Shown piece after piece: positions 1 through 64,000 of a stretch of 64,000 nucleotides of DNA. The number at the start of each line of letters is the position of its first letter. The stretch's first letter is position 1. The notes under the pieces were generated by a model. It made no database searches, had not been told where the DNA came from, and saw only the letters and a list, made by a program, of their open reading frames with translations. The position numbers were made by a program, and so were the translations under genes. The DNA is from Fluviispira multicolorata (GTDB lineage Bacteria > Bdellovibrionota_B > Oligoflexia > Silvanigrellales > Silvanigrellaceae): NCBI RefSeq assembly GCF_009208585.1, contig NZ_WFLN01000008.1, positions 124,001 through 188,000 on the forward strand, read 5' to 3'.

Positions 1-2
1 AT

Positions 3-2261
3 AATTTTCAAGTTAGACGTTTATTAGCTACAGAAATTTGTACAGAAGATAAACAAAAATTTACTGTAATGCACCTTATTTCTGGAACTCCAACAGGCGA
101 AGTTATAACGGAACATATGAAATCATGGGGTAAAGTTTTAAAGAGTTTAAAAACCCTTTCATATGTCGATCATGGTGATGAATTCACGAATTTATTACAA
201 GGGGAAAATCCATTTAGTTTGAATGAAACTAACCTTGTCCGTGCATTAGCGAATTGGGTACATATTTTCTTAACTAAACAAAACCCATATTATTATTCAA
301 TCGATAGAGTTTCCAAAGTTATTGTAAATAATCCTCATTATATGGATTTGAGTATCAAATATTTTAGAGCACGTTTTGATCCTCGTTTTCATGGTGAGCG
401 TAATCATTCTATATCAGATTGTTACAATCAAATAAAAGCAGCTTTTGCTGAATTAAATGATGTTGTAGAAAAAAATATTTTAAAAGAGGGATTAAACTTT
501 CTAACCCATATTTTAAAAACAAATTATTTTTTAATTTCAAAAGGTGGTTTGACTTTTAGAATGGATCCTTCTGTTCTTGATAAGCATTATTATCCTGAGA
601 CACCTTTCGGTATTTTCTACATGATTGGACGAAACTTTAGAGCATTTCAAGTCCGTTATCGTGATATTTCGCGCGGAGGAATGAGAGTCGTTATGCCTCG
701 TTCTTCGGGTGATTATGAGAATGCATTAGCTGGAATTTTCGATGAAGTAAATGGTTTAGCTTCGGCGCAACAGTTAAAAAATAAAGATATTCCTGAAGGT
801 GGCAGTAAATGCGTTATGGTTGTCCGTCAAGGAGGCGATAAAAATGAAGCTGTTAAAGCTGCAATATCAGGATTATTAGATTTAATAGTAACGGATCCAA
901 TTTCGGGCGCGCTAAAAGATGGTATTATTGATTATCATGGTAAAGAAGAAATAGTTTACTTAGGACCAGATGAAAATCTAACTGATGATCTTATCCTTTG
1001 GATTATTAAACATGCTTTGCATCGTAAATATAAATATGCTTATGCATTTATGTCTTCAAAGCCTGACTTTGGTATAAATCATAAAGTTTATGGTGTTACT
1101 TCTGAAGGTGTTAATGTTTATGTAGATAACGTTCTTCGTTACCTTGGTCTGCAAAATTCTACTTTTAGAGTTAAAATGACTGGAGGTCCAGATGGAGATG
1201 TTGCTGGAAATGAGTTAAATATTCTTTATCGAGAATATGGTGAGCGCTGTCGTGTTGTCTCTATTGGTGATGGATTTGGAGCTGCTTTCGATCCAAAAGG
1301 TTTAAATTGGCAAGAATTATTACGTCTATATACAGAATCTCGATCAATAGTTGAATTTAATCCAGATAAACTGAGTGGTGATAGTAAAGCTTTTGTTATC
1401 TCTGCAAATACGAAAGAAAATACGAAAATCCGCGATACACTTTATGCAGTTGTGGAAGCTGAAATATTTATTCCAGCAGGTGGTCGTCCATATACCGTAA
1501 AAGAGAGTAATTGGGATAAGTATTTATTGCCAAATGGAAAACCAAGTTCGTTAGCAATCGTAGAAGGCGCAAATATCTTTTTTACAAAAGAAGCTAGACA
1601 GAAAATTGTAGACTCTGGCGCTGTCGTAATAAAAGATAGCTCCGCTAATAAAGCAGGAGTAAGCTGCTCTTCATATGAAATAATTGCGTGTCTTACTATA
1701 TTACCAGAAGAGTTTTCTGAAATAAAAGATATTTATGTTAAACAAGTTTTACGTATTATAAGGTTTAATGCCGATCAAGAAGCAAAACTTTTGTTCCGTG
1801 AATGGCAAAAAAATAAATCAGGAACAGATCTCGTTAAATTAAGTTATGAAATATCAACTGAAATTAACTCTGCTAAAGATATTTTGCTAGATAAATTAAA
1901 TTTATTAAGTGATGAAGAGCTTTCAGGTAGTAAGTATACTTTTGTTTTATTAAAGCATTGTCCTACAATTTTAGTAGAAAAATATCGTTCGCGAATTTTA
2001 GAACGTCTGCCGCGTGCACATAAAATTGCTATATTAAGTGCTCATATGGCCAGCCATTTAGTTTATAGAGAAGGTTTGAACTGGTTAGAATCAATGCATC
2101 CAGATCAAATATTTAAAGTAGCGCTTGATTATATGGATGCAGAACGTAACATCGAGAAAATGGTTGCCGAGCTTGAAAATAGCAATATCTCATTTAAAAA
2201 TGAAATTGCTGAGGTTCTCAAAGCTGCTGGTGCGAAGCATCTTGCTTCCCATCGACTCTAA
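3..2261 (+). CDS. NAD-specific glutamate dehydrogenase, C-terminal part (5' end outside window)
   Basis: Oxidatively deaminates glutamate to 2-oxoglutarate with NAD. The reading frame is open from base 3, ahead of the first internal ATG at 69, so the gene starts before the window. About 750 residues are visible. The Rossmann/ELFV-type core is recognisable from RYRDISRGGMR (about base 655) through KNKDIPEGGSK (about 775-815, with the presumed substrate and catalytic lysines) to MTGGPDGDVAGN (about 1175). The sequence resembles the yeast GDH2-type NAD enzymes more than the short hexameric GDHs. It is followed after 51 bases by an AI-2E family gene. The family is clear; the exact size class cannot be judged without the N-terminus. 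Confidence 0.88.
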   Translation, partial: NFQVRRLLATEICTEDKQKFTVMHLISGTPTGEVITEHMKSWGKVLKSLKTLSYVDHGDEFTNLLQGENPFSLNETNLVRALANWVHIFLTKQNPYYYSIDRVSKVIVNNPHYMDLSIKYFRARFDPRFHGERNHSISDCYNQIKAAFAELNDVVEKNILKEGLNFLTHILKTNYFLISKGGLTFRMDPSVLDKHYYPETPFGIFYMIGRNFRAFQVRYRDISRGGMRVVMPRSSGDYENALAGIFDEVNGLASAQQLKNKDIPEGGSKCVMVVRQGGDKNEAVKAAISGLLDLIVTDPISGALKDGIIDYHGKEEIVYLGPDENLTDDLILWIIKHALHRKYKYAYAFMSSKPDFGINHKVYGVTSEGVNVYVDNVLRYLGLQNSTFRVKMTGGPDGDVAGNELNILYREYGERCRVVSIGDGFGAAFDPKGLNWQELLRLYTESRSIVEFNPDKLSGDSKAFVISANTKENTKIRDTLYAVVEAEIFIPAGGRPYTVKESNWDKYLLPNGKPSSLAIVEGANIFFTKEARQKIVDSGAVVIKDSSANKAGVSCSSYEIIACLTILPEEFSEIKDIYVKQVLRIIRFNADQEAKLLFREWQKNKSGTDLVKLSYEISTEINSAKDILLDKLNLLSDEELSGSKYTFVLLKHCPTILVEKYRSRILERLPRAHKIAILSAHMASHLVYREGLNWLESMHPDQIFKVALDYMDAERNIEKMVAELENSNISFKNEIAEVLKAAGAKHLASHRL

Positions 2262-2285
2262 AACTCTTCTTAAATTAAGAGGCTT

Positions 2286-2314
2286 ACGGTAACCTCAAAC
2301 AAGGAGGTTACCGT
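2286..2314 (+). promoter_or_regulatory. Hairpin occluding Shine-Dalgarno and GTG start of the AI-2E family gene
   Basis: A perfect 11-bp inverted repeat (ACGGTAACCTC at 2286-2296 and GAGGTTACCGT at 2304-2314) closes a 7-base loop. The 3' arm holds most of the AAGGAGG ribosome-binding site (2301-2307) and the first two bases of the GTG start codon at 2313. In mRNA this would hide the start. No T-run follows, so it does not look like a terminator for the upstream dehydrogenase. Control of translation is inferred. Confidence 0.6.
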
Positions 2315-3383
2315 GCGTTCTTTTTTCACTCGCGAACAAAATTTTTTTCTCTTGGTATCAATTCTCTGTTTTTATGTGATTTATCCTTTTATATTGCCGC
2401 TTGTTTTAGGTATAACATTTGCATATCTTTTTGAACCTATTTTAAATAAATTAATCCATTATTTTAAATTAAAAAAAGTTATATGGAAATGGATTATTTC
2501 GATTTTAATTATCTTTCTAACATTTATTTCAATTCTAGGCCCAATTTTAACTTTAATTACAACTGGTATTCAAGAGCTGAGTGCAGTTTTAATTGTAATG
2601 GAAAGTGAGCTTAAAAATCCAATGCATATTGATAGTGCCGCTAAACATATCAGTGAATTTTTATCTAAATTTGGAATTGAATATTCAATTGCAGAGCTTA
2701 TTGATAAAGGAATAGATTTTCTGAAGAAAGCAGCCTCTCTTATTGCTTCAAATGCGGGTACAGCTCTTACAGCAACACCGGGTTATATTGTTAAAGTTTC
2801 TGTTTTAATTTTAACTTGGTGCTTTTTTTTAATCCACGGCAAAAAATATAGAAATACAGTTTTACCTAAAATTATTCCTTGGGAAAGAGAACGGCAAATA
2901 GTTGCAAAAACGGTTTCATCGGTTTTAAAAGCACTCATCGTTGCAAATGTTCTTGTATCTTGTATTCAAGCAATTCTTATTACGACTGTGCTTGTTGCAT
3001 TTGGAGTTCCTCGTTTTGCATTACTTGGTATAATTGCTTTCTTTGTATCTTTTATTCCGGTTATAGGCACTGCACCCGTCATGATTGGTGCAGCAGCTTG
3101 GTGCTATTTGAGTGAAGGTAGAGTTGGAGCGGCAATTGGTATTTTAATATGTGCGGTTATTATAAGCTTTGCAGATAATGTTTTGCGTCCATTTTTTATG
3201 AAAGGTGGGGCTGAATTGAGTTTCTTTTGGATTTTCCTTGCCATTGTAGGGGGAATGTCTCAATTTGGAGTATCAGGTGCTGTATTAGGTCCTGTTTGTT
3301 TTGCTCTTTTTGTCGCTGCAAATAAAACTTTAGATGAAATGCGGCAGAAGACAATCCATGAAGAAGATGTTCCAAATCCTTAA
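2313..3383 (+). CDS. AI-2E family transporter (PerM/YdiK-like)
   Basis: A 356-residue polytopic inner-membrane protein. Hydrophobic segments cluster near residues 10-38, 58-85, 150-175 and from about 205 to the C-terminus, with the family's Gly/Pro-rich C-terminal half (SFIPVIGTAPVMIGAA). The length fits the AI-2 exporter/PerM family (about 350). Members export small molecules, or in some cases act as Na+/H+ antiporters; the substrate here cannot be read from sequence. The start is GTG at 2313, set by a strong AAGGAGG at 2301-2307, which lies in a stem-loop. The next gene begins 48 bases downstream in the same direction. Confidence 0.85.
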   Translation: MRSFFTREQNFFLLVSILCFYVIYPFILPLVLGITFAYLFEPILNKLIHYFKLKKVIWKWIISILIIFLTFISILGPILTLITTGIQELSAVLIVMESELKNPMHIDSAAKHISEFLSKFGIEYSIAELIDKGIDFLKKAASLIASNAGTALTATPGYIVKVSVLILTWCFFLIHGKKYRNTVLPKIIPWERERQIVAKTVSSVLKALIVANVLVSCIQAILITTVLVAFGVPRFALLGIIAFFVSFIPVIGTAPVMIGAAAWCYLSEGRVGAAIGILICAVIISFADNVLRPFFMKGGAELSFFWIFLAIVGGMSQFGVSGAVLGPVCFALFVAANKTLDEMRQKTIHEEDVPNP

Positions 3384-3431
3384 TAGTAACATTCATTTTA
3401 GGATTTAAAATAAAAATAAGGATGCAATGAT

Positions 3432-4400
3432 ATGATTTATCGTTCTCTTGGTAAGAATTTGCAAGTTTCTGCTCTAGGATTTGGAGGAGCTGCGTTGAGT
3501 GGAGATGAGGGCGGCTATGGTTTTGGAAAAATTTCTGATGAAAAAGCTCATGACCTTCTGCAATATGCTTATGAAAAAGGCGTGACTTTATTTGATACGG
3601 CTCCCATTTATGGGTTTGGAAATTCTGAAAAAAGAATAGGAAGAAGTCTTTCTGGAGTGTCTCAAATAAGAAAAAAAATCATATTAGTCTCTAAACTAGG
3701 GGCAACTTGGAATAAAGAGAAAGTGAGAATTCTCGATAACTCGCCTGACTCAGTAAAACGCATGCTTTCAGAATCATTAGAGAATCTTAAAACAGATTAT
3801 CTTGATTTATATATGATTCATTGGCCAGATGCTAAGAACCCTCTGGAAAAAACCATGGAAGCACTTTTAAGAGCTAAAGAAGAAGGTCTTATCCGTAATA
3901 TTGGAGTTTGTAATTTTGATGAATTTCAATTAAGTAGAGCCTTAAATGTAGGGAATGTGGATGTTCTCCAAAATCCATTTTCTATGTTAGATATTACAGC
4001 TAAAAATGAGCTATTTACTTTTATTAAAGAAAGAAATATTGGTTTTATGGCTTATGGAACCCTTGCAAAAGGAATGCTTTCAGGCTCATTTTCAAATAAT
4101 AAAATATTTGATTCATCTGATGTGCGAAGCTTAAAAGGAAAGATGTTTGAAGATCTTTATAACTCGCTATCTCCATTGCTTAAATCCTTCTTTCAAATTG
4201 CAAAAGAGTGTTCTTTAACACCTGCGCAGTTGGCTCTTGCTTGGGTGCTTTCCCATGAAGAAGTTGGAGTTGCTTTATGTGGGGCAAAATCTATTGAGCA
4301 ACTTGATGATCTTATAAATCAAATTCAATATTCAATACCAGCTGAGGCAAAGCATATTTTAGATAAGCTTTCTGTGCAATTTAAAAAGATAAGAGTATAG
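3432..4400 (+). CDS. Aldo/keto reductase
   Basis: An NAD(P)H-dependent cytosolic oxidoreductase with a TIM-barrel fold, 322 residues. The family's catalytic tetrad is visible: Asp55 and Tyr60 in FDTAPIYG, Lys88 in LVSKLG and His130 in MIHWPD. The N-terminal YRSLGKNLQVSALGFGG is typical of the L-galactose dehydrogenase/YajO-like AKR branch. An AAGGA lies 9 bases before the ATG. The next gene starts 6 bases after the stop, so the two are probably co-transcribed. The substrate is unknown. Confidence 0.93.
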   Translation: MIYRSLGKNLQVSALGFGGAALSGDEGGYGFGKISDEKAHDLLQYAYEKGVTLFDTAPIYGFGNSEKRIGRSLSGVSQIRKKIILVSKLGATWNKEKVRILDNSPDSVKRMLSESLENLKTDYLDLYMIHWPDAKNPLEKTMEALLRAKEEGLIRNIGVCNFDEFQLSRALNVGNVDVLQNPFSMLDITAKNELFTFIKERNIGFMAYGTLAKGMLSGSFSNNKIFDSSDVRSLKGKMFEDLYNSLSPLLKSFFQIAKECSLTPAQLALAWVLSHEEVGVALCGAKSIEQLDDLINQIQYSIPAEAKHILDKLSVQFKKIRV

Positions 4401-4406
4401 AATTGT

Positions 4407-5855
4407 ATGTTTTTTAAGGTAAAAAAAAATAAAATTGCTTTTAGGGATGCTTCGTTTACATTAGATAATAATCTTCCCTCGCAGTCGTATGGTGTTGCAA
4501 TTTTTGATATCGATGGTGATCATGAAAATGAAATATTAATTGCAAATGCATTTAGCGAAAATATCATATATAAATATAATGAAGAAAAGCAGAAATTTTA
4601 TAATGTAGCACCTGATAATTTTAAAAAATCAGACAAAGCGACTCTCAGTCTGTGTATTGGTGATTTCTTAGGAAATGGTTCACAAGCTGTTTACATGCTA
4701 CACGCAGATACATTAGAGGGAATAAAAACCCAATATGACAGTGTGTTTGTAAGAGAATCGAATAGGAAAAATATATTAACTTTTAAAGAATACTTAGGCA
4801 CGAACTCTCCAATGAGCAATCCATACTCTGGACGAAGTGTAGCTGCAGTAGATGCAGAAGGACAGGGTAAACACGATTTTTATGTAGTTAATTATGATGC
4901 TCCTAGCTTATTTTATACATATGATAATCATGAAAAATCTATAAAAGAAAAATCCAAAGAATTAGGTATTCGCCAATATGCTGGGGGAAGAAGCATTTTA
5001 GCGCAGTATATTATCAGCAAAAAAGCAATCGACATTTTTGTTGGAAATGAAGAAGATCCTAATGCCTTATTTAAAAAAGATAAGACAGGAAAATATGAAG
5101 AAGTTGCTTCAGGGTATAACCTTACAGATATACGAAACAATGCCCGTGGAGTTGCCATTGCAGATTTTGATGGGAATGGATTTGCAGATATTGTGGTAGG
5201 GACTTGGGAGGGATTAAATTCAATTTTTATGCAGAAAAAACCAGGAATATTTGAAAATCTCTCTCCTGGATTTTTTTGTGAACCTCGTCGCATACGCAGT
5301 GTTATTGTGGCTGATTTTGATAATGATGGAAATGAAGAAATCTTTATTAATAACATCGGGCAACGAAACCGGATGTTTCGTTATTTAGGTAACAATGACT
5401 GGGAAGAAATTGATATAGGGCCACTTGCTTGTAAAGGTCTACAAGGTACAGGTGCGTCGGTTGGTGATCTCACTGGCAATGGGTTTCTTGATATTTTTAT
5501 TTCAGTTGGTGAAGGACATTTACAAAAAAATAAACTCTTTTTGGGTATCCAAAATGATAACTCGTGGTTAAGAATTCAGCCTTTGACTCAAAATGGATTT
5601 CCAGCATTGAGTGCTAAAGTTCGACTTATTTCTAAAAAGAATAAAAATCAAACTAAATTTATATGTTCTGGAAGTGGATATCTTTGTCAGATGGAACCTG
5701 TTGCACATTTTGGTTTTGGTCTTGATAATCCAGAAATATCCTATATAGAAATAACTTGGCCAGGTAATGGTAAGGAAACTCCTCCTAAAAGAAAGCTACT
5801 TGGAAAAGATATAAATTTGAATACATTTATACAAGTTCCGCATCCCAATTCTTAA
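4407..5855 (+). CDS. FG-GAP/VCBS repeat protein with C-terminal ASPIC/UnbV domain
   Basis: 482 residues with repeated calcium-loop-like motifs (FDIDGDHENE, DFDGNGFADIV, DFDNDGNEEIF, DLTGNGFLDIF) that form a beta-propeller of FG-GAP/VCBS type. The C-terminal about 90 residues (from WLRIQPLTQNG to ITWPGNGKE) match the ASPIC/UnbV domain found in CRTAC1-like proteins. There is no obvious signal peptide, which is odd because most relatives are exported; a longer N-terminus was not found. It sits 6 bases after the aldo/keto reductase and 12 bases before the prenyl synthase. Binding or scaffold role only; no enzymatic motif seen. Confidence 0.82.
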   Translation: MFFKVKKNKIAFRDASFTLDNNLPSQSYGVAIFDIDGDHENEILIANAFSENIIYKYNEEKQKFYNVAPDNFKKSDKATLSLCIGDFLGNGSQAVYMLHADTLEGIKTQYDSVFVRESNRKNILTFKEYLGTNSPMSNPYSGRSVAAVDAEGQGKHDFYVVNYDAPSLFYTYDNHEKSIKEKSKELGIRQYAGGRSILAQYIISKKAIDIFVGNEEDPNALFKKDKTGKYEEVASGYNLTDIRNNARGVAIADFDGNGFADIVVGTWEGLNSIFMQKKPGIFENLSPGFFCEPRRIRSVIVADFDNDGNEEIFINNIGQRNRMFRYLGNNDWEEIDIGPLACKGLQGTGASVGDLTGNGFLDIFISVGEGHLQKNKLFLGIQNDNSWLRIQPLTQNGFPALSAKVRLISKKNKNQTKFICSGSGYLCQMEPVAHFGFGLDNPEISYIEITWPGNGKETPPKRKLLGKDINLNTFIQVPHPNS

Positions 5856-5867
5856 GAAAGTTATTAA

Positions 5868-6926
5868 ATGGATCTTTTAAAGCAAAATGCTCAAATCTCA
5901 AAGGAAATGTTAACTCCTGTTTCAGTGAACTCTTTAGAATATTGCGAAACTATTATTAATCATGTTTCTCGCTCTTTTTCATTAGGTATTAATTTACTTA
6001 AAGGAGAAATTAAAAAAAGCGTTTTAATTGGTTATTTATTATGTCGTATAATTGATACTGTTGAAGACGATCAGACTCTTGAAACTCAAGTTAAGGAAAA
6101 GTATCTAAGAGATTTTTTGAATTGCTTTGAAAATATAGAGAATTCTTATTCCTATTCAAAAATAAGCGAGCTTTTAAAAGGTGATAAATATCATCTTGAA
6201 TTGGTGCAAAACACTCATAAAGTTTTCGATGTGTATTTTACATTATCACAAAATACAAGGAACGTATTGCAAAAATGGGTGACTGAAATGTGCCAAGGTA
6301 TGATTCTCTTTATCTCAAAACAACCTAATGGTATAAGAATTCAAAATATAAAAGAATATAAAAGCTATTGCTATTATGTTGCAGGAACTGTTGGTTATTT
6401 ATTAACAGATCTATGGAAAGAATATGGCTGTAGAATAACTGAAAAAAAATATAATGAACTTAATAAATATTCGGGAATTTTTGGTGAAGCATTACAAACA
6501 ATAAATATTTTAAAAGATGTTGCTTGGGACGCTAAACATGAAAACTCTATTTATATACCTCAAGATATTTTAGCTAAACACGGTTCTTCACATGAATTTA
6601 TTTTAAATAATAATTATTATTATCAAAACGAAAAAGCGGTGAAGGAAATAATGCATATTGCGAATGATAATTTGAATGTATCATTAAATTACATCAAAGG
6701 AATTTCTAAATTTAATTTTCGAATTCGATTTTTCTGTATTTTCCCACTTTTAATGGCATTTGCGACTCTTAAAAAGATTAAAAATGCACCTAATTTACTC
6801 ACACCAGAGAAAACGATTAAAGTTTCAAGAGGAGAGGTAAAAACTATAGTGAAACTATCTTTTTTAAGTGCTCTAAGTAATAATTTTTTAATAAAATCAG
6901 CCTCTCATATTTATAAATTAAAATAA
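5868..6926 (+). CDS. Squalene/phytoene synthase family protein
   Basis: Head-to-head prenyl transferase fold, 352 residues. Both Asp-rich Mg-diphosphate motifs are present: D63-TVE-D67 in RIIDTVEDD and D217-VAW-D221 in NILKDVAWD. The usual SFSLGI start of the fold and the YCYYVAGTVGYLL helix are also there. Enzymes of this family condense two farnesyl diphosphates to squalene or two geranylgeranyl diphosphates to phytoene. The motifs do not decide which, and no other carotenoid or hopanoid gene is in the window. It is last in the run of genes from 3432. Confidence 0.88.
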   Translation: MDLLKQNAQISKEMLTPVSVNSLEYCETIINHVSRSFSLGINLLKGEIKKSVLIGYLLCRIIDTVEDDQTLETQVKEKYLRDFLNCFENIENSYSYSKISELLKGDKYHLELVQNTHKVFDVYFTLSQNTRNVLQKWVTEMCQGMILFISKQPNGIRIQNIKEYKSYCYYVAGTVGYLLTDLWKEYGCRITEKKYNELNKYSGIFGEALQTINILKDVAWDAKHENSIYIPQDILAKHGSSHEFILNNNYYYQNEKAVKEIMHIANDNLNVSLNYIKGISKFNFRIRFFCIFPLLMAFATLKKIKNAPNLLTPEKTIKVSRGEVKTIVKLSFLSALSNNFLIKSASHIYKLK

Positions 6927-6954
6927 ATATGGCTTCATTAAAATTTTTATCAAT

Positions 6955-7791
6955 TTATTTTTCAAAATCTGGTTTTACAACGACTTCATTAATAAAATTT
7001 TGAGGAATATATTTTAAGAATATTCTTTTTGTAGTTCCTTCTTTATATAATTGAACAAAGGCGTCATCAAATTTATTAACTAACTTTTCAGACATACCCT
7101 TTTTACTGTACATTAAATAGGTAAATGGAGGAGATTCATCTAGTAAGAGGGAGAGAAATTTAAAATTTATTTTCTTATCTATTTTTTTATTTTGTTTTAA
7201 TTCTTTGATGAGTTCATTGGTTTGTATGACATCGCCAATAAAGGCATTCACTCTATTATTTGAGGTTTTTATAATTGATAAATCATCATGCAGTGCCATT
7301 TCAAATTTATTAGGATATTTGGCCAGCATTTTTTCAAATATCTTTCCGTAATTATAACCGTTAGAGTATCCAATTATAAAATTTTTCTCTTTCATGAGTT
7401 CTTCAGAAGATAGCTTAGATAATTTATCATAGTCTTTTGAACTTACAAATATAGCATTGCGGCCTTTGCTATAATATCGCTTATAATAAGCATATTTTTC
7501 TCTTTCTGGAGTTTTTAAAGCATTGAACATGATATCAACTCGGCCCTTTTCTAACTCAAACAGTCCTCTTTTCCAAGGAAGATATTCAAAACGGATATTT
7601 TTTAAACAACCAATTTTTTTCGCAGCAGCAAGCAGTAAATCAACTGAAGAGCCTTTAGGGTGAGTATTCAGAGAAATGTCGCCAATTTGATAAGGCGGGA
7701 AATTTTCCCAAACTACTTTTATAATTTCTTTCTCACATGCAAATAATTTTATTTGAAATAAGATTATAATAAATAAAAAAATAGTTTTCAT
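6955..7791 (-). CDS. Periplasmic substrate-binding protein, SBP_bac_3 type
   Basis: 278 residues. An N-terminal signal sequence ends near LFAC; the Cys could be a lipobox, though Phe at -2 is unusual, so secretion as soluble or lipid-anchored form is open. The mature part shows the two-lobed polar amino-acid-binding fold (VVWENFPPYQIG, WKRGLFELEKGRVDIMFNA, a late TYLMYSKKGM). No ABC permease or ATPase gene is adjacent, so it is an orphan receptor. It faces the divergent lanthipeptide locus across 264 AT-rich bases. Ligand unknown. Confidence 0.8.
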   Translation of the reverse strand: MKTIFLFIIILFQIKLFACEKEIIKVVWENFPPYQIGDISLNTHPKGSSVDLLLAAAKKIGCLKNIRFEYLPWKRGLFELEKGRVDIMFNALKTPEREKYAYYKRYYSKGRNAIFVSSKDYDKLSKLSSEELMKEKNFIIGYSNGYNYGKIFEKMLAKYPNKFEMALHDDLSIIKTSNNRVNAFIGDVIQTNELIKELKQNKKIDKKINFKFLSLLLDESPPFTYLMYSKKGMSEKLVNKFDDAFVQLYKEGTTKRIFLKYIPQNFINEVVVKPDFEK

Positions 7792-7970
7792 GATAATTTC
7801 TCAAAAAATTAAAAAATATTAATTGATTATTAATGATAAGAAGAAAAATTTCTGATGTCAATAAGAAGAATAGACATATTCTATGAGTATAGCTTCTTAG
7901 AAATAAAAATAAGTTCTCAGAGTTTATTAAAATGGAATATTTAGAACTGTCAAAAAAAATTAGCGAACTA

Positions 7971-7998
7971 TTGACATAGTTTTTTTTATTCATAAACT
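7971..7998 (+). promoter_or_regulatory. Candidate sigma-70 promoter for the lanthipeptide locus
   Basis: A consensus -35 TTGACA (7971-7976), a 16-base spacer and a -10-like TAAACT (7993-7998, 4 of 6 matches) lie about 58 bases before the first precursor gene at 8056. Read by eye. The surrounding 264-base gap (7792-8055) shows no other gene; a minus-strand reading frame there is low-complexity and has no usable start. Confidence 0.45.
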
Positions 7999-8055
7999 TT
8001 CAAGATTAAATATTATTAATGTAATTTTTGTAAAACATTGAATATTGAGTTTTTT

Positions 8056-8181
8056 ATGTCATTTATAAATGAAGAAAATAACGAAGATATTTTTGACATT
8101 AATTTCACTGCATCTACTATTGAAGTGAATGATGAATTGATGTCGTGTCGTTCAGTTGGAACTTGTCTTTGCATGGAATGA
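8056..8181 (+). CDS. Class I lanthipeptide precursor-like peptide 1
   Basis: A 41-residue ORF just ahead of lanB. It begins MSFINEENNEDIFDIN, and the same leader begins the next small ORF (8222). The FDIN tetrad resembles the F[N/D]LD box that class I LanB enzymes recognise. The C-terminal part holds Ser, Thr and Cys (SCRSVGTCLCME), the residues needed for lanthionine rings. The SD is weak (GAG 6 bases before ATG). With lanB broken, the peptide is probably not modified today. The leader homology with its neighbour and the position are what support this call. Confidence 0.72.
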   Translation: MSFINEENNEDIFDINFTASTIEVNDELMSCRSVGTCLCME

Positions 8182-8271
8182 AAATTTATATTTACGTATC
8201 ATTTATATAAGGTGTATAATTATGTCATTTATTTATGAAAATAAAAATGAAGATATTTTTGATATTGATTT
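8056..8271 (+). repeat. Imperfect direct repeat encoding the precursor leaders
   Basis: The leader-coding segments at 8056-8105 and 8222-8271 are near-identical in DNA (shared ATGTCATTTAT start, GAAGATATTTTTGA core), while the downstream core-coding parts are unrelated. This is the pattern of a duplicated precursor gene whose core has diverged. It is not a mobile-element repeat. Confidence 0.6.
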
Positions 8272-8338
8272 TTTGGTAACTACTGTAGAAATTGAGGAAA
8301 GCCTTAGTTTGTCATTTACATGCAAACTTTGTGAATAG
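8222..8338 (+). CDS. Class I lanthipeptide precursor-like peptide 2
   Basis: A 38-residue paralogue of the preceding ORF, with leader MSFIYENKNEDIFDID and an FDID box. The core differs: SLSLSFTCKLCE, with three Ser, one Thr and two Cys. The ATG at 8222 has AAGG about 10 bases upstream and is chosen over an in-frame earlier start at 8156 because it aligns exactly with the start of precursor 1. Its stop lies 3 bases before the lanB start, so translation may be coupled. The first 45 or so bases repeat those of 8056, evidence of a local duplication. Confidence 0.72.
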   Translation: MSFIYENKNEDIFDIDFLVTTVEIEESLSLSFTCKLCE

Positions 8339-8341
8339 ATA

Positions 8342-11300
8342 ATGTACTCCCCAAATCCATTCTTTATGTTAAGAACACCAATATTTCCAATAAATTTTTT
8401 TATTGATTATTTAAATAATAAGGAAGATATCTTAACTTTTCTTCCCAAGAAAAATTATTATGAAATTCTTAAAGAAGCAATTTTATTATCGAGTAAATCA
8501 TTATATGATACTTTAATCTTATATGAACATAATAAAATACAAGATATAAGAAAACTAGATCAGATTAGATCTGGCGTTTTGAAATATTTTTCTAGAGCAA
8601 CATCCAGAGCAACTCCTTATGGCTACTTTGCGGCAGTAAAAATGGAGTATTACTTCGATGAGTCTGTTTCAAATTCAAACTGTGAATATCAATTCAAAAA
8701 ATCAATTCGTCCTGATATGGAGTGGATTCAAAGTTTTGTAAAAAGAATTGAAGAAAATATTGATTTAGTTCCTGAAATTAAATTAAAAATGAATCCTATT
8801 ATTTTTGAACATGGTGACAGAATTTTATTAGCATATTCATCTGTTAATATTCTTCAACTAAAAGAAAATAAAAATGCAATAAATGAGAATATATCAATAA
8901 AAAATAATTCACTTATAAACTTTATTAGGAAAAATTTACAAGAAGAATTAAAATTAATTGAATTAGTGAATAGAATAAAAGTTAAATTTTCAATAAATGA
9001 AGATTTTAAAATCAACTCACTTTTACAAGATTTAGTTAATAAGAGTTTTATTATAACCGAGTTAAAGCCAATTATTGGCAAGACAGATATTTTTTCTGAA
9101 ATTATAGAAAAGTTATCTTTTTTTCCCTCTCAAAAGCAAAATTATGAATATCTATCTGATCTAAAGTTTAAAATGAATGAATATTCAAAAATAAAAATTG
9201 GTGCTGGAGTTTTTCATTAAAACAAAATAATTAATGAAATGAAAAAATATTGCCATACTAAAAATTCATTACAAATTGATCTCAAATTAGAGAATGATAA
9301 TTTTAAATCAATTGAGTTAGATCTAGCTAATCAAGTCAAAGAATCTATTAATTTCCTTGCTGCAATCGCATCTCAGCAAAATGGTTTTCCGCATATTCGT
9401 GAATATCATAATGAGTTTTTAGATAAATATGGTGTTGACCGTGAAGTATCCATTCAAGAACTGCTTGATGAAAATATCGGACTTGGTGCGCTAGCTGGTT
9501 ATAAATATCCACAAAGTTATCGTAAAATACAAAAAAATGTTAAAAAAAATGAAAAAATATTAAATATTTTTTTAGATAAAATTATGGAATGTTAAAGATC
9601 ATTTTCAGATTCAATTCAGATTACTGAGCATGAGTTGAAGGTATTAGAAATAGATAAAATAGATTCAGAATTAATGCCAGATTCTATTGAAATATATGCA
9701 CAAATTTTTAAAGATAAAAATAAGCTTGATTTACAAACCTTTGTAAAAGATATTGAACAAAAGTATCCAGATACTTTATTTTGTGAACTTCTGTATTCTT
9801 CCCCATTTGCTCGAAATGCGAATGTTGCACTGTCTGAAAGTTATTGGCAGTATCGATTGTATTTAGATACATTTGAGGAATGTGCTAAAACCACACTGAA
9901 GTTAGAAGATATTGTGGTTTGCGCTGATTTTAAAAGACTTTATTTTAAATCTATAAAATTTCAAAAAGAGGTGGTATTTGTTGCTTCACACGTATTAAAT
10001 TTTCAAAATGCTCCAAATATAATCCGATTTATGCGTGAAATAAGTTATGAAAAATATGTTCTATGGAATAGCTTTTATATTGATGAATTAGCAAGCTTAA
10101 CATTTGTGCCTAGAATAGAATATCAAAATATTATAGTTTCACCAAGGACATGGAATTTAACTTTACATTCATTAAAACTATTAAAAGAGAATTTTAATTT
10201 TAAAAATGATTTTATGACTCAATTTAAAGCTTGGCAGAGAATATGGAATGTTCCAAGAATTATAAATTTAGTTCAAATTGATAATAAAATACTTTTAGAT
10301 CTAAGCATTGATCTGCATGTCCATGAAATAATGAAAGATTTAGTTCGCTATAATAAAGTAATTTTACAAGAAAATTTAGGAGTAAATTTTTCTGAACAGA
10401 GTTTAGATAATCTTATTTTTAATGAAGAAGTTATCCTTCCTTTTAAAGCGAATAAAGAAAAAACTCCTTCATTAAAATTGATTGAAAAATGTATATCAAA
10501 AAATTATCCTAAAATTTTTTATCCAGGTAGTGAATGGTTATATTGTAAGATATATGTAAATAATATGCGTGAAGAAGAGTTAATTTCAAATTATCTTTCT
10601 GAATTTATAAATGAAATTAAGAATGAAATAAAAATTGAAAGTTGGTTTTTTATAAGATACCAAGATCCAAAGAAACATATTAGATTCAGAGTTTTATTAA
10701 AAGATAAAAGTCAATACGCAATTTTACTTAATAAGTTAAATTTTGTTTTCACATTTTTACATAAAAAGGGAATTAAAACTCGACATGTATAGATTCTTAT
10801 GAGCCTGAAATTGAGCGCTATGGGGGGCCAGATTTATTGCCTCTTGCTGAAAAAATATTTATGCATGAAAGCGAACTCGCTTGTTTGATATTAAAGAATA
10901 AAAAAATGATTGAATAAAATTATTCATTAGTATATGTTTGCGCATTTCTTTCAATTGAAGTCCTAGATGCTTTTGGATTAAACTATAGCGATAAATTGCA
11001 TTGAATTGATAGTACCACTACAAAAAATAAATTTATTGATGAATTCAGAGAAAAAAGAAAAAATGTAGTGAATTTATTTGAAAGAAATAATTATTGCTGG
11101 TACAATGATAAATCTTTTGACTATTTAAATTCAAACATATTAAAGCATAGTGAAGAAATTATAAAGTATAATAGTTTATTAGAAAAAAATATTTCAAATT
11201 CGCTCATTTATAGTTCAAAAAAAAGGATAATAAACAGTTTTATTCATATGCTATGCAATAGAATTTTGGGAATTAATAAAGAGTTAGAAGAGAAATCAAA

Positions 11301-11355
11301 TGCATTTATATTGCATACTTTAAATAGTTTAAAATATAATAACTTGAAAAAATAA
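8342..11355 (+). pseudogene. lanB: Lantibiotic dehydratase (LanB), disrupted
   Basis: Translated across its breaks this is a full-length class I LanB of about 1,000 residues. The N-terminal glutamylation domain is clear (SRATPYGYFAAV), then the middle (NGFPHIREYH, KYGVDREV, ENIGLGA) and the C-terminal elimination/SpaB-like domain (SWFFIRYQDPKKHIRFR, EIERYGGPDLLPLAE). Frame 2 runs 8342-10789 but is cut by TAA at 9218-9220 and 9593-9595. A frameshift near 10790 moves the homology to frame 1, which is cut by TAA at 10915-10917 and TGA at 11002-11004 before the natural stop at 11353. Five lesions spread over 1.8 kb argue for decay rather than one sequencing error. The enzyme cannot be made whole, so Ser/Thr dehydration of the precursors should be lost. 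Confidence 0.9.
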
Positions 11356-11380
11356 TATTTTTTTTATAATGGATTAATTT

Positions 11381-12679
11381 ATGATAGATGAAATAATTTT
11401 CGAGCTTGCATTGTGTTTAGAAGATATTGAATATGTAGAAAATATATTGAAAAATTCTAATAATGCTTCAGCTCAACTGGAGTTAACAACATTAGCAAAT
11501 GGCTTTCCTTCAATTGCTCTTTTTTATGCACAGCTTAATTCCATATATCCAGAGTTAAAATTTAAAAAATTGAGTCATCAGTATTTAGAAAAATCAATTG
11601 CAAGATTTCATGGCAATACATTGAACACGAATTCTTCCTTTTTCAGTGGCATAACTGGCCTCTGCTTTACAGTTTGGGTCTCATCTGAAAATGGAAGGCA
11701 GTATCAGGGTTTATTAGGAAAAATAGATTCAATCTTGTTTCTAGTCTTAGATAAAAAATTTAAAGTAATAGAAAACAAAGAGCTTTTTAGTCCAAATGAT
11801 TACGATGTCATTCAAGGTCTATCAGGTGTTGTAAGGTATTTGATCTTAAGAAAACATGAAAATAAACATTTTGAATATCTAAAAAAATCTCTGAGAATTT
11901 TAATAAAAATAAGTTCATTGATGAAATATAATCATTATTCAGTTCCAAGTTGGTTACTTTCAAAAAATGAGAATATATTTGGACTTGGGAAGTTAAATAA
12001 CCCAGTTGAAAGTTTTAATGTAGGAGTTTCACATGGAGTCAGTGGAATATTATTAGCTCTTAGTATTTCAAAAATTAATAATATTCAGATGAGTGATTTA
12101 GAAAGTTCAATATTTTCTATTAAGAATTGGATATTAAAATGGACTCAGGAAGATGAATGGGGCCCTTACTGGCCAAATATAATCAGTTTAGAAGATGAGT
12201 TAAATGGAAAGTATTATCATAGAAAGGAAGGAACTCAGCGGCAAGCGTGGTGCTATGGAACCCCTGGAGTATCAAGAGCACTCTATTTAGCTGGCACTGC
12301 ACTAAATGATTTTGAATTACAAGAAATTGCTCTAAAAGCATTTTTGACAATTGAAAAAAGACCTGAAGTAGAATGGTTTTGTGATTCTCCGACATTTTGT
12401 CAAGGCTATTCAGGTCTTTTGCAAATAGCAAAGAGATTTTATTTTGATAGCAAAAATAAAAATATTCTCAACATTATAAATAGACTGCAAGAAAAAGTAA
12501 TTTCCCTCTATTCAAAAAGCAATTCATTTTTATTTTGCGAGTATAAAAATAAAGAAGGCATAATTGGAGATCTAAAGCAGATCGGATTGATTGAAGGTGC
12601 CACTGGAACTGCATTGAGTCTTATTCACACAGAATATATGGACAAATGTTTTTGGGATCAAGCATTTTTAATATCATAA
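11381..12679 (+). CDS. lanC: Lanthionine synthetase C-like protein (LanC), zinc site altered
   Basis: 432 residues, normal LanC length, open throughout. The double-toroid GxxG repeats are visible (FFSGITGLCF, QGLSGVVRYL, VGVSHGVSGILLAL, WCYGTPGVSRAL, FCQGYSGLLQ, EGATGTALSL). LanC uses Cys, Cys and His to bind zinc, which activates the Cys thiol for ring closure. Here Cys291 (WCYG) and Cys340 remain, and the active-site His218 (SHG) remains, but the His after the second Cys is Gln341 (CQG instead of CHG; codon CAA, one base from a His codon). The gene starts 25 bases after the broken lanB. It is probably a non-functional or relaxed remnant; a different role cannot be excluded. Confidence 0.88.
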   Translation: MIDEIIFELALCLEDIEYVENILKNSNNASAQLELTTLANGFPSIALFYAQLNSIYPELKFKKLSHQYLEKSIARFHGNTLNTNSSFFSGITGLCFTVWVSSENGRQYQGLLGKIDSILFLVLDKKFKVIENKELFSPNDYDVIQGLSGVVRYLILRKHENKHFEYLKKSLRILIKISSLMKYNHYSVPSWLLSKNENIFGLGKLNNPVESFNVGVSHGVSGILLALSISKINNIQMSDLESSIFSIKNWILKWTQEDEWGPYWPNIISLEDELNGKYYHRKEGTQRQAWCYGTPGVSRALYLAGTALNDFELQEIALKAFLTIEKRPEVEWFCDSPTFCQGYSGLLQIAKRFYFDSKNKNILNIINRLQEKVISLYSKSNSFLFCEYKNKEGIIGDLKQIGLIEGATGTALSLIHTEYMDKCFWDQAFLIS

Positions 12680-12680
12680 A

Positions 12681-12724
12681 TTAAATTAGTAGATTTTAAA
12701 ATAATTTAAAATCTACTAATTTAA
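12681..12724. terminator. Bidirectional AT-only terminator between convergent genes
   Basis: A perfect 20-bp inverted repeat (12681-12700 and 12705-12724) with a 4-base loop ataa sits between lanC (+) and the binding protein (-) and overlaps the last codons of the latter. A and T tracts on both sides suit factor-independent termination in both directions, although the stem has little G+C. Confidence 0.6.
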
Positions 12725-14303
12725 TTTTCCATAAATCCAGTCTAACACCGCTGTACATGGATTCTAAAAATTTAATTCTATCTTTGCGATAGGCAAATCG
12801 TTTTTTTAGATTAAACATAACTATCATATAATTTTTTCTCTTAAAATATTCACTTAATTGTCGAGTGTGCTCTGGATTACTTAAAAAATTATTTACAGAT
12901 AAATCATATAATTTTAAAAATTCTTCGTCATTTTCAGGATATATATTATTAAAAAAGGAGCCTGTTTTAAAATAGGCAAAATTTGCATTTGGATCATCTG
13001 TTTGAGTGTCAAAACCCGTAAACCAGAGGACATTTTCATCATCTTTTTTAAATTTCGTATAATTAAAGTCAGTATTATAGAACTTTAAATTTATTCCAAT
13101 TTCTAAAAGTTGTCTTTTAATTTCTTTTATATAACCAATTTCATTTAAATCTTTTTTAATTGGCCAAAAAGAATGAACAGGGAGAACTTTGTTCTCCCAC
13201 AGTTCTTTTGGGACTTTTGCCATATGCTCCTTTGCCAAAGCAATATTTTGCTTTGTTATTGGCTCTCTTGAGCGATAGCGTTCCTGCCAAGAATACTGTG
13301 CCAACATTTGATCTTCTGCGACAATGTCATTATCTGAAGAGGTTTTTACTATTTTTTCTCTATCTAAAGCAAATGTGATTGCTTTTCTAAAATTTTCATT
13401 TGCTCCTAGGGGAGACTTAAAATTAAATAAAAATCCTCCATTGATGTAAATATTTGGAAATAAGACTTTGCCTTCAAAGAAAGATTCAGATAAATGTGAA
13501 AGAAATCGTAAATCTCCAATGTCTTTATCACTAAAAATAATTCGGATGTATTTCGGAATGTCTTCTTTAGAAGTCTTTTCTAAGATAAATTGATAGTCTT
13601 TAAGATCTGCTTTAAGTATTTTATAGCGACCAAAACCTATTGGAATACCTTTCCAGTCGATATATTTTTCGTCGAGCTCTTCTATGGGGACAATAGGCAT
13701 AAAAGCTGTGGAAAGCTTTTGCAGTAAAAAATGATTGTTTCTTTTAAGTGTCAATATAATTTTAAAATCATCTACAACCTCAAAACCATCTAAAATTTTT
13801 CTTGGATAATTTAGATTATGAATATTTTCAAACTTCGCTTCTTTTAAATTATCTATTCCCACTATGTCATCAAGATTTGAAAATGCAAAATTATTTTCTT
13901 TGCTTTGAAGTAAAAGCCTTGCGTATGAAAATTCCACATCATAGGCAGTAACCGTTCTGCCATTGTGAAATTTTATATTTTTTTTAAGGTTAATTTCACA
14001 TTTTTTATTTTTACATGAGTAGTTTTCAACAAGTATATAAGGATCTCGCTTGGTATTGACCTCTTCTAAATCAATTAAATTACCGAAAACGGCAGAACCA
14101 AAGGTCTCGACCACATTTGTTTCGGTATCGATATAACTCCATGGTATTTGAGGTGTTTCTCCTAAATTTATTGTTAAAGTATTGTTGTCATTATAAAGAT
14201 CCGAGTCACTATACATACTATTTTCCTTTTTAAATTTAGGTATTATAAAAAATAAAAGAATAATTATTGTGGCGACTAATATAAATAGTAGTTTTTTTTT
14301 CAT
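12696..14303 (-). CDS. Membrane-anchored peptide-type ABC substrate-binding protein (SBP_bac_5), copy 1
   Basis: 535 residues of the OppA/DppA-like fold (LTINLGETPQIPW, IKFHNGRTVTAYDVEFSY, AFMPIVPIEEL, NFRKAITFALDREKIV). The N-terminal hydrophobic stretch (residues about 4-22, LLFILVATIIILLFF) has no clear cleavage site or lipobox, so it is probably an uncleaved membrane anchor. The start is ATG 14303, with AAAGG 7 bases upstream. A close paralogue lies at 16742-18355. No permease or ATPase gene is adjacent. An 8-bp inverted repeat lies in the 5' leader. Binding of a peptide is inferred from the family. Confidence 0.85.
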   Translation of the reverse strand: MKKKLLFILVATIIILLFFIIPKFKKENSMYSDSDLYNDNNTLTINLGETPQIPWSYIDTETNVVETFGSAVFGNLIDLEEVNTKRDPYILVENYSCKNKKCEINLKKNIKFHNGRTVTAYDVEFSYARLLLQSKENNFAFSNLDDIVGIDNLKEAKFENIHNLNYPRKILDGFEVVDDFKIILTLKRNNHFLLQKLSTAFMPIVPIEELDEKYIDWKGIPIGFGRYKILKADLKDYQFILEKTSKEDIPKYIRIIFSDKDIGDLRFLSHLSESFFEGKVLFPNIYINGGFLFNFKSPLGANENFRKAITFALDREKIVKTSSDNDIVAEDQMLAQYSWQERYRSREPITKQNIALAKEHMAKVPKELWENKVLPVHSFWPIKKDLNEIGYIKEIKRQLLEIGINLKFYNTDFNYTKFKKDDENVLWFTGFDTQTDDPNANFAYFKTGSFFNNIYPENDEEFLKLYDLSVNNFLSNPEHTRQLSEYFKRKNYMIVMFNLKKRFAYRKDRIKFLESMYSGVRLDLWKIKLVDFKLF

Positions 14304-14315
14304 TCATAAACCTTT

Positions 14316-14337
14316 CTTTATCCTTATATGGATAAAG
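14316..14337 (-). promoter_or_regulatory. Inverted repeat in the 5' leader of binding protein copy 1
   Basis: CTTTATCC (14316-14323) and GGATAAAG (14330-14337) are perfect 8-bp arms around ttatat, just upstream of the ATG at 14303. It could be an operator or an mRNA hairpin. No copy was seen before the paralogue at 16742. Confidence 0.35.
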
Positions 14338-14528
14338 AGTTTAATTTATACATAAAGATTGAAATATTCAAATTTTTAATTAAATTTTTATTGGTAATCT
14401 ATTATTTTAACATAATTTATATACTTTTTATTTGAAATATATTATAATATCATTTTATTTTGACAATTTTTATGTAAAATTGACATTTTATAAATTATTA
14501 GAACTAAATCCGTTATAAGGTGTTGTGT

Positions 14529-15089
14529 ATGGATAAGAAATTATTAGAAGAGAATATTAGGCATGAGTTAAATAATATTTTGCTTATTTGTGATTCTGAA
14601 GTATTAGCACAATATGAAAATTGTATATTAAATAATCAGAATAAAATTCCCAGCGAGTCATTGAAATATTATTTTTCTTTTTCTAAAGAATCTCATGAGA
14701 TAATGACAAAAAATTTAGATATTTCGTGTGAACTGACGCTGCAAGGATATTTTGAAAATCCATTAAGTGTATTAAATAATTTTGATCTCTGCTGTAGCAT
14801 AGCCAAATTTTTAAAAATTAATTATATTAGCCTGATAAATAAGATAATGAATGAAAAAACCTTAAACATTGCTAATCAATCATCATTTATTAAAACTATG
14901 AAAATTTATGAAGAAAAACTGTCAAAAGATTCTTATAGAAAATTATCTAAGCTAATGCTCACTATATTAGAAAATAATGTAGACATAGACTGTTTTTATG
15001 ATACATCTCTTTTTTTAATTTCTAAAAAGTTATATGAGAACGAATCAGTGAACAATATTAAACTTTATATCGAGGGTAATTTAAGCTAA
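14529..15089 (+). CDS. Unknown 186-residue protein
   Basis: Not recognised. The ATG at 14529 is preferred over the in-frame start at 14520 because AAGGTG lies 6 bases before it. The protein is predicted mostly helical and acidic/Lys-rich, with no signal peptide, membrane segment or known motif; four Cys are scattered. It is divergent from the binding protein at 14303 and its last 9 bases overlap the 3' end of the histidine kinase on the other strand. Placement inside the kinase/binding-protein block suggests, but does not show, a shared role. Confidence 0.6.
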   Translation: MDKKLLEENIRHELNNILLICDSEVLAQYENCILNNQNKIPSESLKYYFSFSKESHEIMTKNLDISCELTLQGYFENPLSVLNNFDLCCSIAKFLKINYISLINKIMNEKTLNIANQSSFIKTMKIYEEKLSKDSYRKLSKLMLTILENNVDIDCFYDTSLFLISKKLYENESVNNIKLYIEGNLS

Positions 15090-16733
15090 TTTTATAATAA
15101 TATCTTCATATTTTATTGGTTTTTTAGGTAGAAATGTTTTAATTAATTTTAAATACTCTGAGGGAACCCTATTTTTTACGTTATTTTCAAACGATGAACA
15201 TATTATAATGTTTCCTGTAAATAAATCATCAGAATATTTATAAATATCTTTGAAAAATTCGCTATCAATGAGATCGTAATCACCAAAGTTAAAATCACAA
15301 ATTATAAGATCTATTTTTGACAAAAAGGGCTCATTTTTTATTCTCATTCCAATCGTATGTGAAAAAAACGAATCTGGATTTTCAAAACAAAGAATTTGCG
15401 CATCAGTCATTTTTTCTTTCCAACTGTTCCAGAATAAAGTTTCATCTTCTAGCAAAATGACAAGTGGATCGCTCTTTTTCGTTTTAAAGTTTTCTGTTAA
15501 AATAATTTTTGGGATTTTTTGCTCAGTCATATTTTTTATTATCCGACATCTTGAGTCTTTTAAACAAGGTAGAGTAATTCTGAAAGTTGTTTGTCTACTT
15601 TTTAGTAAAATGATATCAGCAGATGATCTATTTAACATTTCTTTTAAGTTAGAAAGACCTTTTCCATGCCCATCTTTTTTAGAGGTAAATCCACTAAATA
15701 TTTTATTTTTAATAGATTCTTCTATGGGGGTGCCGTTGTTTGTAATATCAATAGTAACTTTAGAATTGTTTTTTTTCTGAAGAATATTTATTTTAATTTG
15801 GCTTGCCTGAACACTTGCATGTAAAGCATTGTCAATAAGTACAATAATAGCATGTTCTAAATATTTATTTATATAGTTAATCTCATTAAATGTATTTATG
15901 TTTATGATTACCTGAATATTTATATTCGAAAATTTTGCAAAGCTTTTAATGAACTCCTCTGGATTGATACTTGTAAAACTGGATTCATCTATTAATTCTG
16001 CAACTTGTTGATTATAATGAATTGCTCGTTTAACAATTTCATCTTTATTGCCTGTTGAGTTTAAAACGTTAAATTGATTGTCTAAACTGTGTTTAATTAA
16101 ATTTACAGTATTATTTATTGTATTTACTCTAATTCTACTAATAAGTTTGTCTTGTTTTCGAGCATGAAAAACTCTTAATGGCAAAGCTATAAAAAAAGTT
16201 AAAAAGAAAAAGAATATTATATTTAAAAAAACTAATGAAAATATAAATGGTAAGCCAAAAAAGAAGATAAATTTTTTATAATAAACGACTTTGTATTCTT
16301 TATTTTTTGTTTCATAAATATTTGCTATATATAAATATTTATTAAAAATAATAAATGAGTTATTGCTTTTTAAATTATCTTTTATTATATTTTTTCTTAC
16401 TTCGTTTATTTCTATATCTGTGATGCTCCAAATGGGGCTATTTTTTTCACCACATATTTGACAATTCCAAATATCAACTGAAAAATTATTGGAATTACTT
16501 TTTTCATAGTTATAAATTGACAAAGAAAATTCTATGAGCCTAGTTAATATATCGTCACTATTATTAAATTTAGATAAATGCTGAATATATCCGCTACCTG
16601 AATAAAAAATTTCATTCATATTCTTTTTATAGTAAATATAATTTTCTACTAATACTAAACTGAGTAGTATTAAGCAGAATAATTCAATTTTTATAAATGA
16701 ATAAAAAGATAAATTATTAAAGTAATTTTTCAA
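15081..16733 (-). CDS. Hybrid sensor histidine kinase with C-terminal receiver domain
   Basis: 550 residues. Order: TM helix 13-31; an extracytoplasmic sensor of about 120 residues with a CxxC pair (Cys91, Cys94); TM helix 154-184; a divergent His box with His215 (LIKHSLDNQ), like the SpoOB/CitA style rather than HExxTPL; a HATPase domain with N-box DNALHAS (Asn302) and G-box GHGKGLSN (about 355-362). The last 125 residues are a receiver with acidic pair Glu429/Asp430, phospho-acceptor Asp480 (ICDFNFGD) and Lys537 (LPKKP). The start is TTG at 16733 with AGGA 6 bases before. It follows the binding protein of 16742-18355 by 8 bases, so the two form an operon. No output regulator gene is adjacent. 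Confidence 0.85.
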   Translation of the reverse strand: MKNYFNNLSFYSFIKIELFCLILLSLVLVENYIYYKKNMNEIFYSGSGYIQHLSKFNNSDDILTRLIEFSLSIYNYEKSNSNNFSVDIWNCQICGEKNSPIWSITDIEINEVRKNIIKDNLKSNNSFIIFNKYLYIANIYETKNKEYKVVYYKKFIFFFGLPFIFSLVFLNIIFFFFLTFFIALPLRVFHARKQDKLISRIRVNTINNTVNLIKHSLDNQFNVLNSTGNKDEIVKRAIHYNQQVAELIDESSFTSINPEEFIKSFAKFSNINIQVIININTFNEINYINKYLEHAIIVLIDNALHASVQASQIKINILQKKNNSKVTIDITNNGTPIEESIKNKIFSGFTSKKDGHGKGLSNLKEMLNRSSADIILLKSRQTTFRITLPCLKDSRCRIIKNMTEQKIPKIILTENFKTKKSDPLVILLEDETLFWNSWKEKMTDAQILCFENPDSFFSHTIGMRIKNEPFLSKIDLIICDFNFGDYDLIDSEFFKDIYKYSDDLFTGNIIICSSFENNVKNRVPSEYLKLIKTFLPKKPIKYEDIIIKLA

Positions 16734-16741
16734 ATTATTTC

Positions 16742-18355
16742 CTAAAATATATTGTTATTTTTTAATTTAATTTTCCATAACTCTATTCTAACGCTATTAT
16801 TTTGGGGCTCAATAAATTCAACTCTCTCTTTTTTGTATGCCATTCTTTTTTTAACGTTTAAAATAACAACCATATAATTATTGTCTTTAAAATAAGCGCT
16901 TAATTTTTGTGTGGATTCTGGATTTTCTATATATTGTTGGGCGGATTCATTAAACAAAATTTCAAACTGACTATTATTCTCTGGATAAATATGATTAAAA
17001 AATGATCCTTTCATAAAGTAGCCAAAGTTACGGTTTGGATCATTTGTTAAAGTATCAAAACCAGTCCACCATAATACATTTTCATCGATTCTGTTAAATT
17101 TTGTATAATTAAAATCTGTATTGTGAAAAACAAGATTGAGGCCAACTTCAGATAATTGTTTTTTTATTTCTTGAATATATTTTAACTCATTGAAGTTCTT
17201 TTTTAATGTCCAAAAACTATGTACATTTAAGATTTTATTTTCCCATAATTCTTTTGGTACCTTTTTAAGGAGTTCTTTTGCTAAAGAGATATTTTGAGAT
17301 GTTATAGCTTCACTTTTCCGATATTTTTTTAATACAGAGGAGAGGGGAAGCATTTGATCTTCAGCGATTAATTCATTGCTTTCAGCTGTATTTGCTATTT
17401 TTTCTCTATCGAGCGCAAGAGAGATTGCCATGCGAAAGTTTTCGTTTGCTCCAAGTTTTGTACTAAAGTTAAATAGAAAACCACCATTTACATAGACGCT
17501 TGGAAATACGACATCTCCATCAAACTGAGAGTCGGACATATGAGACAATATCCTAAGATCTCCAATGTCTTGATTGCTAAAAATAATACGAATGTATTGT
17601 GGAATATTTTCATTACTCATATTCTCTAATATAAATTCATAATTTTTTAAATCTACTTCAACAACTTTATATCTGCCAAAACCCACAGGTAGGTTTTTCC
17701 AGTGAATATAATCTGATTTGAGTTCTTCGATGGGCACAATAGGAAGTCTTCCTGAATTTAATTTTTCAAATATATGAGGATTATTTTGCTTTAAATCAAT
17801 TGTTAAATTATAATTATCAATGATTTTTAATCCATTTAGCATGCCTGAGAAATAAGATATTCCATTTTTTTCTATTTGTTTTGCTGGATTTAATTTTTCG
17901 ATACCTTCAATATCATTGAGAATAGTAAAAGCAAAATTATTTTCTCGCTCTTGCGTTAAAAAACGGGTAAAAGAAAATTCTATGTCGAATGCTGTTACAT
18001 TTCTGCCATTGTGAAACTTTATATTCTTTTTTAACTGAATAGAGCACTTTTTATCTTTACATGAATAATTATCAATTAAATTAAATGAATTGCTATTTGA
18101 ATTATATTCTTGTGAATCTATAAGATTGCCAAAAACAGCGGAAGCAAAGGTTTCAATAACATTTGTTGAGGTATCTAAATGATTCCAAGGTATCTGGGGA
18201 GTTTCAGATAAGTTTATGGTAAGTGTTTTGCTGTCGCTATAAATATCAGAATTGGTATACATTGTGACGTTCCTTTTGTTTTTAATAGTAATAATAGTTA
18301 TAATTATACTTAATAGTATTATATATATAAAAATGTAAATGTATTTAATTCTCAC
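16742..18355 (-). CDS. Membrane-anchored peptide-type ABC substrate-binding protein (SBP_bac_5), copy 2
   Basis: 537 residues, collinear with 12696-14303 and clearly a paralogue (shared TLTINL, ETPQIPW, VFGNLID, KKNIKFHNGR, PKELWENK). It too begins with a long hydrophobic stretch (residues about 5-24) without a lipobox, so it is probably tethered to the inner membrane. The GTG start at 18355 has GAGGA 6 bases upstream. It is first in an operon with the hybrid kinase, whose start lies 8 bases on. Without a permease, a sensory role (presenting ligand to the kinase sensor) is a reasonable inference. Confidence 0.85.
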   Translation of the reverse strand: MRIKYIYIFIYIILLSIIITIITIKNKRNVTMYTNSDIYSDSKTLTINLSETPQIPWNHLDTSTNVIETFASAVFGNLIDSQEYNSNSNSFNLIDNYSCKDKKCSIQLKKNIKFHNGRNVTAFDIEFSFTRFLTQERENNFAFTILNDIEGIEKLNPAKQIEKNGISYFSGMLNGLKIIDNYNLTIDLKQNNPHIFEKLNSGRLPIVPIEELKSDYIHWKNLPVGFGRYKVVEVDLKNYEFILENMSNENIPQYIRIIFSNQDIGDLRILSHMSDSQFDGDVVFPSVYVNGGFLFNFSTKLGANENFRMAISLALDREKIANTAESNELIAEDQMLPLSSVLKKYRKSEAITSQNISLAKELLKKVPKELWENKILNVHSFWTLKKNFNELKYIQEIKKQLSEVGLNLVFHNTDFNYTKFNRIDENVLWWTGFDTLTNDPNRNFGYFMKGSFFNHIYPENNSQFEILFNESAQQYIENPESTQKLSAYFKDNNYMVVILNVKKRMAYKKERVEFIEPQNNSVRIELWKIKLKNNNIF

Positions 18356-18514
18356 GATTATTTCCTCAAATATCTAAATACGAGTTGATATAATAGCTGA
18401 GTATTGGAAAGTTGTATAACGTTTTTAATTAACTTTTCAATTAATATTTTGGTATGCTACTGCTTGATTTGTATTCTATTAATATTTAATAATTTTATCA
18501 ATTTAAAAAATTAA

Positions 18515-19393
18515 TTAGAGTGGTTTTAATATTACAACTTTTGCTCTGCGTTTAACGGACCAAGTCGATTTTTCTCTATTAAAAAATGAAATTGCCGGGA
18601 GTGACTCAGAAATAACTAAAGATTTAATTTTTTCACCTTCCTCAAAAATACCCACCTTTTGTGAATATTTAATAATTTGGAAGAATTCATCTTGTGAGCA
18701 GTTTTCAGTGACTTCAGCGGTCTGTAATTCAGGCGCGTATGGTTTAAATACGCTCTCTTCTATTCTTAAATTATATTTTTCTAATTTAAAATTTATTTGA
18801 GAGTTTTGATGTTGGACTATTTGTAAGTTTTTCTGAAGTTTTATGAGATGTGGTTCTGCATCTTTTGGATTGGCTTTGTCTTCAATAAAAAGTTGAATAA
18901 CGAATCGAATTTGTTTTGTAAGAAGATTTGTAATTAAGAAGGTTCTCATGAACTCGGCAATTTCAATTGCTCCAGCACTTTCAATGAAATCATTTTGTGT
19001 AGTTAATAAAGCTGTTTTTGACTGAATAAGATCTTGTGAAGCATTTTGAATAAAGAATGTGGCACGATCAAAAGAATCCATTATTTTTTGGTGGAGCGCT
19101 TCTTGTTTTTCGGGCAATGCTTCCATTATTTTAAGGCGCTCAGAAACCTGCTTAAAATGCTCTTGTTGAAAGCTTAAGCTATCTGCAAGCTGATCTGAAA
19201 GAGTTTTTATTGCTTCCATATTTCTTTGATTCATAAGAATGAGTTCTTGGTTTTCGGCTCTTAAATTAGCAGCAATTTTTTGGCTTTCAAGGCCAAAAAG
19301 TCGTGTTAAAAAAGAAGATTTTTGTGGTGCATTAAAATTTGTTGCAGAAGGAATAGGCTTTATAGCTGTCTTTTGCATGGTTTTCATGTTCAT
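18515..19393 (-). CDS. Unknown coiled-coil protein, 292 residues
   Basis: No family recognised and no signal peptide. Residues about 40-150 are Gln/Glu/Leu-rich with heptad spacing, probably a coiled coil, followed by a hydrophobic helix near 165-190 (FMRTFLITNLLTKQIRFVI) and a basic C-terminus (KRRAKVVILKPL). The start is supported by a textbook AGGAGG 5 bases before the ATG. A near-consensus promoter stands 30 bases upstream. It is a single-gene unit, probably well expressed. Confidence 0.7.
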   Translation of the reverse strand: MNMKTMQKTAIKPIPSATNFNAPQKSSFLTRLFGLESQKIAANLRAENQELILMNQRNMEAIKTLSDQLADSLSFQQEHFKQVSERLKIMEALPEKQEALHQKIMDSFDRATFFIQNASQDLIQSKTALLTTQNDFIESAGAIEIAEFMRTFLITNLLTKQIRFVIQLFIEDKANPKDAEPHLIKLQKNLQIVQHQNSQINFKLEKYNLRIEESVFKPYAPELQTAEVTENCSQDEFFQIIKYSQKVGIFEEGEKIKSLVISESLPAISFFNREKSTWSVKRRAKVVILKPL

Positions 19394-19422
19394 CGAGACC
19401 TCCTTGTCGCATGCTGAGCTAT

Positions 19423-19450
19423 CTTATACTTGTCGTTGGTCATGAGTCAA
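19423..19450 (-). promoter_or_regulatory. Sigma-70 promoter for the coiled-coil gene
   Basis: On the minus strand: -35 TTGACT (19445-19450), a 16-base spacer and -10 TATAAG (19423-19428; 5 of 6). It points at the AGGAGG and ATG of the gene ending at 19393. One of the best promoter matches in the window. Confidence 0.6.
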
Positions 19451-19578
19451 AAAAAATAGAAAAAGAATCAGCTCAAATATAAACTTGGCAACAATATTTT
19501 GAAGAGAATGGTATTTTAAAAATAAAATACATTAAAATTATTTCTAGTAAAAACTATTTTATTTATTTTTTAAAAACA

Positions 19579-19953
19579 TTAAAGAGAAGCAATACACTCA
19601 ATTTCAACCATGACATCGAGTGGGAGTTTTGCTACTTGCACAGTTGATCTTGCAGGGGAGTGACCTTTAAAAAGTCTTTCGTAAACACCATTCATTTTTT
19701 GAAAATCATTCATATCTTTAAGAAAAACGGTTGTCTTAACAACTTTTTCTATTGCCGACCCGCTTGCTTCTAGAATGGCACACATATTTTTAAAGACTTG
19801 CTCTGTCTGGCCTTCAATGTCACTGGTTTCAACTTTCATGCTAGAGGGGTTTAACGGTATGGAACCCGAGCAGTAAACCATATTGCCTAAAACGATAGCT
19901 TGAGAGTAAGGACCGATAGCTTTAGGGGCATTATCTGTAGCAATAATTTTCAT
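19579..19953 (-). CDS. ridA: RidA family enamine/imine deaminase
   Basis: A 124-residue RidA/YjgF/UK114 protein that hydrolyses reactive 2-aminoacrylate and other enamines made by PLP enzymes. It has the family marks: NAPKAIGPYSQA, GNMVYCSGSIPLNP, the catalytic Arg in GHSPARSTVQVAKLP, and VEIECIA at the end. The start is placed at ATG 19953 because GAGGA lies 8 bases before it; an upstream in-frame start at 19989 would add 12 residues not found in the family. Confidence 0.94.
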   Translation of the reverse strand: MKIIATDNAPKAIGPYSQAIVLGNMVYCSGSIPLNPSSMKVETSDIEGQTEQVFKNMCAILEASGSAIEKVVKTTVFLKDMNDFQKMNGVYERLFKGHSPARSTVQVAKLPLDVMVEIECIASL

Positions 19954-20047
19954 TGAATTTTCCTCGTTGAATTTAGACAGTATAAACATACCGAAAGTGT
20001 TTTAAAATAAAAATTGTGAACAAACAAGTTTGCTCTGCAAATGAAAT

Positions 20048-21565
20048 TTATCTGAGTTGCGCTTTTTGAATGATGGATGATGTGCTTCTCCCAGGAACAA
20101 GCGCAACGAGCTCTACGCTGCCTCCCCAAGATGCGACTTCTTTTGCCCCAACAGTATTTTCAATATTATAATCAGCACCTTTAACAAGAACGTCAGGCTT
20201 TATTGCTAAAATGGTTTCAAGAGGGGTGTCTTCATCAAAAAGGACAACATAATCAACGCAGGCAAGCGAAGCTAATATTTTTGCTCTATCATTTTCAGTT
20301 TGTACAGGGCGAGCTGATCCTTTGAGTCTTTTCACACTGCTATCGGAATTGAGCCCAATAATAAGTAAATCACCCAGTGAACGTGCTTTTTGTAGATATT
20401 CTACATGTCCTGCATGAAGAATATCGAAACAACCATTGGTAAAAACAGTTCGTTTTTTTTGAGATTTAAAATCTTTTGAAAGTAATGATAATGAATCTAA
20501 ATCTAATTTTTTTTCTGGGTGAGTGGCTTCACTTTTTTCTTTAAAGACGCATAAAAACTCTGAAGGAGTGAGGGTTGCTGTTCCTAATTTTCCGCAGACA
20601 ATTCCTGCTGCAATATTACCAAGTTCAGTTGCTCTCACGAGTGAAAAGCGAGCAGCTAAACACATTGCAATAAAAGCTATTAATGTGTCTCCTGCCCCAG
20701 AAACATCAGAGACTTGCAGTGCATTAGAGGCGATTCTCAAAGTTCCTTCTATATTAAGACCTCGAGTCATCACACCGTGTTCTGAGAGACTCATAACTAG
20801 GTTTTTACATTCACTTGTTTTTAAATAACAGTCAGCAATAGCTTCTATTTCTTCTTCAAATGTATTTAATAGAAGTCCTGGGTTTTGCACTTTGAATACA
20901 GATTTACCTTCGTTTAAATTTGGCTTTATAACTGTTGATTGAGCATATCGATTCACATCCTCACTCTTTGGATCAGTTACAATTGGAATGTGGTTTTCAT
21001 TGCTTAAAGATATAAGATTTTGAATCAAATTCTTAGTCAAAAACCCTTTTCCATAATCAGAGAGAACAAGACAGCAGTTTTCATTTTCCTCTATAAACTT
21101 GTTATAAAATTTTATAACACTTTCTTCTTCTTGGGGAGTTATATCTTCATTTCTTTCTTTATCTACTCGAACAATTTGTTGTGCTCCTGAGGCAGACATA
21201 TTGCCTGACATAATTCGCATTTTTGTCGTAGTTGGCACTTTGCTTGATTCGATGAGAGAATTTGTTTCAATGCAGTGTTCTTCAAGAACTTTTTTTAAGA
21301 TATGAGCTTCGGAGTCTTTGCCAATGCGCCCGCAAAGAAAGGCTTTTGCGCCCATGGAAGCAACATTAGCAGCAACATTTCCAGCACCTCCAGGAACGGC
21401 TCTTCTATTGCTTTCAAGAACCACCGGTACGGGAGCCTCAGGGGATATACGGCTCACTTTTCCTTCGATATAAGTATCGAGAATAATATCTCCAACAATA
21501 AATATTCTTGTTTCTTTTAGAGTTAGAATATCCTGAGGCGTTGTGTGATTAAAGAAAGATGTCAT
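20048..21565 (-). CDS. hldE: Bifunctional heptose-7-phosphate kinase / heptose-1-phosphate adenylyltransferase HldE
   Basis: Makes ADP-heptose for the LPS inner core. About 505 residues. The N-terminal PfkB-type kinase domain has GDIILDTYIEGKVSRISPE, PGGAGNVAANVA and the anion-hole VSGAGDTLIAF. The C-terminal nucleotidyltransferase has VFTNGCFDILHAGHVEYL with the HxGH motif, KGSARPV and VLVKGADY. ATG 21565 (MTSFF) has GGAG 10 bases upstream and is preferred to the upstream TTG at 21598. It is slightly longer than the usual 475 residues because of a longer N-terminus and linker. Confidence 0.95.
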   Translation of the reverse strand: MTSFFNHTTPQDILTLKETRIFIVGDIILDTYIEGKVSRISPEAPVPVVLESNRRAVPGGAGNVAANVASMGAKAFLCGRIGKDSEAHILKKVLEEHCIETNSLIESSKVPTTTKMRIMSGNMSASGAQQIVRVDKERNEDITPQEEESVIKFYNKFIEENENCCLVLSDYGKGFLTKNLIQNLISLSNENHIPIVTDPKSEDVNRYAQSTVIKPNLNEGKSVFKVQNPGLLLNTFEEEIEAIADCYLKTSECKNLVMSLSEHGVMTRGLNIEGTLRIASNALQVSDVSGAGDTLIAFIAMCLAARFSLVRATELGNIAAGIVCGKLGTATLTPSEFLCVFKEKSEATHPEKKLDLDSLSLLSKDFKSQKKRTVFTNGCFDILHAGHVEYLQKARSLGDLLIIGLNSDSSVKRLKGSARPVQTENDRAKILASLACVDYVVLFDEDTPLETILAIKPDVLVKGADYNIENTVGAKEVASWGGSVELVALVPGRSTSSIIQKAQLR

Positions 21566-21620
21566 ACGATAAGTGCTCCAAAAAGGGAGGTGTAACAATC
21601 ACATACTTGACAATGGGTTA

Positions 21621-22364
21621 TCAGTTTGGTTCATGAAATTCAAGGACTAAGCGAATGGTATCTATTTCATTTAAGAGCGCAAGGTTCGTAGAAATTTGAG
21701 TTTGCTTGTAAGCACTTCTTAGGAAGTCTGTGACTTGTTTTTTTGAGAGTAGCTTTAATTGGTTTGCGAAGGTTTTCTTTATAGTTTCATCTAGAAAAGT
21801 TTTTTTACTTTGCAAAGGAATGAGGTTAATTAAATCGAGATTCATAATCTCAGTATTTGTTTTTGATATTTTTATAAAAACTTCATATTTTCTTGGAAAA
21901 AAATTTTGTCCAAGCAGACTTGTTGGAAGTTTTAAAAAGCCAAAGGGATTTTTAATTATTATTGGTAGTTCTTGTATAAAATTACTTTTTATTTCTTGAT
22001 TTTCAATATTTACTTCTTCTTTAATTATATTATTTATACTTGGTTTTTTACTGATTTCATTTTCAGATAAAGCGTTTTTGTCAGTTTTTTTTATGATGTT
22101 TTTCTGTTTAACTTTTTTTTGTTTTTCATGATTATTTAGGCTTTTTATATTTAGTAATTTTTTTTCAGGAGGTGGAAGAGAATAAGATCTGTTTAAAGTT
22201 ACAGATAGATAATTATTTATTATGGTTTTTTTTTCAATCTTATTCTCCCTAAAAGTTAAGAACAAATAAAGAAAAAATGCACCATGAATGAGCAATGATA
22301 GAAAAATAGGAATATTGAAATTCAAAACTTTGTTAAGTCTATTTTTATTTGAAATGCGATTCAT
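21621..22364 (-). CDS. TonB-like single-span envelope protein, unknown
   Basis: 247 residues. The layout is that of TonB/TolA-type proteins: a short basic N-terminus, one membrane helix near residues 18-37 with LLIHGAFFLYLF (the Ser/Leu-His-Gly signature common in energy transducers), a Lys/Asn/Glu-rich middle (55-125) and a small C-terminal domain. The C-terminus does not show a clear TonB YP motif, so this is topology rather than proven family. It is divergent from the 22443 gene across 78 bases. Confidence 0.55.
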   Translation of the reverse strand: MNRISNKNRLNKVLNFNIPIFLSLLIHGAFFLYLFLTFRENKIEKKTIINNYLSVTLNRSYSLPPPEKKLLNIKSLNNHEKQKKVKQKNIIKKTDKNALSENEISKKPSINNIIKEEVNIENQEIKSNFIQELPIIIKNPFGFLKLPTSLLGQNFFPRKYEVFIKISKTNTEIMNLDLINLIPLQSKKTFLDETIKKTFANQLKLLSKKQVTDFLRSAYKQTQISTNLALLNEIDTIRLVLEFHEPN

Positions 22365-22442
22365 GTTATTCTTTCCAATAAACCGTAGCCATTAAACAGC
22401 TAACAGTTTATACAGTACTGTTTTTAGCCTATGGGGAATATT

Positions 22443-24296
22443 ATGTCCAAACAATCAAAGATTATTATTCTAAGTTTATTTGGCTTGTCAGCTTTAAGTG
22501 CATCCATAGCTATTATTTTTCTGGGAAAAAAGGACTTTCAAATTGAAACCGGTATTTCGCAAGTAAATACTGCAAATGCTGCACAAGAATTCAAAGATTT
22601 TCCATCACCAGATAACCCTTCCACACCTTCAAAATACAATGCCTGGTATGTTATAAATTTAGGAAATATTCCTATAGGTTTATTGGTAGCTGGAACAGAT
22701 AATTTAAAAACAGGAATATCAACACAGTACTCACTACAATTTGTCAGTCGAATTGGTTCTTCTCCATTATTATCAATATTAAAAGGTGAAATAGAGTCTG
22801 ATCAAGAGGAACATATTAAGTTTCAGCAAACACTTTTATCAAAAACAGTAAATGGATCTTTTAAAGAAATTCAAAATATTTGGCGGCAAGAAAAAAATTC
22901 TAATTTAGAACTTGATAAGGATTCTGGTGCGACCTTGCAAGGAGTTATTCCGGCATTATTAAATAAAAGTAAAAGTAATATTGCTATCAATAGTTCAATG
23001 CGCTTTTTTTATTTTGAACCTAAAGATGCAAAAAATAAATCAACAAAAACTTTTATACCTTTTTCTGGTTATTTTATTAATAATTCAGATATAGATTTAA
23101 AATATGATGAAGATGGATTTTTAAATACCGGAAAATTAATTCTTGAAGGTGGAAATGAGCTTTTATTTGCAAGAATCGAACAAGATAAATTTAGCACATT
23201 GACAAAAACAATTTCAGAAACATTAATTGATTTTGGATGGTTTGCATCATTAAATTCAATGCGAAATGAATTTGATATATTAAGAAAATCTCTCGTCTCA
23301 TGTGCGTTGCATGCTTCAAGTTTAAATAATAAAATGATTCGTTATATGCCACAAAGTTCTTATCTTGCATATAGAAGAATTGTTAATATGTCTCATTTTT
23401 GTTCAAGTTTGAATCGACATCTCTCTGCAAAAGATGCAGATTCAACAGCGAGTAAACTTGTAATTATTGCAAATAGCGTAAAAAATTTATTAAAAGAAAA
23501 CTCTCAAGAATTACCTTATTATCTGGCTTATTCTCCAGATACAGTTTTATTTTATAATGATACAATTTCATTTTTATGGCCTCGAATAACTTCTCTTTTA
23601 GTTAAAACGGCTATCAATGAGCTTGAAAATAATTTTGAATTAGATAAAAGTCGAAAATCATTGGTTGGAATTCAATTAAATATATCTAATATGCAGCCAA
23701 GAGCTGTGGTTCGTGCACAAATTAAATTAATTGATTCATCTTTAAACTTTAATATTGAAACTGCACAGCTCTCCTCAATGAGTGCAACGAGTTTAAGTGA
23801 TATTCCTAGTAATATTGAAAAGCCTTTGACTTCAATATTTCTTGATGGACAGTATTTTGCTAAAAAAATGGATTTGAGTTTTGATGAAATATGTAAAGCA
23901 AATAATGGAAAAATTGGTCTTGATATAGGAGATGCCCCTCAGATTGCTATTAATGCAGAATCCATTCGAGGAGTTTGGGATGTACAGACACGAATTGAAC
24001 TTGCTCGACAATTCGCTATTAAATCCACAATAGCAAAAAATTGTTCTGATATTTCATTTCGTGTGCCAGTGAGTCTGCAAAAAGCATTTTCAAAAGAACT
24101 TGAGCAATTTAAAAGTGAAGTTTTAGGATCCGAAAATGAACTTTTACTTTCAAATAATATTCAAAAAAAATTATGGATTGTTCCTGGAAAATATAGATTA
24201 GTCGTAACTTCACTTGTAACAGGGGCTGTTTTATCAGCTCAGGAGTTTAGTGTGGCAAGTGGCGTTAATACGAACGTTACAGCAAAAATAAATTAA
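22443..24296 (+). CDS. Unknown membrane-anchored envelope protein, 617 residues
   Basis: Not recognised. One N-terminal membrane helix (residues about 5-26, IIILSLFGLSALSASIAIIFL) leaves a large periplasmic part. Residues about 60-130 (NAWYVINLGNIPIGLLVAG) are a beta-rich stretch reminiscent of lipid-exposed envelope proteins; later segments have no motif I can name. ATG 22443 is chosen over 22431 because GGGG lies 6 bases before it. Its last 4 bases overlap the 3' end of the metallophosphoesterase gene on the other strand. Its divergent neighbour is the TonB-like protein, a possible partner. Confidence 0.6.
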   Translation: MSKQSKIIILSLFGLSALSASIAIIFLGKKDFQIETGISQVNTANAAQEFKDFPSPDNPSTPSKYNAWYVINLGNIPIGLLVAGTDNLKTGISTQYSLQFVSRIGSSPLLSILKGEIESDQEEHIKFQQTLLSKTVNGSFKEIQNIWRQEKNSNLELDKDSGATLQGVIPALLNKSKSNIAINSSMRFFYFEPKDAKNKSTKTFIPFSGYFINNSDIDLKYDEDGFLNTGKLILEGGNELLFARIEQDKFSTLTKTISETLIDFGWFASLNSMRNEFDILRKSLVSCALHASSLNNKMIRYMPQSSYLAYRRIVNMSHFCSSLNRHLSAKDADSTASKLVIIANSVKNLLKENSQELPYYLAYSPDTVLFYNDTISFLWPRITSLLVKTAINELENNFELDKSRKSLVGIQLNISNMQPRAVVRAQIKLIDSSLNFNIETAQLSSMSATSLSDIPSNIEKPLTSIFLDGQYFAKKMDLSFDEICKANNGKIGLDIGDAPQIAINAESIRGVWDVQTRIELARQFAIKSTIAKNCSDISFRVPVSLQKAFSKELEQFKSEVLGSENELLLSNNIQKKLWIVPGKYRLVVTSLVTGAVLSAQEFSVASGVNTNVTAKIN

Positions 24297-25225
24297 TTTA
24301 TTTTATTCAATGAAGTTATTATCCAATTTTCTTCATATCCTGAGCGATATTGCAAGCGGTGACAAGCGAAAGCCAAATTTTTCTTTGGACATATTTCGAT
24401 TAAAAACCCATTAAACCATAAATCTTTTTCTGCAACTTCATGTGCCATTTTAATACCTGGATTTGAAAATCGATTGATAATTCTTTCTTTATTCATTCCA
24501 ATGACACTGTCATAAGGTCCAGTCATACCAATATCTGTTAAAAATGCAGTGCCATTTTCTGTTAAACGCTCATCACTGGTCGGTGTGTGAGTGTGAGTTC
24601 CGATAAGTGCTGCTAAAATGCCATCATACATCCAAGCAATTGCTTGTTTTTCTGAGCTTGCTTCTGCATGGATATCTGCAATGACAATATGAGAGCCTGA
24701 TTTAACTTTATCAAGAAAGTTTTCTTTTTCTTTTAATAAAAATTCAAATGGGCTTTTGTATTCTTCACGCATTGCAAAATTGCCCATCAAATTAATAATA
24801 TGAATGGATTTATTGCGTTCTTTAATAAAAAAAGAGGGAGCTTTGTCTATATGTGAAATTCCAATAAGGTTTTGTGGTAAAACAAGATCTCTATGTTTTT
24901 TCCTAATATTATGGACATCAGATTTGTCTTTCCAATGATTTCCCATTGTGACAGCGTCTATTCCCATTGTTTTTATTTCATCAAATATCTTTTCGGTAAT
25001 TCCAAAGCCACCCGCTAGATTTTCTCCATTAATTGTTATAAAATCGAGCTGAATTTCGTGCTTTAATTGCGGAATAACTTTCTTTAAAATTCTTCGTCCG
25101 CCTCTACCTAAAACGTCACCAATCATAAGAACTTTTATACTCTCATGACTTGGTTTAAGGAGCTGTGCAATTGAAGAAAATGAAGAATCTCCAGAAAACG
25201 AATGGGCAGTAAATTTATTTTGCAA
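24293..25225 (-). CDS. ymdB: YmdB-type metallophosphoesterase (TIGR00282 family)
   Basis: Family members hydrolyse 2',3'-cyclic nucleotides and, in Bacillus, influence RNase Y-linked gene expression. The metal-binding motifs are present: MIGDVLGRGGR, NGEN, a GNHWKD, DIHAEASSEK and the double-His GTHTHTPT. The homology starts at Met34; the first 33 residues are an extra N-terminal segment starting from TTG at 25225, which overlaps the rny stop by 11 bases. No better start was found. Pairing with rny matches the known gene order in Firmicutes and others. Confidence 0.92.
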   Translation of the reverse strand: MQNKFTAHSFSGDSSFSSIAQLLKPSHESIKVLMIGDVLGRGGRRILKKVIPQLKHEIQLDFITINGENLAGGFGITEKIFDEIKTMGIDAVTMGNHWKDKSDVHNIRKKHRDLVLPQNLIGISHIDKAPSFFIKERNKSIHIINLMGNFAMREEYKSPFEFLLKEKENFLDKVKSGSHIVIADIHAEASSEKQAIAWMYDGILAALIGTHTHTPTSDERLTENGTAFLTDIGMTGPYDSVIGMNKERIINRFSNPGIKMAHEVAEKDLWFNGFLIEICPKKNLAFACHRLQYRSGYEENWIITSLNKIN

Positions 25226-26789
25226 GATGTGTCGCTCTCTGTTCTCTAACCATGGTTACTTTAATATTTCCTGCTTGATGAAGTTCGCTACGTAGGCGTT
25301 TGGCAACAGATTTTGCAAGTAAGGTTACTGCTTCATCATCCATGACTGTTGGTGATACCATGGCGCGTACTTCACGGCCTGATTTAATGACATATGCTTG
25401 TTCAACGCCCTCAAAGCCTTCAACTGTTGATTCCATATCACGCAGTCTATCGATTGCTTTTTCAAGAAATTCTTTGCGTGCCCCAGGACGAAAATTGCTC
25501 AACACATTTGCTGTTTGAACTATCACTGTGATTGCATTTAAACCATGTAAGTTTTCGTTGTGATGTTTTGCTGCTGCTTCAACAACTTCAGAAGATTCTC
25601 CATATTTTTGTAAAAAGAGTGCACCTACGTGAGAGTGATTTCCTTCTGATTCTTCATCTAAACTTTTACCAATATCGTGTAGCAATGCAGCTCTTTTTGT
25701 CAATCGGACGTTGAGATCGAGCTCGGCAGCAATAATTCCTGCAATCTGAGCTGTTTCAATACAGTGTTGAAGAACAGATTGTCCTCCTGTTGTCATGTAT
25801 TTTAACTTGCCTAAAGCTTGAATCACTTCAGGATGTAAGCCTGTTATTCCACAATCAAATGAGGATCTTTCACCAGCTTCACGGATCATTTGTTCAAATT
25901 CAGAACGTGTTTTTTGGACGACTTCTTCAATACGTGCAGGATGAATCCGTCCATCAGCGACGAGGCGCTCAATAGCTGTCTTTGCAATTTCTCGACGGAT
26001 TGGATTGAAACAGGAAATAATAACAGCTTCGGGCGTGTCATCAATGATTAAGTCAACTCCTGTAGCTTGCTCAATTGTCCGTATATTTCGCCCTTCGCGG
26101 CCAATAATGCGGCCTTTCATATCATCTGTTGGAAGTGTAATTACGGAGACAGTGGCATCGGTTACAAACTCATTGGCAATCCGTTGAATTGCAGTTGAAA
26201 TAATACCCCTTGCACGTTCATCCGCAACTTTTCGAGCTTCTTCTTCTGCTGCACGAATTTCTGCACTTGCTGATTTACGTACGTCAACTTCAATTGCTTT
26301 TTTGAGTTGTTCTCGTGCTTCTTCTTGAGAAAGACGTGCCACAGATTCTAGACGAGATTTGCTTTCTTCAACAGTGTCTTCAGCCTTCCTAAGTGCTTCC
26401 AGAACTTTTTTTTCTTCAACTTCGATGGAGTCTATTTTTCTTTTTAATTCTTTCTCTTTTTGTTCAAGTTGTTGAGCTTTTTTTTCAATGGTTTCTTCGC
26501 GCTTTTGAATGCGAGTTTCAATTTTCTTTATTTCAAGATTTTTTTCTCGTTGAGCCCGTTCAAAATCTCGGCCTTCATTGATTGCTAATTCTTTTGCTTC
26601 TCTCAGTGCTTTTTTTACAAGATCATCGGCTTGTGATCTTGCTTCTGCTAATCTTTTTTCTGCTTCCTCATGTTTGATCTTTAAATCCTGCGTTAGGGCG
26701 CGCATGTTCATGGTATGAACACCCAAAAACGCAAGGGCGGCCACAGCTATTCCGATAGCTATGATCAGTACATATTCCCAAACACCCAT
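25215..26789 (-). CDS. rny: Ribonuclease Y
   Basis: A membrane-anchored endoribonuclease that starts mRNA decay. 524 residues in the usual order: N-terminal TM helix (about 6-25, YVLIIAIGIAVAALAFLGV), a long Glu/Lys/Arg-rich coiled coil (30-205), a KH RNA-binding domain (GRIIGREGRNIRTIE) and an HD domain with the LLHDIGKS motif. ATG 26789 (MGVWEYV) has GGAG 10 bases before it and gives the standard length, so the upstream ATG at 26819 is rejected. It is upstream of ymdB with overlapping ends, in one operon. Confidence 0.96.
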   Translation of the reverse strand: MGVWEYVLIIAIGIAVAALAFLGVHTMNMRALTQDLKIKHEEAEKRLAEARSQADDLVKKALREAKELAINEGRDFERAQREKNLEIKKIETRIQKREETIEKKAQQLEQKEKELKRKIDSIEVEEKKVLEALRKAEDTVEESKSRLESVARLSQEEAREQLKKAIEVDVRKSASAEIRAAEEEARKVADERARGIISTAIQRIANEFVTDATVSVITLPTDDMKGRIIGREGRNIRTIEQATGVDLIIDDTPEAVIISCFNPIRREIAKTAIERLVADGRIHPARIEEVVQKTRSEFEQMIREAGERSSFDCGITGLHPEVIQALGKLKYMTTGGQSVLQHCIETAQIAGIIAAELDLNVRLTKRAALLHDIGKSLDEESEGNHSHVGALFLQKYGESSEVVEAAAKHHNENLHGLNAITVIVQTANVLSNFRPGARKEFLEKAIDRLRDMESTVEGFEGVEQAYVIKSGREVRAMVSPTVMDDEAVTLLAKSVAKRLRSELHQAGNIKVTMVREQRATHLAK

Positions 26790-26926
26790 GTTTTTATAAC
26801 TCCAAAAATATAATTTCATTAATTTTTATGTCTAAGTAAATCCTTTTAGGGACATACCGACATTTTACAGTTTCCGACCTTAGAACATCGTATAGGTTTT
26901 TACCAGTAATAGAATATGTGGAAATA

Positions 26927-26960
26927 AAAAAGGCTGGCAATAAAAATTGCCAGCCTTTTT
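26927..26960. terminator. Strong bidirectional rho-independent terminator
   Basis: A 14-bp perfect stem (AAAAAGGCTGGCAA at 26927-26940, complement at 26947-26960) with a 6-base loop, flanked by A- and T-runs on both sides. It lies between tRNA-Leu and rny, both on the minus strand, and ends the tRNA transcript. Confidence 0.85.
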
Positions 26961-26968
26961 AAAAATAA

Positions 26969-27051
26969 TGGTGCGGATGGGCGGACTCGAACCGCCATGC
27001 TTGCGCACACGCCCCTCAAACGTGCGTGTCTACCAATTTCACCACATCCGC
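26969..27051 (-). tRNA. tRNA-Leu (anticodon GAG)
   Basis: A class II tRNA of about 83 nt. The minus strand reads GCGGATG at the 5' end, pairing with CATCCGC at the 3' end, a Leu-type D-loop GGTAGACACG, anticodon stem CACGT/GCGTG with loop TTGAGGG (anticodon GAG, reading CTC/CTT), a long variable arm and TTCGAGTC in the T-loop. A-CCA is encoded (26969-26972). Confidence 0.93.
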
Positions 27052-27061
27052 AGTGAGGGGG

Positions 27062-27090
27062 TTAGTACCTTATGAAAATTAAAAGGTCAA
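27062..27090 (-). promoter_or_regulatory. Promoter of tRNA-Leu
   Basis: Minus strand: -35 TTGACC (27085-27090), 17-base spacer, -10-like TACTAA (27062-27067), ending 10 bases before the tRNA 5' end. The same -35 and spacing occur before tRNA-Trp. Confidence 0.5.
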
Positions 27091-27199
27091 CTTTTTCCTA
27101 AGGGAATTTTAAAAAAAGCAGGGAAAAGATTTAAATTTAGTATTTTCATATTGTTATATTGATTTATGCACCTTGTTTATAAGCTTTTTAAGCATTCAT

Positions 27200-27228
27200 T
27201 TGTCATAGACTCTTTTCAAGTTTAATCT
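27200..27228 (+). promoter_or_regulatory. Promoter of the thioredoxin-like gene
   Basis: -35 TTGTCA (27200-27205), 17-base spacer, -10 TAATCT (27223-27228), 40 bases before the ATG at 27269. Read by eye. Confidence 0.45.
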
Positions 27229-27268
27229 CAAAAAGAATTTTAAGTCCTAGAGTGCTAAGGAGAAAAAT

Positions 27269-27589
27269 ATGTCTGAATTTATAGAAATAAATGATACAAA
27301 CGGTGAAGGTGAGCTCAAAAAAGTAAATTTAGCTTTAATTGATTATTACGCTTCTTGGTGTGGATCCTGCCGAATGGCCGCCCCTATGATAAAAAGGGTA
27401 GCAACTGATTTTGGATTACCTATATTTAAAATTGATGCTGAAAAAAATGAAAAATTACGTGAACTGGTTGCCATAGAAAATCTTCCGACTGTTGCAATTT
27501 GGAAAGATGACAGAATGATCGCAAGTATTTGCACAACAAAAGAAGAAGGTTTACGTGAATTTTTAAAATCACATGGAATAGGTGTTTAA
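27269..27589 (+). CDS. Thioredoxin family protein with CGSC active site
   Basis: A 106-residue single-domain thioredoxin fold. The redox motif is WCGSC (Cys31, Cys34) instead of the usual WCGPC, which normally shifts redox potential. The cis-Pro loop is NLPTVAIW. There is no signal peptide, so it is cytoplasmic. AAGGAG lies 6 bases before the ATG. The next small gene starts 1 base after its stop and carries a CPEC motif, so the two probably act together. Confidence 0.9.
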   Translation: MSEFIEINDTNGEGELKKVNLALIDYYASWCGSCRMAAPMIKRVATDFGLPIFKIDAEKNEKLRELVAIENLPTVAIWKDDRMIASICTTKEEGLREFLKSHGIGV

Positions 27590-27590
27590 A

Positions 27591-27836
27591 ATGGATTTAA
27601 AAATGATAAAAGAATTGTCGCAAAAATATTCTGTTGAAGAATTGTCTTATTTTGCAGATGAACTTGAAAACATAGGAAAAACAAATTGTCCAGAGTGTAA
27701 AAATAAATCTGATCTCAATGAGCTCATGAGTGATTTTCTTCAAGCAGGTGAAGTGAGGAAGATGCTTGACAAAGGTATTTCATTAAATGAAGCTGTGAGA
27801 GAATTTTCAAAAAGAATTCGAGCCGTTTTATCATAA
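27591..27836 (+). CDS. Small thioredoxin-linked protein with CPEC motif
   Basis: 81 residues, mostly helical, with a CPEC pair (Cys33, Cys36) and a conserved-looking end (VRKMLDKGISLNEAVREFSKRIRAV). Similar short proteins sit beside thioredoxins in other bacteria (DUF6952-like, from memory). ATG 27591 is chosen over the in-frame GTG 27582 because AGGTG precedes it and its start follows the thioredoxin stop by one base. Possible redox partner; no function shown. Confidence 0.6.
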   Translation: MDLKMIKELSQKYSVEELSYFADELENIGKTNCPECKNKSDLNELMSDFLQAGEVRKMLDKGISLNEAVREFSKRIRAVLS

Positions 27837-27854
27837 TTAGAGAAGTTTTTAATT

Positions 27855-28841
27855 TTGACTAAAAATATTATTGTTAAAACTTTATATCCATTGATTGCAT
27901 TTCTTTTAATAACTCTTCCTTTTTTTAGTCCTTTATTTGAAAGATTAAGTGCAGGGTTAGCTGTTATATCTGGAATTATTTTGTCAATTTTTTTTCAGAA
28001 TCCATATAAAAGACATACAGAGTTAATTGCATCAAAATTATTAACTTGGTCAGTTATAGGTCTTGGCTTTGGAATGAATTTGATTACTGTAGCAAATGTA
28101 GGAATAAATGGTATTGGATATACCATAATTGGAATTCTTTTAACTTTTTCTCTTGGAATTTTATTAGGAAAAATATTAAATAATAATAAAGATATGTCAG
28201 TGCTAATAACTTTTGGGACAGCTATTTGTGGTGGCAGTGCAATTGCAGCATTAGCTCCCACTATAAAGGCCAATAACCATGATATCTCTGTTTCTTTAGC
28301 AATTATTTTTGTATTAAATGCTATGGCTTTGTTTATTTTTCCTCCATTAGGAAGTTATTTAAATTTAACACAGGAACAATTTGGTTTGTGGAGTGCTTTG
28401 GCAATTCACGATACCAGTTCAGTTATTGGTGCTACGCTTGTTTATGGAGTGCATTCATTAGAAGTTGGAACCACAGTCAAGCTTGCGCGTGCGCTTTGGA
28501 TCGTTCCCATTACCTTAATTGTTGGTATTTTTTATGCGAAATATTTCCACCAAAAGAATTCGGATACTATTCAGAAGTTTAAAAAACCTTGGTTTATATT
28601 AGGGTTTCTACTTGCCGCAGCTCTAGTAACTTGGATCCCTTATTTACGAGAACCCGGTCAAATCATTCGGACAGTAGCAGAAAAAATGCTAATAGTTACT
28701 TTATTTTGTATTGGAGCAAACCTCTCTCGAGCGGCAATTAAAAGTGTAGGCTTTCGTCCTTTTATTCAGGGATTTTTGCTTTGGTTTATTATGGCTACAT
28801 GCACTTTATGTGCAATATATTTAAATATTATTAAATTTTGA
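27855..28841 (+). CDS. YeiH/UPF0324 family membrane protein (putative sulfate exporter)
   Basis: 328 residues with about ten hydrophobic segments. The family signature FGTAICGGSAIAALAP and later AIHDTSSVIGAT are clear. Members are annotated as putative sulfate exporters; transport is not proven. The best start is TTG at 27855 with a weak AGAAG, following the small redox gene by 18 bases in the same operon. It converges on the MFS gene with a 3-base gap. Confidence 0.88.
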   Translation: MTKNIIVKTLYPLIAFLLITLPFFSPLFERLSAGLAVISGIILSIFFQNPYKRHTELIASKLLTWSVIGLGFGMNLITVANVGINGIGYTIIGILLTFSLGILLGKILNNNKDMSVLITFGTAICGGSAIAALAPTIKANNHDISVSLAIIFVLNAMALFIFPPLGSYLNLTQEQFGLWSALAIHDTSSVIGATLVYGVHSLEVGTTVKLARALWIVPITLIVGIFYAKYFHQKNSDTIQKFKKPWFILGFLLAAALVTWIPYLREPGQIIRTVAEKMLIVTLFCIGANLSRAAIKSVGFRPFIQGFLLWFIMATCTLCAIYLNIIKF

Positions 28842-28844
28842 CTC

Positions 28845-30254
28845 TTACTTAATGTCCTTAGTCGCATGTTCTCCATCTGTCTTATTCAAAACTAAACTTA
28901 AAATTGAAACAGGTAGAATACAAAAAGCTAAAATAATAAATGTAAAATGAAATGAGATTACAGCATTTGGATTATGAATTGGAAATGAATAATAATTAAG
29001 AAAACTGAGTAAAATAAAGGATGAAAAACCAATTGAAATACTATTTGAAAATTGTCTTATAGTAACATCAAGGCTTGTTGCAGTAGCAGAAATATTTTTT
29101 GGAACATCAACGTAAATCATGGGACCATTGCTAGAAAATGCTAGAATATTAAAAAATCCTAAAAGTGCAGTCGAAAAAATAATATAAACTAAGCTGCTCG
29201 TTTGATTTATATTTGAAATACATATAAGTGCAAGAAAAATTCCTATAGGAGCTAAAGAAAGAACTCTTTTAAAGCCAAAATTTTTTAAAATTCTAGGAGA
29301 TATTCCACGCATTATAATTGCTCCAACAGCCATTGGTGCGACTAATAGACCTGATTTTAAAGGCGTCATTCCAAATTGTAGTTGAAATAAAAGGGGGAGT
29401 AAAAAAGCAACACCACCTGTAGCAATATATGTAATTGAATTACCAATAACACCAATTCTAAAAGTTTTAATTTTAAAAAGGGATAGATTTAATATTGATT
29501 TTTCTTTCATTCTTAAGGCATGATATATAAATAAAAGAAAACAAAAAAAACCAATTGTAGAAAGAAAAGTATGCAGCTTACTTGGAATGATATTTTCCCC
29601 GATAGATTCTAGTGACACTGTTAAACATGCAAGAGAAATACCAGACAATAAAAATCCAGTTAGATCTAATTTCTTTTTTTGCTCTCCGATTTCATTTGGG
29701 ATAAATTTTTGTACAAGATAATAAGAAGCAATTCCCATGGGAATATTAATAAAAAAAATGAGTCGCCATGAAGTATAAGTTGTAATTACCCCTCCTAATA
29801 AAGGGCCTGCAATGGGGCCGAGCAGAGCAGGAAAAAATATAAGCATAGTTGCACGAATCAGTTCTGCTGGAGGAAAAATACGAACCATAATTAATCTTCC
29901 TACAGGTGTCATGAGAGCGCCTCCAAAACCCTGTAAAAAGCGAAATACGGAAAGCTCAATAAGAGAGCTTGCGAAGCCACACAAAGCAGAGCTGAGAGTA
30001 AAGATTATTATTGCAAAAGAAAGTACAACTTTTGTGCCAAAGCGATCGGCTGCCCAACCACTTATGGGAATAAAAACTGCTAGGCTTAGAAGATAACTTG
30101 TGACAGCAAATTTTAAATTTACAGGATGAGTTTTGAATGAGTTTGCAATATCTGGAATTGCAGTGTTTATTATGGTTGTATCAAGCATTTCTATAAACAT
30201 AATACTAGCTAAAATCCAAATAACAACCTTCTTATTTACAAACTCAGAATTCAT
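28845..30254 (-). CDS. MFS drug exporter, DHA2 (EmrB/QacA-like, 14-TM) family
   Basis: 469 residues of an inner-membrane proton antiporter. Motif D1 (MLDTTIINTAIPDIA), motif A (GWAADRFGTK) and the antiporter motif C (GPIAGPLLGG) are all present, with about 14 hydrophobic segments. Likely efflux of drugs or metabolites. It starts 3 bases after the stop of the carbon-nitrogen hydrolase and is probably co-transcribed. No regulator gene is adjacent. Confidence 0.92.
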   Translation of the reverse strand: MNSEFVNKKVVIWILASIMFIEMLDTTIINTAIPDIANSFKTHPVNLKFAVTSYLLSLAVFIPISGWAADRFGTKVVLSFAIIIFTLSSALCGFASSLIELSVFRFLQGFGGALMTPVGRLIMVRIFPPAELIRATMLIFFPALLGPIAGPLLGGVITTYTSWRLIFFINIPMGIASYYLVQKFIPNEIGEQKKKLDLTGFLLSGISLACLTVSLESIGENIIPSKLHTFLSTIGFFCFLLFIYHALRMKEKSILNLSLFKIKTFRIGVIGNSITYIATGGVAFLLPLLFQLQFGMTPLKSGLLVAPMAVGAIIMRGISPRILKNFGFKRVLSLAPIGIFLALICISNINQTSSLVYIIFSTALLGFFNILAFSSNGPMIYVDVPKNISATATSLDVTIRQFSNSISIGFSSFILLSFLNYYSFPIHNPNAVISFHFTFIILAFCILPVSILSLVLNKTDGEHATKDIK

Positions 30255-30256
30255 TT

Positions 30257-31084
30257 TTAAAAAATCTTTCTATCCTTTAATGCAGGAAGTCTTGTTCTAG
30301 ATTCATCAATGCTTGATTTATGTATCTCTGCGGTTAGGATTCCTGTCTCTTCGTTCATACGAGCAATAATCTTTCCCCAAGGATCAATAATCATACTATT
30401 CCCGTAGTTTTTCTTTTGATCATTCAAGAAAGTGCCAGTTTGATTACAAGCTACTACATAACATTGGTTTTCGATAGCTCTTGCTCTCAATAATACTTCC
30501 CAATGATCTTTGCCTGTTTGCCAAACAAAAGCGGCTGGAATAAATACAATATCATGATAATTATTTGAGCCATTGGGTAGGCGAAGAATTTCTGGAAATC
30601 GGAGATCATAGCAAATAATATTAAATGCGTTCCAGCTCCCTTCGCTTGTTTCAAGGTTATAAGCTTGGGGGTTTTCGCCTACTTCATAGGAATCACTTTC
30701 ACAATAGAGAGGGTTACCATTTTTATCTCTTAAATTAAAAAGATGTTTTTTTCTATATGTTGATATTATTTCTCCATTTTTATTAAATGTTACGCATGTA
30801 TTATACACTTTATTTGAAGAGTTATTTATTTCTTCGGAATGACTTCCGGCAATTATATTTATTTTATATTCTTTGGCTGCACATTGAATTTGTGAGAAAA
30901 CTCCTTCACCTATTTTTGATTTAGTCTTAACTCTAAGACTTTCGTTTCCCATATAAGTAAACATTTCTGGAAGAACAACTATTTCTGAGCCTTGCTTTGC
31001 AGCTTCTGCAATATAATTTAAAGCAATTTTAATATTTTCTATTACATCATTTTGGGGATTTAATTGAAGACATGAAATACGCAT
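30257..31084 (-). CDS. Carbon-nitrogen hydrolase (nitrilase superfamily, Nit-like)
   Basis: 275 residues, cytosolic amidase fold. The catalytic triad is visible: Glu40 (VLPEMFTY), Lys112 (TYRKKHLF) and Cys158 (IICYDLRFPE). The sequence resembles the Nit1/Nit2/YafV branch, which hydrolyses deaminated glutathione or omega-amides; the exact substrate is uncertain. AAGGAG stands 8 bases before the ATG. First gene of a two-gene unit with the MFS pump. Confidence 0.92.
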   Translation of the reverse strand: MRISCLQLNPQNDVIENIKIALNYIAEAAKQGSEIVVLPEMFTYMGNESLRVKTKSKIGEGVFSQIQCAAKEYKINIIAGSHSEEINNSSNKVYNTCVTFNKNGEIISTYRKKHLFNLRDKNGNPLYCESDSYEVGENPQAYNLETSEGSWNAFNIICYDLRFPEILRLPNGSNNYHDIVFIPAAFVWQTGKDHWEVLLRARAIENQCYVVACNQTGTFLNDQKKNYGNSMIIDPWGKIIARMNEETGILTAEIHKSSIDESRTRLPALKDRKIF

Positions 31085-31167
31085 TGAAAAAACTCCTTAG
31101 TATAGATTCAACCGCTTTTACTTAGTTAGAGCGATGTGGCTATTTATATCATAAGGGGTTATTAAAT

Positions 31168-31890
31168 TCACTCTTGAGCAATGATAAAATTTGTGACTTT
31201 TAGATTATTTGAGCCACCCGCAGTGTTGCTAATTTGTGTGAATAAATTAGCAAGCATTGCAGATCCTGAAGTTGTTCCGGGAGAAATACCTGCGCTTGCT
31301 AAGTTTGTTTGTGCGTTTTGTAAATTCGTATATACACTTGTTGAATCGCTCGCACTCATAGCATTGGTCTGAGTCGTAGAAATTTTTCCTGAGCTATCTA
31401 GGCAATCAGACTTTACAATTAAGATTGCAAGCCCAGCTTGAGCAAGAGCCAATTGGTAATTTTGCTCTGAACTCCTTTGTGCAGATGAAATTGTGCTTAA
31501 AATATTTACTGCTTTTGTCATATATGAAATATTGCTTGCCGTTCCACTTGGCAAAGAAGCTAAAATAGCTTGGAAATTATTTTTGGAGCTACTAGAAGAA
31601 TTAGAGATATCAACTGTGATATTTAGTAAATTAAAACCAGCTGAAAGCATATACGCCGTCCCAAGCATACCGATTGCTTGGGTGTCATTTGGATTATTTG
31701 TTACGTAAGGCTCTAATATTGAAATTGCAGCAGAATAGTTTCCTTCAATTATATTGTCTTGAGCTTTATTTTTCTGACTTTTACTTGATAAAGATGAGAA
31801 AAGATTATCAGTGCCACAAGAAAAATAAAGAGGAGCTGTTGATAGAATAAAAATTGAGAATATATATTTTAAGATATATTTATTTTTCAT
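31168..31890 (-). CDS. TPR-containing lipoprotein
   Basis: 240 residues. A signal peptide ends at a lipobox (PLYFSC), so the mature protein is lipid-anchored. Residues about 40-80 (IIEGNYSAAISILEPYVTNNPND) form a tetratricopeptide-like repeat; the rest is Ser/Thr/Asn-rich and helical. The ATG at 31890 overlaps the upstream stop as ATGA, which decides the start over the in-frame ATG at 31899. Translationally coupled to the outer-membrane protein at 31887, so likely its periplasmic partner. Confidence 0.72.
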   Translation of the reverse strand: MKNKYILKYIFSIFILSTAPLYFSCGTDNLFSSLSSKSQKNKAQDNIIEGNYSAAISILEPYVTNNPNDTQAIGMLGTAYMLSAGFNLLNITVDISNSSSSSKNNFQAILASLPSGTASNISYMTKAVNILSTISSAQRSSEQNYQLALAQAGLAILIVKSDCLDSSGKISTTQTNAMSASDSTSVYTNLQNAQTNLASAGISPGTTSGSAMLANLFTQISNTAGGSNNLKVTNFIIAQE

Positions 31891-33008
31891 ATGAGCCATC
31901 CAAAAACTATTCTTCCAAAAAATCTCTGACTGGGTAGGGTTCCCACTCTTTCTCCAATTTCTTCGGTATACACACCACCTTCTACTTTAATTATTTTTGT
32001 ACTTACAAAAGCTCCAAATGTTGAATATCCTTGGTTTATACCAGTCATTATTCCAAAAGAATTTAAAAAAGAGTATTCAATTCCAAAATGCATTCTTTTT
32101 CCAACGTCTGTGTTTTCAACATTTGCTATATCCCTCATGTCTGCAAAGAGTGCAACTCGGCTTTTTTTTGTGCCAAATGATGTTTTAAAACCTGCATCTA
32201 AGACAGTTGGTTCTGAAGTAGGTGCAGAAGCTCCTTCAGGAACAACCCACCTGTATTGCATGCCAAGATTTCTATAAACAAGACCAATTTGTGTTGAACT
32301 TTCTTTATGTAAGACCAACAGCATTCCAATATCTGCTCCTATTCCACTTCCTTGCTTCATTGAATTTTCAATAATTGATTTAAGAGAACTATTTGAAATT
32401 TGACTTTCTACATTGAGAGCAGATATTTTTAAATCAGCCTCTCTTTTTTGAATATATTTACCGTTAATTCCAATTAAAAGATGTTGATCAAAAAAATCGT
32501 GAGCCAATGTTAAGTAAACGCCGGCTCGATTCACACCATAAATATTAGCAGTCGGTATACCTGTTGTGGGATCAATTCCCACATAAGCGTTTGCATTTAA
32601 TCTATCCATGACGGCAAGTGAAACTTTTCTAAATACGATACCTGTATAATTTTGTGCAGCAGCACTGAATACTTTATTTTGATTTGCTGCTAAAATATCA
32701 ATAGCATTACTGTTACCTTGGGCGGAGTCGTATAAAGACTTTATATTATCAGTTCCTTCTACCTGTGGGCTAACGATAGCAATTTCATTTAAAATTCCTT
32801 TTGTTTGCGCTGTCCCTGCTGGATTATAAAAAATGGAATCTCCTCCATTTGAATCGGCAATACCTGTATCACCTCTTCCTAAAAAGCGAGCAGCTCGATA
32901 TTCTCTTTGTAATTCCTGTGAATTTATTTTTTGGAAATATAAAAATTCAATTAATAATATTATAAAAAAAATTATTTTTTTAAAATATAACTTGTTCAAC
33001 CCATCCAT
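31887..33008 (-). CDS. Outer-membrane beta-barrel protein (FadL/PorV-like)
   Basis: 373 residues. It has a signal peptide (hydrophobic 10-26), then YRAARFLGRGDTGIADSNGGDSIFYNPAGTA, the N-terminal hallmark of FadL/PorV/UPF0164-type barrels, and alternating strands to a C-terminal aromatic-rich end (FFGRIVFGWLI). AAGGA lies before the ATG. Its stop overlaps the start of the TPR lipoprotein. Probably a channel or an attachment site for envelope proteins; not resolved further. Confidence 0.72.
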   Translation of the reverse strand: MDGLNKLYFKKIIFFIILLIEFLYFQKINSQELQREYRAARFLGRGDTGIADSNGGDSIFYNPAGTAQTKGILNEIAIVSPQVEGTDNIKSLYDSAQGNSNAIDILAANQNKVFSAAAQNYTGIVFRKVSLAVMDRLNANAYVGIDPTTGIPTANIYGVNRAGVYLTLAHDFFDQHLLIGINGKYIQKREADLKISALNVESQISNSSLKSIIENSMKQGSGIGADIGMLLVLHKESSTQIGLVYRNLGMQYRWVVPEGASAPTSEPTVLDAGFKTSFGTKKSRVALFADMRDIANVENTDVGKRMHFGIEYSFLNSFGIMTGINQGYSTFGAFVSTKIIKVEGGVYTEEIGERVGTLPSQRFFGRIVFGWLI

Positions 33009-33105
33009 GGATATTTCCTTTTCCTTGACTCCTTCAAGGTTCTAAGAAAATATCGGATAAAAAAAAGGGAACTTAATTTAGAGTTTTCTCATCTTATTTG
33101 ATAAA

Positions 33106-34005
33106 TTATAAAATTTGATTGTTTTGTTTAAGCGCTTGTATTCTTACATCAAGTGGAGGGTGGGTTGAAAATAACTCTAAAAAACTGGATTTATTTGAAA
33201 TTTGGAAAGCTGCTAAAGCTTGTGGAGCTTTTTCTCCTTCTTCAAGCGGTTTATCATAAACTCTTTTGAGAGCGTTTAAAGCTGAAATCATATTATTTTT
33301 GCCCGCAAGTCTTGCGCCTCCACTGTCTGCTTTAAATTCTCTTTGACGAGAAAACCATGCAATGACTATAGATCCTAGGATACTAAATAGAATTTCTAAG
33401 ACAATAATAACTATTAAATTAACAATGGGGCGTATGTCTTCTTTAACAAACTGAGTTGTTGCAAATGCAATAATGCGGGCAAAGAACATAACAAATGCAT
33501 TCACAACGCCTTGAATGAGAGTCATTGTTACCATGTCGCCATTAGCAATGTGAGAAATTTCATGGGCAAGGACGCCATCGATTTCATGGTTGTCCATATT
33601 TTCAAGAAGTCCGCTTGAAACGGCTACGAGTGATCTCTTTTTTGAAGGGCCAGTTGCAAAAGCGTTTAAATCGGAACTCTCAAAAATACCAACCTCGGGA
33701 GTAGCGGGTAGACCCGCTTTTTGTGCCAATGAGGCTACGCGGTTATAGAGATCCTTTTCTTTTATATTGCAATTATTAGGATCGATAGGGGTGATATTCA
33801 TTGAAAACTTTGCTATCCACCTTGAAATAGCAAGACTGATAAATGCACCACCAAAACCCCAAATGAAACAAAACACAAGCAAGCTTGAGTAATTGATTCC
33901 TCGTGCTGTCATATAATGATTTACACCTAGAACAGATGTAATAATGCTAATGGTTACCATTACCAGTATATTTACAAGTATAAAAAGTATAATGCGTTTT
34001 GCCAT
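33106..34005 (-). CDS. htpX: Protease HtpX
   Basis: An inner-membrane zinc metalloprotease for quality control of membrane proteins. 299 residues. Two N-terminal TM helices (about 4-26 and 40-62), zinc motif HEISHIANGD, two further TM segments (about 155-220), and the downstream Glu in REFKADSGGARLAG. GAGGAGG precedes the ATG by 10 bases. Length and motifs are standard. Confidence 0.96.
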   Translation of the reverse strand: MAKRIILFILVNILVMVTISIITSVLGVNHYMTARGINYSSLLVFCFIWGFGGAFISLAISRWIAKFSMNITPIDPNNCNIKEKDLYNRVASLAQKAGLPATPEVGIFESSDLNAFATGPSKKRSLVAVSSGLLENMDNHEIDGVLAHEISHIANGDMVTMTLIQGVVNAFVMFFARIIAFATTQFVKEDIRPIVNLIVIIVLEILFSILGSIVIAWFSRQREFKADSGGARLAGKNNMISALNALKRVYDKPLEEGEKAPQALAAFQISNKSSFLELFSTHPPLDVRIQALKQNNQIL

Positions 34006-34123
34006 GTCGTTATTTCCTCCTCTATCGCACTCATTTTAATTATACTATATAAATGAAAATGAACAAATGTTCTTTATAATTATTGAACTTTTTCTAATGC
34101 CAATTTTGAAGGTTACAAATTTT

Positions 34124-34951
34124 ATGGTTTATTCAAATGCATCGAAACCGAAAAATGACGAAAAAAAGAAAAAAATTAGGATCTTAGACATCATGGAAAT
34201 GAAGAAAAATTCGCAAAGAATTTCGTCAATAACATGTTATGATGCAACCTTTGCAAGGATAATTGAGTCTACAAATATCGATTTAGTTTTAGTGGGGGAC
34301 AGTTTAGGAAACGTCATACAGGGCAAAAACACAACAATCAAAGTTTCAGTAAATGACATTGCCTATCACGTGAGTTGCGTTTCTTCTACATTGAAAACGC
34401 CTTTACTTGTCGGAGATATGCCTTTTATCAGTGCAGGTTTAAGCCGTTCTGAAACAACTCATAACGCTGGAATACTCATTCAGGCGGGTGCTGAAGCTGT
34501 TAAAATTGAAGGTGCCTCTCCAGAAATTTGTGACCATATTAATTTCTTAATAAGACATGGTATTCCTGTTATGGGTCACATTGGCTTGATGCCGCAGAGT
34601 GTGAACGCACTTAGCGGGTTTAGAATACAAGGTAAAAATGATGAAGATAAAGAAAAACTGATGAATGAGGCAAAAGAGTTGCAAAAAGCAGGTTGTTTTG
34701 CAGTTGTTCTTGAACTTGTAACTCCTAAAACAGCTCAATTCATAAGTGAAGCTCTTGCGATTCCCACAATTGGGATTGGCTCTGGGAATTTTTGTGATGG
34801 AAATATTCTTGTGTTGCAAGATATGCTTGGAATGAATAAGCAATTTAAACCGAAATTTTTAAAGCACTTTTTAGATCTAGAAGAATCTATAAAAAATGCT
34901 GTAAATAATTATTGTGGTGATGTGAAGAGTGCTAAAAGTGAATCGATATGA
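34124..34951 (+). CDS. panB: 3-methyl-2-oxobutanoate hydroxymethyltransferase
   Basis: First step of pantothenate synthesis: adds a hydroxymethyl group from methylene-THF to 2-oxoisovalerate. The homology begins at ILDIMEMKKNSQRISSITCYDATFA; the metal/substrate loop LVLVGDSLGNVIQGKN, the VKIEGASPE and the GHIGLMPQSV motifs are present. ATG 34124 (275 residues) has AGG about 12 bases upstream; two earlier in-frame ATGs (34067, 34097) have no SD and would add up to 19 extra residues. The stop overlaps the next start as ATGA. No panC or panD is adjacent. Confidence 0.93.
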   Translation: MVYSNASKPKNDEKKKKIRILDIMEMKKNSQRISSITCYDATFARIIESTNIDLVLVGDSLGNVIQGKNTTIKVSVNDIAYHVSCVSSTLKTPLLVGDMPFISAGLSRSETTHNAGILIQAGAEAVKIEGASPEICDHINFLIRHGIPVMGHIGLMPQSVNALSGFRIQGKNDEDKEKLMNEAKELQKAGCFAVVLELVTPKTAQFISEALAIPTIGIGSGNFCDGNILVLQDMLGMNKQFKPKFLKHFLDLEESIKNAVNNYCGDVKSAKSESI

Positions 34952-35217
34952 ATGATAAAAAGTTAACAATTGAAGAAATTAAAGCACGCTTAAAAATTGT
35001 TTGTATTTGTAAAGGAATTAAACAATCGAGAATATGTGATGCAATCTTAAAAGGTGCAGATACAGTTGATAAAGTCAATCAAGCAACTGGCAGTGGCAGT
35101 GGAGGTTGTAATGCTACGCGTTGTGGTCCAGTTATTAAAAAGCTTGTAGAAAGTAAAGGCAAAATAATACTTGAACCCTATCAGACTGAAGTAGAAGATG
35201 ACGATCTTAATTTTTAA
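34948..35217 (+). CDS. BFD-like [2Fe-2S]-binding protein
   Basis: 89 residues with four Cys spaced C19-x-C21-x32-C54-x4-C59, close to the bacterioferritin-associated ferredoxin pattern (CxC...C...C). The fold is expected to carry a [2Fe-2S] cluster. Its ATG overlaps the panB stop (ATGA), so the two are translationally coupled, an unusual pairing. Electron or iron transfer is likely; the partner is unknown. Confidence 0.82.
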   Translation: MNDKKLTIEEIKARLKIVCICKGIKQSRICDAILKGADTVDKVNQATGSGSGGCNATRCGPVIKKLVESKGKIILEPYQTEVEDDDLNF

Positions 35218-35218
35218 A

Positions 35219-35935
35219 TTATTCTATACTTTCTAAGCTTATATAATGATTTAAACTTTCAATAATTGACTCTGCTTGGGGGTAGCTCTTTCGAATGCCA
35301 ATGTGAAAATGAGTTGAACTTTTATTGATAAACGGTATATCAAATATTTTAGCTTCTTTATTTTCTCGCTTAATAAGGTTATAAAATCCAATATTAGCAA
35401 TTAGAAAATCGATATTATTTTTTTTAAGTTTCTCTATACATTCCATCCTTCTTGTTACTGTTACTAAATAAATATCCTGCAAATTCTTTTGACTCCATGA
35501 GTCTCCTTTGTAATCACAGATACGATATTTTTTTAGGTCATCAATTTTTTTTATTTTTTTTATTTGTAGGTCTAAATTTTTATTTGTATAAACTAAAAAA
35601 TTCTTTACTATAAAGGATACATTTTTAGTAAAATATGCATATTCTCTTCTATCATCAATTGGACTTGTAATGTATCCATCAGCTTCTCCCTTTTTTACCA
35701 TCAACTGTGCTGTTTCCCACGGATATGATTCATTTAAAACTTTAATATTTATTTTTGAAAATATATTTTTTATGTATTCAGGAAAAATACCTTTTGCATC
35801 CTTTTGCTGGGGTGAAGATGAAAAACTATAAGGGGGAAAATCATTAAAATAAACAAAAACGATTTGTTCAATAGCAAAAGTATTAAGACTTGTGAGAAAA
35901 AGAAAGCAAATAAAAAACTTCATAAAGAATTTCAT
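35219..35935 (-). CDS. Periplasmic substrate-binding protein, SBP_bac_3 type
   Basis: 238 residues. It has an N-terminal signal sequence (FICFLFLTSLNTFA) and the two-lobe amino-acid-binding fold (FNDFPPYSF, GIFPEYIKNIF, a YITSPIDDRREYAYF hinge). AGG stands before the ATG. No permease or ATPase is nearby, another orphan receptor in this window. Convergent with the BFD-like gene, 1 base apart. Ligand unknown. Confidence 0.8.
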   Translation of the reverse strand: MKFFMKFFICFLFLTSLNTFAIEQIVFVYFNDFPPYSFSSSPQQKDAKGIFPEYIKNIFSKINIKVLNESYPWETAQLMVKKGEADGYITSPIDDRREYAYFTKNVSFIVKNFLVYTNKNLDLQIKKIKKIDDLKKYRICDYKGDSWSQKNLQDIYLVTVTRRMECIEKLKKNNIDFLIANIGFYNLIKRENKEAKIFDIPFINKSSTHFHIGIRKSYPQAESIIESLNHYISLESIE

Positions 35936-36077
35936 TTGAGACCTAGAGTATGAGAATATGAGATCTTCAATTATACATTTTAAAATAGTATTTAAAAAAT
36001 ATAAAATAATATTTTTGACAGAAAAAATTATTATATTTTTCTTGTAGAGAAATGGGAATGAGGTAAAGAGAAGAAAG

Positions 36078-36153
36078 TGGCAGGCCAGGAGGGACTCGAA
36101 CCCCCAACAAGCTGATTTGGAATCAGCCGCTCTACCATTGGAGCTACTGACCT
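36078..36153 (-). tRNA. tRNA-Trp (anticodon CCA)
   Basis: 76 nt on the minus strand. Acceptor AGGTCAG pairs with CTGGCCT, the D-arm is TAGCTCCAATGGTAGAGC, the anticodon stem GCTGA/TCAGC holds loop TTCCAAA (CCA), and the T-loop is GTTCGAGTC. G discriminator and encoded CCA (36078-36081). Confidence 0.95.
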
Positions 36154-36166
36154 ACACAAGTTATTG

Positions 36167-36195
36167 TGGTTACCAGTTGGTATGGAATTGGTCAA
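36167..36195 (-). promoter_or_regulatory. Promoter of tRNA-Trp
   Basis: Minus strand: -35 TTGACC (36190-36195), 17-base spacer, weak -10 TAACCA (36167-36172). The -35 and spacing match those of tRNA-Leu at 27062-27090, which supports both. Confidence 0.4.
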
Positions 36196-36242
36196 GCCTC
36201 AAGGAGCTTTACAGTTAAAATTTTTAGAATTAGGTGTGTATT

Positions 36243-36698
36243 ATGTTAAAATTAGAGCATTTGGGTACTGGTGAAATCTTTTATGCAACAAAACAATCTG
36301 CAGGATTTGATATTTGTTCAAATCAGACCCTTGTATTAAAATCTAAGGCGTGGACTTTAGTAAAGACGGGGCTAAAAATCATTCAATCTATTGATACAAA
36401 GCTTATAAAAATAGGGACAGATGAGTATTACGGTGTGCCTGAAATCCAAATTAGACCTCGCAGTGGACTTGCTTTAAAGTATGGTGTCACGGTCTTGAAT
36501 TCTCCAAGTACGATTGATGCGGATTATAGAGGAGAAATTATGGTCACACTGATAAATCATTCGGAAGTTGATTTTGAAATTAAAGAAGGTGATAGGATTG
36601 CCCAAGGAATCTGTTCAATTGCTATTCAAATCCCAAACATTAAAGTAAAAGATGTTGAGCGTGGCGTGGGAGGATTTGGTTCAAGTGGAAGAAGCTAA
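36243..36698 (+). CDS. dut: dUTP diphosphatase
   Basis: Hydrolyses dUTP to dUMP, keeping uracil out of DNA and feeding dTMP synthesis. 151 residues, homotrimeric family. All five motifs are present: SAGFDI, RPRSGLALKYG, VLNSPSTIDADYRGEI, EGDRIAQG and the Gly-rich C-terminal arm RGVGGFGSSGR. ATG 36243 with AGGTG 7 bases before is chosen over an in-frame GTG at 36234. Confidence 0.96.
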   Translation: MLKLEHLGTGEIFYATKQSAGFDICSNQTLVLKSKAWTLVKTGLKIIQSIDTKLIKIGTDEYYGVPEIQIRPRSGLALKYGVTVLNSPSTIDADYRGEIMVTLINHSEVDFEIKEGDRIAQGICSIAIQIPNIKVKDVERGVGGFGSSGRS

Positions 36699-36801
36699 TT
36701 TTTATTGACTGATTGGTCAAAGTACGTTAATATTATGCAGTTTAAGGGCAATGCATATAATAAACATATTTTATTTTAATGTTTTTAGGAGCTTATATCA
36801 A

Positions 36802-37140
36802 ATGGATGACCCCTCGGGTACGACTACAAATAAAAATCAAGATTCTTTTCATTTTAAAGATCAGTCAATTAGTCTAGAAAGAACAGTATATTACATTCCT
36901 AACACTGTTCCTACAAATCAGTATGTATTTTCAGCTTTAAAAAATGTATGCAAATCTTTTGAAGATATTTTAATATTGCTTGAAGAAGGTAAGATTGATA
37001 AAATTATCTTTCACCCACTTACATCACCTCAAGATAGAAAATATATTGTACATTGGGCAAAAGTGTTTAACCCAAATATTATTGAGCAGTTGAATACTCA
37101 TTTCCCATCTAAAGCACATAACCCTCATCAGGTAGCATAA
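36802..37140 (+). CDS. Unknown small acidic protein, 112 residues
   Basis: Not recognised. No signal peptide or membrane segment. The N-terminal 25 residues are polar and probably disordered; a helical/beta part follows (YIPNTVPTNQYVFSALKNV, FEDILILLEEGKIDKIIFHPLT). AGGAGC 9 bases before ATG 36802 sets the start over the in-frame 36751. A strong terminator follows 8 bases after the stop, so it ends a transcription unit. Confidence 0.65.
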   Translation: MDDPSGTTTNKNQDSFHFKDQSISLERTVYYIPNTVPTNQYVFSALKNVCKSFEDILILLEEGKIDKIIFHPLTSPQDRKYIVHWAKVFNPNIIEQLNTHFPSKAHNPHQVA

Positions 37141-37147
37141 TTACAAT

Positions 37148-37175
37148 AAAAAAAGCTCGATTGAGAGCTTTTTTT
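37148..37175 (+). terminator. Rho-independent terminator
   Basis: Stem AAAAAAAGCTC (37148-37158) and GAGCTTTTTTT (37165-37175) around a 6-base loop. It ends the transcript of the 36802 gene; the A/T arms would let it work in both directions. Confidence 0.8.
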
Positions 37176-37230
37176 ATTGCTCTTTTAAAATGAGAACATA
37201 TTTCGTCATTTTGCTGTCTCACTTAAAAAA

Positions 37231-37246
37231 GTTAAATTGATTTAAC
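37231..37246. promoter_or_regulatory. Candidate operator, 16-bp inverted repeat
   Basis: GTTAAAT (37231-37237) and ATTTAAC (37240-37246) around TG, 84 bases before the small gene that heads the aroQ-manA run. A site for a dimeric regulator is possible; the regulator is unknown. Confidence 0.35.
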
Positions 37247-37329
37247 ATGCACTGACTTGCTCTTTAATTTTGGGAATGTAGAATATCTATGATGAATGGA
37301 ATTCTTGTTTGTATTGAAAGAGTCTTTAT

Positions 37330-37569
37330 ATGAAAGAACAGACTTACAAAAAAATAAAGAATTTTCATAGAATAAATAACATAAATGAGCTTTTTCAGAA
37401 AGACTTAAGTGCAAATCTTTTTGAAGATAATACAATTATAAAAATTCAAGAAAATATTTATAATTATAAGAAGAAAGAATTAGAACGTCTGAGAAAGCTT
37501 GAGATGTTAACTCAATTACTTAAGAGAATTGAGGAGAAATCTCTTCATTTAAAGTATACTTTTAAATAA
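37330..37569 (+). CDS. Unknown small basic helical protein, 79 residues
   Basis: Not recognised. Rich in Lys, Glu and Asn with a predicted C-terminal helix or coiled coil (YKKKELERLRKLEMLTQLL). No signal or membrane segment. A GAAAGAG lies 7 bases before the ATG. It begins the co-directional run that continues with aroQ 15 bases downstream. Confidence 0.55.
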   Translation: MKEQTYKKIKNFHRINNINELFQKDLSANLFEDNTIIKIQENIYNYKKKELERLRKLEMLTQLLKRIEEKSLHLKYTFK

Positions 37570-37584
37570 TTATTAGGTTTGTGT

Positions 37585-38085
37585 ATGAGAAAAATTCTAG
37601 TTATAAATGGACCAAATTTAAATATATTAGGTAAACGTCAAGTTAATATATATGGGAATGAATCGTTACCACAAATAATTAATTCATTAAAAAATATTGC
37701 TGAAAAAAAAGAATTTATCATAAAAGATTTTCAAAGTAATATTGAAGGAAATATTATTTCATTTTTAAATGAAGAATTTTTAGATAGTTTTTCTCAAGCA
37801 GATGTCAAAAATTCATCTGTTTTAAGTTGCGCAAAACTATCTAAAATTGCTGGAATAATTATTAATCCTGCAGGCTATTCACACACAAGTGTTGCCATTC
37901 GTGACGCTCTCGAAGTTTTTTCAGAAGAAAATATTCCGATTTTTGAGGTGCATTTGAGTAACATTTTTTCTCGTGAAGAGTTTCGTCATAATTCATTTGT
38001 AAGCCCTATTGCGACAGGAGTCATTTCAGGGCTTGGTTCATTTGGATACACCGCAGCTCTTCACAAAATAATAGAGTTGGCGTAA
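37585..38085 (+). CDS. aroQ: Type II 3-dehydroquinate dehydratase
   Basis: Third step of the shikimate pathway, dodecameric type II enzyme. 166 residues. Motifs: INGPNLNILGKRQ with the catalytic Arg, NIYG with the catalytic Tyr, NPAGYSHTSVAIRDAL, and EVHLSNIFSREEFRHNSF with the catalytic His. About 20 extra residues (63-86, LDSFSQADVKNSSVLS region) interrupt the usual 145-150-residue layout. ATG 37585 is chosen over 37579 on family alignment and an AGG upstream. Confidence 0.94.
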   Translation: MRKILVINGPNLNILGKRQVNIYGNESLPQIINSLKNIAEKKEFIIKDFQSNIEGNIISFLNEEFLDSFSQADVKNSSVLSCAKLSKIAGIIINPAGYSHTSVAIRDALEVFSEENIPIFEVHLSNIFSREEFRHNSFVSPIATGVISGLGSFGYTAALHKIIELA

Positions 38086-38086
38086 T

Positions 38087-39013
38087 ATGTTGGAAAAATT
38101 ATTGAATCTAATTTCGTATGAAGATCTTATGTTTTCATTTAAAGAGGAAGATCTTTATCAAGAGTTCAGTGTTCATCATGAGACGTTTGCCTTAAGATCT
38201 GCTAAAGTTATTAAAATATCTGATGCAGATTTGTTACGTAAAATATTACCCGAAGATCTTTCTTCACAGATGTTTGGTTCGGGGCATCTCAATTTACTTG
38301 CGTTTATTTTTGCTCTTCGTCATAAAATATTAGCTTTAAATTCATTGTTTCATTTGGCTGCATTGAAACAAAATAAAGATCCTTATTTTCATCAAACAAA
38401 GAGTGAATTTAGAAAAGTTTTTGGCGGTTCTTTTATTGATGATTTTGAGCATATTTTTGAAATGCTTTTACCTCCTTTTTGGGGAAATACAAAGCGTTTA
38501 CCTATCTTAGGTTTTTCTGCCGTTGGTTGCCACTTTGTTTTAAGAGATATTAATTCTTGTAGAGCATTTGATGCGTATAATATTCCATATTGTAAAAATA
38601 GAGCTGAAGGCACATTTTGTCATTACCATATGCAAGAGAAATTTTGGATTAAAAATATAACTGAGGAAGCTTCTGTACAGGCAAAGCTTTCTCAATTTTA
38701 TGTGGATCCTTCTAACTTTTCACAATTTGATGAGGAGATATTAGTAAAACTTGTGAATAGCTTTTTTGCACATTTTAAAGCATTTCATGCAACTAAACAT
38801 ATTCCATTTATTTCCCATGAAAGAGTTCAGTTTTTATTAAAATTTTATAGCTTTTCGGGTCTTGAAGATTTAAAAGAGAAGGGTACTGTTGAGTTGCGCA
38901 AACGCTTTCTTGAAAAGGCAAAACAATATCACCCCGATGTAGGGGGTGCACATGATTCTTTTCGTGAAGCGCGCGAAAATTATGAATATTTAAGAGAGAT
39001 CCTAGCTCGATGA
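38087..39013 (+). CDS. C-terminal J-domain protein
   Basis: 308 residues. The J domain is at the end: KAKQYHPDVGG with HPD at 282-284 inside helix-loop-helix residues about 255-305, so it should stimulate an Hsp70 (DnaK). The N-terminal 240 residues are unknown; they contain Cys148, Cys158, Cys169, Cys178 and His179/His181 (CHYH), which could bind a metal. It starts 1 base after the aroQ stop and overlaps the manA start by 4 bases, so it is in the same operon. Confidence 0.78.
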   Translation: MLEKLLNLISYEDLMFSFKEEDLYQEFSVHHETFALRSAKVIKISDADLLRKILPEDLSSQMFGSGHLNLLAFIFALRHKILALNSLFHLAALKQNKDPYFHQTKSEFRKVFGGSFIDDFEHIFEMLLPPFWGNTKRLPILGFSAVGCHFVLRDINSCRAFDAYNIPYCKNRAEGTFCHYHMQEKFWIKNITEEASVQAKLSQFYVDPSNFSQFDEEILVKLVNSFFAHFKAFHATKHIPFISHERVQFLLKFYSFSGLEDLKEKGTVELRKRFLEKAKQYHPDVGGAHDSFREARENYEYLREILAR

Positions 39014-40083
39014 AACAACTATTCTATAAAATGGATGCGTTTAATTTTGTTCCATTTAAACGCACTCCTTGGGGGGGGACTAAAATTCCTTTGCTCAAGC
39101 AGAAATATTTCCCTGAAAGTAAAGAAAATATTCCTCAAATTATTGGTGAAAGTTGGGAAATATCGACAGACGAGCAGTTTCCTTCTTTTGTTTATCTGCA
39201 AAATAATGAAAAAGTAACACTCAATCATTTGTTATTACATAATTCACAAGAAATTTTAGGCAAGAAAGTTGCGGCTCAATATGGTGCGCATTCTCCTCTT
39301 CTCCTAAAATGGTTGAATGCAGACGATCTTCTTTCCGTCCAGCTTCACCCCAAAAATGGAAATCCTCTTTTAAAAAGCAATGAGTGTGGAAAGCCAGAAA
39401 GTTGGCTTGTTCTTGATGTTGATAAAGGCGGTTATGTTTATTTAGGTTTTCAAGAAGGATTATCAAAAGAACAAATTATAAAGCATCTTTTAAATGATGA
39501 GCCTGAAAAATGTCTTCATCGTTTTGAACCAAATGTCTTAGATTATATTTCTGTTCCAGCTGGCTGTGTGCATGCAGTTGGAACAGGGGTTTTTGTAGCT
39601 GAGCCCCAATATGTTCTGCCACAAAAATCAGGAAAAACTTGGAGAATTTCTGATTGGCGCAGACTCTATGACGAAAATGGAATAAAATCTTCTAATGGAT
39701 TTTCGAGGGAGTTGCATGTTGAAGAGTCTTTGAATGCAATCAATTGGGAATTGCCGCGAGGAAAAAAAATTGAAGAAATGCTCGTTAGAAAAATGAAAAG
39801 CAATATTCCGTTTTATGGAGATGAAAATAATCCATTTGCACTGCAGGTTTTTTGTGAAAAAGGACAGAAAAATTACACTCCTTTATTAAAAGATGCATTT
39901 TCAATTGTCACAGTTTGGTCGGGAGAAGTGATTTTAAATTGCGATTCAGATACTCTCATAATGCGTGGTGGAGAAAGTGCACTTGTATCATCAGAAGCAA
40001 GGCAAGTAACAATTCATTTAAATCAAAATGGAAATGATAAACCTTGTGCTGCTTTTTTTGCTTTAAATGATGAGGTTCTTTGA
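39010..40083 (+). CDS. manA: Mannose-6-phosphate isomerase, class I
   Basis: Interconverts mannose-6-P and fructose-6-P, zinc enzyme. 357 residues, cupin fold. Signatures: GESWEIS, LSVQLHPKN, and FLEPVDYISVPAGCVHAVGTG-type residues (here RFEPNVLDYISVPAGCVHAV) and a DWRRLYDENG. The ATG overlaps the previous stop (ATGA), and its own stop overlaps the MglA-like start by one base. It supplies sugar for LPS or exopolysaccharide; the operon partner choice is unusual. Confidence 0.92.
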   Translation: MKQLFYKMDAFNFVPFKRTPWGGTKIPLLKQKYFPESKENIPQIIGESWEISTDEQFPSFVYLQNNEKVTLNHLLLHNSQEILGKKVAAQYGAHSPLLLKWLNADDLLSVQLHPKNGNPLLKSNECGKPESWLVLDVDKGGYVYLGFQEGLSKEQIIKHLLNDEPEKCLHRFEPNVLDYISVPAGCVHAVGTGVFVAEPQYVLPQKSGKTWRISDWRRLYDENGIKSSNGFSRELHVEESLNAINWELPRGKKIEEMLVRKMKSNIPFYGDENNPFALQVFCEKGQKNYTPLLKDAFSIVTVWSGEVILNCDSDTLIMRGGESALVSSEARQVTIHLNQNGNDKPCAAFFALNDEVL

Positions 40084-40664
40084 TGGCGTTTATTAATGAA
40101 GCAACAGGTGACATCCATTTTAAAATTCTTTATATTGGAAGCCAAAGTGCTGGTAAAACAGCAAATATTCAATCCTTATTTTGTGAAACACACTCTGATT
40201 TGAGTGAAAAAGAAAGTACATTTTTATTAGAAAATGTACCTAGAAATACATTTTTTGATTTTTTACCTCTTTCATTTGATGAGGTGGGTGGAAGAAACTC
40301 GAGAATGCATATTTATACTTTACCAGCCCATTCTTTATGGCCGAGTGTAAATATAAATCTTATGCTTGGGGTTGATGGAATCGTAAATGTCATTGACAGT
40401 CGTGTGCGTTTTCTTGATAAAAATGAATATCAAATACAATATATAAAAAAATTAATGGATTCATTGCAATTGGATTTTCACAGTATACCTTTTGTATATC
40501 AATTTAATCATTCAGACTCACCCGATGCGTTACCTTTTGCAACTTTAAAGAAAAACTTTCTGTTAAATGAGGAAGATTGTATTGAAGCAATAGCAAATAC
40601 AGGTGTCGGGGTGATGAAAACCTTTAAAAAAATAACTGATAAAATTATTCGAAAATTTGTTTAA
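40083..40664 (+). CDS. MglA-like small Ras-type GTPase, divergent
   Basis: 193 residues, same frame of motifs as the Myxococcus polarity GTPase MglA: P-loop GSQSAGKT (19-26), FFDFLPLS, LMLGVDGIVNVIDS, NTGVGV near the end. Two key motifs are changed: the switch-II PGQ is PAH (residues 81-83; the catalytic Gln is His) and the guanine-specificity NKxD is NHSD (142-145). GTPase activity may be lost or altered. GAGG 7 bases upstream supports ATG 40083; a TTG three bases earlier is rejected. Its 3' end overlaps the HAD gene on the other strand. No mglB partner here. Confidence 0.82.
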   Translation: MAFINEATGDIHFKILYIGSQSAGKTANIQSLFCETHSDLSEKESTFLLENVPRNTFFDFLPLSFDEVGGRNSRMHIYTLPAHSLWPSVNINLMLGVDGIVNVIDSRVRFLDKNEYQIQYIKKLMDSLQLDFHSIPFVYQFNHSDSPDALPFATLKKNFLLNEEDCIEAIANTGVGVMKTFKKITDKIIRKFV

Positions 40665-41304
40665 TTTTATCAAAATTGAGTTCTCGTAAAGATCTTAATT
40701 TTAAATCACAAAAATCAAATTTTGATAAATTGTAGTATTTATGATCTGGAATTCCTACAAGTTTCATTTGAGCTGCTTTTGCTGCTATCATTCCGTTAAA
40801 AGAGTCTTCAATAACTAAACAGTTTTGTGGTTCTGTGTTCATTTTTGCTGCAACAGTTAAGAATGCCTCTGGGTGTGGCTTTCCATATTTAGCAGATTCT
40901 GCAGAGTAAATGCATTCAAAATAATCAACTATATCTAATTTTTTCACAACCTCTTGTATTATTTTAAGTGATGAAGAAGAACAGAGAGAAATAGTAATTT
41001 TATGATCTTTTAGAATATCTAATATTTCGATAACTCCTGGCATCGCTTCTCCTTGTTCTTTTAAAAGAACAATCAGTTTTTCTACAATTTCTTGCGAAAC
41101 TGTTTCTTTACTTTTATTTTTCCAAGACTTCTTAGAGTACCAATAATTTATAGCATCCTCCATCCGCATTCCAGTGGTTTGAGAGCACATTTCAGAATTC
41201 AGATCATGTCCAACAGTGGAGAATATATCTATTTCAGCTAGTTGCCAAAGTGGTTCAGAGTCTATTAACACCCCATCCATATCAAAGATCACATGCTTTA
41301 TCAT
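40645..41304 (-). CDS. HAD-family sugar phosphatase (beta-phosphoglucomutase/HxpB-like)
   Basis: 219 residues, cytosolic. HAD motif I FDMDGVLIDSEPLW with both Asp, motif II Ser in LCSSSSL, motif III Lys in GKPHP, motif IV EDSFNGMIAA. The closest remembered family is YniC/HxpB, which removes phosphate from hexitol or 2-deoxyglucose phosphates. AAAGGA stands before the ATG. Convergent with the MglA-like gene by 20 bases. Confidence 0.9.
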   Translation of the reverse strand: MIKHVIFDMDGVLIDSEPLWQLAEIDIFSTVGHDLNSEMCSQTTGMRMEDAINYWYSKKSWKNKSKETVSQEIVEKLIVLLKEQGEAMPGVIEILDILKDHKITISLCSSSSLKIIQEVVKKLDIVDYFECIYSAESAKYGKPHPEAFLTVAAKMNTEPQNCLVIEDSFNGMIAAKAAQMKLVGIPDHKYYNLSKFDFCDLKLRSLRELNFDKIKQIFE

Positions 41305-41357
41305 CTTTATTTCCTTTCATAAATATCTAAAATATGTATTATAAGGATTATAAATTG

Positions 41358-41378
41358 AATATCAAATAATTTGATATT
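41358..41378. promoter_or_regulatory. Candidate operator, 21-bp perfect inverted repeat
   Basis: AATATCAAAT and ATTTGATATT are perfect 10-bp arms around one central A, between the divergent HAD phosphatase (start 41304) and the unknown gene at 41572. It sits where a regulator could act on either gene. AT-rich context lowers the weight. Confidence 0.4.
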
Positions 41379-41445
41379 TAATTAAAGCTATTAAAGAATT
41401 TTTTTCAATATCACCTTGTTAAAAAATATAATAAATATTATTTTT

Positions 41446-41481
41446 ATTCAGAAAGATTTTTAAATAAAAATCTTTTTGAAT
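41446..41481 (+). other. Long hairpin upstream of the 41572 gene
   Basis: A 16-bp stem (41446-41461 with 41466-41481; one G-T mismatch) around loop aaat, ending 90 bases before the TTG at 41572. No T-run follows on the plus strand, so it is more likely a leader structure than a terminator. Confidence 0.4.
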
Positions 41482-41571
41482 AAATTTGTTTAAGCGTAAT
41501 TTAATAATATTATATAAATTTATACTTAAAATTTTTATATTTTTATATAATTTAAATAAAGGAAACAGAAA

Positions 41572-42528
41572 TTGTCTTTAGTAATGAGCGGAAAATCTTC
41601 TATTACCGATATTAAATACGATTTTTCTAGAGGATTTGGAGCACTAGATTTTAAAACAATTGATACTTCTCTATGGGAATCATTAATCGATTGGTTAAAT
41701 TCACTAGCAAAAGTAGAGTATAAAGTTATTGCAAAATATTATAATAAATTAAAGCGTTACTGTAAAGACAATTTATATCTTGATAAAACATTAAAACTTT
41801 ATTTTTTATTTAGAATTCGACTTGAGTTAGGCATTCATCCTGAACGAAATATTGAAAGTATTTGTTTTAATGTGTTTATTATTGCCTCTAATTTATCAAA
41901 GCTTAAATCAATCGATCAAGTTATGACAAATCTTTATAAATGTACAAACTGTGTAGAGCCAATTGATATTCATAAAGTAAATTATTGGGACTCCCGATTT
42001 TTTACCGATCCTAATAATTATATTAAGAATATTGATGCCAATAATTTTATATTTTTAGTTCATCCTATTCCCGAAGAAAATTATAATAAAAAAGAATTTA
42101 TAAAAATTGAAGAGAGTTTTAAAAATAATGATGCGTTTCTTACAAGTGTTGTCTCTTCTAGGCATAGATTTTTTTACAAAAAAGTGTCTCTTATCTTATC
42201 TGTACCAAAGCAAAATGTTATATCAACTTATTGCTGTAAAGATGAAAGTTCGAGGCTTATGACACCTTCGGAAGTTATTGAAAATACTATTCTACAGAAT
42301 ACAGAAGTCATTGTATGTGGTAGAATTGGTGTGAGCATTCATCCCCGCTTTCCCGTTTCAAGCGAAATTAAAGTAATTGGCGTGATAAACGTTATCGATA
42401 AAAATGTAAAAATTTCGGATGCTGAATACGAAGCTATAGAAAAATATTCACATAAAATTAAAAGAAAATATGGTGTCCCTATCATAAAAATGAATGGTTT
42501 TTTAGAAAATTCAAATCCTATAAACTAA
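41572..42528 (+). CDS. Unknown protein, 318 residues
   Basis: Not recognised. No signal peptide or membrane segment; soluble. The first half is helical with LYKCTNCVEP (CxxC) near residue 123; the second half is mixed alpha/beta with Cys-rich STYCCKDESS and a repeated VCGRIGVSIHPRFP. The likely start is TTG 41572, with AAAGGA 8 bases before; an ATG at 41584 is an alternative. The gene has its own 267-base AT-rich upstream region with an operator-like palindrome and a hairpin, so it is probably regulated separately. Convergent with 42525 by 4 bases. Confidence 0.6.
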   Translation: MSLVMSGKSSITDIKYDFSRGFGALDFKTIDTSLWESLIDWLNSLAKVEYKVIAKYYNKLKRYCKDNLYLDKTLKLYFLFRIRLELGIHPERNIESICFNVFIIASNLSKLKSIDQVMTNLYKCTNCVEPIDIHKVNYWDSRFFTDPNNYIKNIDANNFIFLVHPIPEENYNKKEFIKIEESFKNNDAFLTSVVSSRHRFFYKKVSLILSVPKQNVISTYCCKDESSRLMTPSEVIENTILQNTEVIVCGRIGVSIHPRFPVSSEIKVIGVINVIDKNVKISDAEYEAIEKYSHKIKRKYGVPIIKMNGFLENSNPIN

Positions 42529-43562
42529 AAAAGCCATCCAATTTTTAAGATATTCCAGTAAGGCAATGGGTATTTATTAAGATTATCAGTTAAACTTGTC
42601 TGTAATTGGCTATAAAGCGCTAAGTATTCTGGTGTTGTTGTTAATAAGCTTAAGTATGGAATAGCTGCAGGATCTGTAAAAGTAGTTTTTAAATTAACCG
42701 TGTTTTTTAAAGAATATTGCAAACCAAATTCTGTCCCAATTGCAAACCATCCAAATTTACCTCCCCAAGTTGCAAGCCATCCAAGTTGAGGAGTTAAGTA
42801 AACAGAGGAAATATTAATTTCTTCTTCAACTGGGGTTGTTAACTTTGAAGGGAGTCCTGTAATTGTTGCAATTATAGTTGCATTAGCTTTTAAAGTTATG
42901 TTTCTTTGTCCATAAGCAATACCAATAAAAAAAGAAGAGCCAAATGGAAAAATACTTAATTTTGCTTCATATTGTCTATAAGTCATTTTAAGCGTATCAA
43001 TAGAAAAACTGTCACTTTGATTGTTTAAAAGAGATTTTAATTGTGGAGAAATAAATAGATTTAGATTATTATAGCCTCCATAGCTAAAAGATAATCCAAT
43101 ATATTTAAAAAATTTAGATTCAATACTTATATTTGGTCCCATTAAAATTCCAAAGCCGACCATGGGTCCAAAGCGAATCGGACCAAATAGCCCATCGTCT
43201 TCACTAGGTTTCGAGTCATCTTTTTTTTCTGTGCTTTCAGTACTCTTACTTTCCTTTTTCTCATCTTTAGCAGGTTCAACCTTTTTTACGATTTCAGCTG
43301 GCGGATTTTTGGGTTCTGTAATGATATTTTTTTCAGGCTTAACACCATCAGTTGGTTTTAAATTGTCGTTTTGAATTTTATTTGATCCTTTTGAGTCTAT
43401 AAAAGGATTTTCATAAGAAATTGGGTTGCGAGTGGTGTCATTTATGAGGGGGTTATTAAGATACCTTTGTGAAATGGGAATCGTTGGATCTTCTTGAGGA
43501 AATATATTTGTGAGAAAACTCATTAAAAATATAAATATAAATATTTTCAGTAATTTCCTCAT
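42525..43562 (-). CDS. Outer-membrane/periplasmic protein, unknown
   Basis: 345 residues. Signal peptide (KIFIFIFLMSFLTNIF), then a Pro/Lys/Ser/Glu-rich linker (residues about 70-120) and a C-terminal half of alternating short strands (FGPMVGFGILMGPNIS, FFIGIAYGQRNITL) that looks like a small beta-barrel. ATG 43562 has GGAG 12 bases upstream; a TTG at 43580 is an alternative. No family recognised. Convergent with the 41572 gene. Confidence 0.62.
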   Translation of the reverse strand: MRKLLKIFIFIFLMSFLTNIFPQEDPTIPISQRYLNNPLINDTTRNPISYENPFIDSKGSNKIQNDNLKPTDGVKPEKNIITEPKNPPAEIVKKVEPAKDEKKESKSTESTEKKDDSKPSEDDGLFGPIRFGPMVGFGILMGPNISIESKFFKYIGLSFSYGGYNNLNLFISPQLKSLLNNQSDSFSIDTLKMTYRQYEAKLSIFPFGSSFFIGIAYGQRNITLKANATIIATITGLPSKLTTPVEEEINISSVYLTPQLGWLATWGGKFGWFAIGTEFGLQYSLKNTVNLKTTFTDPAAIPYLSLLTTTPEYLALYSQLQTSLTDNLNKYPLPYWNILKIGWLF

Positions 43563-43632
43563 AAAAAAGAAGATCTCCAAGAATCCTTATTAATTTTGAT
43601 ATTCTTAAAATAATTATATTTTTTGTTACGCA

Positions 43633-44841
43633 TTAAATCAAGGTAATAAATTCACTGATCCATAAATCTCCGCGAATTTTTTCTTCATCTAAGAGAAAAA
43701 TGGATTCTTTATCTAGGATAATTTTGCCTTCCATAATTCCTCTTTTGATTTTTGGTTGATCACTCACTTGCTGAATTATATTTTCATTTTGAGTCATTTT
43801 AATGAGCCATTTGATAGGGATTCCTCTTGGTGTTCTTAATAAAGTGAATATCATCTCTTCTAAATATTCTTTTTTTGTACGAGGCGGATCGTAATGAATA
43901 GAAAAATTTTTCATCCTTTGATCTTGTTGGGAAAAAATCAGTTCATCATTCCCCGGAGCAAATGATTTTATTTTTTCCTCCCCAATTCTGTAGCGGATTC
44001 CATAAGGAAATTGATCTGTTGGAGGTAACAGTCCATGAGCTCCAGTACCTACTCCAATATAAGGGAGGCCATGCCAATATATATGATTATGGCGTGTTTC
44101 CAGTTTAGAAAAATTGCTCGTCTCCAATTGTTTAAAACCAAGTGATTTGCATTTATTTAATATTTGTAAATACTCATTTGCTGCATTCTCGTCACAAGCA
44201 AAATCAGAGTTTGCAAATAGAGTTCTTTTCTCAATGGAAAGTGCATAAGCAGAAATTCCTGTTGCACCTGCATCAAACAATTGTTGAATTTCATCTTCCA
44301 CATTTAGTGTACGTATTTCTTTTTTTAAACCATAAATAAGATCCACTTGTATATTCTTAAATCCAGCCTTTTGCGCCCATTTTATATTTTTTATAATTGT
44401 TTCTTTTGAGTGCTTTCTCCCAAGTGTTTTTAATGTCGTTGGACACAGGGATTGAGCTCCTAAAGTGATTCTATCAAAGCCAACATTTAAATAATTAAAG
44501 AAACGTCTTTCAATATTTGTAAGGGGATTTGTTTCCAGAGTCACTTCTTCTAAAATATATTTTTCTCTAATTTTATTTAATAGAGGCTGATAAAAAGATG
44601 CTTCAAATAAACCAGGAGTTCCTCCTCCAAAGTAAACAGTAGCATGGTCTTTACTTATTGGACTTGGCAACTGATTTAGAAAATAGTCAAGTTGAAGGGA
44701 GAGTTCAGAAAAAAATGCGTTTACATCTTTTTTTGAAAACTGAGAGGTTTTTACAAAATCACAGTAAGGACATATATGGGGGCAAAATGGAATATGTAAA
44801 TAAATTCCTATACGAGATTTTTGTATTAGATGAGAAATCAT
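43633..44841 (-). CDS. hemW: HemW-type radical SAM heme chaperone
   Basis: About 402 residues. The radical SAM cluster motif is CPHICPYCDF (CxxxCxxC), followed by VYFGGGTPG and TLGAQSLCPTTLKTLGR, typical of HemW, which delivers heme to acceptors and was earlier called oxygen-independent coproporphyrinogen oxidase-like. The start is ATG 44841, overlapping the stop of the upstream aminotransferase/regulator as ATGA; the homology begins right after it. Earlier in-frame starts (44856, 44880) overlap that gene without an SD. Confidence 0.92.
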   Translation of the reverse strand: MISHLIQKSRIGIYLHIPFCPHICPYCDFVKTSQFSKKDVNAFFSELSLQLDYFLNQLPSPISKDHATVYFGGGTPGLFEASFYQPLLNKIREKYILEEVTLETNPLTNIERRFFNYLNVGFDRITLGAQSLCPTTLKTLGRKHSKETIIKNIKWAQKAGFKNIQVDLIYGLKKEIRTLNVEDEIQQLFDAGATGISAYALSIEKRTLFANSDFACDENAANEYLQILNKCKSLGFKQLETSNFSKLETRHNHIYWHGLPYIGVGTGAHGLLPPTDQFPYGIRYRIGEEKIKSFAPGNDELIFSQQDQRMKNFSIHYDPPRTKKEYLEEMIFTLLRTPRGIPIKWLIKMTQNENIIQQVSDQPKIKRGIMEGKIILDKESIFLLDEEKIRGDLWISEFITLI

Positions 44842-46406
44842 TTTTTTAAAATCCATTTTCTTGAAGAAGAGTTTCTCCAAATTGTAAATACGTTTTCAAG
44901 TGCACTATATGTTTGAACAGGCTCAAGTGTTGCAAAATTTATTCTCATTTCATTGCTTTTAGTTCCGTAAGGATAAAAAATATGTCCAGGAGCTATGGAT
45001 ATTTTCTTTTCAAGTGCTCTTTCATAAACCGTATTTAAATCTCCTCCTTCAGGAAATTTAAACCATAAAAAAAGGCCTGCCTCAGGGTAATTCCATTGCG
45101 AATTTTGTGGAGAAAGCTTTTTTAACATTGCAATTAAAGTATCTCTTTTTGATCGATAACTTTCTTTTACTTTTTGAATATGTTTTTTGAGTATTCCTCT
45201 AATTATCATTTCATAAATAATTTGTTGATCTAGTATTGAAGTAGAGATATCAGTTGTCATTTTTGAAAGAATCAATTTTTGAATATTTTCCTCACTTGCA
45301 GCAATATATCCTAGACGTATCCCAGGGGCAAAAGTCTTAGAGAAGCTCGAGATATAAATTGTTTTTTTCAATCCGTCCATAACGGAAAGCAATGGAGGTA
45401 AAAATTCATCGAAATTGAGTCCCTTAAATATATCAAGTTCTATAATAATAGCATTAATTTCCAAAGCTAAATTTAAAAGAGTGTGGCGTTCAATAGAACT
45501 TAAAATGCCGCCAGTGGGATTGTGGCAGTTTGTGTAAGTAATTATAATTTTAGGTTTTTTCTCTCTAATTTCTTTCTTTTTTTCATCAGATATTATTAGC
45601 TGTGCGCTATTTCTATTCAATTCTATAATTTGTAACCTTCTGTTTGTCAGAATAGGAAAGAGAATAGCAAAGTTTGGCACTTCAATGGCAATGTTATCGC
45701 CAGGCATTAAGTAAGTATCAAGAACAATATTTAAGGCATGCAATGCTCCATTTGAAATAAGAATTTGCGATGCATTTAAGACGGGCATGCCTAATTGTTC
45801 GAGCTCAAAAGCAAGAACTTCCCTCAAACTTGGAAGACCTTGTGAAGATGGATAAGAAAAAATAGCGGTGTGTGTGCTTGATAAAACAAAACGTGAAATG
45901 GCTCTTAAGTCTTCCATTAAACCCAAGGCTTTTGCTGGTTCTCCATTACCAAGATATGTAATTCCTTCACTAAATGAATTTGTAAATGGTATTATTTTTG
46001 GTAAGCACTCTTTAATCTGTAGCTGACTTAAAGCAGAAGATTTTTCTAATAGGTTTGGTTTTTTTTCAGATAAAAAATCAAAATTAGATGTATTAAAATT
46101 TTTATTTTCTAATATTTCATTGAATGATTTTATGTCTGTTTTGTAATTTCTTTTTACTTTATAAGTTACAAAATAGCCACTTCCCTGTTTTGGAGATATA
46201 TAACCATGATCACTCAGTTTCTCATATGCTGTGATAACGCCAATTTTATTTATTTTAAGTTGAACCGACAAATCTCTGATACTAGGTAATTTTGTTCCAA
46301 TTAAAAGTGTACCGCTTTTAATAGCGGCTTCAAATTGTTCGGCTATTTGGTCAGAAAAAGATTGTTTTTTAATTCGATCAATTTGAACCTTTTGAAAAGC
46401 AACCAT
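44838..46406 (-). CDS. MocR/PdxR-type GntR regulator with aminotransferase domain
   Basis: About 522 residues: N-terminal winged-helix GntR domain (first about 70; SIRDLSVQLKINKIGVITAYEKLSDHGYI) joined by a linker to a type I PLP aminotransferase fold with Lys in SSFSKTFAPGIRLGY and the DNIAIEVPNF and TNCHNPTGG substrate motifs. Such proteins regulate by binding PLP or an aldimine. ATG 46406 (MVAFQ) has GAGG 9 bases upstream; the ORF extends 41 residues further without family similarity. Overlaps hemW by 4 bases. Target genes unknown. Confidence 0.88.
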   Translation of the reverse strand: MVAFQKVQIDRIKKQSFSDQIAEQFEAAIKSGTLLIGTKLPSIRDLSVQLKINKIGVITAYEKLSDHGYISPKQGSGYFVTYKVKRNYKTDIKSFNEILENKNFNTSNFDFLSEKKPNLLEKSSALSQLQIKECLPKIIPFTNSFSEGITYLGNGEPAKALGLMEDLRAISRFVLSSTHTAIFSYPSSQGLPSLREVLAFELEQLGMPVLNASQILISNGALHALNIVLDTYLMPGDNIAIEVPNFAILFPILTNRRLQIIELNRNSAQLIISDEKKKEIREKKPKIIITYTNCHNPTGGILSSIERHTLLNLALEINAIIIELDIFKGLNFDEFLPPLLSVMDGLKKTIYISSFSKTFAPGIRLGYIAASEENIQKLILSKMTTDISTSILDQQIIYEMIIRGILKKHIQKVKESYRSKRDTLIAMLKKLSPQNSQWNYPEAGLFLWFKFPEGGDLNTVYERALEKKISIAPGHIFYPYGTKSNEMRINFATLEPVQTYSALENVFTIWRNSSSRKWILKK

Positions 46407-46665
46407 TACTCTAAACCTCATAAATTGTAGGGAATATTTTAAATCATACTTGCTTAGAACGAAGTCTTTGTAGCATATTTGTGAATTATTAACCAGTACA
46501 GTTGCAATAAAGTCATAGGTACAGTTCAATGATCCTGAGCTAAGCTGTATCTAACTCTCAACCGAAATTAAAATTAATATAAAGTTGAAATTATGAGTCT
46601 CCAATAAATGAATCAAAATTGACTCTTTATTTCAATTTTAGAGATTTTTTTTGAAGGAGAATTTT

Positions 46666-46899
46666 ATGAAAGACAAAAATATTTACGATCTTCATTCTTT
46701 TTATATAAAGAATAGTTTTAATGAAGCATCAAATTGGGAGCGAATTGAAGGAGTGTCAGACGGGCAAGCACGGTTTGATGGAAGTACTCATTGCAATTTT
46801 AAATCAGAGAGTCCAAAAAATGCAAAATTAGCTAAAGATACAGTTAATAAATTAGCATTCACAGGGGCTGTGAGAAGAGTTATTAAATTTTTAAAATGA
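46666..46899 (+). CDS. Unknown small basic protein, 77 residues
   Basis: Not recognised. Polar and Lys/Asn-rich with two small Cys-free turns; a single Cys (HCNF). No membrane segment. ATG 46666 has a very good GAAGGAG 6 bases before it, strong evidence that it is translated. It is divergent from the MocR-type regulator, whose control is a possibility. A T-run hairpin follows the stop. Confidence 0.6.
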   Translation: MKDKNIYDLHSFYIKNSFNEASNWERIEGVSDGQARFDGSTHCNFKSESPKNAKLAKDTVNKLAFTGAVRRVIKFLK

Positions 46900-46905
46900 A
46901 TAAAG

Positions 46906-46946
46906 AATTATAATATTTGATTTAAATAATTTAATTATAATTTTTT
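46906..46946 (+). terminator. Probable terminator after the 46666 gene
   Basis: AATTATAAT (46906-46914) pairs with ATTATAATT (46934-46942), followed by TTTT to 46946. Low G+C stem, so only a probable terminator. Confidence 0.4.
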
Positions 46947-47163
46947 ATGACCTTACTTTCTTATCGAATATTTTTTTTAATAATTTGACAATACTATTAA
47001 ATCATGACAATTTTTGTTCGTTGATGGTTTTTGCAGAAAACATGATTCCTTACATTTATGAGTATAAATTACTTTTAAGTTCGATGACCTACCATCATAC
47101 ACTCTTTGTAAGTGTTTATAGATCGAGATTCGAAAGGATCTTACTGTAAAAAGAATATGAAAA

Positions 47164-49317
47164 ATGTATAAAATAATAGGCGTATTGTGCGGAGTGTTTC
47201 CGAATTTTATTTATGCACAAAATTCAATGTCAATTCCAGTTATCTCAGATACTGAAAAGAATGAAAAAACAAGTGATTCTAAAAGTAAAAATCAAACAGC
47301 TAAAGACTCAGTTGAGAATCCTGCCAGTTTAAATGTCAATCAAGAAAATGTTTCAGTACAAACTTTACCGGGAAGTGCTCCATCGCCAAAAAGTATTGCA
47401 GATCTCACAGATAAAGTAACATCTGCTCAGGTAGAGCATTTTGGTGGAGAAGCAGGTGCCTTGCGTGTGCGCTTACGAGGCTCACGTGCTTTTGAACCTA
47501 CGTACTATTTCAATGGATTTGTCCTTACTGGAGCAGGAAGTGGTGAACAAAATTTAAGTCTTTTACCAAATACATTTGTTGGACAGTTAAATGTTTATCC
47601 CGACGCTCCTCCTTTTTGGTTAAGTTCTATGGGAATTGGTGGTGATATAAATATAAAATCATGTCGACGTATCAGTTGCTTTTATTACGGGAAAAATGCC
47701 TTTACAAATTTATTTAAATTATCAACTCGCATTGGATCTTTTGGATATAAAGAGGCATCGGTCATTCATTCTATTAAGATCAGTAAGCATACAGAAATAT
47801 TTTCTACTTTAGATTATATAACAAGCCAAGAAAATTATTCGGTCTTTAATAATAACAATTCTTCTTTAAGTGCAGATATTGGAACCTATGAAAAATTACA
47901 GAATAATGATTTTTCTAAAACGAGCGGCGGTATTGGTCTTTCAAGTTATAATGAATTTTTTGGAAAAATTAAATTTGATTTGGCTTTTGGGCTTCAAAAT
48001 AAAGGTGTGCCTGCCGAAGTGGGGTCTCAAGCAGGTACGCAAAGGCTCAATCGAAATCTTTTGTTAACGACTTTGAGTTCAGAAAAAATATTTGCTGAAA
48101 ATGGCTTACAGTGGAACAATCAAATCGGTTTTTTATACAACACCGCTGATAATAAAAATTTTAATAGCAATTCTAATTTTGCATCGCAGGCGGCTAATTC
48201 AACAAATACTTCTGTACAAGTTAAAACATTTCTTATTTTACCGTCAAATTTAATAAGTCATGAGCAAACAGGTGTTTCTTTAGATTTTAACCGTTCTGAA
48301 CAAGAGACGAATACAACAGTGCCAAATAGTTCTTCTCAAATGAACAGTCATGTAAATGTAAATAGAACTGAAGTTCGTTCTGCTTTATTTGAAGCAGTTA
48401 TCTTTCCAATAACCGAACAGTGGATATTTTCAAGCAATGTCAATGCATGGATTTCTTTTGCTGGTGCAAATGCTAATATGGTTGAGAGTTATCCTAGTGT
48501 AGACAGTTCTTCTTCGCTGCAAAAAAGTGATCGCGAAAAACCAGTTTCGGGTTATACTTTTTCGTTGCAAAATAAATTTTATGAAATGGTCCATTATATT
48601 CGCTACGTAAAATCACAGCGCAGACCTTATTTATCTGAAGTTTACGGTTCACCTGATGGAGTTATTCCAAATGTTAATTTGGTTCCTGAAAGCAGTCAAA
48701 AAGTAGAAACAGGTTTTAATTTTCCAATTGGAGAGATTGGTTATTTTTATGCAAAAGATACCGATCTTATTTTTTTAAAAGCAATTTCACAGACAACTTT
48801 TCAATACGATAACATAGAAGACAGTTCACGTAATGGCATGTTTTTATACACAGATTATTATCTTACAAAATTTTGGAATATAGGTTTTTCTTACCAATAT
48901 TTACTCGCAAAAATGCATAAAAATGGTGAAGAAACTGATGTTCCACGTTCTGCTCGTCACTATTTTAATGCATCGACTTCCATCGAAAATATTTCACTTG
49001 GCCATATTTTTAGTTATGAAACTAAGTTTGCTGCTTATGCCAATATGAATTGGCAAAGTTCTTTTTATTTAGATTATACTAACAGCAGCCAAATGGATAT
49101 TCCTCCTATTTATAATTCGGGCTTTGCTTTTTCTTTTCAAAATACATTGCTTGCTCAAGCTTTTTCTCTTTCTTTAGATATTTACAATATTGCAAATGAA
49201 TCTTTTGCTACTTTATCAAACTCAACAGGTACAGTGCAGAGTGTTCAATCAAATGGATATCTTGGTTTTCCTCCCCCCGGTCGACGTGTTTATTTAACCC
49301 TTTCAGGAGAATTTTAG
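47164..49317 (+). CDS. TonB-dependent outer-membrane receptor
   Basis: 717 residues. Signal peptide (MYKIIGVLCGVFPNFIYA), a Lys/Ser-rich linker, a plug domain (GALRVRLRGSRAFEPTYYFNG, then a Cys-pair loop SCRRISC) and a long run of alternating strands ending in the terminal aromatic YLTLSGEF. The substrate is not clear: iron, cobalamin or a peptide/sugar are possible. It is followed 1 base later by a lipoprotein gene in the same operon. No Fur-box-like site was recognised upstream. Confidence 0.82.
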   Translation: MYKIIGVLCGVFPNFIYAQNSMSIPVISDTEKNEKTSDSKSKNQTAKDSVENPASLNVNQENVSVQTLPGSAPSPKSIADLTDKVTSAQVEHFGGEAGALRVRLRGSRAFEPTYYFNGFVLTGAGSGEQNLSLLPNTFVGQLNVYPDAPPFWLSSMGIGGDINIKSCRRISCFYYGKNAFTNLFKLSTRIGSFGYKEASVIHSIKISKHTEIFSTLDYITSQENYSVFNNNNSSLSADIGTYEKLQNNDFSKTSGGIGLSSYNEFFGKIKFDLAFGLQNKGVPAEVGSQAGTQRLNRNLLLTTLSSEKIFAENGLQWNNQIGFLYNTADNKNFNSNSNFASQAANSTNTSVQVKTFLILPSNLISHEQTGVSLDFNRSEQETNTTVPNSSSQMNSHVNVNRTEVRSALFEAVIFPITEQWIFSSNVNAWISFAGANANMVESYPSVDSSSSLQKSDREKPVSGYTFSLQNKFYEMVHYIRYVKSQRRPYLSEVYGSPDGVIPNVNLVPESSQKVETGFNFPIGEIGYFYAKDTDLIFLKAISQTTFQYDNIEDSSRNGMFLYTDYYLTKFWNIGFSYQYLLAKMHKNGEETDVPRSARHYFNASTSIENISLGHIFSYETKFAAYANMNWQSSFYLDYTNSSQMDIPPIYNSGFAFSFQNTLLAQAFSLSLDIYNIANESFATLSNSTGTVQSVQSNGYLGFPPPGRRVYLTLSGEF

Positions 49318-49318
49318 T

Positions 49319-50503
49319 ATGAGATTACATTTTATTGCTCTATTCGTGTTGTGCTCATTATTAATTGCAGCATGTGGAACTAAGAAACAAAATGTTGTTC
49401 CTACAATAAATGTGCAGTCCGATCAAATTATGTTTACGACCTATGATTATATGAATAAATTTGTTAAATTATATTCCTTTGATTTTGGAACGAAAAGCAT
49501 TAAAGAATTAAATCATATAAGTGGTTCAAGTGATTCAATAGCTTTCCAGACAAACGATCGGTTTGGAGACATTAAAGATTTTTATTTGGTTGAAAGATTT
49601 TCATCGGAAAAAAATTCAAGAGTGACTCATTATAATAAGAGTGAGAGACAAAATCAATATACTTCCTTTCCAATGAATATGAAAGATATGATTTTTTTTA
49701 ATGATGAATTAATAAGTATTGGCTATGATAAAGGAGAAATTATTAAAACGGATCTTTCATTAAAAACAAAACTGCCATTAACTGCAATAAAAAAATTAGA
49801 GCACACTCCAGATGAGGCCTCGATTTCTGATAAAAATATTAATTCAGTTTTAATTGTAAATGAAAGAGTTTTTCTAGTTTCTGTTGGATCTTATAGTAAG
49901 GATGACAAAGGAAAAAGCGATAAATTTCCTAAGATTTATCTATTAAATGATGAATTAACATCTGTTGAAAAATCATGGCCCATTCAAAATTGCTTTAATG
50001 CTGCAAGTCAGCAGAGAGTGATTGACAAGAGTAAATTATTGCTTTCTTGTGATCCTAATTATGGAATGAAATCTGATTATCCTTCATTGGTTTTAATTAA
50101 TGCCGCAGCAATTGATATAAGTGAAAATTTACTTTCTTCAAATGCTGAAAAAATATTAAATTCAAACTCATTTACATCACCAAATATTTATCAAGTTTCT
50201 TTAAGTGGAGTTTCAAAGGATAAAAAAAGTATTTTTATAACAGAATATTCTTCTTACCAAGTTGTTGATAAATCCTATTGGCTAAATTTAGAAAATAATG
50301 TTGTAACTCAAGTTAATAACGTTGCTGAACATGTCTTTTATAACAAAAAAAATGATTCCTATATTTTTAATTGCTATTTTATAGATGGCAAATGCGAAAA
50401 AGATAAGTTCGTCATTTCTAAATATATGGATGGAAGGAATCCTGAATTTGTCAATGCAAAAATTTATGGATTTTTTACAGGATTTCCTAAAGTATTAAAT
50501 TAA
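49319..50503 (+). CDS. Lipoprotein, unknown, operon partner of the TonB-dependent receptor
   Basis: 394 residues. Signal peptide with lipobox LLIAAC (Cys at about 19), then a mixed alpha/beta protein with repeated Tyr/Ser-rich strands, perhaps a propeller. The ATG follows the receptor stop by 1 base with GGAGA upstream, so the two are co-translated. By analogy with SusD-like pairs it may sit on the outer membrane and capture the receptor's ligand, but it shows no SusD signature. No family recognised. Confidence 0.65.
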   Translation: MRLHFIALFVLCSLLIAACGTKKQNVVPTINVQSDQIMFTTYDYMNKFVKLYSFDFGTKSIKELNHISGSSDSIAFQTNDRFGDIKDFYLVERFSSEKNSRVTHYNKSERQNQYTSFPMNMKDMIFFNDELISIGYDKGEIIKTDLSLKTKLPLTAIKKLEHTPDEASISDKNINSVLIVNERVFLVSVGSYSKDDKGKSDKFPKIYLLNDELTSVEKSWPIQNCFNAASQQRVIDKSKLLLSCDPNYGMKSDYPSLVLINAAAIDISENLLSSNAEKILNSNSFTSPNIYQVSLSGVSKDKKSIFITEYSSYQVVDKSYWLNLENNVVTQVNNVAEHVFYNKKNDSYIFNCYFIDGKCEKDKFVISKYMDGRNPEFVNAKIYGFFTGFPKVLN

Positions 50504-50531
50504 TAATACGCTTTCTTTTTTATCCATTTTT

Positions 50532-50607
50532 TAGAGAAGTGATTTTGGTTGCAAAGAGTGCTTAAATGCGAGTAATCCTTCTCTATGAAAACTGCCAAAG
50601 GGCAGTT
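50532..50607 (+). ncRNA. Structured leader upstream of rlmM (candidate)
   Basis: A 12-bp stem with one bulge: TAGAGAAG (50532-50539) plus GATT (50541-50544) pair with AATC (50574-50577) plus CTTCTCTA (50578-50585), enclosing 29 bases. A second 7-bp hairpin follows, AACTGCC/GGCAGTT (50590-50607). No T-run follows either stem. It may be a 5' leader element of rlmM, 36 bases downstream. Confidence 0.4.
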
Positions 50608-50642
50608 GTGCGAATTTGACTTAAAATAAGAAAGCCTAAAAT

Positions 50643-51746
50643 ATGTCTTTATCTCTCCTTTTTTACTGTCGTGCTGGTGTTGAGAACGACTGTGCCGCTG
50701 AAATTATGGAATACACAGCTGCAAAAAACATTCAAGGCTTTGTAAAAGCTAAACAAAATACAGCTCATGTTATTTTTCAAGCACACTCTCCTGAAGAGAC
50801 TCTATCGCTTTGGAATGACATCAATTTGCGAGATTTTATTTTTGCTCGACAAATTCTTTTGGCTTCAGAACTTTTAAGCAGCTTACCTGAAAAAGGTCGG
50901 ACTGTACCTATTATGAAAGCATTTGAAGAGAATTTTTCAACAATTCTTGGTGAAAAAAAGTATTTAGATGATTTATTTGTTGAAGCTCTTGATGTTGAAG
51001 TTCATAAAGAAGTTCTAACATTTTGTAAAAAATTCACTAGTCCAATGCTATCTGAATTACGTAAAAATGGGTATGTTATAGGTGATAAACAGCAAAGAGC
51101 TCTTCGTTTGCATCTTCTTTTTTTAACAGGACAAACTTGTTATATAGCTCTATGTGCCCCTAAAAAAGCTTCTCAGTGGTTTATGGGTATTCCCCGTCTT
51201 AAATTCCCAGCTGATGCACCCAGCCGCTCTACTCTCAAATTAGAAGAGGCATTTTTTGCATTTATCAATGAAAATGAAAGAGAGGAACGTTTAAAAGACG
51301 GTATGACTGCGGTTGATTTAGGTGCTTGTCCTGGGGGTTGGACTTACCAGTTTGTTAGAAGAAATATCTATGTATTTGCCATAGACAATGGTGAAATGGA
51401 TTCAAAACTCTTAAAGTCAGGGCTTGTTGAGCATTTGAAAGAAGATGGATTTAAATTTAGACCTAAAAAACCTGTGGATTGGCTTGTTTGCGATATGGTG
51501 GAACGCCCATCTAAGGTAACAAAATTAATTATTGAATGGGCAACTCTCAAATTAGCAAATGAATATATTTTTAATTTGAAATTACCTATGAAGAAAAAGT
51601 ACCAAGAAGTTTCTTCATGTTTAAATGAGATTCGTGTTGAACTCGATCAAGAAGGCATTGCATATGATCTGAAATGCCGTCAGCTTTATCATGATAGGGA
51701 TGAAGTCACTGTATGGTTAAAATTAAAGAGGAAAAATAGATTATAG
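50643..51746 (+). CDS. rlmM: 23S rRNA C2498 2'-O-ribose methyltransferase RlmM
   Basis: Methylates the ribose of C2498 in 23S rRNA using SAM. 367 residues: an N-terminal THUMP-like RNA-binding part (residues 1-80; VFYCRAGVENDCAAEI-type start) and a C-terminal Rossmann methyltransferase with motif I DLGACPGGWTY, DWLVCDMVERP and the catalytic NLKLPMKKKY. The upstream leader contains two hairpins. Family length matches. Confidence 0.92.
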   Translation: MSLSLLFYCRAGVENDCAAEIMEYTAAKNIQGFVKAKQNTAHVIFQAHSPEETLSLWNDINLRDFIFARQILLASELLSSLPEKGRTVPIMKAFEENFSTILGEKKYLDDLFVEALDVEVHKEVLTFCKKFTSPMLSELRKNGYVIGDKQQRALRLHLLFLTGQTCYIALCAPKKASQWFMGIPRLKFPADAPSRSTLKLEEAFFAFINENEREERLKDGMTAVDLGACPGGWTYQFVRRNIYVFAIDNGEMDSKLLKSGLVEHLKEDGFKFRPKKPVDWLVCDMVERPSKVTKLIIEWATLKLANEYIFNLKLPMKKKYQEVSSCLNEIRVELDQEGIAYDLKCRQLYHDRDEVTVWLKLKRKNRL

Positions 51747-51749
51747 TCT

Positions 51750-52808
51750 TCAATTATAAGGTTTAGCTAATTTTTTAATTTCTTCGATTAGTTTTGTAAC
51801 ATCTTCATTTGTAGTATTAAAAGAAGTGACAAAGCGGATTGTAGAGGTCATTTCTTTTAAGTTTTCAGCAAACACATAAAAATAATATTTTTTTGCTATT
51901 TCGTCTTTTAAGGTTGTTGGCAACTCAAGAAAAATTTCATTTGCATCTACAGGATAAAGTTGTTTAATGCTTTTAATACTCTTTAATCCCATAGAAACTT
52001 TCTGGGCCATTGCATTTGAATTTTGTGCATTAGATAACCAAAGGTCATTTTTTAAAAATGCTAAAAACTGGGCGGGGATAAAACGTATTTTTGAAAAAAG
52101 TTGCATGGACTGCTTATGAATATATTCAAAATCTTTAATGAGAGATTTATTAAATATAACGACTGCCTCAGCGAGTAAAGCCCCATTTTTTGTAGCTCCA
52201 AACGAAAGAATATCAATGCCTACATCAACAGTGAGTTCTTTTAATGATTTATTTAAAGATGCTGCAGCATTGGCTAAACGTGCTCCGTCCATATGCACAA
52301 TCATTGATTTTGAATGAGCATAGCTGCAAATTTCTTTTAATTCTTCTTGAGTATAGATAGTTCCATATTCAGTGACTTGGGTTAAAGAAACAATTTTAGG
52401 GTAATTATTTCTTATTGGTGAAATTGTATTTAAATACTCTTTTAAGTTTTCTAAAGTTATTTTTCCATTTTCGTTTTTAATGGTGAAAAGCTTTGCACCC
52501 GTAAAGTTTTCAAAAGCACCACATTCATCTTGAGCTATATGAGCTATATCTGAGCATAAAACACCATCAATGGATCTGAGTCCAGATTGAAGGGCGATGA
52601 CGTTTGAAGCCGTCCCTGTGCCAAAGAAGTAAATATCACAATCTGTTTGAAAGATTCGTCTAAATTCTTCTTTTGCTTTTACTGAATAGGTGTCATTCCC
52701 ATAAGGGAGCTCGGTGGCAAGCATGGATTCATTAATGATTTTAATGATTTCAGGATGAGTTCCTACGTAGTTATCGCTTGCAAATTGCGTGATTTTATAT
52801 TCTTGCAT
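51750..52808 (-). CDS. ltaE: Low-specificity L-threonine aldolase
   Basis: Cleaves L-threonine and allo-threonine to glycine and acetaldehyde; PLP enzyme of the beta-eliminating lyase family. 352 residues. Signs: DNYVGTHPEI start, GTGTASNVIALQ, HMDGARLANAA with the PLP-binding Asp, and the Schiff-base Lys in SFGATKNGALLAE. Convergent with rlmM, 3 bases apart. An AGGG lies before the ATG. Confidence 0.93.
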   Translation of the reverse strand: MQEYKITQFASDNYVGTHPEIIKIINESMLATELPYGNDTYSVKAKEEFRRIFQTDCDIYFFGTGTASNVIALQSGLRSIDGVLCSDIAHIAQDECGAFENFTGAKLFTIKNENGKITLENLKEYLNTISPIRNNYPKIVSLTQVTEYGTIYTQEELKEICSYAHSKSMIVHMDGARLANAAASLNKSLKELTVDVGIDILSFGATKNGALLAEAVVIFNKSLIKDFEYIHKQSMQLFSKIRFIPAQFLAFLKNDLWLSNAQNSNAMAQKVSMGLKSIKSIKQLYPVDANEIFLELPTTLKDEIAKKYYFYVFAENLKEMTSTIRFVTSFNTTNEDVTKLIEEIKKLAKPYN

Positions 52809-52935
52809 GAAAAAGCCCTAATAATGTAAATATGCCGCTTGCCAAAGGGAAGATAAATTTGATAGCTTCCCTTCTGCTTTGTGTATCTTAAGCACAAATC
52901 AAATTTAAAGGAAACTCTTTTAAAGGAATTCCCTC

Positions 52936-53046
52936 ATGAATTTCACTCAAAATGGTAGTATAGTTATTCAAGTATTAGAGCAAATCTCCAAAACTATTCA
53001 GATTTCTTGCCTTCATTCCTCTATTCATCACTCTTTCCATCATTAA
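52936..53046 (+). CDS. Candidate His-rich leader peptide
   Basis: A 36-residue ORF in the 394-base gap before the binding protein. AAAGGA (52922-52927) lies 8 bases before the ATG. The last 12 residues carry five His (LHSSIHHSFHH), including the final two codons, the pattern of an amino-acid-sensing attenuation leader. It lies 156 bases upstream of an amino-acid-type binding protein. No strong GC-rich terminator was seen after it; a weak AAATCTT/AAGATTT inverted pair follows. Speculative, but the SD and composition are unusual for chance. The rest of 52809-53202 shows nothing else. Confidence 0.4.
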   Translation: MNFTQNGSIVIQVLEQISKTIQISCLHSSIHHSFHH

Positions 53047-53202
53047 AACTCAATTTTTCTAATTTATTTTAGTCTGTTTATAAAATCTTTTTATATCTGT
53101 TTCTTTATAAGATTTGAAACTGTATATCTGAAAATGTTTTTAATATTTAAATATTTAATTTAAGTAATTATTTATTTTTATTTAATTAAAAGGTGTTTTA
53201 TT

Positions 53203-53985
53203 ATGAGAATATGCAAGAAAGTAACAACCGTATTTTTAACTCTTGTCATGTCAAGTTCACTTTTTGCAAGTGAAAAATCTGACAAAAGCTTTGTGAATGT
53301 GCAAAAAAAAGGAGAAATTCGTGTCTGTTCGCAAGCTGGATTTATTCCTTTTGAAATGAAAGATCAAAAGGGGAATTGGAAAGGTTTTGATGTTGACATC
53401 ATGCAAAAATTTGCTGAGTTACATTCTTTAAAGTTAAAAATGATTGATACTTCTTTAGATGGTCTTATTCCTGCACTAATGACAAAAAAATGCGATCTTA
53501 TTGCTTCGGGGCTAACTATTACTGAAAAAAGATCTAAAGCAGTTTTATTTTCTAATCCTGTTTTCACTGTTAAAATTGCAGCTGCATTTTTAGATACTAA
53601 AGAAAATAGATCTAAATTTAAAAAGTTTTCAGATATTGATCATGAAGGAGTTAAAATTGCTTCACATACAGGATCTGCAGCAACGCTTTATTTACGAAGG
53701 ACATTAAAAAATGCAAACCATCTTCAATTTGATAGTGAAAGTGCCGAAGTGGATGCTCTTATTCAAAAACGTTCAAATACATTTGTAGATGATAATGTAT
53801 TTATTGATCAAGCTTCAAAAGAAATGAACATGAAATTTTATACTTTAGAGTCAACTGAAGAAGGAAAGCTTGCTATGGCTGCACGTATGTCAGATATTGC
53901 TTTAATAGAAGCATTTAATAATTTTTTAGAGGTGATTGATAAAAATGGACAATATGAGAAAATCAAAAAGGTTTATTTTAACTAA
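53203..53985 (+). CDS. Periplasmic substrate-binding protein, SBP_bac_3 (polar amino acid) type
   Basis: 260 residues. Signal peptide (VFLTLVMSSSLFA), then the classical fold: IRVCSQAGFIPFEM, GNWKGFDVDIMQKFAE, SLDGLIPALMTKKCDLIASGLTITEKR. The ligand-pocket residues look like those of arginine/histidine/lysine binders, but this is weak evidence. It is the fourth orphan two-lobe receptor in the window; no permease adjacent. A His-ending short ORF precedes it. Next gene 23 bases downstream encodes an LRR protein, probably the same transcript. Confidence 0.85.
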   Translation: MRICKKVTTVFLTLVMSSSLFASEKSDKSFVNVQKKGEIRVCSQAGFIPFEMKDQKGNWKGFDVDIMQKFAELHSLKLKMIDTSLDGLIPALMTKKCDLIASGLTITEKRSKAVLFSNPVFTVKIAAAFLDTKENRSKFKKFSDIDHEGVKIASHTGSAATLYLRRTLKNANHLQFDSESAEVDALIQKRSNTFVDDNVFIDQASKEMNMKFYTLESTEEGKLAMAARMSDIALIEAFNNFLEVIDKNGQYEKIKKVYFN

Positions 53986-54008
53986 TTTAGGTTTGTGAGG
54001 AGAGTTCT

Positions 54009-54830
54009 ATGACTGTCAATAATTTTTTTGAATATCTTTCTCAAGTACCCAAATCGATTGAGAATGAATTTGCATTAAAAACTCTATTCCGTATTGCGCG
54101 AACCAAAATACCTTCTGAAGCAGTAGGGGTTTTGCAAAATTTAAAAGCATTAGATTTAAGTGCGTTTCCTGAAGCAAAAAAACTTTTAATGGATTCCTCA
54201 TTTTTTAAATTTATGCCTCAATTGACTTCGCTAAATTTAGATTATCAGAATATTAATAATATAAGTGATATTTTATCATTAAAATTGCTCCAGCGCATTT
54301 CACTTAAGGGACATGGTTTAAAAGATTTTCATTTTTTAATTCCACTGAAAGATGTCGAAGAATTGATTTTAGATGAGAATAATATATTAAATTTATTAGG
54401 AATTGAAAAATTTTCAAATTTAAAACTTCTTTCATTAAAAAAGAATAAATTAAGAAATATACACGAAGTTTCATTGCTTCTTAAATTGGTCAGCTTAAAT
54501 GTTTCTGAAAACGACATTACCGATATTTCTTTTATTAAAACTATGGCACAACTAAAATTCTTTTCTGCAAATAAAAATATGATTGATGATGTGAGTGCAA
54601 TAGAAAAAATTAGATCTTTGAATACCTTAAGTTTAGCTGAAAACCAAATTAATGATGTTGAACCGCTTCAGTATTTAATTAGCCTTACAAAGCTTGATTT
54701 ACGCAAAAATAAGATTAGAAATATTAAATGTCTCAAAGAACTGAGGAATCTGTTTGAACTAGGTTTATCAGGAAATCCACTGTACGATGATGACTACGAT
54801 TTATTTCCAAGATCATTAAGGATAGAATAA
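54009..54830 (+). CDS. Leucine-rich repeat protein (internalin-type repeats)
   Basis: 273 residues. After a 70-residue N-terminal cap, at least seven repeats of about 22 residues run to near the C-terminus (LTSLNLDYQNI, VEELILDENNI, LKLLSLKKNKLR, LVSLNVSENDI, LNTLSLAENQI, LTKLDLRKNKIR, LFELGLSGNPL). No signal peptide, so probably cytosolic protein-protein interaction. GAGGAG before the ATG; the next gene starts 2 bases after the stop. Target unknown. Confidence 0.88.
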   Translation: MTVNNFFEYLSQVPKSIENEFALKTLFRIARTKIPSEAVGVLQNLKALDLSAFPEAKKLLMDSSFFKFMPQLTSLNLDYQNINNISDILSLKLLQRISLKGHGLKDFHFLIPLKDVEELILDENNILNLLGIEKFSNLKLLSLKKNKLRNIHEVSLLLKLVSLNVSENDITDISFIKTMAQLKFFSANKNMIDDVSAIEKIRSLNTLSLAENQINDVEPLQYLISLTKLDLRKNKIRNIKCLKELRNLFELGLSGNPLYDDDYDLFPRSLRIE

Positions 54831-54832
54831 TT

Positions 54833-56026
54833 ATGTATGGGAACAAGATCATTAATCATCGGATTATTTTTCTGGTTATTCTCTTCCTTGTTCCCATCTC
54901 TCAAGTTTCGATAGATATTTATTCACCTTCATTGCCTAAAATTGTTACATCCTTGTCAACGAACTCAAGCTCTGTTCAGCAAACCGTTTCACTTTTTCTC
55001 ATTTCATTAGGTTTAGGACAGTTTTTTTATGGTCCTATTTCCGATCGATATGGTCGAAAAAATGCACTTCTTTTTGGTATGATTTTATTTACATTGAGTA
55101 GCTTAATGTGTGTTATAGCGCAAAGTATTGAATTTCTTATCTTTGCTCGATTTATTCAAGGTTTTTCTTCTGCTTCTATAGCTGTCTTGTCAAAAGCAGT
55201 GTCCGTCGATTTGTATAAGGGCATAGAGCTTATGAAAGCAACTGCATGGATTGGTTTAGTATGGGGTGTTTCTCCTATAATAGCCCCCGTAGTGGGAGCA
55301 TATCTTGATAAATTTGGTGGTTGGAGACTGCCCTTTATCGTATTAAGTGTATATGGTTTCATTTCATGCATTGTAATATTATTTTTTATGAAAGAAACAA
55401 ATACATCGCCTCAAAATCTCAATCTCAAACGAATATTAATTAATTCTTATAAGGTTATTAGAAATAAAGATTTTTTTTGTTCGACCATTATTGTTGCTGC
55501 TACAAATTTAGGAATATTTTCATTCACTATGATGGGGCCTTTTCTTATACAAGACATCATGGGAAAAAGTCAGGTTTTTTATGGGCAAATGGCTCTACTT
55601 GTTGGGCTAGTTTATATGCTCGGAGCTTTTGCAAGTCGATTCGTAATAAAATATTACGAAGGGCAAAAAATTATACATTTTACTTCTACAGTTTTACTTT
55701 TAATGAGTGTTTTAATGGTCATACTTTCTTATTTTTTTCCTAGTTCCATATTCATTTTTATGATTTCTTCTTGTGGAATAGCATTTGCTTCTGGAATTTT
55801 ATACCCATATTTGATTGCAATTATGTTTGCTCCATTTAATAATTTGGCTGGGACGGTGAGTTCAAATTATGGAGTTATCTCTTATACATTTTCTGGTATC
55901 GTGACAATTTTTACTGGCTATCTTGTTATAACTTCTATTCGTGAGGTTGCAATAACTTATGCAATGGTAGGAATTATTACATATATAGCTATGAAAATTA
56001 TGTTTTATTTACCTGCCAGAATATAA
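54833..56026 (+). CDS. MFS exporter, Bcr/CflA (DHA1, 12-TM) family
   Basis: 397 residues with about 12 hydrophobic segments. Signatures are the start PISQVSIDIYSPSLPKI, motif A GPISDRYGRKNAL and an RFIQGFSSASIAVLSKAV segment like Bcr. Predicted drug/proton or cysteine-type efflux, inner membrane. It starts 2 bases after the LRR gene, so it shares its transcript. It may be an unrelated passenger gene. Confidence 0.9.
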   Translation: MYGNKIINHRIIFLVILFLVPISQVSIDIYSPSLPKIVTSLSTNSSSVQQTVSLFLISLGLGQFFYGPISDRYGRKNALLFGMILFTLSSLMCVIAQSIEFLIFARFIQGFSSASIAVLSKAVSVDLYKGIELMKATAWIGLVWGVSPIIAPVVGAYLDKFGGWRLPFIVLSVYGFISCIVILFFMKETNTSPQNLNLKRILINSYKVIRNKDFFCSTIIVAATNLGIFSFTMMGPFLIQDIMGKSQVFYGQMALLVGLVYMLGAFASRFVIKYYEGQKIIHFTSTVLLLMSVLMVILSYFFPSSIFIFMISSCGIAFASGILYPYLIAIMFAPFNNLAGTVSSNYGVISYTFSGIVTIFTGYLVITSIREVAITYAMVGIITYIAMKIMFYLPARI

Positions 56027-56079
56027 TTCATTATATTTATAGATTTTTAATTTTATATAGATAAGAAAGAAAATAAATC

Positions 56080-57333
56080 ATGGATAATAAATTTAAAAAT
56101 TTAAATAATATATTGTGCTTAGTTTTTCTAATTTGTTTTTTCTCGATAATAAATATATCTTGCTCGAAAAATAATACAAACAATTCACCTGATGAATTTA
56201 ATAATTCATCTACTGAAAGCCAAAATGGTATTCAAATAAAATCAGAAATAATAAATCGTGATGGAAATAATTTAGAAATTTGGTCTGCTGAAGTAGAGCC
56301 ATCGAAACGCTCCATAAGTCTAGTACGAGCATCAAATCAACTTACTGGAAGTGAAACAGTATCTGAAGTTGCAATAAGGGAAAAAGCAATATTTGCAATG
56401 AATGGCGGTTTTTTTAAAATATTTAATGAGAAAAGCTTGCAACTATCAAATAAATATTTAGATTCATTTCACCTTGGTACTCATTATTCACCTTATTATG
56501 CATTACCAAGATATTCTTTAAAGATAGAAAATAATTGGTATGGTGTAAACTCAGTTTTTCATGATGTTGTGGGGTGGAACTCGAATATCAATGAAATGAA
56601 TTTTGGAAAAATTTCTGTTGTACCTGCCTTATCTTTTTTTAATTTGGATAAGAGTAAAAGTGATCAATTAAATTTGACAGCTGTAAATAGCTTATCATTT
56701 AAAAATGCAACGATTGTTTATACAAAAAATTGGAAAAAGAGTATACAATTTCCAAATATAGGTTATTTGCTTAAATATGATTTTGAGCAAAATAAAATTG
56801 TAGAAACTTTTGATTTAAGTAAAATTTTAAATCAAAAAGATAGAAACATGAATGTCAATGATAAAGTCATTCTAATATATTTCTACAGTTTTAATAAAAA
56901 AATATTATTTCAGAATATTCAAGATTTATTTCTTGATTTTGAAGTTCAAACTCTTTTTGAGCAAGACAATATTGATTGGAAAAATATGGATTTTATTGTA
57001 TCTGGTAGACCGCAGCTTATACGTAATGGAAGGATTTTAACACCATTTCCAAATTCAAATTTTCATTTAAATAAATTTCCAAGAACTGCTATGTGCAAGC
57101 TTAACAATGGAAATGTATTGTTTTTGACCTTGGGAGATGCTGAATTGATGGATAATATTAAAGACGGGGCAAGTATTTTAACTTGGGCTAAAATATTACT
57201 AGAAAAAGGCTGTAAAGACGCAATCAATTTAGATGGAGGTGGTTCAGCAACTTTTTATTATGATAATAAATTAAGAAATAAGCAGGATCCACTGCAAGAA
57301 AGACATGTTTCTGATGTAATAATCGTAAAATAA
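56080..57333 (+). CDS. Lipoprotein with phosphodiester glycosidase (NAGPA-like) domain
   Basis: 417 residues. Signal peptide with lipobox FFSIINISC (Cys about 28), so lipid-anchored and periplasmic or surface. The domain shows the NAGPA/DUF2233 pattern: FAMNGGFF near residue 107 and INLDGGGSATFY near the C-terminus (DGGGS), the catalytic region that in the family removes N-acetylglucosamine from phosphodiesters. Distance to the MFS gene is 53 bases. Its natural substrate here may be a cell-wall or surface glycan; unproven. Confidence 0.85.
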   Translation: MDNKFKNLNNILCLVFLICFFSIINISCSKNNTNNSPDEFNNSSTESQNGIQIKSEIINRDGNNLEIWSAEVEPSKRSISLVRASNQLTGSETVSEVAIREKAIFAMNGGFFKIFNEKSLQLSNKYLDSFHLGTHYSPYYALPRYSLKIENNWYGVNSVFHDVVGWNSNINEMNFGKISVVPALSFFNLDKSKSDQLNLTAVNSLSFKNATIVYTKNWKKSIQFPNIGYLLKYDFEQNKIVETFDLSKILNQKDRNMNVNDKVILIYFYSFNKKILFQNIQDLFLDFEVQTLFEQDNIDWKNMDFIVSGRPQLIRNGRILTPFPNSNFHLNKFPRTAMCKLNNGNVLFLTLGDAELMDNIKDGASILTWAKILLEKGCKDAINLDGGGSATFYYDNKLRNKQDPLQERHVSDVIIVK

Positions 57334-57386
57334 TATTAACTTCTCTAATGTTTCTTTATAGAGCGTCTGTTTTTACCAGAAACGAA

Positions 57387-57421
57387 CTTATATCCCCGAC
57401 TTCTAAAGTCGGGGATATAAG
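57387..57421. repeat. 16-bp perfect hairpin with CCCCGACTT core
   Basis: CTTATATCCCCGACTT (57387-57402) and its complement (57406-57421) around loop cta. It sits in the 225-base gap between two convergent genes. No T-run follows on either strand, so it is a poor terminator. The core recalls end hairpins of IS200/IS605-family elements or REP sequences, by memory only. The rest of 57334-57558 has no gene. Confidence 0.55.
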
Positions 57422-57558
57422 TGAGCTGAAAAGACCCCAGCAATTTTTTATTCAGTTTTGATATGCATATTTTTTAATCTTACTTCTTTATCCAAACCAA
57501 TGAATTTATAATTATCTTTGTTTTTCAGTTTCAGAAATTCGTATAAAATTCATAGTAT

Positions 57559-57864
57559 TTAATTTTTATCAAAACTATAAATTTTTGTTGTAGATGCAAA
57601 ACAACTACAATAACCTTTAAATTTCTTGGTAGAAGTGCACATTGGAAAATGATTAATCCTTATGAGCTCATCATAAACTGCTTTACCTATGCAACCAATT
57701 TTTAGAGCTTCATCTCTTTCAACTGTACATGATTGTGGATCTAATCCTTCATCATCACATTTCAAAGTATTCGGCTTCAACGGTAAAGTAAATCCATCTG
57801 CAAAAGCTGAATTGAAGTTAAATAGAACGATTGATAGCGTAAGGGCTCTTTTGATAAAGCGCAT
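57559..57864 (-). CDS. Small secreted Cys-rich protein
   Basis: 101 residues. Signal peptide (RALTLSIVLFNFNSAFA, cleaved after about residue 22), then a mature part with six Cys (36, 46, 58, 76, 86, 88; the last pair CSC), probably disulfide-bonded in the periplasm or outside. ATG 57864 has AAGGA 6 bases before; an in-frame start 36 bases upstream is rejected. No family recognised. Confidence 0.65.
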   Translation of the reverse strand: MRFIKRALTLSIVLFNFNSAFADGFTLPLKPNTLKCDDEGLDPQSCTVERDEALKIGCIGKAVYDELIRINHFPMCTSTKKFKGYCSCFASTTKIYSFDKN

Positions 57865-58117
57865 AAAAATTCCTTTTATATAAAAATTAAAGATATGCAT
57901 TTGAGCTTAAATTAAAAAAATATATTGTCAATAATTTTTTTATAAAAAATTAGAATTTATACAGTTATTTTAAATGTCAAAGAAAGTCATGCATTCTGGC
58001 ATGCTTCTCATAAAAGTTGATTAACGAAGTCTAACTTCACAAATATATAAACTTGATATTATATTTTTTCTATTGTATCGCTTTTAAGTTCTTATTATGT
58101 ATGAAAGGATGCAGTAA

Positions 58118-60130
58118 ATGGAGTTAAGTTTTCTTAAAAATCAGAAGCAAAAACTAATAGAAAGAATACCATCAATTCAGCACTACTTTATCGACATTTA
58201 TATTCCTCAATTTTCTGAAACAGTTTCTTTCTTACCCATTCGCTGCTTTCGTGACTTTACTTTGCATCTCGATTATTCTGCTGAAAATGAAAGAAATTAT
58301 AATAAATTTTATTCGAGTGGCAGCACAGGTAATAAGCCATCGACTCATATCTTTTCATATGACGCTTTAAAGGTATATGAAAAAAATACTTGTGAAGGTT
58401 TTTTAGATTTTTTACAAAGAAATCAATTAGACAAGAGCACCCCTCTTCTAACATTTATTCCACCTGTGGAAATATGGAAAAATAGTTCTTTATCTGCAAT
58501 GTTAAGCATGTTTCATCATCAAGAGTTTAATATAATTTTCTGCAATCTTGATGAATCTTTTGAAAATGCTTTAGTTTGTTTAAAGAAAATTGAAAATAAT
58601 TCGTCGTGCATTATTTTTGGTACGTCTTTTCACCATTTCATGCTTGCAAATTTATCTTCTCAAGAATTTAAGGAACGAATTCAGAATGAATTTAAACGTC
58701 TTAATTTGTCAATTATTGACACTGGTGGAACCAAAGGAAGAACTCAAGCATATACCTTAACTGAAAGCATTGAGGTTCTAAAAAGTTTTTATACAAGTGC
58801 AAATTTATCAATTTTTTCAGAGTATGGAATGTGTGAACTGGGTTCCCAAGCTTGGTCAACCCATAAAATTCATGATGGCACTTTTCAATGCAATAAGACT
58901 TTAAAGCCTTTCTCTGTTTCCATTGAGGCAAATTCGGTATTGCCTATCAATGAATTAGGATTTATTGCTTTTATAGATTCAATTAATTATGAATCCTATG
59001 CTGCAATCATTACTGAAGATATTGGCTTATGCCTTGATACAAATAAGTTTAGACTCATTGGCCGTGGGCCTGACTCATCAATTAAAGGGTGTAGCTTAAA
59101 TGTGAGAGGTTTCTTTAATTTTGAATCTCAAACACAGAAATTGTTAATAGAGATAAATAAGCAGCAAAAAAATATTTTAAATTTAAAAGATATATTATTT
59201 CAACTTAAAGAAAAAGATTGGAATAGCTTTGCACTCGAAGATTTAGCAAAAACACTTGAAAGTATTGAATGTAAGTTAGAAAAAGATTTAAGTTATCAAA
59301 ATAAAAATATGCTTATTATTTCTGCAGCAAATACACCTATTGCTTGGGTGTTTCCTTATATCATTGCAGCAAAAAATGGAGTTTCTTCTGTAACTTTAAA
59401 AATTCCAAGCTTACGCTTAGATGATTATTATTCGGGAACAGTTCGTAAATATACAGAAGATCTTATTCAAGTCATTGCAAACTACTTCCCTCTTACAAAA
59501 ACATATATAGATCCTGGTAAATCTATTGCGCATACTTTCAATGATTATGATATTGTTTTAACTTTTGGCAGCGAAGAAACTCTTACAACACTTTCAAAAC
59601 AAGTTAATTCAAATATAACAAAGTTTATAGGTAAGGGAGATATAAAAAACTCTCTTTTAATCAATATTCATGATAATTCACCTAAAAAAATCGCACAGTC
59701 TATTAGTTTATGGAATGGGCGTGGCTGCTTAACGCCCGTGGTTTTGTTCTTATCAGGTAATGAAATTGAGTTTGCAAATTGGATAAATGTTTTTACTCAA
59801 GAATTTGAAAATGAATTTTTAGAGCGGACAAAGCAAAATGAGCCTGAAATTATACGAAAGTTCTGTCATACACACAATACTGCATTTGTAACTGGGCAAA
59901 TAAAAGAATTGGGAATGAATATAAATTTTGCAATACTGCGAGGAAAAAGAACCTGCGTTGTTAATTTAGCGCAATATAGCGTTCAAGATTTAAAATATTT
60001 TCAACCGGATTTTAATTTTGGTGGTTGTGGATTTATTTATTTACTTCATCAATCAATGAGAGATAAATTTAAAAATCTGCAGAGTTTAAGTATTCTTCCT
60101 AATATTCATGATTATTTTGAGAAAAATTGA
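58118..60130 (+). CDS. LuxE-LuxC fusion: acyl-protein synthetase plus acyl-CoA reductase domains
   Basis: 670 residues in two parts. Residues about 1-345 are LuxE-like: an AMP-forming SSGSTGNKPS (66-75), DTGGTKGR and SEYGMCELGSQAW near 235-246. Residues about 390-670 are LuxC-like fatty acyl reductase: ISAANTPIAWVFPYI, an IDPGKSIAHTF region and Cys537 in GRGCLTP, the probable acyl-thioester Cys. Together they would activate a fatty acid and reduce it to an aldehyde. No luxAB, luxD or luxG is in the window, so light production is not implied. Domain assignment is from remembered motifs. AAGGA 8 bases before the ATG. Confidence 0.82.
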   Translation: MELSFLKNQKQKLIERIPSIQHYFIDIYIPQFSETVSFLPIRCFRDFTLHLDYSAENERNYNKFYSSGSTGNKPSTHIFSYDALKVYEKNTCEGFLDFLQRNQLDKSTPLLTFIPPVEIWKNSSLSAMLSMFHHQEFNIIFCNLDESFENALVCLKKIENNSSCIIFGTSFHHFMLANLSSQEFKERIQNEFKRLNLSIIDTGGTKGRTQAYTLTESIEVLKSFYTSANLSIFSEYGMCELGSQAWSTHKIHDGTFQCNKTLKPFSVSIEANSVLPINELGFIAFIDSINYESYAAIITEDIGLCLDTNKFRLIGRGPDSSIKGCSLNVRGFFNFESQTQKLLIEINKQQKNILNLKDILFQLKEKDWNSFALEDLAKTLESIECKLEKDLSYQNKNMLIISAANTPIAWVFPYIIAAKNGVSSVTLKIPSLRLDDYYSGTVRKYTEDLIQVIANYFPLTKTYIDPGKSIAHTFNDYDIVLTFGSEETLTTLSKQVNSNITKFIGKGDIKNSLLINIHDNSPKKIAQSISLWNGRGCLTPVVLFLSGNEIEFANWINVFTQEFENEFLERTKQNEPEIIRKFCHTHNTAFVTGQIKELGMNINFAILRGKRTCVVNLAQYSVQDLKYFQPDFNFGGCGFIYLLHQSMRDKFKNLQSLSILPNIHDYFEKN

Positions 60131-60170
60131 AATTTATCTTTGAGTTTTAAACAAAAACAAGCCTTCACTA

Positions 60171-60196
60171 TATAATGTATGATTTCATACATTATA
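60171..60196. promoter_or_regulatory. Palindromic operator 1 of the toxin-antitoxin operon
   Basis: Arms TATAATGTATGA (60171-60182) and TCATACATTATA (60185-60196) flank a central TT. The ATGTATGA/TCATACAT core resembles operator 2 downstream. Its centre is about 53 bases (five helical turns) from that of operator 2, fitting cooperative autorepression by the antitoxin complex. Confidence 0.65.
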
Positions 60197-60225
60197 TAAA
60201 TTTACCCTATCTTTAAACGATAAAA

Positions 60226-60247
60226 CAGTGTATGATATCATACACTG
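60226..60247. promoter_or_regulatory. Palindromic operator 2 of the toxin-antitoxin operon
   Basis: A perfect 22-bp palindrome made of half-site CAGTGTATGAT, 27 bases before the antitoxin ATG. It shares TGTATGA/TCATACA with operator 1. Autoregulation by the Xre-type antitoxin is the usual arrangement in this family. Confidence 0.7.
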
Positions 60248-60274
60248 AGGGTGTTCTACTTTAGGGAGGCTTCT

Positions 60275-60694
60275 ATGTCCTTAAAAAACTTACGAAAACA
60301 GACAAACCCAAACAGTTCCAATGAACAAGAAAATAAAGTGCTCGGAGAAGCCTTTTGGAACCTTGTAAAGCTCTATGGCTTTAATCAAATGGAGCAAGCG
60401 GCACTCTTGGGGATAAAATATAACAGGCAAAGACTAAAAGACTTTTCTGACGATCAAGTTATTCCAGATGATGTGGATAAAAAATATAGAGTTGGTCTCC
60501 TACTTGGTATTCACAAGAATTTAAGAATTTTATTTCCGCATAATAAAGAAATAGTTTACGGCTGGATGAAAAGTTCACAAGCAGATTTTAATGGGAAAAT
60601 ACCTATTGAATATATTATGGAAAATTTAGATGAATCCCTGCCACGTTTGGCTTCAATTCGCCGACGACTTGATTATATTAGGTGTGCAGAATGA
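60275..60694 (+). CDS. Xre/MbcA/ParS-type antitoxin
   Basis: 139 residues: an N-terminal helix-turn-helix-like part (FWNLVKLYGFNQMEQAALLGI) and a C-terminal MbcA/ParS (DUF2384-like) end (HNKEIVYGWMKSSQADFNGKIPIEYIM). It should neutralise the RES toxin and repress its own promoter through the two palindromes. GGGAGG 5 bases before ATG 60275 fixes the start; the earlier in-frame start at 60251 is rejected. The stop overlaps the toxin start (ATGA). Confidence 0.85.
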   Translation: MSLKNLRKQTNPNSSNEQENKVLGEAFWNLVKLYGFNQMEQAALLGIKYNRQRLKDFSDDQVIPDDVDKKYRVGLLLGIHKNLRILFPHNKEIVYGWMKSSQADFNGKIPIEYIMENLDESLPRLASIRRRLDYIRCAE

Positions 60695-61422
60695 ATTTTG
60701 AAAATCTTCTTGGAAAAGAAATAACATATAAAGGATCGGCGTTTAGAAATATATATACTATAATTGACTCTCAGGATCTATTTGATGATTTAATCGAATC
60801 AACTCCGCATAAAAATGAAATATTAAGAAAAATAGAGAGCATGACAAGTGATATTTCCCATACAGAACCTCAAAAAAATAGAGTGTTTAGTTATGGAGAT
60901 ATTTCCAATTCAATTGGAAATATTTTTATTCCGCCATATGGAGAAGGGCGTTTTGGTGATGGTGTACATTACGGAATTTGGTATGGAGCATTGGAAGAAG
61001 ATACTTCTGTGAATGAAAGTCTTTATCATCAGTGGAAAAGAGCTATGAATGCTTTTAGGCAAAAAGGTTCTAAAAATGAAATAATTACGGAACGTAAAAT
61101 GTTTAAAGCAGTTTTAAATTCTTCAAAATGCGTTGACTTGAGAAATGAATTAGCTTTGAAAGTGCAACTTATTTCAAATGATTATTCTGTTTGCAGAAAA
61201 ATAGGTACTTTTTTATATAAAAATAATTTTTCAATGCTGCTTTCTCCTTCTGCCCGTAATGTTGGTGGAACATGCTCTCCTGTTTTATCAGGGAAGGTTA
61301 TATTAAAAGAAAATTTCATTTATTATTTAAGAATTACTTTTCATCGTGATGGTAGAATTGAAAAAGAAAAAATATCTCAGACGAAATCTAGTTTTTCTGT
61401 GCCTGAAAACTGGGTTTTGTAA
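60691..61422 (+). CDS. RES-domain toxin
   Basis: 243 residues. RES toxins degrade NAD+. The Arg (FRN, residue 19), GRFGD, the VNES glutamate (Glu109) and a late PSARN Ser correspond to the catalytic R-E-S residues of the family. AGGTG lies 6 bases before ATG 60691. It is somewhat longer than typical RES proteins. With the antitoxin it forms a two-gene operon, likely a phage-defence or stress module. Confidence 0.85.
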   Translation: MNFENLLGKEITYKGSAFRNIYTIIDSQDLFDDLIESTPHKNEILRKIESMTSDISHTEPQKNRVFSYGDISNSIGNIFIPPYGEGRFGDGVHYGIWYGALEEDTSVNESLYHQWKRAMNAFRQKGSKNEIITERKMFKAVLNSSKCVDLRNELALKVQLISNDYSVCRKIGTFLYKNNFSMLLSPSARNVGGTCSPVLSGKVILKENFIYYLRITFHRDGRIEKEKISQTKSSFSVPENWVL

Positions 61423-61460
61423 AGATAATTTGTATTTTTATTAGATAAAATTTAATCTTA

Positions 61461-61556
61461 TATAATAGTAGTGTAGGAAATAGTTTAGGGACTGAAAATC
61501 CGTGTAAACTAGCTTGGGAACGAGAGAAAATCTTATAATTTAACGGACTTTTCCTA
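61461..61556 (+). ncRNA. Candidate small structured RNA after the toxin gene
   Basis: In the 208-base gap 61423-61630. A TATAAT (61461-61466) is followed 8 bases later by a closed fold: P1 TAGGAAA/TTTCCTA (61474-61480, 61550-61556), P2 TAGTTTA/TAAACTA (61481-61487, 61505-61511), a GGA/TCC tip with loop ctgaaaa, and P3 CTTG/CGAG closed by a GGAA tetraloop (61513-61524). No terminator T-run follows. Promoter and fold are visual only. Confidence 0.35.
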
Positions 61557-61630
61557 TAGAAAGAATACACAATAAATTTGCTTTGAGTGGTCATCATTAT
61601 TAATAAAAAATTCAATTAAAGTTAAGTTCT

Positions 61631-62914
61631 CTAGGTAAGTATTACAGAATCTCTTTTTAATTTTATTGCAGTTTTAGCAAGAATACGAGCTGCTTCTCTT
61701 ACTTCGTCTTCAGAATTTGTAAGTCCAAAACTTACTCTAAAGCTAGATAATGAATGTTCAAGAGCGACTCCCATTGCATCGAGAACGTGACTTCCTATTT
61801 CTTGTAAAGTTTTATATTCGCTGCTTATACTAGCGCATACAATTTTACTTTTTTCAAGGAGATTTGAAGCATTTACACCTGAAAAGTAAAGAGTTATAAT
61901 ACCGGGAACTTTTTCAGTATTGTTACCAAAAAAATGGGCTAAAATATGTTGTTGAATTTCATCACAAAAAGCCTCTTCCATTTTTTTATAATGCATAATT
62001 CTCATTTGAGCTTCTTTCTTTTGTAACGAACAAGCTTTTGCAAAACCAATAATTGCAGCATTATTTAATGAACTGGACCGAATATTAAATTCATGCCCAC
62101 CACCTGTTAATTGTGCTTCAATACGAATAAATGGTCGCCTCTTTTTAACGATAAGAGCGGCAATACCCTTAGGACCATATATTTTTGACGAGGAAATGGT
62201 TGCTGTATCGTAATCTACATCGCATGCAATACAGGTCGATCTTGCAAATCCTTGAGCTGCATCAACATGTAATATTGTTTCAGCTTTTTGACATAAAACC
62301 TTTATTTTTTGCAATTGAGTTTGTATTATCCCTGTTTCATTATTAACATCCATAATGCAAACACACAAGGTATTCTTATCAATAATTTTTTCTGCTTCAT
62401 CCATGATAATTTGACCATTCATATCAACAGGAATCGATTTAATTTCGATGTCAAATACTTTTGAATAATGATCTAATATTTTCTTCGCCGTAACAATAAT
62501 ACTGGAATGTTCTGTTGCGCAGTATACAATTTTTTTGCGTTTTCGAAGAGGATCTTCAACAAGACCACGTAATAATAAATTATTACTTTCTGTTGCACTT
62601 GAGGTGAAAATGACTTCATTCTGGGATACATTAAATATTTTAGCAATGCTTATTCGAGCTTGAGTTATTGCATACTCTGTTATTTTTCCCATGGGGTGTG
62701 AACGATTTGAAGCATTTGCAAAATATCCAAGCATCCATGGGATCATTTCTTGAAATACCCGAGTATCAAGCGGGGTACTTGAAGCAAAGTCAATGTAAAT
62801 AGTATTTTTAGGAAGTGTTATTTCTCTAAAGTCAATGTTTCTAATATGATCTTTGCTTGAGTTCATTAAATTAGAAGGAAGCATGAAGTTTTCAATAAAA
62901 TTATTTTTTGTCAT
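61631..62914 (-). CDS. Cysteine desulfurase (NifS/IscS-like)
   Basis: 427 residues, PLP-dependent fold; moves sulfur from cysteine for Fe-S and thio-nucleotide assembly. Signs: IYIDFASSTPLD, VIFTSSATESNNLLLRG, CVCIMDVNNETG, HVDAAQGFA, PLP Lys in SSSKIYGPKG (the usual His before Lys is Ser) and a late active Cys region IVCASISSEY. It has a longer N-terminus (about 35 residues) than IscS. No iscU or sufE is adjacent. Confidence 0.9.
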   Translation of the reverse strand: MTKNNFIENFMLPSNLMNSSKDHIRNIDFREITLPKNTIYIDFASSTPLDTRVFQEMIPWMLGYFANASNRSHPMGKITEYAITQARISIAKIFNVSQNEVIFTSSATESNNLLLRGLVEDPLRKRKKIVYCATEHSSIIVTAKKILDHYSKVFDIEIKSIPVDMNGQIIMDEAEKIIDKNTLCVCIMDVNNETGIIQTQLQKIKVLCQKAETILHVDAAQGFARSTCIACDVDYDTATISSSKIYGPKGIAALIVKKRRPFIRIEAQLTGGGHEFNIRSSSLNNAAIIGFAKACSLQKKEAQMRIMHYKKMEEAFCDEIQQHILAHFFGNNTEKVPGIITLYFSGVNASNLLEKSKIVCASISSEYKTLQEIGSHVLDAMGVALEHSLSSFRVSFGLTNSEDEVREAARILAKTAIKLKRDSVILT

Positions 62915-63076
62915 AAATAAATTCCATAAATATAATAAGTTTTAAAAATTCGAAAAACTCGAATTATGTTAATATTTCAAATCTAAACATTTCTTTATTA
63001 TGTAATTAGTTGAGCATCTAAGATGATAATAATTTTTATCCTGCTCATTCCAAAAACTTAATATAAAATTAAAAAT

Positions 63077-64000
63077 TCATTTGGGCGGATCTGTGACTAA
63101 TATTCTTGAAGTATATACTTTCTTAAAAGGTATAGTGCAGATAAACATAATAACTGTAAGCGCTAAAAGGATATATAAACAGAATTCAATACTATAATAA
63201 TTTATTAAATACCCTGCCATAATTCCTCCCAATGCTGTGCATACTTTTATCAGAATGCCACTTAATGCAGAAACTCGTGCAATATAATCATATGGTATCT
63301 CATTAATTGAATAAATATTATAGCATACATTCCAAACTCCTCCAAGTATAGCTTTCATCATAAAAAAAGTAAAATAGCCAATGGGTGTGGGGAAAAATAT
63401 AAAACCAGCAAATACTAATATTCTTAAAATGTTAATACCTAAGACTAAATTTCTAAGATTAAAGTGAAGCGACAGGGGACCTGCTATCATGCCTCCAATA
63501 ATACCACCGACACCTAGACCAGATAGAATATATCCGGTTATATCATACCCAATATTCATGGATTTCAATGAAAATATAATAGTGAGGTATAAAATTGGAT
63601 GTAACAAATTGTTGATAGATGTTAATAAAAGCATTATTGTAAATAACTTATTATTTTTTATCCAAGTAAATGCATCAATTATACTTTCAAAAAAATTATT
63701 ATATTTTTTATTTTTCTGACTTTTATTATTAAATTTAATTCCACTAATAAAAAAAAGAGTAATAAAAGAAATGAGTAACATAGTAAAATATGGAGAATAA
63801 ATACTATAAGTAATTAAAAATCCGCATAAACTAGGGGCGGTTAACTGAACAACACGTGTTCTTATTTCATATTTAGTAAGGATTGAATTTGAGTTTTTAT
63901 TAGCAATAAGTAGTTTAAGAGCTGTTGGCTCAGTAATTTCTGTAAATGTTGTAAATACTCCGAAAATAAATGAAATAAAAATTATGTAAAATAGATTCTG
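63077..64000 (-). CDS. MFS transporter (EntS/MFS_3-like), 5' end outside window
   Basis: The frame is open through to base 64000 past the internal ATG at 63781, so the gene starts beyond the window; about 307 residues are visible. At least eight hydrophobic segments and YILSGLGVGGIIGGMIAGPL fit a 12-TM MFS carrier of the enterobactin-exporter-like group. The C-terminus ends KVYTSRILVTDPPK. Substrate unknown. Its 3' end is 162 bases from the cysteine desulfurase start. Confidence 0.82.
   Translation of the reverse strand, partial: QNLFYIIFISFIFGVFTTFTEITEPTALKLLIANKNSNSILTKYEIRTRVVQLTAPSLCGFLITYSIYSPYFTMLLISFITLFFISGIKFNNKSQKNKKYNNFFESIIDAFTWIKNNKLFTIMLLLTSINNLLHPILYLTIIFSLKSMNIGYDITGYILSGLGVGGIIGGMIAGPLSLHFNLRNLVLGINILRILVFAGFIFFPTPIGYFTFFMMKAILGGVWNVCYNIYSINEIPYDYIARVSALSGILIKVCTALGGIMAGYLINYYSIEFCLYILLALTVIMFICTIPFKKVYTSRILVTDPPK

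Follow-up and report, generated by a model that had tools for sequence, protein, structure and literature searches.

A probable relic of a class I lanthipeptide pathway in Fluviispira multicolorata, with an intact counterpart in the same genus

Background

Lanthipeptide genes standing in canonical order, but with the gene of a central enzyme interrupted, raise the question of whether the pathway was truly lost, or whether the interruption reflects sequencing errors, a division of the enzyme into separate polypeptides, or precursors kept for another use. We address this question for a locus of the water-living, Gram-negative Fluviispira multicolorata (Silvanigrellaceae, Bdellovibrionota; contig NZ_WFLN01000008.1), which lies in a stretch of 64,000 nucleotides that was analysed as a whole and is called here the window. 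An earlier note, made from the sequence alone, had read the locus as a class I relic and a dated snapshot of pathway loss, and had proposed to search relatives for an intact version and to compute dN/dS.

The reference systems, nisin NisABC and MadABC of Clostridium maddingley, have in common short precursors, made of a leader and a core, that carry an F-x-[IL]-[DEN] motif (FxLD type), the gene order A-B-C, a full-length LanB (PF04738 and PF14028) and a separate LanC (PF05147). Going by the known chemistry of these enzymes, in a working form of the locus LanB would bind the LanA precursors (38-43 aa, leader F-[DE]-I-[DEN]) and would dehydrate Ser/Thr of their cores with glutamyl-tRNA, and LanC, with its Cys-Cys-His zinc site, would join core Cys into thioether rings.

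Results

Open reading frames and Pfam matches bear out the arrangement previously described, with unchanged coordinates: two class I precursor ORFs are followed by lanB and then by lanC, all on the forward strand (Table 1). Only 3 nt separate the end of lanA2 from lanB, which it directly abuts. The leaders of the two precursors are alike (EDIFDINF and EDIFDIDF) and run into short Ser/Thr/Cys tails, thus providing an FxLD-type leader motif with a Ser/Thr/Cys core next to lanB; the motif reads FDIN and FDID in the window and FEIE in G005, another genome of the genus, with Ile and not Leu at its third position in the precursors of both. In addition, lanA1 shares 71% identity with an orphan precursor of G005. 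A profile built from four members of the precursor family matches further precursors elsewhere in the genus (E=1.6e-13 and 5.6e-6 per genome), so that lanA1 and lanA2 are not chance ORFs. In the window, the gap between them folds no better than shuffled sequence, and the long hairpin between lanC and the convergent sbp5a is probably a terminator shared by these two genes.

Table 1. Features of the lan locus, with positions counted from the first nucleotide of the window
Feature	Position	Strand	Evidence and remarks
lanA1 precursor, 41 aa, MSFINEENNEDIFDINFTASTIEVNDELMSCRSVGTCLCME	8056..8181	+	leader motif FDIN; Ser/Thr/Cys core; family profile E=1.2e-21
lanA2 precursor, 38 aa, MSFIYENKNEDIFDIDFLVTTVEIEESLSLSFTCKLCE	8222..8338	+	leader motif FDID; family profile E=2.1e-18
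lanB pseudogene (class I lanthipeptide dehydratase)	8342..11355	+	tblastn with intact G005 LanB; Pfam PF04738 and PF14028
lanB in-frame stop 1, TAA	9218..9220	+	alignment with G005 LanB; first frame
lanB in-frame stop 2, TAA	9593..9595	+	alignment with G005 LanB; first frame
lanB 32-codon (96-nt) in-frame deletion	9727..9728	+	alignment; junction about 9727/9728
lanB frameshift, interval	10765..10792	+	alignment with G005 LanB; bounds approximate
lanB in-frame stop 3, TAA	10915..10917	+	frame after shift
lanB in-frame stop 4, TGA	11002..11004	+	frame after shift
lanC (lanthionine cyclase), 432-aa open frame	11381..12679	+	LANC_like 3.9e-58 (Pfam); FCQG at the Cys-His zinc pair
Long hairpin 3' of lanC, between lanC and convergent sbp5a	12678..12727		-21.9 kcal/mol, z -10.7

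Downstream of the locus, at positions 12696-18355 of the window, two oligopeptide-binding proteins of the SBP_bac_5 family, whose N-terminal segments resemble membrane anchors, flank a histidine-kinase-like gene (15081-16733). Such sets, often expanded, also occur in other members of the genus, including ones without lan genes. We considered this cluster as a peptide receptor for the lan product and rejected it: homologues stand in genus members devoid of lan genes, so that no link to the locus is shown.

The lanB gene aligns from end to end with the intact 1039-aa LanB of G005 (52% over residues 1-845 and 57% over residues 843-1033), and its glutamylation and elimination domains both remain recognisable, with Lant_dehydr_N (PF04738) on the first and third pieces (4e-40 and 2e-43) and Lant_dehydr_C (PF14028) on the third (2.8e-18). 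This alignment confirmed the four in-frame stops and the single frameshift that had been described and revealed a 32-codon deletion that had not, giving six disabling lesions between which open pieces of 292, 118 and 385 aa remain. The deletion removes an FGRF motif that is kept in all five other LanBs compared, namely those of G005, Priestia and S. epidermidis and both copies of G003, a further genome of the genus. Counted along the NisB alignment, the Arg of this motif falls on NisB position 464, a residue that we take to have a role in glutamylation; a literature search found no paper confirming this role. Its six lesions, seen against an intact homologue and amid undamaged neighbours, make lanB a pseudogene, and no working LanB enzyme would be encoded in the window, though both domains are recognised.

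The lanC gene encodes a stand-alone LanC (PF05147), with no further domain above the cut-off and no fusion to a dehydratase or kinase. A second lesion absent from the earlier description lies in its zinc site, where the protein carries WCYG and FCQG, with His replaced by Gln, and the Cys-Cys-His triad is thus incomplete. All four LanCs aligned for this motif (G005, G003, Priestia and S. epidermidis) read FCHG, and both NisC (2g02) and MadC (8byk) place Cys-His at the same site of the alignment. The third zinc ligand is His331 in NisC and His345 in MadC. Activity is reported to depend on zinc binding, and the Cys-Cys-His triad, which makes up the MadC zinc site, is described as essential in both NisC and SgbL (PMC9889658). 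Because all of the nearest relatives keep the His, we read its replacement as decay of a family member. LanB and LanC, judged by their sequences, are therefore both very probably impaired in this genome, where lanA1 and lanA2 would then no longer be modifiable. A whole-genome search found no other LanB or LanC in this draft assembly (94% complete, 26 contigs), and the broken lanB predicts that the organism makes no lanthionine-bridged peptide.

The search for an intact version in relatives succeeded in G005, which has at the same chromosomal place an uninterrupted lanB (1039 aa), a lanC (436 aa) that retains FCHG and a 43-aa precursor. Position, neighbours and gene order agree, the two loci being flanked by a squalene/phytoene-synthase-like gene upstream and an SBP_bac_5 gene downstream. 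The LanC proteins are 53% identical in the whole-genome search, LanB and LanC overall 53-55%. The tree joins the LanB and LanC of the window to the G005 copies as sisters, within a genus clade apart from the Bacillota outgroup copies. Unlike the window, with its two precursors, G005 has a single precursor at the locus, and a strong hairpin (-21.9 kcal/mol, z -9.4) separates it from lanB; hairpins are usual at lanA-lanB junctions. Since an intact lanB-lanC pair with a precursor occupies the same place, the window locus is a true relic. Moreover, internal stops are absent from about 22 further orthologues shared by the window and G005 over about 35 kb, so that the damage, which is of several kinds, is confined to the lan locus.

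The age of the loss was approached in several ways. Pairwise dN/dS between the window and G005 was 0.14-0.29 for the lanB pieces, 0.17 for lanC and 0.03-0.20 for neighbours; this comparison, which had been called for, says little either way about relaxed selection because dS is saturated (1.1-2.5). Relative-rate tests (Tajima, outgroup G003) revealed no excess change in the broken copies: unique changes were 97 in the window against 114 in G005 for LanB (p=0.24) and 29 against 45 for LanC (p=0.06), with 54 against 60 in control genes. Likewise, the window branch of the tree was not longer than that of G005 (0.387 versus 0.406). Used as a clock, the four nonsense mutations, spread over about 990 codons, translate into about 50-97 neutral substitutions, or 0.017-0.033 per site, and the Poisson range on four stops extends, by our estimate, roughly from 0.005 to 0.08 around a centre of about 0.02. 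The missing rate excess, together with stops that amount to only about 0.02 substitutions per site, suggests that lanB was lost recently relative to the species split, without conversion to years; the 'dated snapshot' of the earlier note thus holds in this relative sense and not as a calendar date. Some observations run counter to decay, as lanC and both precursors are open and dN/dS of the lan genes between the two genomes is still low (0.14-0.29). These are expected under a recent loss and alone do not demonstrate decay of lanC. Note that at the rate of the lesion clock about 1.7 stops would be expected in lanC and the chance of an open frame is about 0.17, so its openness is no proof of selection either.

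Across the genus, the lan system is patchily distributed and has decayed independently more than once. In G003, lanC adjoins a lanB that a single in-frame TGA interrupts, together with an open precursor and what appears, judged by eye, to be a degenerate second one. The same genome carries a lone intact lanB of 1040 aa (L032:7212-10334; G003:C1:1477220-1480318) with neither LanC nor a recognisable precursor beside it, 0.8 Mb from its only lanC. Orphan class I precursor ORFs occur in G005 (L053:1492-1617; G005:C1:749554-749676), as a second precursor far from lanB and lanC, and in G006 (L048:1414-1560; G006:C2:603579-603722), whose 98% complete genome yielded no LanB or LanC. G002, G004 and G007 yielded neither LanB nor LanC, nor any convincing precursor. 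G002, G003, G004, G006 and G007 all have the same upstream genes, and in the stretches read these are not followed by a lan locus; the G004 contig ends soon after them. LanC-like (PF05147) proteins were also seen in two large genomes of the same class (L028, G045:C40; L029, G034:C70), which, in the search of relatives, gave no match to the LanB of the genus; these proteins possibly belong to other lanthipeptide classes.

The ORFs surrounding the window locus include no evident LanT, LanP or LanFEG/LanI, the lack of transporter and immunity genes having already been remarked in the earlier note, and those surrounding the intact G005 locus include no evident transporter, protease or immunity gene either. 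Because the intact locus also does without them, their absence is a trait of these loci and not, as had been supposed, a mark of decay. A separate RiPP-like locus on another contig of the window's genome (C23:3550-7140, L098) comprises a radical SAM protein, a precursor-like ORF of 81 aa that is rich in Cys and ends in DLTDFGCCGKNGNCTNNSCKEDDK, and an ABC transporter with a C39 peptidase. This transporter was rejected as the lan exporter, since it belongs to the radical SAM locus and Peptidase_C39 is absent from all of G005, which has an intact lanBC.

Discussion

Comparison with the characterised systems places these loci within class I. Indeed, the best matches of the intact G005 LanB are MadB (9g04, E=1e-118) and NisB (4wd9, 2e-66), over the whole length, and the window LanC matches MadC (8byk, 1e-55) and NisC (2g02, 4e-29). 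The window and G005 loci differ from NisABC and MadABC in having no adjoining LanT, LanP or immunity genes, the window locus also in its broken lanB and lost LanC zinc ligand, and the precursor cores are short and Cys-rich compared with nisin. The lantibiotic locus of Priestia megaterium pBM700 resembles the window in its two tandem precursors followed by lanB and then lanC (LanB about 32% and LanC about 31% identical) but is plasmid-borne and intact, with an ABC transporter between lanB and lanC and further ABC and regulatory genes.

Altogether, the intact syntenic copy in the same genus, the six lanB lesions and the lost zinc ligand of LanC bear out the reading as a relic, and we are highly confident that the locus is what remains of a chromosomal class I lanthipeptide pathway inactivated in recent times. 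With four stops, a frameshift and the FGRF segment gone, a whole LanB would be impossible in this genome, in which the LanC zinc ligand is also gone, and the loss would have followed the split from G005, which retains the intact locus at the same position.

Among the other explanations, it could be proposed that only the modification enzymes decayed, and that selection still maintains the precursors, unmodified, for a new role, one that may extend to the orphan precursors of relatives. Both window precursors are open, G006 keeps its orphan without LanB or LanC and that of G005 lies far from lanBC, all of which would fit; nevertheless, ORFs of 38-41 codons easily remain open over about 0.02 substitutions per site, and we regard such a role as decidedly unlikely. 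It is very improbable that the breaks are sequencing or assembly errors in a functional locus. The sequence is AT-rich with homopolymers and the assembly is a draft, yet four separate stops, a clean 96-nt in-frame deletion of a conserved motif and a changed zinc ligand in LanC are atypical of homopolymer errors, and the other aligned genes, about 22 over about 35 kb, are free of internal stops. Finally, natural split LanBs exist (PMC7268733) and long open pieces are left, but the breaks lie off the domain boundary and cut inside both domains, with the frameshift and two stops falling in the elimination domain. FGRF is missing as well and LanC is without its zinc ligand, so the chance that lanB survives as separate functional glutamylation and elimination polypeptides is negligible.

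Conclusions

A recent and otherwise ordinary loss of the pathway in the window's organism thus remains our reading. A class I lanthipeptide locus is a known kind of locus, apparently undescribed in Silvanigrellaceae (Bdellovibrionota), and a literature search found no lanthipeptide report for Silvanigrella. The suggestion that this lineage lies outside the best-known class I groups is fair, provided that class I is taken as already widespread, nearly a quarter of class I LanCs being in Bacteroidetes (PMC7268733). Our results place class I lanthipeptide biosynthesis in Silvanigrellaceae, where a close relative has an unbroken copy of the locus, and provide a natural series within one genus (intact, single-stop, multi-lesion and orphan precursor only) for the study of how a peptide pathway is lost. 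The zinc-ligand change of LanC also emphasizes that an open reading frame alone can conceal a probably dead enzyme. A broader view, which we consider unlikely, is that the LanB-LanC pair of the genus acts in trans on precursors scattered over the chromosome, the synthetases being repeatedly lost while leader-bearing precursor genes survive and acquire a role as unmodified peptides; if it were true, the window would show a single step of this turnover, caught while still fresh.
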